Source of the DNA: a virus
Length of the DNA: 22,131 bases
Strand: one strand, 5' to 3'
Virus record (IMG/VR): IMGVR_UViG_3300044621_000398
Span: 1 to 22,131 of that record
Positions 1 to 22,131 of this stretch are shown here, in pieces (the first letter of the stretch is position 1; every line of letters starts with the position of its first letter). The notes under the pieces were generated by a model. That model ran no database searches. It was not told the DNA's origin and saw only the letters and a list, made by a program, of their open reading frames with translations. Both the position numbers and the translations under genes were made by a program.

Positions 1-2
1 AA

Positions 3-122
3 GTGCGACCAGAAAGTAAAAACTTTGACTATTGGTTTTCTTGTAGTAATATTCTATGTAAAAATCATAGTGGTGGAGGTTCTTATGGATATTATTATGA
101 TGATTGGGTGGATGAGAAATGA
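3..122 (+). CDS. C-terminal end of an unidentified protein (partial)
   Basis: An open frame enters from the left edge and stops at a TGA at 120-122. The 39 visible residues are rich in Tyr, Gly and Asp and end in DDWVDEK. The gene at 436-1008 ends in a similar RWVDEKND, and the DNA around both ends is alike (gggtggatgagaaa at 106-119 and 985-998), so the two genes may be related at their 3' ends or share a duplicated junction. The next start codon overlaps this stop. The protein is not recognised and its start is outside the window. Confidence 0.6.
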   Translation: MRPESKNFDYWFSCSNILCKNHSGGGSYGYYYDDWVDEK

Positions 123-169
123 AATCCTTCAGCATTAATACCAAGGAGTTGATTATTGATTATGACTGA
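119..169 (+). CDS. possible 16-residue coupling ORF
   Basis: An ATG overlapping the preceding stop (ATGA) opens 16 codons and stops at 167-169, just past the start of the next gene at 162. It fills what would otherwise be a 39-nt gap in a stretch where neighbours touch or overlap, so it could be a micro-peptide or simply carry ribosomes to the next start. An AAGGAG lies inside it at about 141-146 and could serve the next gene. Nothing in the peptide is recognisable. Confidence 0.25.
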   Translation: MKSFSINTKELIIDYD

Positions 170-296
170 ACCAACTGACGAACAACTTGATGAACTCTGG
201 GATGAGATTGGAGGTTATTACAATCTTTATCCTGAAGTTAGAAATACTGTCCGTGAGGCACTTCATCGTTGGGGAAATATTGGGGATGAGGAATGA
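162..296 (+). CDS. small acidic hypothetical protein (44 aa)
   Basis: The start is ATGACTGAA, the same ATGACT opening used by many genes here. The product is 44 residues and acidic, with DEQLDELWDEIGG near the N-terminus and one short Trp-containing helix. The first residues resemble the start of the gene at 1695 (MTEQELIELWGDG), so these may be distant paralogues. Its stop overlaps the next start by 4 nt, implying translational coupling. Function unknown. Confidence 0.6.
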   Translation: MTEPTDEQLDELWDEIGGYYNLYPEVRNTVREALHRWGNIGDEE

Positions 297-439
297 CTTA
301 CGAAGTTCAAACTTGGGATGACGTAGATAAAACTGTGTATTATGAAACCGTAAAGGATGCTAATGATTATGAGAATGCTCGTGATATAATTGTAGAGAAG
401 TATCCAAATCGTAAAGTAATTGCTGTGATTAGAAAATGA
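293..439 (+). CDS. hypothetical protein (48 aa)
   Basis: ATGA overlaps join this gene to both neighbours. The product looks like one small alpha/beta unit: MTYEVQTWDDVDK, then a helical stretch around NDYENARDIIVEKYP, then a strand KVIAVIRK. The pattern strand-helix-strand with 'VEKYPNRKVIAV' suggests a compact folded protein rather than a spurious frame. No family is recognised. Confidence 0.65.
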   Translation: MTYEVQTWDDVDKTVYYETVKDANDYENARDIIVEKYPNRKVIAVIRK

Positions 440-1008
440 CTGAAAGACTAAATCACAAACTTGATATAAGTAAAATCAAAACCATCAAAGATATAAAAAA
501 TGTCTTTGATACTATGAATTTGGTTGCTTCTATGAGTGAAGATAATGAACAATATGAGATTGCAAAAGAATACTTCACCATTCCTTATGTTGCTCCTGAA
601 CTTGTTGGATTTAAACTACCACGACAATCATTAGAAGAAATTCAACAGGAATGTGAAGAGAAGTTTGATAAACATATTGAGAGTATCAAGCATAAGTTTG
701 CTGAACTCAAATGTCATCAAGAGTATCTTTACAATCAAAGGTTCAATAGAATTATTGAGGACTTTGAGTATGCGAAGAAGAACGGACAATTCCCACTAAA
801 ACCTAAATTTACTATAGGCACTACTCTTTCTGCGAATAGTAATATTACTTCCACTTTTGTAATCAAACAAGGAAATAAACACGAAGGGTATTATACAATT
901 GGAAATGGTTATTTGAGGTTTTATATGCCTTATAAACCAAATGCTATTACTCGTTGGTTTATGAATAAATGTCTTTCTATTAGATGGGTGGATGAGAAAA
1001 ATGACTAA
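436..1008 (+). CDS. hypothetical protein (190 aa)
   Basis: This is the longest gene in the first 2.8 kb. Residues 60-125 are charged and likely helical (EEIQQECEEKFDKHIESIKHK), and the C-terminal third looks like beta strands (TSTFVIKQGNKHEGYYTIGNGYLRFYMPY). It starts in an ATGA overlap with the gene before, and its last codons contain the start of the next gene (AATGACTAA). No catalytic motif, signal peptide or membrane segment is visible. Function unknown. Confidence 0.7.
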   Translation: MTERLNHKLDISKIKTIKDIKNVFDTMNLVASMSEDNEQYEIAKEYFTIPYVAPELVGFKLPRQSLEEIQQECEEKFDKHIESIKHKFAELKCHQEYLYNQRFNRIIEDFEYAKKNGQFPLKPKFTIGTTLSANSNITSTFVIKQGNKHEGYYTIGNGYLRFYMPYKPNAITRWFMNKCLSIRWVDEKND

Positions 1009-1204
1009 ACTATCAGCAGCAGACCTTATGGTAATTCACAACACTCTTTATAAAAGTTTGAGTGTCGTTGGAAATAGTATTTGGACACAAGAAACCAGAG
1101 AAAGAGTTATGGATAAGGTGTCTATTATTATGGAACAAATGAACGCAGAAGTTGTCTGTGGTGATGTAGAACCTATTGTTGTAAGTGGAGATGTGGGAGG
1201 ATGA
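1001..1204 (+). CDS. hypothetical protein (67 aa)
   Basis: The start is placed at the ATG at 1001 (ATGACTAAACTA), embedded in the last codons of the preceding gene. An in-frame ATG at 992 would add three residues and cannot be excluded. The N-terminal half is helical (KLSAADLMVIHNTLYKSL), and the C-terminus is Val/Gly-rich (EVVCGDVEPIVVSGDVGG). Its stop overlaps the next start. Function unknown. Confidence 0.6.
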   Translation: MTKLSAADLMVIHNTLYKSLSVVGNSIWTQETRERVMDKVSIIMEQMNAEVVCGDVEPIVVSGDVGG

Positions 1205-1308
1205 CCCACCCATCTTATTGTTGTCCTAAATGTGGAGATATGATAGGATATATTGGAAGGCTCTTTCAGTTTCTTCGTGTTCCATTACATCGGTGTAAGG
1301 ACAGTTGA
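1201..1308 (+). CDS. tiny cysteine-rich (zinc-ribbon-like) protein, 35 aa
   Basis: The ATG overlaps the preceding stop by 4 nt. The peptide has CCPKCGD at residues 7-13 and HRCKD near the end, so two CxxC-like groups and a histidine are available for metal binding. Zinc ribbons of this size occur in phages, but the second half has only one clear cysteine, so metal binding is inference. It is the last gene before a non-coding promoter segment. Confidence 0.55.
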   Translation: MTHPSYCCPKCGDMIGYIGRLFQFLRVPLHRCKDS

Positions 1309-1368
1309 AGAACTGGCACAGGGGATGCTCTGGGTGCCTCTGTGGGTGGTATGATACTCTCATACACA
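1298..1368 (+). promoter_or_regulatory. dyad module and extended -10 promoter (copy 1)
   Basis: Left half-site AGGACA (1298-1303), ten bases, then TGGCAC (1314-1319), with the -10 TATGAT at 1350-1355 starting 31 bases after the dyad starts to leave off (30 bases between). A TGG directly before the -10 makes an extended -10; no good -35 is seen. A second hairpin with one G-U pair, CACAGGGG with CCTCTGTG, lies between. A CAGTT-gaag-AACTG hairpin overlaps the dyad. Confidence 0.6.
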
Positions 1369-1380
1369 AAGGAACTCCAA

Positions 1381-1665
1381 ATGTTTGATGCCTTTACTGA
1401 TTATCCCATTCCATCTTATGGTGATATTGGGGGAGAAAAAGCACCTATTCGTAGAGCAAAAATCCTGACTTATGATGGAAATAAGTATTGTGATGTGCTT
1501 GTCTATCAAGTAGATGAATATGGTGATTTGAGAGGAACTGTTGTGAATTTCAAGCAGTTTTATCTCTATAAAAATGAAGCACGACTTGATGATGGCATTC
1601 AATTTACTGATGAAGAACTGAAAACTCTTCCTTGGACTGAAATAGGTTCTCCTCACTTTATTTGA
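1381..1665 (+). CDS. hypothetical protein (94 aa)
   Basis: The start at 1381 is chosen because AAGGA lies 8 nt upstream and because upstream in-frame ATGs fall inside the -10 box of the promoter at 1350. The sequence looks like a small beta-barrel type fold (RAKILTYDGNKYCDVLVYQ, then GDLRGTVVNFKQFYLY) and ends in an acidic TDEELKTLPWTEIG segment. It stops just before another promoter. Function unknown. Confidence 0.65.
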   Translation: MFDAFTDYPIPSYGDIGGEKAPIRRAKILTYDGNKYCDVLVYQVDEYGDLRGTVVNFKQFYLYKNEARLDDGIQFTDEELKTLPWTEIGSPHFI

Positions 1666-1684
1666 TATAATACTCTCATACACA
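1666..1684 (+). promoter_or_regulatory. extended -10 promoter, twin of the one at 1350
   Basis: TATAAT at 1666-1671 is preceded by TGA, giving an extended -10, and continues as ATACTCTCATACACA. The same 19 bases, with G for A at one position, occur at 1350-1368, so -10 box and early transcribed leader were duplicated together. The TGGCAC dyad is not evident here. Confidence 0.6.
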
Positions 1685-1694
1685 CAGACACCTG

Positions 1695-1937
1695 ATGACT
1701 GAACAAGAACTTATTGAACTCTGGGGTGATGGAACCCAGTTTGGAATGAATACTCTTGGTGCTGGTGTTATGACTGGTGCTATGAATAATGCCTTTCGTG
1801 AGGTTGCTGTAAAGTTTGCTCTTGTAGTTGCTGATAAAGCATATGGTATTGGTTATGATATTGGGGCAGGTGATGAGTATGATAGGGGATATGTTGATGG
1901 TGTGGAAAGTGTAAGGTCTGGTGTTCTTGGAGATTGA
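1695..1937 (+). CDS. Gly/Ala-rich hypothetical protein (80 aa)
   Basis: The ATG at 1695 follows a promoter at 1666. The middle is alanine- and glycine-rich and helical (NNAFREVAVKFALVVADKAYGIGYDIG), followed by repeated Gly-Tyr/Asp turns (GDEYDRGYVDG). Genes at 2259 (CAYGEITFA) and 2661 (FVVGYNMGRMEGFEVG) have comparable A..GY..G segments, so the three may share a fold. The start of the product resembles that of the 162-296 gene. Function unknown. Confidence 0.6.
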   Translation: MTEQELIELWGDGTQFGMNTLGAGVMTGAMNNAFREVAVKFALVVADKAYGIGYDIGAGDEYDRGYVDGVESVRSGVLGD

Positions 1938-1938
1938 A

Positions 1939-2262
1939 ATGACTGCCTTCACTTACAAAGGATACGGACGCATCTACACTAATCCCGAAAACATTCAAGA
2001 GGTAGAAAACATCATTCAAGAACTTGATGAGTTTGAGTGGGGTTATTATTCAGGAGGACTTGTAACATCTTGGGATAGGTATCCAAATGTTGAGTATGTT
2101 GGTAAGTTTGAACTGAATGAAGACAAGTTCAAACAAATCTGTAAAGAACGAAACATTCCTGTTTTTGTCTTTAATGCTTATGATAATGACTATCCTCGTG
2201 GTTATGTTAAAACTTTGAATAGAGAAGAAATTAAACAACTTTCTTATGGAGAACTGAAATGA
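1939..2262 (+). CDS. hypothetical protein (107 aa)
   Basis: The start is the ATGACT at 1939, immediately after the upstream TGA; a GTG at 1921 would extend it into the previous gene and is not preferred. The product is acidic and aromatic, with a helix around ENIQEVENIIQELDEFEW and a hydrophobic strand IPVFVFNAYD. Its stop overlaps the next ATG by 4 nt. No family recognised. Confidence 0.65.
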   Translation: MTAFTYKGYGRIYTNPENIQEVENIIQELDEFEWGYYSGGLVTSWDRYPNVEYVGKFELNEDKFKQICKERNIPVFVFNAYDNDYPRGYVKTLNREEIKQLSYGELK

Positions 2263-2486
2263 CTAACGAAGAAAAACTCACACTTCTCCTCAAGGTTCTC
2301 AAAGAAGTAGCAGAGGTAAAACACTGCTATGAAGGTCTATTTGGAGATGATTATACTCCAAGTGCTGGTAGTTATGATGATGCCTTTGAAGATGGTTGTG
2401 CTTATGGTGAGATTACCTTTGCCCGCACTATGTTAGAATGTATTGGTGAAAAGTTTGAATACCCTTGTATGAAAGAAAATGACTAA
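2259..2486 (+). CDS. hypothetical protein (75 aa)
   Basis: An ATGA overlap gives the start. The N-terminus is a helix (EKLTLLLKVLKEVAEVKHCYEGLFGDD) and the centre is Ser/Asp/Gly rich before a second helix (CAYGEITFARTMLECIG). Three cysteines are scattered and do not form an obvious metal site. Overlaps the next gene by 8 nt in another frame. Function unknown. Confidence 0.6.
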   Translation: MTNEEKLTLLLKVLKEVAEVKHCYEGLFGDDYTPSAGSYDDAFEDGCAYGEITFARTMLECIGEKFEYPCMKEND

Positions 2487-2664
2487 CAAACTAAAATTCA
2501 CACAAGTATCACGAGTGATTGACCCTAAGACCCGTATTCATTATCTTGATGCGATTGATGAATATGGGAATCATTGGATGGCACAGATGGAGCACGACAC
2601 AGAGAAATGGTTGTGTTTTAGTAGAGTATGGTATCAAGACGCACAACAACCTGTACAACTATGA
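2479..2664 (+). CDS. hypothetical protein (61 aa)
   Basis: The ATGACT at 2479 lies inside the last codons of the preceding gene. The sequence reads like a small beta-sheet protein: VSRVIDPKTRIHYLDAIDE, then GNHWMAQMEHDTEKWLCFSRVWY. It has three tryptophans and ends in DAQQPVQL. The next gene starts within its stop. Function unknown. Confidence 0.6.
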   Translation: MTNKLKFTQVSRVIDPKTRIHYLDAIDEYGNHWMAQMEHDTEKWLCFSRVWYQDAQQPVQL

Positions 2665-2903
2665 AACATCCTGCAAACAATTGGGACTTTGATGATACAA
2701 TTGAAGACGCATTTGTTGATTGGTTTCACGACCTTTATGGTGGTTATTCACTTCGTAGTGAGCACTTCTTTGGTGATTGCGAGGTAGAGGATGTGAATAC
2801 TCGTAAGGATTTGATGTATAAGTGGTTGCACTCTGCGTTTGTTGTGGGGTATAATATGGGAAGAATGGAAGGATTTGAAGTAGGACTGACGAATAATGAG
2901 TGA
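2661..2903 (+). CDS. hypothetical protein (80 aa)
   Basis: The start at 2661 is the ATGA overlap with the previous stop. The sequence has an acidic, aromatic N-terminus (NNWDFDDTIEDAFVDWFHDLYGG) and a C-terminal Gly-rich helix (FVVGYNMGRMEGFEVG) that resembles segments of the 1695 and 2259 products. It overlaps the following gene by 8 nt. Function unknown. Confidence 0.6.
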   Translation: MKHPANNWDFDDTIEDAFVDWFHDLYGGYSLRSEHFFGDCEVEDVNTRKDLMYKWLHSAFVVGYNMGRMEGFEVGLTNNE

Positions 2904-3594
2904 CTTAATCTTCAAAACAGATGGAGAAGAAAACTTTCGCATACCTTCACCATTTTCAAATAATTATTATGATTTGCCGAAAACTCCTAAAACTAAACTT
3001 GAAGTAAAGAAAATGACTGATATTGAAAAGACAGAAGCAGAAATCAAAGTGCTTCAAAAGAAACTGGAACTCCTCAAAGAGATTGAAACACATAAATCTC
3101 AACCCAAAATGACTTTTGATTATGGTGGAAAGTTTGAGATTGTCTCTTATAATTATGAGGAATATCTTCGTCTTGAATTTAATGATGGAAGTCATAATTG
3201 GTCTAAGAGAAAGCATACTGTTGATGGTGTGGTAATGGTTGCTATTACTGATGGTGAAACTCTTCGTCTGCTTGAAGGTGTATGGTTTAATGATGTGAAG
3301 AAGGGGAAGTATGATGATGAAGTAGATGAAGTGGAGTGGGATGAGAAAGAGTTAACTCCAAATCTTCAAAAAATTATTGATAAAATGATAGAGGAACGCA
3401 AATCTCAAAAACTTCGCAATATGCTAAAAGTTCAACTTGATTTTGATATTATGGTTTGTGATGATATTGTGTCGGTTGTTGAGGACTGGTTGCCTGACCC
3501 GCAAAGTGCTGCTGGAAGTCAGAATGTAGATACAGAACTACTTGTAGATGGATTTAATGATTGTTTGCGTAAAATCAAGGAGATGCTACGATGA
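2896..3594 (+). CDS. hypothetical coiled-coil protein (232 aa)
   Basis: Residues 40-67 form a clear coiled coil (TEAEIKVLQKKLELLKEI). A beta-rich centre follows (GKFEIVSYNYEEYLRLEF and VVMVAITDGETLRLLEGVWF), then an acidic linker and a C-terminal helical part ending NDCLRKIKEMLR. A second ATGACT within the frame at 3013 (residue 40) could be the real start, giving a protein that begins with the coiled coil; the segment before it has no predicted structure. The stop overlaps the next ATG. Confidence 0.65.
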   Translation: MSDLIFKTDGEENFRIPSPFSNNYYDLPKTPKTKLEVKKMTDIEKTEAEIKVLQKKLELLKEIETHKSQPKMTFDYGGKFEIVSYNYEEYLRLEFNDGSHNWSKRKHTVDGVVMVAITDGETLRLLEGVWFNDVKKGKYDDEVDEVEWDEKELTPNLQKIIDKMIEERKSQKLRNMLKVQLDFDIMVCDDIVSVVEDWLPDPQSAAGSQNVDTELLVDGFNDCLRKIKEMLR

Positions 3595-3773
3595 CTGAAC
3601 GAAACCTAAAACAACAACTCCAGTATTCTTACTATGAGGATATGGAGGATGGTAGAACAATTGAAACGATTGATTATGATGCCTTGATTGAAATTATTGA
3701 TGATTTGTATGATAAAATTGAAACACTTCAAAGAGATAATGAATTTCTAAAATCTTATGCTTGGGAACGATGA
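3591..3773 (+). CDS. small acidic hypothetical protein (60 aa)
   Basis: ATGACTGAA in an ATGA overlap. The product is acidic and mostly helical, with an amphipathic C-terminal helix (DALIEIIDDLYDKIETLQRD) suited to coiled-coil contact, perhaps with the coiled coil of the gene just upstream. Function unknown. Confidence 0.6.
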   Translation: MTERNLKQQLQYSYYEDMEDGRTIETIDYDALIEIIDDLYDKIETLQRDNEFLKSYAWER

Positions 3774-4354
3774 ACGATGATATGCCTTGGGTTAATCTCA
3801 CACAAGAAGAAGTAGAAGAACTCCGCAACAAAAAACACGAACTCACTGAATACGGCAAACAGAGGTTGAGAGAACTTATGAGCAAACCTATTCAAGCAAA
3901 AGTATCCACAGAAGATTTCAATAAAGTTATGGATGCTATCAAAGAGAAAGAACTCACGCACGAAGAAATGCTAGAAGAAGCAGCACGAAGAGAAGCAGAA
4001 AATAAGGCACTTGCTGCTCTTGACGAACTTTATGAGAAGCACGGTGATGCTATGTTGAAACTTGCTGAGATTGAAAAAGATGAGTGGGAACGTAGAGAAC
4101 GTAGTGATACTGTGCTGGCACGGTATAATGCCTTCTATAATGATGAGTGTTCTGGTATGCCTCACGGGACACCAATCACACCAGAACATATGCAAGCAAT
4201 GACACTGGAATGTATGGTTGATGCTCTCCGTTGCGAGAATATGAATGTGGAGTATAATTCTATTGCTATTGATGATATTAAGGATTTGATTGCACGATTG
4301 TATCAACAGAGTGATGAGTTTCTTGAAAGAGTGAGAAAGAATAATGAAATTTGA
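3770..4354 (+). CDS. helical charged hypothetical protein (194 aa)
   Basis: The ATG at 3770 overlaps the preceding stop; an in-frame TTG at 3761 is less likely. The protein is strongly charged and helical through residues 8-115 (EEVEELRNKKHELTEYGKQ; EEMLEEAARREAENKALAAL). Residues 32-57, RLRELMSKP followed by VSTEDFNKVMDAIKE, echo two blocks of the next protein (VSAEAYDELVRRINE and RIKELMNKP) in swapped order, hinting that the neighbours share a domain. Function unknown. Confidence 0.65.
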   Translation: MNDDMPWVNLTQEEVEELRNKKHELTEYGKQRLRELMSKPIQAKVSTEDFNKVMDAIKEKELTHEEMLEEAARREAENKALAALDELYEKHGDAMLKLAEIEKDEWERRERSDTVLARYNAFYNDECSGMPHGTPITPEHMQAMTLECMVDALRCENMNVEYNSIAIDDIKDLIARLYQQSDEFLERVRKNNEI

Positions 4355-4691
4355 AACTCAATCAAAATGGGAAGATTTCCTTGATGGATTTCGTAATGTC
4401 CTGTATATTCTTGACTGTTATGATGACGGTGATGAATGGGGTTATGGTGAGTTCTGGGAGAGTTTGAGTATTGGATGGTTTCAGGAATATATTTTTCCTT
4501 ATGATGACCCATACAATCTAACTATCAGTCCAGAACGTAGGTTGAGATTGGGACAAAAACCAGAAAGGATTATTGTATCCGCAGAAGCATATGATGAACT
4601 TGTGCGACGAATCAATGAACCACCAGACCCTGCTGTGGTGGAGAGAATTAAAGAACTTATGAACAAACCTGCACCTTGGGATGATGACTGA
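4344..4691 (+). CDS. protein with TacA/DUF1778 antitoxin-like C-terminus (115 aa)
   Basis: Residues 1-70 are aromatic and acidic and not recognised. Residues 77-115 contain IIVSAEAYDELVRRINEPP followed by a helix RIKELMNKPAPWDDD. The layout (val-ser, acidic helix, PPxP, helix, PW at the end) matches what I know of the C-terminal toxin-binding part of DUF1778/TacA-type antitoxins. No toxin gene and no ribbon-helix-helix DNA-binding domain are visible, so if it is antitoxin-like it would act on a host toxin. Resemblance seen by eye only. Starts 11 nt inside the previous gene. Confidence 0.6.
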   Translation: MKFETQSKWEDFLDGFRNVLYILDCYDDGDEWGYGEFWESLSIGWFQEYIFPYDDPYNLTISPERRLRLGQKPERIIVSAEAYDELVRRINEPPDPAVVERIKELMNKPAPWDDD

Positions 4692-4863
4692 AAAAGATAA
4701 AATATACAAAAATGTCTGGTCTTGTGCCTATCGTCGTCGTTATGCTGCGAAACTCAAACAAGATTGGGAACTGTATAACCGTGAACACCAAACTTTGCTG
4801 ATGTGCCTTAAAATAGCAAAGTGGAATCAATTTGATACAGAAAAAAGAAACTACTTAAAATGA
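4684..4863 (+). CDS. small basic hypothetical protein (59 aa)
   Basis: Two adjacent ATGs (4681, 4684) are possible; 4684 gives the ATGACTGAA opening used by its neighbours. The product is basic and aromatic (NVWSCAYRRRYAAKLKQDWE), followed by a helix with LLMCLKIAKW. The positive charge would suit nucleic-acid binding, but no motif is seen. It ends in an ATGA overlap. Confidence 0.55.
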   Translation: MTEKDKIYKNVWSCAYRRRYAAKLKQDWELYNREHQTLLMCLKIAKWNQFDTEKRNYLK

Positions 4864-5051
4864 CTTCAACGTTTAAACAAACTTGTGATAAACCTTATAA
4901 TCGCCACGATTATAAGGTTGTTTTTGGAGATGGCAAAGAAGTCATCTTTGATAACTATGAGGATGTCCAACTCACTTGGTTTCAAAATGGTGGAAACTTT
5001 TTGAGTCATATTGAAGTTTTGGATAAAAGGAAAAGCAAAGGATTTAAATGA
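4860..5051 (+). CDS. hypothetical protein (63 aa)
   Basis: ATGACT in an ATGA overlap. The sequence has alternating strands (YKVVFGDGKEVIFDNYED, then VQLTWFQNGGNFLSHIEVLDK) and a Lys-rich tail, so it is probably a small beta-sheet protein. Joined to the next gene by another ATGA overlap. Not recognised. Confidence 0.65.
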   Translation: MTSTFKQTCDKPYNRHDYKVVFGDGKEVIFDNYEDVQLTWFQNGGNFLSHIEVLDKRKSKGFK

Positions 5052-5212
5052 CAAACTTTACCCATGAACAATATAAACTGATTTTTACTGCGGTTCGTTG
5101 GTATCAGTTTGAGAAAACTGTACTGGAAAGCAAAGAGTATCAAGAGTGTGGTGAGATACTTGACGAACTGTTTTATTCCGTGTATACTCAACGTGTTGAG
5201 CAACCTACCTGA
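5048..5212 (+). CDS. hypothetical protein (54 aa)
   Basis: The start overlaps the previous stop. The product (MTNFTHEQYKLIFTAVRWYQ...) is one helix-rich unit with FTAVRWYQFEKTVLESKEY and ends RVEQPT. I associate this type of small protein with T4-like cyanophages, from memory and unverified. No function is known to me. Confidence 0.65.
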   Translation: MTNFTHEQYKLIFTAVRWYQFEKTVLESKEYQECGEILDELFYSVYTQRVEQPT

Positions 5213-5388
5213 TGGCATCTAACGAAGAAGAATTTCCTTTTGATCAATTTCCTTGGAAACTTGTTTACCAAGATGGAAAAGAAACTCGCAAATGTTACTT
5301 TGATAGTGAACATAATCGCCAAAAACACATTGATCGTTACAAACTAAAAAAGAAAGATGTCAAACTTGGTTACAAATTTGAAGAATAA
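5212..5388 (+). CDS. small basic hypothetical protein (58 aa)
   Basis: TGATG overlap: the stop at 5210-5212 shares its A with the ATG. The product has an aromatic strand pair (FPWKLVYQDGKETRKCYFD) and a Lys-rich C-terminal segment (RYKLKKKDVKLGYKFEE). It is the last small gene before the sugar-nucleotide enzyme, from which it is separated by only two bases. Function unknown. Confidence 0.65.
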   Translation: MASNEEEFPFDQFPWKLVYQDGKETRKCYFDSEHNRQKHIDRYKLKKKDVKLGYKFEE

Positions 5389-5390
5389 CT

Positions 5391-6419
5391 ATGACTAAAA
5401 GAGCACTTATCACTGGTGGTGCAGGTTTTATCGCACACCACTTGATTGGACAAGTATTAAAGAATACTGATTGGGAAGTTGTTACACTGGATCGTTTAGA
5501 CTACAGTGGTAATCTAAATCGTCTTCATGATCTAATGCTTTCTTTTGATGTTGAAACCCGCAAACGTGTCAAAATTGTACATCATGATCTGAAAGCAGAA
5601 CTTAATCCACTTGTTCGATCTGAAATTGGTTCTGTTGATTATATTCTCCATCTTGCTGCTGGTTCTCATGTTGACCGCAGTATCGAGTATCCTATGGAGT
5701 TTGTGCTTGATAATGTAGTTGCAACCTGCAATATTCTTGAGTTTGCACGTATTCAAAAGAACAATCTTGAAAGATTTGTTTATTTCAGCACCGATGAAGT
5801 GTTTGGTCCTGCACCAAATGGTATCAAATACAAAGAGAATGATCGATATAATTCTACCAATCCTTACAGCGCAACTAAAGCGGGTGGTGAGGAACTTGCA
5901 GTGGCATATGAGAATACCTATGGTCTTCCCATTTATATTACTCACACGATGAATGTGTTTGGAGAGCGTCAACACCCTGAAAAATACATTCCAATGTGTA
6001 TTCGTAAGATTCGTGACGGTGAAACTGTGACCATTCATAGTGATAGCACTCGTACTATTCCTGGTTCTCGGCACTATATTCACGCCGAAGATGTTGCATC
6101 TGCTGTCCTATTTTTGGTAAATTATGAGGGTGAGTTTGAACCTACTTGGGGTAATGCTAAATGTCCTAAGTTTAACATTGTTGGAGCGGAAGAACTTAAC
6201 AATTTGGAACTGGCACAAATCATTGCCGAATCCCAGGGAAAAGAATTGAAATATAATCTTGTAGATTTTCATTCTTCGCGCCCAGGTCACGACTTGCGTT
6301 ATGCCTTGTGTGGTGATAAAATGAAGCAACTGGGATGGGAACCTGCCAAATCTGTTCGGGAACGTATCGCAGAAGTAACTAAATGGACTCTTGAAAACGA
6401 ACGCTGGATTACTCTATGA
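5391..6419 (+). CDS. dTDP-glucose 4,6-dehydratase-like (RmlB-type) SDR enzyme
   Basis: An extended short-chain dehydrogenase of 342 residues, close to the usual RmlB length. The NAD-binding glycine motif is GGAGFIAHH at 9-17 (usual ending is GSH), with Asp34 placed to bind the NAD ribose. The dehydratase triad is present as Thr134-Asp135-Glu136 in FSTDEVFG, with Tyr159 and Lys163 in YSATK. GERQHPEKYIPM around 195 and SRHYIHAEDVA around 227 fit substrate-binding regions of this family. RmlB converts dTDP-glucose to the 4-keto-6-deoxy sugar; the actual sugar nucleotide here is inferred. In a phage it may alter host surface sugars or glycosylate phage components. It starts 2 nt after the previous stop and overlaps the next gene by 4 nt. 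Confidence 0.9.
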   Translation: MTKRALITGGAGFIAHHLIGQVLKNTDWEVVTLDRLDYSGNLNRLHDLMLSFDVETRKRVKIVHHDLKAELNPLVRSEIGSVDYILHLAAGSHVDRSIEYPMEFVLDNVVATCNILEFARIQKNNLERFVYFSTDEVFGPAPNGIKYKENDRYNSTNPYSATKAGGEELAVAYENTYGLPIYITHTMNVFGERQHPEKYIPMCIRKIRDGETVTIHSDSTRTIPGSRHYIHAEDVASAVLFLVNYEGEFEPTWGNAKCPKFNIVGAEELNNLELAQIIAESQGKELKYNLVDFHSSRPGHDLRYALCGDKMKQLGWEPAKSVRERIAEVTKWTLENERWITL

Positions 6420-6547
6420 CTGAACGTACCTTTGTAGATAAGAATAATAATTCTTGGTATTGGGAAGAAACTCCCGAGACCATTGAAGCACTCAAACAAC
6501 TCCATGAAACTGTAAAAAAAGTAAATGATAGAAAAGAAACTAATTGA
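6416..6547 (+). CDS. small hypothetical protein (43 aa)
   Basis: ATGACTGAA overlaps the dehydratase stop. The product has an aromatic N-terminal part (FVDKNNNSWYWEETPE) and a helical, basic C-terminus (IEALKQLHETVKKVNDRKE). It overlaps the following gene by 23 nt in a different frame. Coupled translation with the dehydratase gene is likely. Function unknown. Confidence 0.55.
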   Translation: MTERTFVDKNNNSWYWEETPETIEALKQLHETVKKVNDRKETN

Positions 6548-6755
6548 TGATGTTTTCTACGTTGAACAGAAAAAGTATGGACTCTGGTATTCCACTGACA
6601 AGGATGGTAATGGACTTATCACCTCTCTCACTGAAAAACAGTGTATCTCAGCGACCCGTTACTATCTTAAACTCAGGCAAGAAAATCAGTTTGAATCCCA
6701 AAATAATGAAGAAAATGTAAGTAAGTATTCTGGTAGTATGGATTATAAACTATAA
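6525..6755 (+). CDS. hypothetical protein (76 aa)
   Basis: The ATG at 6525 lies within the previous gene. The product begins with a strand-rich segment (KLIDDVFYVEQKKYGLWYST) followed by a helix (TEKQCISATRYYLKLRQE) and an Asn/Ser-rich tail. Its stop TAA is inside the late promoter box at 6751-6758, marking the end of this gene run. Function unknown. Confidence 0.65.
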   Translation: MIEKKLIDDVFYVEQKKYGLWYSTDKDGNGLITSLTEKQCISATRYYLKLRQENQFESQNNEENVSKYSGSMDYKL

Positions 6756-6758
6756 ATA
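6751..6758 (+). promoter_or_regulatory. T4-type late promoter (TATAAATA)
   Basis: Exact match to the TATAAATA box used by the gp55-type late sigma factor of T4-like phages. It overlaps the stop of the previous gene and would transcribe into a terminator 40 bp downstream. Confidence 0.6.
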
Positions 6759-6797
6759 ATAATGCTTTTGTTTGTGGTTATTCAGAAGCAAAGAGTG

Positions 6798-6817
6798 GGA
6801 GCAGAAATGCTCCTTTT
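6798..6817 (+). terminator. rho-independent terminator with GAAA tetraloop
   Basis: GGAGCA (6798-6803), loop GAAA, TGCTCC (6808-6813), then TTTTCTT. The six-pair GC-rich stem, stable GNRA loop and T tract make this a strong terminator, insulating the following homing-endonuclease remnant from upstream transcription. Confidence 0.85.
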
Positions 6818-6821
6818 CTTG

Positions 6822-6829
6822 TATAAATA
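6822..6829 (+). promoter_or_regulatory. T4-type late promoter (TATAAATA)
   Basis: Exact TATAAATA box located 4 bases after the terminator T tract and 23 bases before the ATG at 6853. The terminator/promoter pair gives the endonuclease remnant its own late transcription unit, a typical arrangement for homing genes. Confidence 0.7.
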
Positions 6830-6852
6830 CTATTACCACAAACAAAAAGCAG

Positions 6853-7067
6853 ATGGAATACTACACTTACGCTTATTTGCGTGAAGATGGCACACCTTAT
6901 TACATTGGTAAGGGTAAAAGTGGTAGAATCTTAGAAAAAGAAAGACATAATGTAAAAGTTCCGCCAAAAAATAGAATAATATATCTTATTATGGGTTGCA
7001 AAATTTCAAAAAAACTGGTAAAATTTTACCATGTTGTAAAGGGTGGAAAGTTTTTACTAATGATTAA
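6853..7067 (+). pseudogene. decayed GIY-YIG homing endonuclease
   Basis: The first 45 codons are a clear GIY-YIG start: YTYAYLREDGTPYYIGKGKSGR with both motif halves and the following arginine. The rest of the domain, including the catalytic glutamate region, is absent. After about 6988 the frame shifted by one base (from codon TAT at 6990) reads YGLQNFKKTGK, then PCCKGWKVFTND and a stop at 7065-7067, which looks like the C-terminal DNA-binding tail of such enzymes; the HNH gene at 13518 ends similarly (TTCKGYRLVR). I infer an internal deletion plus frameshift. In the original frame the ORF runs open into the next gene (to 7251), so a fused product is possible. A near-perfect palindrome TGGTAAAATTTTACCA lies at 7016-7031. 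Confidence 0.65.
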
Positions 7068-7251
7068 AATTGACTTCCGCAACATAATCGGACATTACTC
7101 TTTAGAATTTCCAGCACATGATTCCACCACTGCCTGGTATGAATGGAATATGTATGTTGAATGTTGTGAAAGTTTAAATGTTCAGGGTCAACCAAACTGG
7201 AATCGTTTTATGCGATATAGAAATTATTTGAAAGAGGTTGGTGTATTGTGA
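7060..7251 (+). CDS. hypothetical protein (63 aa)
   Basis: The ATG at 7060 follows GGGTGGAAAG and overlaps the tail of the decayed endonuclease. The product has a sequence unlike GIY-YIG enzymes: a short strand (MIKIDFRNIIGHYSLEFPAHD), then TTAWYEWNMYVECCES and a basic helix NRFMRYRNYLKEVGVL. It seems to be an independent gene placed in frame behind the endonuclease by chance. GTGA overlap with the next gene. Function unknown. Confidence 0.6.
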   Translation: MIKIDFRNIIGHYSLEFPAHDSTTAWYEWNMYVECCESLNVQGQPNWNRFMRYRNYLKEVGVL

Positions 7252-7460
7252 GTGATTATTGGTTTCATAAAAAGTGGGGACTTAAACCAAATGTTCCTGT
7301 CGATGATATCTATGATCGACTGGTTGAACTTGAAAACCGAGTTCTCAAACTGGAGGAAGAAAATATAGGGTTGACCAATGAACTTTATCGCATGGAAAAT
7401 TCTCTTGATGCTCGTATAGATATTCTTGCCGAGCATATGAGAATTGATTTCGATGTATGA
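7248..7460 (+). CDS. coiled-coil hypothetical protein (70 aa)
   Basis: GTG start in a GTGA overlap. The N-terminus is SDYWFHKKWGLKPNVPVDD; residues 20-60 are a leucine-zipper-like coiled coil with heptads (RLVELENRVLKLEEENIGL). The product would likely form a dimer or assemble on another coiled coil. It overlaps the following gene by 8 nt. Function unknown. Confidence 0.7.
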   Translation: MSDYWFHKKWGLKPNVPVDDIYDRLVELENRVLKLEEENIGLTNELYRMENSLDARIDILAEHMRIDFDV

Positions 7461-7632
7461 TTTAGACGACTTCGAAAAAGCACTTGCACATTTTGGAACC
7501 AGAGTTGATATAATCATTGCACTGGAAATGGGAGGAAAATTAGATGCTGACATTGCTTACAAAAATATTAAAACTGAACTTAAAGAACTCAAAAGAATCA
7601 GAAAGTCTATCAAAAAAGACAAGGATTTGTGA
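7453..7632 (+). CDS. small helical protein (59 aa)
   Basis: The ATG at 7453 sits in ATGTATGA at the end of the preceding gene. The product is helical: DDFEKALAHFGTRVDIIIAL, then a Lys/Glu-rich helix ending RIRKSIKKDKDL. Its last 89 nt are overlapped in another frame by the zinc-finger gene at 7544, unusual even for this compact genome. Function unknown. Confidence 0.6.
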   Translation: MYDLDDFEKALAHFGTRVDIIIALEMGGKLDADIAYKNIKTELKELKRIRKSIKKDKDL

Positions 7633-7747
7633 TAAATGTGGTGAAGAAAAACCATTGAATGCTGATAACTTTCAAAAAGTAAAACATTTTCGTGAAGGAT
7701 ACTCTTATTACTGCAATGAATGCTCAAAACCAAAATCCAGGGAATGA
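7544..7747 (+). CDS. four-cysteine zinc-finger protein (67 aa)
   Basis: The start at 7544 is supported by GGGAGG about 9 nt upstream, the best ribosome binding site in this region, although it makes an 89-nt overlap with the gene before. The C-terminal part has CDKCGEEKP and YYCNECSKPKSR, a CxxC...CxxC zinc finger of the kind often found beside phage HNH nucleases and in small phage DNA-binding proteins. The N-terminal 28 residues are basic and leucine-rich. The next gene begins within its last codons. Confidence 0.65.
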   Translation: MLTLLTKILKLNLKNSKESESLSKKTRICDKCGEEKPLNADNFQKVKHFREGYSYYCNECSKPKSRE

Positions 7748-7898
7748 TTCCCTAAAAATAACACAAAATGAGGATGGATCCTTCACAATGGATTGGGATA
7801 AGGAAGATCCTAATTGGAAGTGGTTGAATGGGTTGACTTCAAAGGAAATTCAGGTTATTATGGAAGAAGCAATCAAGGACTTTACTAATGGACTTTGA
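7716..7898 (+). CDS. hypothetical protein (60 aa)
   Basis: The ATG at 7716 is preferred over an in-frame GTG at 7692. The product has SLKITQNEDGSFTMDWDKED followed by PNWKWLNGLTSKEIQVIMEEAI, a beta-hairpin plus helix unit. I recall similar small proteins in T4-like cyanophages (unverified). It overlaps its upstream neighbour by 32 nt and the downstream gene by 11 nt. Confidence 0.65.
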   Translation: MNAQNQNPGNDSLKITQNEDGSFTMDWDKEDPNWKWLNGLTSKEIQVIMEEAIKDFTNGL

Positions 7899-8409
7899 CT
7901 ACAAAAAGTATTCACTTGAAAAACTTGAAACCTGGGTGCATGATGCTGTAAGTGGTGATGCATCCCCGCAAGAAATCTATGATGTCATCAAAGGTGTTGT
8001 AGATGGGCAGTATCATTACTATAAGCATCACACTGGTCGTTGCTATGAACTACTTACACTCCTGAATGGTAATGGTAAGGGTCATATTGAAGGTTATGAT
8101 GAGTATGTTAAGGGGAAAGAAAACCTTGTATGTGATAAGGAAGATTCGTCACCAGAATGTAAAAGGTCTTGGACTTCCTTCTGGGAAGAAAATTATTACC
8201 CTGAAGAATATAAAAAAAATAAAGTAATCAAATGGCAACTTCCTGTTCAACTTGATGGTTTGACTGGAGATTGTTATGTAAATTTCCCTGATGATCTTCT
8301 GGAAGCAGCAAACCTAAAAGAAGGTGATAAAGTTGAATGGATAGATAATGGTGATGGGTCTTATCTTCTCCGTAAAGTAGTACAACCCCTGGGAATGGAT
8401 GACTGTTAA
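7888..8409 (+). CDS. hypothetical protein with AbrB/MazE-like C-terminal domain (173 aa)
   Basis: Two parts are visible. Residues 1-62 are helical (LEKLETWVHDAVSGDASPQE; YHYYKHHTGRCYELLTLLNG). Residues 112-165 read as a swapped-hairpin domain: VQLDGLTGDCYVNFPDDLLE, then AANLKEGDKVEWIDNGDGSY and LLRKV, matching the 'hP..hl...glk.GD.v.h...dg...l' pattern of AbrB/MazE DNA-binding domains. Such domains usually bind DNA as dimers, so a transcription role is possible but inferred. The start follows 11 nt inside the previous gene; the stop TAA overlaps the next ATG. Confidence 0.7.
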   Translation: MDFDYKKYSLEKLETWVHDAVSGDASPQEIYDVIKGVVDGQYHYYKHHTGRCYELLTLLNGNGKGHIEGYDEYVKGKENLVCDKEDSSPECKRSWTSFWEENYYPEEYKKNKVIKWQLPVQLDGLTGDCYVNFPDDLLEAANLKEGDKVEWIDNGDGSYLLRKVVQPLGMDDC

Positions 8410-8603
8410 TGTTTGAATTTTTATTGTGTGGATATAATATTGTTTGCCATTTAGATAGTATTGAATCTAAAATCAATAATTCAAAATATCATAAAGACGT
8501 AGAACAACTCTGTTACTACTTTGAAGGGCAAAATGTAAAACTGCCCGACTATTGCTTTTATAAACCTGAAATTAAAAAACCTAGAAGGAGAAGTGAATTT
8601 TAA
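8409..8603 (+). CDS. hypothetical protein (64 aa)
   Basis: TAATG overlap with the previous stop. The product starts hydrophobic (FEFLLCGYNIVCHLDSIES), has a middle helix, and ends in a very basic segment (KKPRRRSEF). A good AGAAGGAGAAG near 8584 lies in its 3' end and serves the next gene. Function unknown. Confidence 0.6.
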   Translation: MFEFLLCGYNIVCHLDSIESKINNSKYHKDVEQLCYYFEGQNVKLPDYCFYKPEIKKPRRRSEF

Positions 8604-8827
8604 TGGCACTATCACAATCAGTTGAAGAATCTTTGAAAGAAGCAGAACAATCTCTGCGTAACGCACTAGCATATGCTGCTCGTCAAGAACGTCCAATGGT
8701 TTGTAGTACAATTGCTGATATGATTTCTCGTATCGACAATGTGATGCACACTGACGCACTGTTAGATAAACTTGAAAATCGTAAATCTGGTGACTCTGGT
8801 TTCTTTGGAACTATCTTTGGTGAATAA
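8603..8827 (+). CDS. hypothetical helical protein (74 aa)
   Basis: TAATG overlap and an upstream AAGGAG support this start. The product is almost all helix (SVEESLKEAEQSLRNALAYA; RPMVCSTIADMISRIDNVMH) with a Gly/Phe-rich tail (GFFGTIFGE). The sequence looks like a family I remember from T4-like cyanophages, function unknown. It touches the next gene by one base (TAATG). Confidence 0.7.
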   Translation: MALSQSVEESLKEAEQSLRNALAYAARQERPMVCSTIADMISRIDNVMHTDALLDKLENRKSGDSGFFGTIFGE

Positions 8828-9183
8828 TGACTAAACCTAATGAACTTGGAAAGGTACTACAAGGTTGGTGGGATTCTGATGCTTGCAAACAACTTCAAAA
8901 GGATAATGAAGAAGCAAAACAACGTGCAGTAGGAAAGTATTTTATGCTTTCAGAATCTGATAAGATGGATATGGTTCAAGCAATCTGTTACATTATGTGT
9001 AAGGCAGAGAGTGAAGGAACTTCTCATCGTGGTCTTCAAGATTCACTTGGAATCTATCCTGCTGGTTTCTGGGTAGATCATTTGATGGATGTTCACAATG
9101 CTCTGTGGTCTTATTATCACGATCAAAAGAAAGAAAAAGAATTTAAAGATGATCTAGATACTCTTGATAATTTCATTAAGTAA
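8827..9183 (+). CDS. hypothetical protein (118 aa)
   Basis: TAATG overlap gives the start. The product is helical and soluble, with KVLQGWWDSDACKQLQKDNE near the N-terminus, a hydrophobic helix DMVQAICYIMCKAESEG, and FWVDHLMDVHNALWSYYHDQ. No catalytic motif or membrane segment is seen. It is followed by an 84-nt non-coding gap, so it ends a coupled gene run. Confidence 0.7.
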   Translation: MTKPNELGKVLQGWWDSDACKQLQKDNEEAKQRAVGKYFMLSESDKMDMVQAICYIMCKAESEGTSHRGLQDSLGIYPAGFWVDHLMDVHNALWSYYHDQKKEKEFKDDLDTLDNFIK

Positions 9184-9239
9184 TGTGACACGATCCCAAA
9201 GAAAACATTAAGTTTCTAGATAGTTGTGTATTGAAATGC

Positions 9240-9245
9240 TAATAT
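9240..9245 (+). promoter_or_regulatory. possible extended -10 promoter
   Basis: TAATAT preceded by TGC (TGCTAATAT) lies 22 nt before the ATG at 9268, in an 84-nt gap. No convincing -35 is present. Confidence 0.3.
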
Positions 9246-9267
9246 TGAGAACCAACGCAAGAAACTT

Positions 9268-9474
9268 ATGACCCTCGCAAAAACTGGCACCGAAGTTCTT
9301 ACAAAAGAAGAATGGGACGAACTTGTTGCACTTAAAGATGCTATTACCTACGCCCCACAATCAGTTTCTGCGGAAAAAATGGAAAAATTTACAGAATTAA
9401 TGGTTCGTTCACTTGAAGGTAAGTGTGATCCCCCACCCCCAAAAAACTGGAGAGGTTATACTTTAAGTGAATAG
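9268..9474 (+). CDS. hypothetical protein (68 aa)
   Basis: A free-standing gene between a possible promoter and a late promoter. The product is helical (TKEEWDELVALKDAITYAPQ; EKMEKFTELMVRSLEG) with a proline-rich CDPPPPKNWRGYTLSE tail. No family recognised. Confidence 0.65.
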   Translation: MTLAKTGTEVLTKEEWDELVALKDAITYAPQSVSAEKMEKFTELMVRSLEGKCDPPPPKNWRGYTLSE

Positions 9475-9476
9475 AA

Positions 9477-9484
9477 AATAAATA
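9477..9484 (+). promoter_or_regulatory. T4-type late promoter (AATAAATA)
   Basis: AATAAATA fits the NATAAATA late box known from T4-like cyanophages and lies 20 nt before the cp12 start, in the 30-nt gap after the previous stop. Confidence 0.5.
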
Positions 9485-9504
9485 TATCATCACGTTACAA
9501 AACT

Positions 9505-9717
9505 ATGGATAACATCGACCAACACATTCAAAAGGATGTGGATCTCCTAAATGATCCGACAATTTCTCCACAGTCTAGAAGGCATACAGAAGAAGAATTA
9601 GAAGCACTTAAAGTTTATAAAGAACATCATCCAGAAGACTCGCACGATCCTACAGCATTGGAACTCTATTGTGAATTACATCCTGGAGCATTAGAATGTA
9701 GAGTCTATGATGATTGA
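9505..9717 (+). CDS. cp12: CP12-like Calvin-cycle inhibitor
   Basis: The 70-residue product ends in LELYCELHPGALECRVYDD, with the two cysteines eight residues apart and the CRxYDD ending that typify CP12. CP12 is a small, partly disordered, redox-controlled protein that ties GAPDH and phosphoribulokinase into an inactive complex, shutting down the Calvin cycle. Phage copies are thought to divert host NADPH to nucleotide synthesis. The N-terminal cysteine pair of host CP12 is missing here, as I recall for phage versions, so only the GAPDH-binding C-terminal disulfide would form. The N-terminal part is a charged helix (HTEEELEALKVYKEHH). It is flanked by a late promoter and a terminator, a single-gene unit. 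Confidence 0.85.
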   Translation: MDNIDQHIQKDVDLLNDPTISPQSRRHTEEELEALKVYKEHHPEDSHDPTALELYCELHPGALECRVYDD

Positions 9718-9725
9718 TAGCATTA

Positions 9726-9753
9726 CCCCTTGCGTTTTTGTGTAAGGGGTTTT
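9726..9753 (+). terminator. rho-independent terminator after cp12
   Basis: CCCCTT (9726-9731), a 12-nt loop, AAGGGG (9744-9749), then TTTT. It closes the cp12 unit and overlaps the next promoter. Confidence 0.8.
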
Positions 9754-9758
9754 ATAAT
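9730..9758 (+). promoter_or_regulatory. sigma70-type promoter overlapping the terminator
   Basis: -35 TTGCGT (9730-9735), exactly 17 bases, -10 TATAAT (9753-9758). The -35 lies in the left arm and loop of the terminator and the -10 starts at the end of its T tract. It drives the methyltransferase block. Confidence 0.7.
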
Positions 9759-9781
9759 AGAAGCATACTTTGATTTAAGAT

Positions 9782-10396
9782 ATGAGTGACTTTGATGTAA
9801 TAATTGGTAATTTTCCCTATGGCAACTGTGGACAACTTGCCATTGATTTTCTTATCAAATCTTCTTTTCACATCAAGAAAGATGGTTTGATTCTTGAAAT
9901 TCTACCAAATTCTCTTCGTAAGACATCAGTTCAAAATAAAATAATCAAGGGTAATCCATATATTCATTGTGTAAATGATGTTGATTGTGATGAGAAAACA
10001 TTTCCACAAGGTATTCATGCATCGATTCAATCTTGGTCTTTAGGTGATAAACCAAGAGCAATCATAAGAGAAACTACAAGTCATCCTGATTTTGAGTTTT
10101 TAACTTATGAGACTCGACATCGTGCAAATCTTGTAATCATTCGAACTGGTAATGCTGGCAAGATGTTTACCGAAGACTTTGAGAAATATTTACCAAAGAG
10201 TACTACACAACTTGATCATTACTTTATCAATGCAAGAGATGATAAAGTAATTGAAACACTATTGACCTTAGAAGAAGAATTGATTAAACTTAGTGCAAAT
10301 ACAAATGGAAGAAATCACGTTTCAAAAGGAGAAATCTGCGACCTCTACGAAAAACAAAAAGAACAAACACAACAAGGAAGTTGGTTCTTCGGTTGA
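9782..10396 (+). CDS. adenine DNA methyltransferase, motif IV half (frameshifted)
   Basis: The 204-residue product starts with FDVIIGNFPYG, the catalytic motif IV of N6-adenine methyltransferases, though the usual NPPY reads NFPY (residues 10-13). LEILPNSLRKTSVQNK and DEKTFPQGIHASIQSW match the region following motif IV in phage adenine methylases, and PKSTTQLDHYFINA fits the target-recognition part. It ends in QTQQGSWFFG and TGA. Skipping one T at 10382 reads GSGSSVERSDERIKVTQEVF and continues into the next frame, so this is very likely the N-terminal half of one permuted (beta-class order) enzyme broken by a +1 base. Driven by the promoter at 9730. Confidence 0.75.
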   Translation: MSDFDVIIGNFPYGNCGQLAIDFLIKSSFHIKKDGLILEILPNSLRKTSVQNKIIKGNPYIHCVNDVDCDEKTFPQGIHASIQSWSLGDKPRAIIRETTSHPDFEFLTYETRHRANLVIIRTGNAGKMFTEDFEKYLPKSTTQLDHYFINARDDKVIETLLTLEEELIKLSANTNGRNHVSKGEICDLYEKQKEQTQQGSWFFG

Positions 10397-10757
10397 AAGA
10401 TCTGATGAAAGAATCAAGGTAACCCAAGAAGTATTCACACCTCTTGAAGTTTGTAGGCAAATGGTGGGGAGTTTGCCAGAAGAGAAGTTAAAGAACCCAA
10501 ATTCTAAGTTTTTAGATAATTCTGCTGGTTCTGGCAACTTTATGATTTCTTTGCGCGATAAATTGCTAGAATATCATAATCTGGATCATATTCTTAATCA
10601 TATGCTGTATGCAATTGAGTTGATGGAAGATAATCACGCCGAAATGTGTGAAAGATTGGGCGTGCCCACAAATCACCCTCACTATGTCTGCCACGATGCT
10701 CTCACTTATGATTACAGTTTCGGTGAAAACGTTGGTGTTGAAAGGTATTTTCAATGA
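10305..10757 (+). CDS. adenine DNA methyltransferase, AdoMet-binding half
   Basis: This frame contains TQEVFTPLEVCRQMV (motif X) and FLDNSAGSGNFMISL (motif I, AdoMet binding), then AIELMEDNHAEMCERL (motif II). No catalytic motif IV is present, so it cannot act alone; that motif is in the overlapping gene upstream. The listed ATG at 10305 has no ribosome binding site, and the residues before KEVGSSVERSDE look like out-of-frame sequence. The natural product is probably the C-terminal part of a fused protein of about 324 residues starting at 9782. Ends in an ATGA overlap with the second methyltransferase. Confidence 0.7.
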   Translation: MEEITFQKEKSATSTKNKKNKHNKEVGSSVERSDERIKVTQEVFTPLEVCRQMVGSLPEEKLKNPNSKFLDNSAGSGNFMISLRDKLLEYHNLDHILNHMLYAIELMEDNHAEMCERLGVPTNHPHYVCHDALTYDYSFGENVGVERYFQ

Positions 10758-11644
10758 AAAATAAATCAAAGGATCTGGATAAGTTTTATACTCATCCAGA
10801 TATTGCAAAACGATTTGTTGAGATCATTGATCAATATTGTCCACTGGATAAATTTGATTTAGTTTTAGAACCATCAGCAGGTTGTGGTAATATATTAAAA
10901 TATCTTCCTGATAGTGCTGTAGGTTTAGATTTAGAACCTGAAGCGGATAATATTATCAAGCAAGATTTTTTTAACTATGTTTCACCATATCATCCTCTAC
11001 TGAATAATATTAGAATTGCTTGCGTGGGAAATCCACCATTTGGTTCTGGTTATATGAATCCATTGGCAAAGGCATTTTTTAATCATGCTGCTACATTCAG
11101 TGAAGTAATCGCATTCATTGTGCCTGCAAAGTGGCAAACATCATGGAAAGTGCAGTTTCAATTGGACAAATCTTTTGGTCTTTATTTCACAGAACTGTTA
11201 CCAAAAAATAGTTTTGTTTTTAATGGAGAACCCTATGATGTCCCTTGTTGTATGCAGATTTGGTCTAAAGTTCAATTAGGTAATCATAATGACCTAAGAA
11301 TAAGAGAGAGACCACCCACAAAGCATAATGACTTTGAGATGTTTTTGACTTGTGATAATGTTCCTAAACTGCCCACAATTCGAGAACAAATTAAAAATCA
11401 AGAGTATTGGGACTTTGCACTCAAATACTGGGGTCAAATACGTGTTTGTGAATTTAGTGACGTACCACCAGAAACTACAACACATTATCTCATTAAATCT
11501 AACAAAGATTATGTTCGATCTATCTTTGAGCAAATTGATTGGAAAAACTATGTGTCTAACATGGGTGCCCCAAATGTAGGTGGAAAGTCTTTGTTAATCA
11601 AGGCATATACAGATAAGAAGAAAGAATTGAAAATTGTAGACTGA
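10754..11644 (+). CDS. adenine DNA methyltransferase (intact, 296 aa)
   Basis: Motifs come in the usual order: DKFYTHPDIAKRFVE (motif X, 9-23), LVLEPSAGCGNILKYL (motif I, 36-51), AVGLDLEPE (motif II, 55-63) and VGNPPFGSG (motif IV, 91-99). NPPF indicates N6-adenine methylation. VIAFIVPAKWQTSWKVQFQL follows as expected. The C-terminal 120 residues, probably target recognition, are not recognisable. It starts in an ATGA overlap with the damaged methyltransferase and ends before a terminator. Likely role: protecting phage DNA from restriction, possibly from the endonuclease-like product encoded next. Confidence 0.85.
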   Translation: MKNKSKDLDKFYTHPDIAKRFVEIIDQYCPLDKFDLVLEPSAGCGNILKYLPDSAVGLDLEPEADNIIKQDFFNYVSPYHPLLNNIRIACVGNPPFGSGYMNPLAKAFFNHAATFSEVIAFIVPAKWQTSWKVQFQLDKSFGLYFTELLPKNSFVFNGEPYDVPCCMQIWSKVQLGNHNDLRIRERPPTKHNDFEMFLTCDNVPKLPTIREQIKNQEYWDFALKYWGQIRVCEFSDVPPETTTHYLIKSNKDYVRSIFEQIDWKNYVSNMGAPNVGGKSLLIKAYTDKKKELKIVD

Positions 11645-11661
11645 TAAAATATTTTTATTGT

Positions 11662-11685
11662 AGAGGGGTTGACACCCTCTTTTTT
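11662..11685 (+). terminator. rho-independent terminator
   Basis: AGAGGG (11662-11667), loop, CCCTCT (11675-11680), then TTTTTG. It ends the methyltransferase unit. Its loop carries a perfect TTGACA. Confidence 0.85.
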
Positions 11686-11697
11686 GTGCCATATAGT
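11669..11697 (+). promoter_or_regulatory. sigma70-type promoter with -35 in the terminator loop
   Basis: -35 TTGACA (11669-11674), 17 bases, -10 TATAGT (11692-11697). The -35 occupies most of the terminator loop. A 52-nt leader then leads to the ATG at 11750. Confidence 0.75.
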
Positions 11698-11749
11698 GTA
11701 TTCGTGACGTTGAGAGACCAACTTCACACCAAATCTATTGGAGTTAATT

Positions 11750-12313
11750 ATGTCTTACCTTCCTGAACTTCTTCCTGAGTATCGTATCAATCTCAGTCAA
11801 GAATTGTCTATTCAGGAGTTTCTTAAGTACGGATTCTACAAGATTGCTGATGCAGTCCTGAAACCTGAAGAGAGGTTCATCAAGAATCCTGAAGTCAACC
11901 CTGTCGATTATCGTGTTCTTCCTGGTTTGGAGCAGAAATACGATGAATATCGTGAACTGATCTATATTCTTGCCATTGATGGTAAGGTTGCTAAGATTGG
12001 TGGCACCTATGTTGGCATGAAAGGTCGTCATCAGTCCTATAACTGTGGCACTCGCAAAGCACGTGCCAAAGGTACTTGTTCTGTCACTAATTTCAACATC
12101 ACTGAAGCACAGTATGCTGCTATTTGTGATGGAAAGACTGTAGAATGGTATGTGTTTGATGTTCCTCTTGCAGAGGCAACAATCAATGTTTGGGGTGAAG
12201 AAGTGACCTATAATGCCAAGACTTACTACAAGTATGAGTCTGCATTGTGTGAAAAATACAAGCAACTGACTGGTCACTTTCCCATCCTTTCTTCCAATGC
12301 TGGTGTAGAGTGA
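11750..12313 (+). CDS. GIY-YIG-like endonuclease (putative)
   Basis: The ATG at 11750 has GGAG 7 nt upstream. Residues 70-100 read ELIYILAIDGKVAKIGGTYV then GMKGRHQSYNCG, with the GIY half as LIYIL, the YIG half as AKIGG, and Arg93 in place. TYYKYESALCEKYKQLTGHF (158-177) supplies the glutamate (Glu163) expected near the end of the fold. The KIGGTY...GRHQSYNCG pattern resembles GIY-YIG enzymes of the restriction type more than phage homing enzymes. The N-terminal 65 residues are not recognised. Directly after two adenine methyltransferases, it could be their restriction partner or a nuclease for host or rival DNA; this role is inference. Confidence 0.65.
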   Translation: MSYLPELLPEYRINLSQELSIQEFLKYGFYKIADAVLKPEERFIKNPEVNPVDYRVLPGLEQKYDEYRELIYILAIDGKVAKIGGTYVGMKGRHQSYNCGTRKARAKGTCSVTNFNITEAQYAAICDGKTVEWYVFDVPLAEATINVWGEEVTYNAKTYYKYESALCEKYKQLTGHFPILSSNAGVE

Positions 12314-12369
12314 TCCAGTTCTAAAACTGGCACAAGCATCATCACCACAGACACAGGAGACCCTATAAT
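12312..12369 (+). promoter_or_regulatory. dyad module and promoter (copy 2)
   Basis: GATCCA (12312-12317), ten bases, TGGCAC (12328-12333) plus AAG; 30 bases later the -10 TATAAT (12364-12369). A hairpin CCAGTT-ctaa-AACTGG overlaps the dyad and begins right at the preceding stop. No clear -35. Confidence 0.65.
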
Positions 12370-12395
12370 ACATTTGTTGATTTGAGGCACCTCCC

Positions 12396-12809
12396 ATAGC
12401 CACTCGTTCCCGCATTGGTTTTGAACTTGCTGATGGTTCTATCTTGTCTGCTTATTCGCACTGGGATGGTTATCCCGAATGGATGGGTCGCATTCTTCGC
12501 ACTCACTATAATACCAAAGAGAAAGTTGCTGAGCTGATTGATGGTGGAGATATGAGTTCTCCTTGGACTGATGGGCACTGTGATGACAATACTGATGGTT
12601 CTTATGGACCCGAATACTACTCTCAGCGTGGTGAGAATTGCCCTCCTCGCCTTGATGCTGACCTGTGTGAATATCTTCTGCCTGATAATAGCGAAGAATA
12701 CGCATATGTCTTTCGAAGTGGTGAGTGGGTATGCTATAATATGCACCAGTTTGATGATACCAAACTGCCTGAAGTTGTAGAAATTCCTTCTGGAGCACTG
12801 GCAGTTTAG
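12396..12809 (+). CDS. hypothetical phage protein with apparent ATA start (137 aa)
   Basis: The coding frame runs back from the stop to 12396, where it reads ATA GCC ACT CGT, i.e. (M)ATRSRIGFELADGSILSAYS followed by HWDGYPEWMGRIL. This matches the opening of a family I know from many phages ('MATRSRIG...HWDGYP'), which normally starts at ATG in this place. GAGG ends 8 nt before the ATA, a normal ribosome binding site. No ATG, GTG or TTG exists between the upstream in-frame stop (12378-12380) and here; the first alternative is a TTG at 12444, which would remove 16 conserved residues. The family has no known function. The C-terminus contains SEEYAYVFRSGEWVCYNMHQ. Confidence 0.7.
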   Translation: MATRSRIGFELADGSILSAYSHWDGYPEWMGRILRTHYNTKEKVAELIDGGDMSSPWTDGHCDDNTDGSYGPEYYSQRGENCPPRLDADLCEYLLPDNSEEYAYVFRSGEWVCYNMHQFDDTKLPEVVEIPSGALAV

Positions 12810-12837
12810 TCTACTTTCTGCTATAATATTCAGGTAA
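12809..12837 (+). promoter_or_regulatory. promoter with extended -10
   Basis: TATAAT at 12832-12837 preceded by TGC, 17 bases after TGGCAG (12809-12814). It lies 13 nt before the ATG at 12851. The standard dyad is not present at the usual distance. Confidence 0.5.
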
Positions 12838-12850
12838 TTGAGGGTTTCTT

Positions 12851-12976
12851 ATGGATCTGTCCGAATTGATTGAGGAACTGCGGGAAATTGAAATCTATGG
12901 GTCTGAACCAGCAGATTGGTTAGGTTATTTGGGTGAAGACGACTCATGGGTGCCAGATCCAGAACTGGCATACTGA
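12851..12976 (+). CDS. small acidic hypothetical protein (41 aa)
   Basis: GAGGG lies about 8 nt before the ATG. The product is very acidic: SELIEELREIEIYGSEPADW then GYLGEDDSWVPDPELAY. Its last 27 nt carry copy 3 of the dyad (12950-12971), so the C-terminal residues VPDPELAY are partly dictated by a regulatory sequence. Function unknown. Confidence 0.6.
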   Translation: MDLSELIEELREIEIYGSEPADWLGYLGEDDSWVPDPELAY

Positions 12977-13007
12977 CCCCTCAGTGGTGCCTAGGTGCCG
13001 CTATAAT
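12950..13007 (+). promoter_or_regulatory. dyad module and promoter (copy 3)
   Basis: GTGCCA (12950-12955), ten bases, TGGCAT (12966-12971); 30 bases later -10 TATAAT (13002-13007). The dyad lies inside the coding end of the preceding gene. A second hairpin, CTGA-cccc-TCAG flanked by GGCA and TGCC, sits between dyad and -10. Confidence 0.7.
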
Positions 13008-13028
13008 AAGCACATACGCAACCAACCG

Positions 13029-13460
13029 ATGACCACAACCTTCGCTGACTACGCTGCCCAGCAAGACGCCCGTAATACCATCCAGTTGAATGTTACAAAA
13101 TGGACTCTGATGCTGTGTGATGCACTCAAGCAGAACTATATTGATTATAGCATTCGCTCCCACGCACTTCGTACTGAAAATCAAGAGTATCACGATGTTT
13201 GCATTGAAAAACTGAAGCAAGGCACTTGTGACTATGAGTTCTACCCTGAAACGGGTCGCAAGTATCATAAAATTATTATGAATGCTAACGGGAGCAGGAG
13301 CGTCCATTGCTTCATCGACAAACAGACTGGACAAATTTATAAAAGTGCCAGTTGGAAATCCCCTGCCAAAGGTGTTCGTTACGATTTGCGACTGATTGAG
13401 CAGCGTGAATGGTTGCTTGAGAATGCCGATTGGAGTGGGCAATATTTATACGCTCGTTGA
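13029..13460 (+). CDS. hypothetical phage protein (143 aa)
   Basis: The ATG at 13029 follows the TATAAT at 13002; upstream in-frame codons would lie before the transcription start. The first 90 residues are helical (TKWTLMLCDALKQNYIDYSI). The end is distinctive: VHCFIDKQTGQIYKSASWKS followed by PAKGVRYDL and NADWSGQYLYAR. I know this 'FIDK.TG.vYK.ASWK.PAKGVRYDL...LYAR' ending from many tailed phages, always without a known function. A late promoter and the HNH gene follow. Confidence 0.75.
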   Translation: MTTTFADYAAQQDARNTIQLNVTKWTLMLCDALKQNYIDYSIRSHALRTENQEYHDVCIEKLKQGTCDYEFYPETGRKYHKIIMNANGSRSVHCFIDKQTGQIYKSASWKSPAKGVRYDLRLIEQREWLLENADWSGQYLYAR

Positions 13461-13467
13461 CTAGTAT

Positions 13468-13513
13468 GATTGGAGGTGTTATACTTATAAATAAAGATAA
13501 ATCACTTCCAATC
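13468..13513 (+). promoter_or_regulatory. T4-type late promoter inside an inverted repeat
   Basis: TATAAATA at 13486-13493 is flanked by GATTGGAGGTG (13468-13478) and CACTTCCAATC (13503-13513), an 11-pair inverted repeat with one G-T pair. The late box is 24 nt before the HNH gene start. Confidence 0.7.
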
Positions 13514-13517
13514 AGTT

Positions 13518-14018
13518 ATGAAACTTATTCCAAACTACCCCGAATACTCTATCACACCTGATGGTAGAGTATTCTCACACAAAAAACCTGGTGGTAATGG
13601 TAGAGGAAAAGTTCTTGATTACTCTTATGAAAGAGAACTAAAACCACAAACAGATAGAAAAGGTTATCTGAAAATCATTCTGGAACAAAATACAAACAGA
13701 ATGAAACATACAAGTATTCATAGATTAGTAGCAGAGACTTACATTCCAAATCCTCACAACTATGATACAGTTAATCACATTAACGAGGATAAAACTGATA
13801 ATAGAGTTGAAAACTTGGAGTGGATGAGTAATGCTGATAATGTAGAATATTCACAAGCAAAAACCCGACTGATTGAAACACCAACTGGCGAAACTATTGA
13901 AATCACAAATCTCACAAAATGGTGCCGTGAGGTTTTAAATCACCCTTCTTCTGGAACTATGTTAAGGACTTTACGCAATCCTGGAACAACTTGTAAAGGT
14001 TATCGCCTTGTGCGCTAA
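13518..14018 (+). CDS. HNH homing endonuclease (NUMOD4-HNH type)
   Basis: Residues 1-20 (MKLIPNYPEYSITPDGRVFS) are a NUMOD4 element. The HNH core follows: Ile67-His68-Arg69 in TSIHRLVAETYIPNP, then TVNHINEDKTDNRVENLEW with Asn86-His87 and Asn95/Asn99. The C-terminus (ITNLTKWCREVLNHPSSGT and TTCKGYRLVR) looks like a NUMOD-type DNA-binding helix. At 166 residues it is full length. It has a private late promoter and lies between small genes, as free-standing homing endonucleases of T4-like phages do. It would cleave phage DNA lacking the gene and promote its own spread. Confidence 0.9.
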   Translation: MKLIPNYPEYSITPDGRVFSHKKPGGNGRGKVLDYSYERELKPQTDRKGYLKIILEQNTNRMKHTSIHRLVAETYIPNPHNYDTVNHINEDKTDNRVENLEWMSNADNVEYSQAKTRLIETPTGETIEITNLTKWCREVLNHPSSGTMLRTLRNPGTTCKGYRLVR

Positions 14019-14073
14019 CCACTTGGAGAACTGGCACAAGGGGTTGCACAGACCCCTCCAGATGCCCTATAAT
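14016..14073 (+). promoter_or_regulatory. dyad module, hairpin and promoter (copy 4)
   Basis: TAACCA (14016-14021), ten bases, TGGCAC (14032-14037) plus AAG; 30 bases later -10 TATAAT (14068-14073). The -35 TTGCAC (14044-14049, 18-base spacer) starts at the last base of the left arm and fills the loop of a perfect hairpin, AGGGGT with ACCCCT (14039-14057). Confidence 0.75.
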
Positions 14074-14097
14074 AACCTTATGTTCAACACACCCACA

Positions 14098-14325
14098 ATG
14101 GACAACACCGTTCAAGAACTGACTGTTACCAAGTCTCTGCGTCTTCTGCGTGATGGTTTCAAAAGTGAACTTGCTACCTTTGTGTATGCTGACCATCGTA
14201 TGACTGAGTTGCTTCACGAACTTGTGACTGAATTTGTTGAAGCAAATATTCCTGTGGTTGATGAAGACACTCGTATGGATCTTGCTATGATGCTTATGGA
14301 AACTCTTGATGTGATTGCTCGATGA
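14098..14325 (+). CDS. hypothetical helical protein (75 aa)
   Basis: The ATG at 14098 is chosen because the in-frame ATG at 14080 lies at the expected transcription start of the promoter at 14068. Neither has a clear ribosome binding site. The product is helical throughout: KSLRLLRDGFKSELATFVYA, then MTELLHELVTEFVEANIPVV and MDLAMMLMETLDVI. Function unknown. A 58-nt gap follows that holds no clear signal. Confidence 0.6.
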   Translation: MDNTVQELTVTKSLRLLRDGFKSELATFVYADHRMTELLHELVTEFVEANIPVVDEDTRMDLAMMLMETLDVIAR

Positions 14326-14383
14326 CATTAACTCATAAGATGATCTTCATCTCTTCATTCATTTATTTCTTGCACTGGGGGCA

Positions 14384-14860
14384 ATGTCTTACTTTGAAAT
14401 GTCTGGATATGGTTACTCTAAACGCACCTGTCAGGATGTTACCACTTGGTTTCTGAATAAGTTTCTTCCACGACATAAGATTGAGGTGGAGATTCTTCAT
14501 CGTGGTCTGCGTCGTGAGCATGTTTATGGTTATTGTGAAGTTGTGGGAGAATCTTATCGCCCCCGTGAGTTTATGATTGAACTCAACACCTATATGTGTG
14601 AGGAGTTGTATATAAAAACTCTTTTGCATGAACTGACCCACCTGCGGCAGTGGGTAGTTGGTTCACTGCGGTTTCGATACGGAAAATTGTGTTATTCTAA
14701 AGAACCCGTTGAAAAGTACGACTATTGGCATCAACCACACGAAATTGAAGCACGGGAGCAAGAAGAAACCCTGTATCTTGAGTACCTATTTGAGAAGAAT
14801 GGGTGGACAGATCATCAAGTCTCACAGTTCTTCTCTAATCGCCTTTGTTCCACTTCATAA
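14384..14860 (+). CDS. SprT-like metalloprotease
   Basis: KTLLHELTHLRQW places a zinc-protease HExxH motif at residues 82-86 (HELTH). The downstream helix QPHEIEAREQEETLYLEYLF (117-136) supplies Glu/His residues for the third metal ligand. The length of 158 residues fits SprT/DUF45-like proteins rather than larger peptidases. SprT-like proteins include DNA-protein crosslink proteases, but the substrate here is unknown. The ATG at 14384 has GGGGG only 3 nt upstream. The last residues, FFSNRLCSTS, are encoded by a promoter segment that is duplicated at the end of the next gene. Confidence 0.75.
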   Translation: MSYFEMSGYGYSKRTCQDVTTWFLNKFLPRHKIEVEILHRGLRREHVYGYCEVVGESYRPREFMIELNTYMCEELYIKTLLHELTHLRQWVVGSLRFRYGKLCYSKEPVEKYDYWHQPHEIEAREQEETLYLEYLFEKNGWTDHQVSQFFSNRLCSTS

Positions 14861-14861
14861 T
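14804..14861 (+). promoter_or_regulatory. degenerate dyad module and promoter
   Basis: TGGACA (14804-14809), ten bases, TCTCAC (14820-14825); 30 bases later -10 CATAAT (14856-14861), whose TAA is the stop codon of the SprT-like gene. About 53 bp here align with the module at 15329-15386. Confidence 0.45.
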
Positions 14862-14872
14862 CACTAATCATC

Positions 14873-15385
14873 ATGAAACTTGTTGCAATTCAAAATCGCA
14901 AGCGTATTATTAAAAACAAAGTGCTTGAAATTCGCAAAGGAATGGAGTATAATTCCAATACTAAGATTGTCAAAGCATTTCCTATTAACTGCTTTATGAG
15001 AAAACCACAAGGACCAAAGGAATACTATACAAAAGATGAAATATATCTGCTAATTCATTTGTATGTAAAGCACACAGATCCTACTAATAATTCTGATAAT
15101 CGTTGGACGATTATTGGAGAGTTTCGCAAGCAATTTGATACTCACACCGATGCTTCTCTTGAATTTATGGTGAATCAAATGAAGAATGTGGATAAGTGGT
15201 ACAATGCTGATGGAATGAGTTGTGTAACTCGACAACTGCGCGATGGTTTGTATTCATTGTATCCTGATCGTTTTATTCACAATGGTCCTACACTTGTAGA
15301 GCATTTTCAAGATGAACCTGAAGAGACTGTGCCAGTTCAGCAAGTGGTCTCATATTTCCCCAATCGCCTCTGCTCTGCCCTATAA
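14873..15385 (+). CDS. hypothetical protein (170 aa)
   Basis: The start is the ATG at 14873; no ribosome binding site is evident. The N-terminus is basic (AIQNRKRIIKNKVLEIRKGM). The centre contains EYYTKDEIYLLIHLYVKHTD and RWTIIGEFRKQFDTHTDASL, then LEFMVNQMKNVDKWYNADGM. This looks like a helical DNA-binding protein of the SANT/Myb or wHTH kind, but that is only an impression. The C-terminus QQVVSYFPNRLCSAL repeats that of the SprT-like product (HQVSQFFSNRLCSTS) because both ends are encoded by the same promoter module. Confidence 0.65.
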   Translation: MKLVAIQNRKRIIKNKVLEIRKGMEYNSNTKIVKAFPINCFMRKPQGPKEYYTKDEIYLLIHLYVKHTDPTNNSDNRWTIIGEFRKQFDTHTDASLEFMVNQMKNVDKWYNADGMSCVTRQLRDGLYSLYPDRFIHNGPTLVEHFQDEPEETVPVQQVVSYFPNRLCSAL

Positions 15386-15386
15386 T
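15329..15386 (+). promoter_or_regulatory. dyad module and promoter (copy 5) within a coding end
   Basis: GTGCCA (15329-15334), ten bases, TGGTCT (15345-15350); 30 bases later -10 TATAAT (15381-15386). The stop codon TAA of the gene is inside the -10 box. The whole module is coding. Confidence 0.65.
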
Positions 15387-15410
15387 TACAAGGTAATCAA
15401 GGGAACCACA

Positions 15411-15572
15411 ATGGTCACCGACACCACCCAGGACGCACAACTTCGCCGCACCATTCAGAAAACGATTGAGCAAGAAATGCCGCTGCAACTTCTAAAGCGC
15501 ATTGTTTATGAGGTGCGTTGTGAAGAACTGGGTATTCGCCCTGATGGTTGGAAACTTTATCCCGAAGACTGA
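15411..15572 (+). CDS. small hypothetical protein (53 aa)
   Basis: AAGGGA lies about 7 nt before the ATG at 15411, downstream of the TATAAT at 15381. The product is a charged helix (DAQLRRTIQKTIEQEMPLQL) followed by RIVYEVRCEELGIRPDGWKL. Its stop overlaps the next ATG (TGATG). Function unknown. Confidence 0.65.
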   Translation: MVTDTTQDAQLRRTIQKTIEQEMPLQLLKRIVYEVRCEELGIRPDGWKLYPED

Positions 15573-15886
15573 TGATTGAAACACTGATCGCTGGACTTAC
15601 ATGTGGCATCGCCACATTCTATGGTGTAGGGGATGGTTTTCATGGCAACACCACCGCAAATGGAGAACGATTTGATGCTTACCGTTGGACTGCTGCTCAT
15701 CCATACATTCCTATGGGAAGTAAAATTAGAGTCACAAATCAGGACAACGGAAAACAAGTGATTGTGAGGGTGAATGATCGTGGTCCATATTCTCATGCTG
15801 ACCTGGATCTGTCTTATGCTGCCTTTGCTCACATTTCTTCTCCACGCAAGGGCAACGCTACTGTATGTTGGAGAGTCGTTGGATGA
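15572..15886 (+). CDS. RlpA-like double-psi beta-barrel protein
   Basis: The 104 residues fit a single RlpA-type domain: ATFYGVGDGFHG (14-25), TANGERFD (28-35), TAAHPYIPMGSKIRVTN (40-56) and VRVNDRGPYSHADLDLS (65-81), with the aspartate of NDRGP that RlpA enzymes use. RlpA is a lytic transglycosylase acting on peptidoglycan strands lacking stem peptides. The first 13 residues (IETLIAGLTCGIA) are hydrophobic and could be a short export signal, with a cysteine at 11. The SPOR domain of bacterial RlpA is absent. Likely role: opening the cell wall during infection or lysis. It is coupled to genes for a membrane protein and an exported protein downstream. Confidence 0.8.
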   Translation: MIETLIAGLTCGIATFYGVGDGFHGNTTANGERFDAYRWTAAHPYIPMGSKIRVTNQDNGKQVIVRVNDRGPYSHADLDLSYAAFAHISSPRKGNATVCWRVVG

Positions 15887-16011
15887 ATAAAGACCGCCTT
15901 TATCTTACAATCACTCTTGGTGTATTGTTACTACTTGACATTGCCATAGTAGTTGGACTATTATGGCACGGTAAGGCAAACTTTACTGAATTGATCAAAC
16001 ATCTCAAATGA
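15883..16011 (+). CDS. single-span membrane protein (42 aa)
   Basis: ATGA overlap with the RlpA-like gene. The product has a short basic N-terminus (NKDRLY), one membrane helix (LTITLGVLLLLDIAIVVGLL) and a tail WHGKANFTELIKHLK. Because it sits between a cell-wall enzyme and an exported protein, a lysis-related role (spanin or holin-like accessory) is possible but cannot be shown. Confidence 0.7.
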   Translation: MNKDRLYLTITLGVLLLLDIAIVVGLLWHGKANFTELIKHLK

Positions 16012-16382
16012 AAAAGTTTCTTTCTATTCTTTTCCTGCTGTGTCCTTCTCCAGTGTTTGCACAGTCTCAGACTGTTGTACAAAAGAAAGAATATCGCTCT
16101 TTTACATACGAAACTCCGTGTGCAGTAGAAACACCGACTCAATCAATATCGGATGTGTGCAAGATAGTTGAAACTCGTGAAAAGAGTGGAGCACTTCGCA
16201 CACGCAACATTTTCTCTAATAGGTTTGGACTTACTATCAAGGGGCGATTTGATAAAGAGAAAGGTTATATGACTTGGGATTCTCATAACAAATATGAATA
16301 TAAGTGGGAGTATAAAATTGGTGGATCTGGGTGGACATATGTGATGCCAGGTTTTCTACTTGAAAACGTATCATGGGACTGA
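16008..16382 (+). CDS. exported hypothetical protein with signal peptide (124 aa)
   Basis: A classic signal peptide is seen: KK, hydrophobic core FLSILFLLCPSPVF, and an AQS cleavage region after Ala18. The mature part is beta-rich: YRSFTYETPCAVETPTQSIS, then TRNIFSNRFGLTIKGRFDKE, and ends GWTYVMPGFLLENVSWD. Two mature cysteines (C38 and C51) could form a periplasmic disulfide. I recall similar exported proteins in T4-like cyanophages (unverified). ATGA overlap with the membrane protein upstream suggests co-expression. Confidence 0.75.
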   Translation: MKKFLSILFLLCPSPVFAQSQTVVQKKEYRSFTYETPCAVETPTQSISDVCKIVETREKSGALRTRNIFSNRFGLTIKGRFDKEKGYMTWDSHNKYEYKWEYKIGGSGWTYVMPGFLLENVSWD

Positions 16383-16531
16383 TGACACAACCAATCAAAG
16401 AGTTCTTTACTGAACGCGAATGGGGAATCATTCTGGACGCTGTTGAGCAAGAAGGCATGTTAGAAGAGGAAGACTATGCCGATGAATGTGGCATTATTAT
16501 TGATAAAATTCATTCAATGATGGAGAATTAA
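16382..16531 (+). CDS. small acidic hypothetical protein (49 aa)
   Basis: TGATG overlap. The product is acidic and helical: TEREWGIILDAVEQEGMLEE then ADECGIIIDKIHSMMEN. A GATGGAGAATTAAGTG at its end serves the next gene, which starts at the first base after the stop. Function unknown. Confidence 0.6.
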   Translation: MTQPIKEFFTEREWGIILDAVEQEGMLEEEDYADECGIIIDKIHSMMEN

Positions 16532-16768
16532 GTGACACAACCAAATGTTAATATTGAAATTAGAATTACAGAAATTCCTATAAGTTTAAATGTGCAAGAG
16601 ATTGGTGTGATTCTATCTGCACTTCAAAATCTTGAACTTGCTGAACAAAATCTTATTGCAAGAGAGTATGGAAGTGTTTCAGCACTGTATCACAAACTCT
16701 ACGGTTACTGGGAGCGAATGGACACTTCGCAAACTGGACTACGGTACGATGTGGTGCCGTCTTTTTGA
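16532..16768 (+). CDS. hypothetical protein (78 aa)
   Basis: GTG start directly after the previous TAA, with GGAG 9 nt upstream. The product has a strand-rich N-terminus (NVNIEIRITEIPISLNVQEI) followed by a long helix (LSALQNLELAEQNLIAREYG) and SALYHKLYGYWERMD. The dyad half-sites of the next promoter lie in its coding end. Function unknown. Confidence 0.65.
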   Translation: MTQPNVNIEIRITEIPISLNVQEIGVILSALQNLELAEQNLIAREYGSVSALYHKLYGYWERMDTSQTGLRYDVVPSF

Positions 16769-16776
16769 TCTATACT
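16719..16776 (+). promoter_or_regulatory. degenerate dyad module and promoter
   Basis: TGGACA (16719-16724), ten bases, TGGACT (16735-16740); 30 bases later -10 TATACT (16771-16776). The half-sites depart from the consensus, but both spacings fit. No -35 is evident. Confidence 0.4.
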
Positions 16777-16802
16777 ACTTAAGTAATCGAGGGAGACACC
16801 CC

Positions 16803-17036
16803 ATGCAACTGACCTCCACCACTGGCACGATGGTTGTGGACTACTACCCCATCGAAGGTAGCACCAAGTTTATATTCAAAGTGCTCAAGTTTCAAGGTGT
16901 TGATACCATGAGCACCAAGTGTATCACCAAGCGTGACTTTGAGCGTGAGTGTGATGAGCGTATTGGTATGGGTTATGAAGTGACTGGATTCAACACTGAA
17001 GCAGTCAAAGTGAATCCCATGGCAGGTGCCTGCTGA
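16803..17036 (+). CDS. hypothetical protein (77 aa)
   Basis: GAGGGAG lies 8 nt before this ATG, a strong ribosome binding site, and the TATACT at 16771 is upstream, so longer in-frame versions are rejected. The product looks like a small beta-alpha-beta unit: GTMVVDYYPIEGSTKFIFKV, then KRDFERECDERIGMGYEVTG. It ends in a TGATG overlap. Function unknown. Confidence 0.7.
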   Translation: MQLTSTTGTMVVDYYPIEGSTKFIFKVLKFQGVDTMSTKCITKRDFERECDERIGMGYEVTGFNTEAVKVNPMAGAC

Positions 17037-17167
17037 TGAAATTAAAAGTTTGGATTCTCACTGGTGTTGCAGTTGTGATTGGTTGGAATGTATCTCTCAT
17101 TCAACGTGATCAAGCAATGTTTGATTCTTACAATCGCTGCCTTTCTGCTCAGTCCTGTTCAAAATGA
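17036..17167 (+). CDS. small membrane or exported protein (43 aa)
   Basis: TGATG overlap. The N-terminus is KLKVWILTGVAVVIGWNVSL, one hydrophobic segment after two lysines, and the tail SYNRCLSAQSCSK has two cysteines. It may be a signal-anchored protein with a short periplasmic tail. ATGA overlap with the next gene. Function unknown. Confidence 0.65.
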   Translation: MKLKVWILTGVAVVIGWNVSLIQRDQAMFDSYNRCLSAQSCSK

Positions 17168-17367
17168 ACGACGAAGACATTTCACAATTTATGAAAGCAT
17201 TTGAGGACTTTATGAAACATTCTGAAGTAGAGCAATTGAAGTATGAGGTTCGAATTGATAATGTAAATGTTGTTATCCCAGAAGAGAATCAACTGATTGC
17301 TTCTTATGAATCAAAAGCAGCAGAATTAGAAGTGACTGTTGATTATTACATGGCAGAGTTTATCTAA
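17164..17367 (+). CDS. acidic hypothetical protein (67 aa)
   Basis: ATGA overlap with the small membrane protein. The product is acidic, with an N-terminal helix (EDISQFMKAFEDFMKHSEVE) and a strand segment YEVRIDNVNVVIPEENQ. Stop and next start share a base (TAATG). Function unknown. Confidence 0.65.
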   Translation: MNDEDISQFMKAFEDFMKHSEVEQLKYEVRIDNVNVVIPEENQLIASYESKAAELEVTVDYYMAEFI

Positions 17368-17549
17368 TGAATCAGAAGACAAAGTTAATTCTGGCACAAA
17401 TGCAGGTTGAGAACATCTATGAACTTCTCAGTGATGGACCTTATGCTGCTTTCTTTGCTTCTCATTTATTACCAGTTAAATTTGAGATTGATCGGCAAAT
17501 GTCTCTCTTGACAAAGACCAACTATTACACTAAAATTGAGGAGTCCTAA
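17367..17549 (+). CDS. hypothetical protein (60 aa)
   Basis: TAATG overlap. The product is helical (KTKLILAQMQVENIYELLSD) with a small-residue stretch GPYAAFFASHLLPV. The end contains GAGGAG at about 17538, which is 17-22 nt before the next start. Function unknown. Confidence 0.6.
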   Translation: MNQKTKLILAQMQVENIYELLSDGPYAAFFASHLLPVKFEIDRQMSLLTKTNYYTKIEES

Positions 17550-17559
17550 AACACAAAAA

Positions 17560-17790
17560 ATGAAATCTCTTTATATTGTAGACTACTGGGTTCCATTTCC
17601 ATCTTCTGAGTATGGTGGTTTAATTAATCTGATTGCAGAATCTGATACTGAAGCATTTACTCTTCTATCAAAGGAGCAATCGTTTGATGATCGTTATACT
17701 CATCTGATTATGGAAAGAGTTGTGAATGCACAGAAGTTTGCCCTACAGGATGATTATGAGTCTGGACTTCTGGAGGCATTTACAACGTGA
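17560..17790 (+). CDS. hypothetical protein (76 aa)
   Basis: The ATG at 17560 follows the previous stop by 10 nt. The first half is a strand-helix unit (SLYIVDYWVPFPSSEYGGLI, then AESDTEAFTLLSKE), and the rest is helical (HLIMERVVNAQKFALQDD). The stop overlaps the GTG start of the next gene. I recall similar proteins in T4-like cyanophages (unverified). Confidence 0.65.
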   Translation: MKSLYIVDYWVPFPSSEYGGLINLIAESDTEAFTLLSKEQSFDDRYTHLIMERVVNAQKFALQDDYESGLLEAFTT

Positions 17791-17948
17791 CACAACTTTA
17801 TCGTATTGAAGAATTATTCTCAAGTGGTTGGGCATTGATTGAAGAAGATGCCAAGCAATTAACAAAAGAACAGTGTGATCTGCTTCTCAATAATTATTTG
17901 TCTTTAGGTTACAATCCAAAGTATCTCCGTGCAGTCCGTGACAATTGA
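17787..17948 (+). CDS. hypothetical protein (53 aa)
   Basis: GTG start in a GTGA overlap with GGAGG 12 nt upstream. The product, TQLYRIEELFSSGWALIEED followed by AKQLTKEQCDLLLNNYLSLG, is a compact helical unit in which a one-turn strand precedes an EF-hand-like helix pair without calcium ligands. The same layout is familiar from T4-like cyanophages. Overlaps the next gene by 11 nt. Confidence 0.7.
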   Translation: MTQLYRIEELFSSGWALIEEDAKQLTKEQCDLLLNNYLSLGYNPKYLRAVRDN

Positions 17949-18219
17949 GTTTCCTCACAAACCACCGAAAGGTTATTCTTATGAGTATGAACAGTTCAAA
18001 AGAAATCTCATTGCCATCTGGATTCGCAACTCTGCTACTTTTGATTATAACCTTGGTAAGTCTGTGCGGTCAATTTGGGGATTCTATGATTCCAAGAAAA
18101 GAGTATATCATGCCCCCATCAACTCAAGTACAGTTGGGAACGTTGTTAGTATAAAGGACACAAGTCCATACTCTGCTATGATACCTAAACTTACTCCACT
18201 TGAATCTGCATTTGTATGA
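17938..18219 (+). CDS. hypothetical protein (93 aa)
   Basis: GTG at 17938 is preferred over the GTG at 17929 because it gives (M)TIEFPHKPPKGYSYEYEQF, a normal opening. The product continues RNSATFDYNLGKSVRSIWGF with KKRVYHAPINSSTVG and ends LTPLESAFV; it is a mixed alpha/beta protein without recognised catalytic residues. ATGA overlap with the next gene. Confidence 0.65.
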   Translation: MTIEFPHKPPKGYSYEYEQFKRNLIAIWIRNSATFDYNLGKSVRSIWGFYDSKKRVYHAPINSSTVGNVVSIKDTSPYSAMIPKLTPLESAFV

Positions 18220-18419
18220 AGTATGAATCATTTGCCGAAGGTTTAGAAGTGACCTATCGTAATATGACAGGGACAGTACGTTTTATCTCTTCAAGTTATA
18301 TTACTATTTGCATGAGATCATTTAACGTAAAAGCAAAGGATGTGTGTGTATTGATATATCCAGAACATTGGAAAGAAGTAGAACTTATTCATGGTAATCG
18401 ACAGTCTTATGAAAAGTAA
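18216..18419 (+). CDS. hypothetical beta-strand protein (67 aa)
   Basis: ATGA overlap. The sequence reads as a small beta-barrel: LEVTYRNMTGTVRFISSSYI then TICMRSFNVKAKDVCVLIYP, ending in an Arg/Lys-rich tail. 'G.V.fIs..YitI.' is reminiscent of small SH3-like or KOW-type folds, an impression only. Overlaps the next gene by 11 nt. Confidence 0.65.
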   Translation: MKYESFAEGLEVTYRNMTGTVRFISSSYITICMRSFNVKAKDVCVLIYPEHWKEVELIHGNRQSYEK

Positions 18420-18684
18420 TAAATCATTATGGAGGTACTTTGCAAAAGCATTAGGAGAGAAAGCATCCAAGTGTGATAAGGAAAGTGATATTATTGCGGG
18501 TATTCGTACATTTATCTTTCTTACATACTTAATCACTAATGCTTTTATTGTTGCAGGTGTTATAAGACATTGGAATGATCAAACAGAAATTGAAGTTTTT
18601 ATTGAATCACCTTATGAAGTACCAAGTCGTTTACCTCAAGAACAAGAAAAAGAGTCAATCAAAACAAATCGCAACTTTCTATAA
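18409..18684 (+). CDS. single-span membrane protein (91 aa)
   Basis: The ATG at 18409 lies in the last codons of the previous gene. The N-terminal 35 residues are basic (KSNKSLWRYFAKALGEKASK), then one membrane helix (FIFLTYLITNAFIVAGVI), then an acidic tail that runs into a Gln/Glu/Lys-rich end. Topology: basic side in the cytoplasm. The last 71 nt are overlapped by the next gene. Function unknown. Confidence 0.65.
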   Translation: MKSNKSLWRYFAKALGEKASKCDKESDIIAGIRTFIFLTYLITNAFIVAGVIRHWNDQTEIEVFIESPYEVPSRLPQEQEKESIKTNRNFL

Positions 18685-18763
18685 TATTGAAGATGCTACT
18701 CATTGGGAGAAGTATATTAAACAACAAGGATGCACTCATACTGAGATCGTACCTGTATTCTAA
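18614..18763 (+). CDS. hypothetical protein (49 aa), start uncertain
   Basis: The C-terminal 33 residues, IATFYNIEDATHWEKYIKQQ then GCTHTEIVPVF, look like a genuine strand-helix-strand protein. The N-terminus overlaps the membrane-protein gene in another frame and is lysine-rich and unconvincing. Starts are possible at 18614 and 18575; neither has a good ribosome binding site. The real gene may have been shortened or its start captured by the neighbour. Confidence 0.5.
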   Translation: MKYQVVYLKNKKKSQSKQIATFYNIEDATHWEKYIKQQGCTHTEIVPVF

Positions 18764-18789
18764 ATATCATTACATTCTCAAGTATAAAG

Positions 18790-18978
18790 ATGAAGACGTT
18801 CTTTCAGTTTATGGAGCAGATTCCTACACCACAACAATCAAAAGTTGATGCTGCAAAGATTAAGTCAAATGCTTTAGCAACAAGGCAACATAATCGTTAT
18901 GCTAATCTTCAACGTCTTCATACTACAATGCATTTAGCACAGACAGCAGCACAAGAGAAAAAGGGTATGAAAGGTTAA
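18790..18978 (+). CDS. small basic hypothetical protein (62 aa)
   Basis: A free-standing gene after a 26-nt gap that holds TCTAAATA (18759-18766), a weak late-promoter lookalike. The product is basic and helical, starting KTFFQFMEQIPTPQQSKVDA and continuing QHNRYANLQRLHTTMHLAQT with an EKKGMKG tail. 'MKTFFQFMEQ' openings recur in T4-like cyanophage proteins as I remember. It is the last gene before the repeat region. Confidence 0.6.
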   Translation: MKTFFQFMEQIPTPQQSKVDAAKIKSNALATRQHNRYANLQRLHTTMHLAQTAAQEKKGMKG

Positions 18979-19043
18979 AAAATCAATAAAAAAAGGTTAA
19001 ATTTAATTAAAAAGGTATTAAAAAACATATATTGCTGTTTTAT

Positions 19044-19079
19044 TTGATTCTCAATAAGTGTTATGTTATTGAGAATCAA
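19044..19079. repeat. 14-bp perfect inverted repeat (hairpin)
   Basis: TTGATTCTCAATAA (19044-19057), loop GTGTTATG, and the perfect complement (19066-19079). No T tract follows on either side, so it is not a typical terminator. Its core CTCAATAA recurs in the hairpin at 19822-19854. The sequence before it, 18979-19043, is AT-rich and holds no gene. Confidence 0.8.
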
Positions 19080-19105
19080 TTGAGTATTATTGTTGAGAAT
19101 AGAGT

Positions 19106-19210
19106 CTTCTAAGTGCTTATAAATCCCTTCTAAGTGCTTATAAATCCCTTCTAAGTGCTTATAAATCCCTTCTAAGTGCTTATAAATCCCTTCTAAGTGC
19201 TTATAAATCC
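19106..19210. repeat. five tandem 21-bp repeats
   Basis: Five identical 21-bp units, each starting CTTCTAAGTGC and containing TTATAAATCC, lie head to tail from 19106 to 19210, followed by a partial CTTC. Each unit contains TATAAATC, one base off the late box TATAAATA. No spacers separate the units, so this is not a CRISPR array. The array lies downstream of a minus-strand promoter. The flank at 19211-19300 is GC-rich compared with the window. Confidence 0.9.
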
Positions 19211-19233
19211 CTTCGGGTCTTGTGACCTTTACC

Positions 19234-19262
19234 TGTATATCATAAGACGCGCAGTTTGTCAA
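19234..19262 (-). promoter_or_regulatory. minus-strand promoter reading into the tandem repeats
   Basis: On the minus strand: TTGACA (19262-19257), exactly 17 bases, TATACA (19239-19234). Transcription would start near 19227, pass a short GGTC-acaa-GACC hairpin and then the five repeats. It is the only good minus-strand promoter noticed in the window. Confidence 0.55.
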
Positions 19263-19314
19263 GCCCCACGGCGGCGAAAATTTCCCCCGACCCACACAGT
19301 TTTATAAGATCTAG

Positions 19315-19577
19315 TCGAGATATAATGTTAGTATTATAACACAATCTCGACGAGAATACATATATACTCTTATAAATCTCGACGAGACTCACATCTAGAT
19401 TAGATTGCATCTCGTCGAGATTTGTGCTATACTCATACAGTCACTCACAGGATCTCGACGAGCTATGTACGACGACTACGATCTCGACTATACATACAGT
19501 AACGATTATGGACAAGATCTCGACGAGTATACACAAGATCTCGACGAGGATTATGCACGAGATACACATGATCTCGA
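19315..19577. repeat. cluster of ATCTCGACGAG sites (operator-like)
   Basis: Full 11-mers ATCTCGACGAG occur at 19344-19354, 19376-19386, 19452-19462, 19517-19527 and 19538-19548, with an inverted, palindromic ATCTCGTCGAGAT at 19409-19421. Partial copies are at 19315-19321, 19481-19488, 19558-19563 and 19571-19577. They cover the upstream region, a promoter spacer, the leader and the coding part of the gene at 19465. The motif does not occur elsewhere in the window as far as I saw. A TATAAT at 19321-19326 abuts the first partial site. Confidence 0.8.
19405..19433 (+). promoter_or_regulatory. promoter with operator in its spacer
   Basis: -35 TTGCAT (19405-19410), 17 bases, -10 TATACT (19428-19433). 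The palindrome ATCTCGTCGAGAT at 19409-19421 covers the end of the -35 and most of the spacer, where a bound protein would block RNA polymerase. It drives the gene at 19465. Confidence 0.7.
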
Positions 19578-19605
19578 AGCACTTGCATATCGTCATTATG
19601 CATGA
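19465..19605 (+). CDS. tiny, very acidic Tyr/Asp-rich protein (46 aa)
   Basis: The ATG at 19465 follows an ATCTCGACGAG site in the leader. Of 46 residues, 12 are Asp, 3 Glu and 9 Tyr; only two are Arg and none Lys. DLDEY and DLDED repeats are encoded by the ATCTCGACGAG DNA motif, read as (D)LDE. Such an acidic, aromatic small protein could mimic DNA, as some phage inhibitors do, or bind a basic regulator. A second promoter with the same TTGCAT -35 begins within its end. The function is inference; the composition is seen directly. Confidence 0.65.
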   Translation: MYDDYDLDYTYSNDYGQDLDEYTQDLDEDYARDTHDLEALAYRHYA

Positions 19606-19611
19606 TATAAT
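19583..19611 (+). promoter_or_regulatory. promoter TTGCAT-17-TATAAT
   Basis: -35 TTGCAT (19583-19588), 17 bases, -10 TATAAT (19606-19611). The -35 lies in the end of the acidic gene and is identical to that of its own promoter; a half-site ATCTCGA (19571-19577) lies just upstream. It drives the gene at 19639. Confidence 0.75.
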
Positions 19612-19638
19612 CTAGTACACATACACATCTAGACACCT

Positions 19639-19791
19639 ATGCTAGCACAAAAGCGCATCATACAGGTTACACTAGACATCATGTGTTATGATGATCTAGA
19701 TCTAGATGATATTAAATGGCGTGAGTTATTGCAACTCGAACCTGGGGAAGATCTCCATTGTAAGGTAAAAGAGTTCGATCCGTTCGAGTAA
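19639..19791 (+). CDS. hypothetical protein (50 aa)
   Basis: The product starts MLAQKRIIQVTLDIMCYDDL and continues DLDDIKWRELLQLEPGEDLH with CKVKEFDPFE. It looks like a beta-alpha-beta unit with an acidic DDLDLDD turn. I associate the 'YDD.D...I.W..LLQLE' pattern with small T4-like cyanophage proteins of unknown function. Followed directly by a dyad and a terminator-like hairpin. Confidence 0.7.
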   Translation: MLAQKRIIQVTLDIMCYDDLDLDDIKWRELLQLEPGEDLHCKVKEFDPFE

Positions 19792-19792
19792 T

Positions 19793-19814
19793 GTGCCAGT
19801 TATAAGCTTGGCAC
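19793..19814 (+). promoter_or_regulatory. dyad copy without a following -10 (copy 7)
   Basis: GTGCCA (19793-19798), ten bases, TGGCAC (19809-19814), then AAG, two bases after the stop codon. At the usual 30-32 bp downstream no -10 box is found; a long hairpin takes its place. Confidence 0.65.
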
Positions 19815-19821
19815 AAGACCC

Positions 19822-19860
19822 TCATTCTCAATAAGGGTTTCTTATTGAGAATGAATATTT
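19822..19860 (+). terminator. terminator-like hairpin
   Basis: TCATTCTCAATAAG (19822-19835), loop GGTTT, perfect complement (19841-19854), then ATATTTTATG. The 14-pair stem and T-rich tail suggest termination after the 19639 gene. The stem core equals that of the hairpin at 19044. Confidence 0.6.
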
Positions 19861-19879
19861 TATGGTAGGAGGAGTGGCG

Positions 19880-19918
19880 ATGCATTTTCGTCAGCAGGGA
19901 TACCTCTCCCCTCATTGA
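19880..19918 (+). CDS. possible 12-residue leader peptide
   Basis: AGGAGGAG (19867-19874), the strongest ribosome binding site in the window, lies 5 nt before an ATG opening only 12 codons (MHFRQQGYLSPH) and a TGA. The peptide is too short for a normal gene but could act as a leader peptide ahead of the hairpin and promoter at 19962-20023. The remaining gap 19919-19961 shows no clear signal. Confidence 0.3.
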   Translation: MHFRQQGYLSPH

Positions 19919-19961
19919 ATTTCTTATAAGATATCAGCAAATCGGTTCCTGATCAAGGGGT

Positions 19962-20023
19962 CTTGTGCCAGTTTGTCTAGTGGCACAAGAGTGGTTGCAA
20001 CATGCCACGTGATGGGTTATGTT
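19962..20023 (+). promoter_or_regulatory. dyad module and promoter (copy 8)
   Basis: CTTGTGCCA (19962-19970), ten bases, TGGCACAAG (19981-19989): the best copy, a 9-pair inverted repeat. Eight bases after TGGCAC is -35 TTGCAA (19995-20000), then 17 bases and -10 TATGTT (20018-20023). Confidence 0.8.
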
Positions 20024-20048
20024 ACCTTCGTCGTCGCAATTGACCCCG

Positions 20049-20252
20049 ATGGTGTTTCTCACTCTGCCGCATTATGGTTGCATCTTTACACTTTCTCAGG
20101 AAGATGGTGATGAATTGTATTATGCCCCAATCTACGCTGATGGTAGTGTAAACCTGGGAGAGTTTGCACCTGTTGATTTAGAATCTGCTGATATGGATGA
20201 GATGGAATTGTTTGATATTCGTAACCGCTTGGTTGATATGTGCCAGGTGTGA
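20049..20252 (+). CDS. hypothetical protein (67 aa)
   Basis: An in-frame ATG at 20019 is part of the -10 box, so the next ATG at 20049 is taken as the start. The product begins with a strand-rich segment (VFLTLPHYGCIFTLSQEDGD), then ELYYAPIYADGSVNLGEFAP and an acidic helix (DMDEMELFDIRNRLVDMCQV). Its last codons carry the left half of the next dyad. Function unknown. Confidence 0.65.
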   Translation: MVFLTLPHYGCIFTLSQEDGDELYYAPIYADGSVNLGEFAPVDLESADMDEMELFDIRNRLVDMCQV

Positions 20253-20298
20253 AAGTGGCACAAGGGCACTTGATTAATTGCTGATACCATGCCATACT
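20240..20298 (+). promoter_or_regulatory. dyad module and promoter (copy 9)
   Basis: GTGCCA (20240-20245), ten bases including the stop codon, TGGCAC (20256-20261) plus AAG. Eight bases later -35 TTGATT (20270-20275), 17 bases, -10 CATACT (20293-20298). Confidence 0.7.
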
Positions 20299-20321
20299 AC
20301 ATTCGTTGCTGAGGGAAACTG

Positions 20322-20495
20322 ATGATCGTCGATTTCAACAACTGTCTTCAACGTAATTTTGAAGTTCTGCAAGATATTTGTGCTCATCGTGTTGAAATAG
20401 CAAACTTTGTATTGAACTTTCAACGTGAGGAAGATTATGAGGATCGTATGTACTATGAAAGCGAGATTCGTCATTACAAACTCTATGATGTGTGA
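20322..20495 (+). CDS. hypothetical helical protein (57 aa)
   Basis: GAGGG lies 8 nt before the ATG. The product is helical: NNCLQRNFEVLQDICAHRVE then ANFVLNFQREEDYEDRMYYE, ending RHYKLYDV. No motif is recognised. The stop codon lies in the left half of dyad copy 10. Confidence 0.65.
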   Translation: MIVDFNNCLQRNFEVLQDICAHRVEIANFVLNFQREEDYEDRMYYESEIRHYKLYDV

Positions 20496-20551
20496 CACCT
20501 GATTAACTGGCACAAGGGGGGGTTGCAATGCCCCCCGATTCGTTCTACATT
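20492..20551 (+). promoter_or_regulatory. dyad module, hairpin and promoter (copy 10)
   Basis: GTGACA (20492-20497), ten bases, TGGCAC (20508-20513) plus AAG. GGGGGG (20517-20522) pairs with CCCCCC (20531-20536) around an 8-nt loop that contains the -35 TTGCAA (20523-20528). After 17 bases comes the -10 TACATT (20546-20551). Confidence 0.75.
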
Positions 20552-20575
20552 ACATTTGTTCCTGAGAGGCACACC

Positions 20576-20704
20576 ATGTTTGACGAACTCTGGTCTGAGA
20601 TTCAAGATATGCCTGGTGAGATTTTTGATATGGACATTCCCGAACTTCGTGATACTGAGAAGTTTGATGTCAATGAGTACCTGAACGCAAACTACGATTA
20701 CTGA
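20576..20704 (+). CDS. very acidic small protein (42 aa)
   Basis: GAGAGG lies 8 nt before the ATG at 20576. The product is MFDELWSEIQDMPGEIFDMD then IPELRDTEKFDVNEYLNANY, with many acidic residues and few basic ones. Its size and charge recall the acidic protein at 19465, but the sequences are not alike. TGATG overlap with the next gene. Confidence 0.65.
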   Translation: MFDELWSEIQDMPGEIFDMDIPELRDTEKFDVNEYLNANYDY

Positions 20705-20862
20705 TGAACACAATCAGTCGGCAACATTGGGACACTCTTTATACCAAACTCTACGATGCGTATGAAGAGTGTTCTAAGAATTATGATGAAACTTACCGTC
20801 AATTTATCGGTGAGATTCTCGATCATATGATTAACAACAAAAAGTATCTTAACATCAAATGA
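20704..20862 (+). CDS. hypothetical helical protein (52 aa)
   Basis: TGATG overlap. The product is a helical unit with aromatic residues: NTISRQHWDTLYTKLYDAYE then TYRQFIGEILDHMINNKKYL. Joined to the next gene by an ATGA overlap, so the three genes from 20576 to 21050 form one small operon. Function unknown. Confidence 0.65.
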   Translation: MNTISRQHWDTLYTKLYDAYEECSKNYDETYRQFIGEILDHMINNKKYLNIK

Positions 20863-21050
20863 CAATCAACCGCGAACAACTCATCGAAGATTATGCCTCT
20901 CTCATCGTAGAGGGGATGGATGTGGATACTTTGGTTTCGTTCGCTTATGATACTTTGGTTTCAAATCTTGAGTCCTATGATGATGCCGAACTGATTAAAG
21001 AGGTTACAGAATACAATCCCGAACTGCTGGAGGATGTGACAGTAGACTAA
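20859..21050 (+). CDS. acidic helical hypothetical protein (63 aa)
   Basis: ATGA overlap. The product is acidic and helical: REQLIEDYASLIVEGMDVDT, then SFAYDTLVSNLESYDDAELI and EYNPELLEDVTVD. Two near-repeats (DTLVSFAYDTLVS) are encoded by a short direct repeat, gatactttggtttc, at 20926-20939 and 20949-20962. I recall close relatives in T4-like cyanophages (unverified). The stop lies inside the spacer of dyad copy 11. Confidence 0.7.
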   Translation: MTINREQLIEDYASLIVEGMDVDTLVSFAYDTLVSNLESYDDAELIKEVTEYNPELLEDVTVD

Positions 21051-21095
21051 GTGGCACACTGAACCCCCCCAGAGGCACCGCTGACCCCTTACAAT
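21036..21095 (+). promoter_or_regulatory. dyad module and promoter (copy 11)
   Basis: GTGACA (21036-21041), ten bases, TGGCAC (21052-21057); 32 bases later -10 TACAAT (21090-21095). A C-rich stretch lies between, and no -35 is recognisable. Confidence 0.6.
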
Positions 21096-21101
21096 AGTCT
21101 C

Positions 21102-22007
21102 ATGAAAAACACACACCTTGAGCACCCCGAAGATACCATTCTCACGGGTGACCTTTCTGTTCTGGATTGGTTCGTGAATCCTGGCGCCCTGAGTGTTAAG
21201 ATTGACGGTGCGCCTGCTATTGTTTGGGGCACGAATCCTGCCACTGGAAACTTCTTCGTTGGCACTAAAAGTGTGTTCAACAAAAAGAAGATTAAGATCA
21301 ACGAATCTCACGAGGACATTGATACAAACCATGAGGGTAATGTTGCACAAATTCTTCACTGCTGCCTGGATTCTCTGCCTCGGGTCGATTCTATCATCCA
21401 AGGTGATTTTATCGGGTTTGGTGGATGTAACGAATACACTCCAAACACAATCACCTATCAGTTCCCAGAGGTAGTTTCTGAGAGCATCATTGTTGCTCCT
21501 CATACACTCTACCGTGCTGAGAATGACCTGCGCGATGCTGTTGCCGAACCGCTGAACATTCGCCTGGAGTCTACTGCTCACGTTCGATTCGTTCAACCTA
21601 AAGCATACATCCTTCACAATCAGGAATCCTTTGCTGATGTTGAGGAAGTGGTAAAGTTCGCCCGTCAGATGTCTACTGCTGTTCGGTTCGTGACTGATAA
21701 GAAAGCAGCAGACATTAAGAAGCAACTTAACGCTTTCATTCGTGCTGGTGAGCAGGTTACTGTGGAGAATGTGAATGAGTTTGATTGTGACCCTAACCTG
21801 CTTGGATTGTGGGCACTGGTTAAATCTATCAAGGATGATTGTTTGTTCCTCTGCCGCAATGATGGTCCTGCCGCTTATATCAACGGCAACCGAATTGATG
21901 CCGAAGGTTATGTGATGACCAATGAGTTTGGTATGTTTAAACTGGTGAATCGTGAGGTCTTTTCTTATCACAATTTCAACGCTGGGCGCTTTCAGTGTGC
22001 CAGATGA
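21102..22007 (+). CDS. nucleotidyltransferase (ligase-like) family protein, 301 aa
   Basis: The product contains LSVKIDGAPAIVWGTNPATG near residue 30, where Lys33-Ile-Asp35-Gly matches motif I (KxDG) of ATP-dependent ligases and RNA-capping enzymes. IQGDFIGFG around 99-107 fits motif III, DAEGYVM around 276-282 fits motif IV, and GMFKLVNRE around 286-294 fits motif V. So the core adenylation fold seems complete, with no added OB or zinc domain visible. T4-like cyanophages carry such proteins annotated as a domain of unknown function, as I recall. It may be a polynucleotide ligase or tRNA/RNA repair enzyme; substrate unknown. The ATG follows the TACAAT by 6 nt, suggesting a very short leader. 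Confidence 0.65.
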   Translation: MKNTHLEHPEDTILTGDLSVLDWFVNPGALSVKIDGAPAIVWGTNPATGNFFVGTKSVFNKKKIKINESHEDIDTNHEGNVAQILHCCLDSLPRVDSIIQGDFIGFGGCNEYTPNTITYQFPEVVSESIIVAPHTLYRAENDLRDAVAEPLNIRLESTAHVRFVQPKAYILHNQESFADVEEVVKFARQMSTAVRFVTDKKAADIKKQLNAFIRAGEQVTVENVNEFDCDPNLLGLWALVKSIKDDCLFLCRNDGPAAYINGNRIDAEGYVMTNEFGMFKLVNREVFSYHNFNAGRFQCAR

Positions 22008-22055
22008 ACAAGTGGCACAAGACCCCTTGTGCTGACCCCCTGCCCGTGCCATACT
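21997..22055 (+). promoter_or_regulatory. dyad module, alternative hairpins and promoter (copy 12)
   Basis: GTGCCA (21997-22002), ten bases including the stop codon, TGGCAC (22013-22018) plus AAG. A second, mutually exclusive hairpin GCACAAG-accc-CTTGTGC spans 22015-22032. Its right arm carries the -35 TTGTGC (22027-22032), followed by 17 bases and -10 CATACT (22050-22055). Confidence 0.75.
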
Positions 22056-22080
22056 ACGTTTGTTGAGAGGGAGACCCCCC

Positions 22081-22131
22081 ATGCGTAAGATCGAACGCCT
22101 GATGAATGCTGCTATCACTGCAGGCAAAGAC
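22081..22131 (+). CDS. start of an unidentified gene (partial)
   Basis: GAGAGGGAG lies about 7 nt before the ATG at 22081, and a full promoter module lies upstream. The 17 visible residues are RKIERLMNAAITAGKD, a basic helix. This type of opening is familiar from short phage proteins of unknown function, but too little is visible to name it. Confidence 0.6.
   Translation, partial: MRKIERLMNAAITAGKD

Follow-up and report, generated by a model that had tools for sequence, protein, structure and literature searches.

The window, that is, the whole stretch of 22,131 nucleotides that was analysed, comes from IMG/VR and represents 22 kb of a T4-like cyanophage, whose nearest annotated relative is Synechococcus phage S-SRM01 (Kyanoviridae). 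Among the viruses that infect Synechococcus and Prochlorococcus, T4-like cyanophages are abundant. The strongest tandem array of the window lies at 19106..19214, where TRF reports a period of 21 bp, 5.2 copies, 100% identity, and a score of 218; the perfect array of five 21-bp units claimed in a preliminary description of this DNA is thus real. Each unit consists of two related 9-mers (CTTCTAAGT and CTTATAAAT), and the array can be read as ten CTTMTAART 9-mers (starting at 19106, 19116, 19127, 19137, etc.) that follow each other at alternating distances of 10 and 11 bp, the mean of 10.5 bp being one turn of B-DNA each. The late-box-like TATAAATC that had been pointed out earlier is present in every unit.

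A predicted promoter on the minus strand (19234..19262) is aimed into the array. It reads TTGACA-N17-TATACA, with the −35 hexamer at 19262-19257, the −10 hexamer at 19239-19234, a spacer of 17 bp, and a TGn motif (TGA) before the −10 hexamer. The RNA starting there would open with a GGUC-ACAA-GACC hairpin (19216..19227, minus strand), and between its predicted start and the inverted repeat described below neither ATG nor GTG occurs, in agreement with the earlier remark that no usable start codon lies downstream. A minus-strand protein encoded through the array was considered and rejected: the frame in question (106 aa, 19295-18975, GTG start), which would encode EGIYKHL repeats, already begins ahead of the promoter, and it requires a period of 21 bp, which is absent from many relatives; in many of them the period is no multiple of 3.

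Beyond the array, the minus-strand transcript would reach a third box, TTGAGAAT, at 19093..19100 (an equivalent third copy exists in many relatives), a 14-bp inverted repeat of two TTCTCAATAA boxes at 19044..19079, and an AT-rich block (TTAAATTTAATTAAAAAGGTATTAAAAAACATATAT) at 18999..19033, which on the basis of AT content and duplex stability is presumed to be a DNA unwinding element. The 14-bp hairpin noted earlier at 19044 exists and folds; it has no T run after either arm and so does not qualify as an intrinsic terminator. A second copy of the TTCTCAATAAG inverted repeat is found at 19822-19854, such that the pair flanks the element at a distance of ~780 bp, as if one protein held both ends.

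On the other side of the minus-strand promoter, seven palindromes of the CTCGWCGAG type (19311..19548) are predicted binding sites. In relatives, no such palindrome lies upstream of the promoter block, and all are within 0-400 bp on its downstream side. The plus strand, too, has a readable promoter at 19405..19433 (TTGCAT-N17-TATACT, the −10 hexamer being preceded by TGC), the spacer of which is filled by a CTCGTCGAG palindrome. TTGACA-type plus promoters occur on the corresponding side in P-SSM2 and in two further loci (L010 and L079). Two small plus-strand genes follow, the unannotated ORF1 (19465..19605; 46 aa, acidic, tyrosine-rich, MYDDYDLDYTYSNDYGQDLDEY...), which is conserved in many relatives, and ORF2 (19639..19791; 50 aa), a conserved marker gene adjoining the element with a relative in at least 33 phage records. 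Within ORF1 the palindrome CTCGACGAG codes for Leu-Asp-Glu and is thus a motif of the DNA and of the protein at once. Further along, AGGAGGAGTGGCGATG...CCTCTCCCC could form a hairpin (19869-19916), which has no match in Rfam, and a similar sequence is present in one related locus (L103) and near the P-SSM2 element. The short words GTGGCACAAG and CTGGCACA recur at gene ends between 19790 and 22030 and also in relatives.

Related loci were gathered around a downstream gene, around the promoter block, and around ORF1, and cultured phages were added via ORF2; the layout of the window is shared in all four collections. Two sets were used for counting, namely 113 non-redundant loci among the matches listed, which are mutually related by descent, and 60 non-redundant ORF1-anchored loci, also among the matches listed, in whose choice the promoter was not used. 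In cultured phages the element was placed at 52.6 kb in Syn9, 19.3 kb in S-PM2, 65.9 kb in P-SSM2, 58.1 kb in S-SM2, and 151.3 kb in S-SKS1, while a search near ORF2 in S-CAM7, S-CAM9, and S-B05 yielded no element. Judged by sequence comparison, the array with its backward-facing promoter is one version of a compact element present in many ocean and freshwater cyanobacterial viruses.

It is conservation that makes the minus-strand promoter significant, since the window alone would not exceed chance: it contains 21 promoter-like matches versus 20.3 expected from shuffles, and a simple promoter scan missed the minus-strand promoter, whose TATACA lacks the final T. Among the 60 ORF1-anchored loci, by contrast, a loose promoter pattern is found on the minus strand in 58 (shuffle mean, 8.65) and a strict one (TTGAC[AT]-N14/15-TGN-TANNNT) in 42 (shuffle mean, 0.1), so the promoter proposed earlier is present also where it played no part in selection. 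Ten complete cyanophage genomes hold any antisense strict match, and in nine the element promoter is the sole one: in S-SM2, S-SCSM1, S-SKS1, Bellamy, SynMITS9220M01, Sf-CH8, and S-SRM01 the element had been located via neighbouring genes or DNA similarity without use of the promoter, and in P-TIM68 and P-SSM2 it was reached via this single match and then recognized by the AT-rich block and the promoter-adjacent sequence. In the tenth genome, S-B05, strict matches occur on either strand, and no element was identified. When 14 phages are lined up, TGN-TA stands at the expected spacing in all 14 and TTGACA in 13, with a spacer of 17 bp (18 bp in SynMITS9220M01). The promoter is degenerate in S-PM2, Syn9, and S-T4, which counts against the reading of the element as a replication origin that is developed below.

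Tandem arrays were called in 66 of the 113 element regions versus 2 of 113 control regions. Promoter and array are therefore conserved jointly, a result whose absence had been named beforehand as grounds for giving up the claim. Most array periods in relatives fall at 10-12, 20-24, 31-34, 43-46, and 65-66 bp, which are multiples of ~11 bp. Autocorrelation gives the same period peaks with troughs between them, and the pair distances of 9-mers agree; because the loci are related, the z-scores of this helical period are inflated, yet the pattern itself is plain. The unit sequence itself varies widely among relatives while the helical register is kept, which argues for DNA geometry rather than RNA base-pairing. 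As for copy number, the five copies of the window recur in two near-identical contigs. S-SM2, Bellamy, and Sf-CH8 have a minimal array only, so that arrays are an elaboration of a core formed by promoter, boxes, and AT-rich block.

Measured from the −35 hexamer over the 113 loci, the promoter block occupies −50 to 0, TTATAAA/TTCTAAA repeats lie mostly at −100 to −50, the centre of the box cluster lies at −150 to −100, and the TTAAAAA-type AT-rich block lies at −250 to −150, with an AT content of at most 77%. The order is hence promoter, helically phased repeats, box cluster, and AT-rich block. It is not universal, because in S-PM2 the AT-rich block sits between the boxes and the promoter. An AT-rich block can also be read in S-SM2, S-PM2, S-SCSM1, S-T4, and P-TIM68. 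The duplex stability minimum of the element coincides with it, and in S-SKS1 0.04% of 100-bp windows, at seven other places, are less stable than the AT-rich part.

The main rival of an origin is a divergent early regulatory region, in which the RNA from the minus promoter would be non-coding and regulatory, acting either as a sponge or in antisense to the last part of the upstream gene, and the DnaA, TTCTCAAT, and CTCGWCGAG sites would serve as operators. The divergent orientation of the two promoters and the palindrome within the plus-promoter spacer fit this explanation; the predicted fold of the RNA is better than that of shuffled sequences (z = −4.0), an effect of the inverted repeat and the array repeats, and S-PM2 is known to have an antisense RNA, CfrI (PMC2984593). 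However, the repeat sequence differs among relatives, the array periods track the DNA helix, the upstream gene is not constant among relatives, and neither DnaA boxes nor an AT-rich block are called for by such an RNA. The opening GGTC/GACC hairpin proposed earlier does exist at 19216-19227 and folds, but it is weakly kept, being complete in 12 of 113 loci, and Rfam gave no match. The more specific suggestion of a sponge with five equal sites is unlikely, as the unit sequence turns over, the period is helical, and some phages manage with a minimal array. Altogether, we regard a regulatory RNA as an unlikely, though serious, explanation.

Two kinds of box occur in the cluster, namely the DnaA box, whose cyanobacterial form is TTTTCCACA (PMC4674748), and TTCTCAAT. 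Among the 113 loci 29 have DnaA boxes only, 56 have TTCTCAAT only, 2 have both, and 26 have neither (Fisher p = 1e-9 for exclusion, kinship of the loci being ignored). TTCTCAAT is enriched 100-200 bp from the −35 hexamer, where DnaA boxes sit in other loci. In related elements, DnaA boxes and TTCTCAATA boxes thus replace each other and almost never occur together. On inspection of its sequence, the window's own element has no DnaA box and carries TTCTCAATA boxes instead. The downstream TTCTCAATAAG copy was observed in 30 of 46 TTCTCAAT-type elements versus 1 of 25 DnaA-type elements (Fisher, 2e-7).

DnaA boxes are concentrated at the element: 50 lie within 450 bp beside the promoter (~42 kb in total) versus 12 in ~424 kb of other sampled DNA. 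Genome-wide, DnaA boxes less than 100 bp apart occur only at the element in S-SM2 and S-SKS1, where it was located without use of DnaA boxes, and in S-PM2 and Syn9, where it was located via these boxes and then recognized by the AT-rich block and promoter block. In DSL-LC03, located in the same way as the latter two, the close same-strand pairs of DnaA boxes likewise lie only at the element, and 7 of the 10 TTTTCCACA copies of the genome fall within 457 bp. Some DnaA boxes of S-PM2 are overlain by annotated tRNA genes (AJ630128.1, 18506-19333); ARAGORN detected no tRNA in this interval, and the annotation looks misplaced.

Such clusters of up to seven DnaA boxes, on DNA that multiplies in the cell, could also suggest that the phage soaks up host DnaA and thereby halts host replication, the promoter keeping the DNA open. 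This kind of titration seems improbable, given that 56 of 113 elements have TTCTCAAT instead and 26 have neither box, that 2-3 boxes per genome seem few, and that the promoter and the AT-rich block are left unexplained. Least probable is the decoy for the late sigma factor gp55 that had been suggested on account of TATAAATC in each unit: the window does contain 10 TATAAATM versus 2.9 expected, 6 of them TATAAATC and 5 of those in the array, but the published cyanophage late box is NATAAATA (PMC2984593), which the units do not match, related units read TATAAATG or TATAAACC and seldom TATAAATA, the two bases after TATAAA in array regions are TG in 83 cases, CC in 30, and TA in just 11, some arrays have no TATAAA, and in S-SKS1 TATAAATA lies on the coding strand in 21 of 21 cases, as real late promoters would.

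We therefore favour a replication origin: the element is probably a transcription-activated, repeat-bearing phage origin with the array and the promoter at its centre. Early after infection, host RNA polymerase would fire the conserved minus promoter, and the transcript would run through the one-box-per-turn array and the cluster of DnaA or TTCTCAATA boxes into the AT-rich block. This block would be opened by transcription-driven supercoiling together with proteins that occupy the boxes and one face of the repeat array. By analogy with T4 oriF, the RNA would then stay in place as an R-loop and prime the leading strand; alternatively, transcription would only activate opening. The cyanobacterial DnaA boxes in the elements of many relatives would be bound by the DnaA of the host, and the TTCTCAATA boxes that take their place in the phage of the window by another, putative protein.

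Strand composition lends this origin no consistent support. At the element, neither GC nor AT skew turns in a consistent way; recombination is a further mode of replication in T4-like phages, and almost every gene runs in one direction. In P-SSM2 (65.7-65.9 kb) the maximum of the detrended GC skew lies 186 bp from the element, but an origin would call for the opposite sign, and nothing similar is seen in five further genomes. A bias toward G-rich, R-loop-prone RNA is not general either, plus-strand C exceeding G in 20 of 68 array regions. The missing DnaA box in the window's own element, the failure to identify a Rep-like initiator, and the negative result near ORF2 in S-CAM7, S-CAM9, and S-B05 likewise count against an origin. 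In its favour, a single theta origin has been predicted for Syn9 (PMC2984593); it is the one predicted cyanophage origin mentioned in the open literature that was searched, and part of the element may have been described earlier.

More tentatively, and with rather less confidence than for origin function of the element as such, it can be suggested that the Kyanoviridae possess one conserved origin, with DnaA boxes in many lineages and a TTCTCAATA initiator box in others, that is opened by the sole strong antisense promoter of the genome; such an origin would unite traits of T4 R-loop origins with those of iteron/DnaA origins, its initiator site having been swapped in evolution. If true, the exchange of one box type for the other would illustrate the way in which initiator sites are replaced. 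T4-like phages may then use host DnaA, and their replication would be coupled to the condition of the cell they infect. The element provides an exact site for origin testing in the cultured phages Syn9, S-PM2, P-SSM2, S-SM2, and S-SKS1.

Among known systems, the S-PM2 antisense RNA CfrI shares transcription against the gene direction in a cyanophage; it lies at psbA and a homing endonuclease gene, whereas the promoter discussed here faces an array and an AT-rich block. In the cyanobacterial oriC (PMC4674748), TTTTCCACA boxes likewise adjoin AT-rich DNA, a combination of DnaA-box cluster and AT-rich unwinding element that was found in 29 + 2 of the 113 elements and in five cultured phages, but not in the window; here, however, the genome is that of a phage, no dnaN adjoins, and TTCTCAATA replaces the boxes in about half of the relatives. 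Iteron origins (RK2 oriV, P1, F; PMC4980987) have 3-7 direct repeats of 17-22 bp in helical register, and RK2-type plasmid origins combine DnaA boxes, an unwinding element, and 17-22 bp repeats (PMC4980987). At least three direct repeats in helical register are present here, too, though minimally so in S-SM2, Bellamy, and Sf-CH8. Unlike in iteron plasmids, no Rep-like initiator was identified, the unit sequence varies fast, a strong promoter is built in, and the phage genome has its own T4-like replisome.

T4 oriE has direct repeats and depends on an early promoter (PMC3016281). The element resembles it in its evenly spaced direct repeats, early-mode promoter, adjoining small ORFs, and syntenic repeats in relatives, the likeness being one of layout; unit sequence and length differ, the oriE repeats measuring 12 nt versus boxes of 10-11 bp or units of 20-22 bp here. 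Unlike oriE, the element also has a defined AT-rich block and boxes of the DnaA or TTCTCAATA type. T4 oriF and oriG consist of a promoter and an AT-rich unwinding element, and their transcript forms an R-loop that primes the leading strand (PMC3016281). A unit of ~100 bp with a promoter directed into such an AT-rich element is also what is found here, although repeats and box clusters lie between the two and an R-loop would be expected by analogy only. Furthermore, oriF and oriG use a MotA middle promoter, whereas the cyanophage promoter is sigma70-like and of early type, with a near-consensus −35 TTGACA in 13 of 14 genomes; cyanomyoviruses lack motA (PMC2984593). It is because features of T4 oriF/oriG, oriE, and RK2-type origins are combined in one element that we propose a transcription-activated origin at this site.
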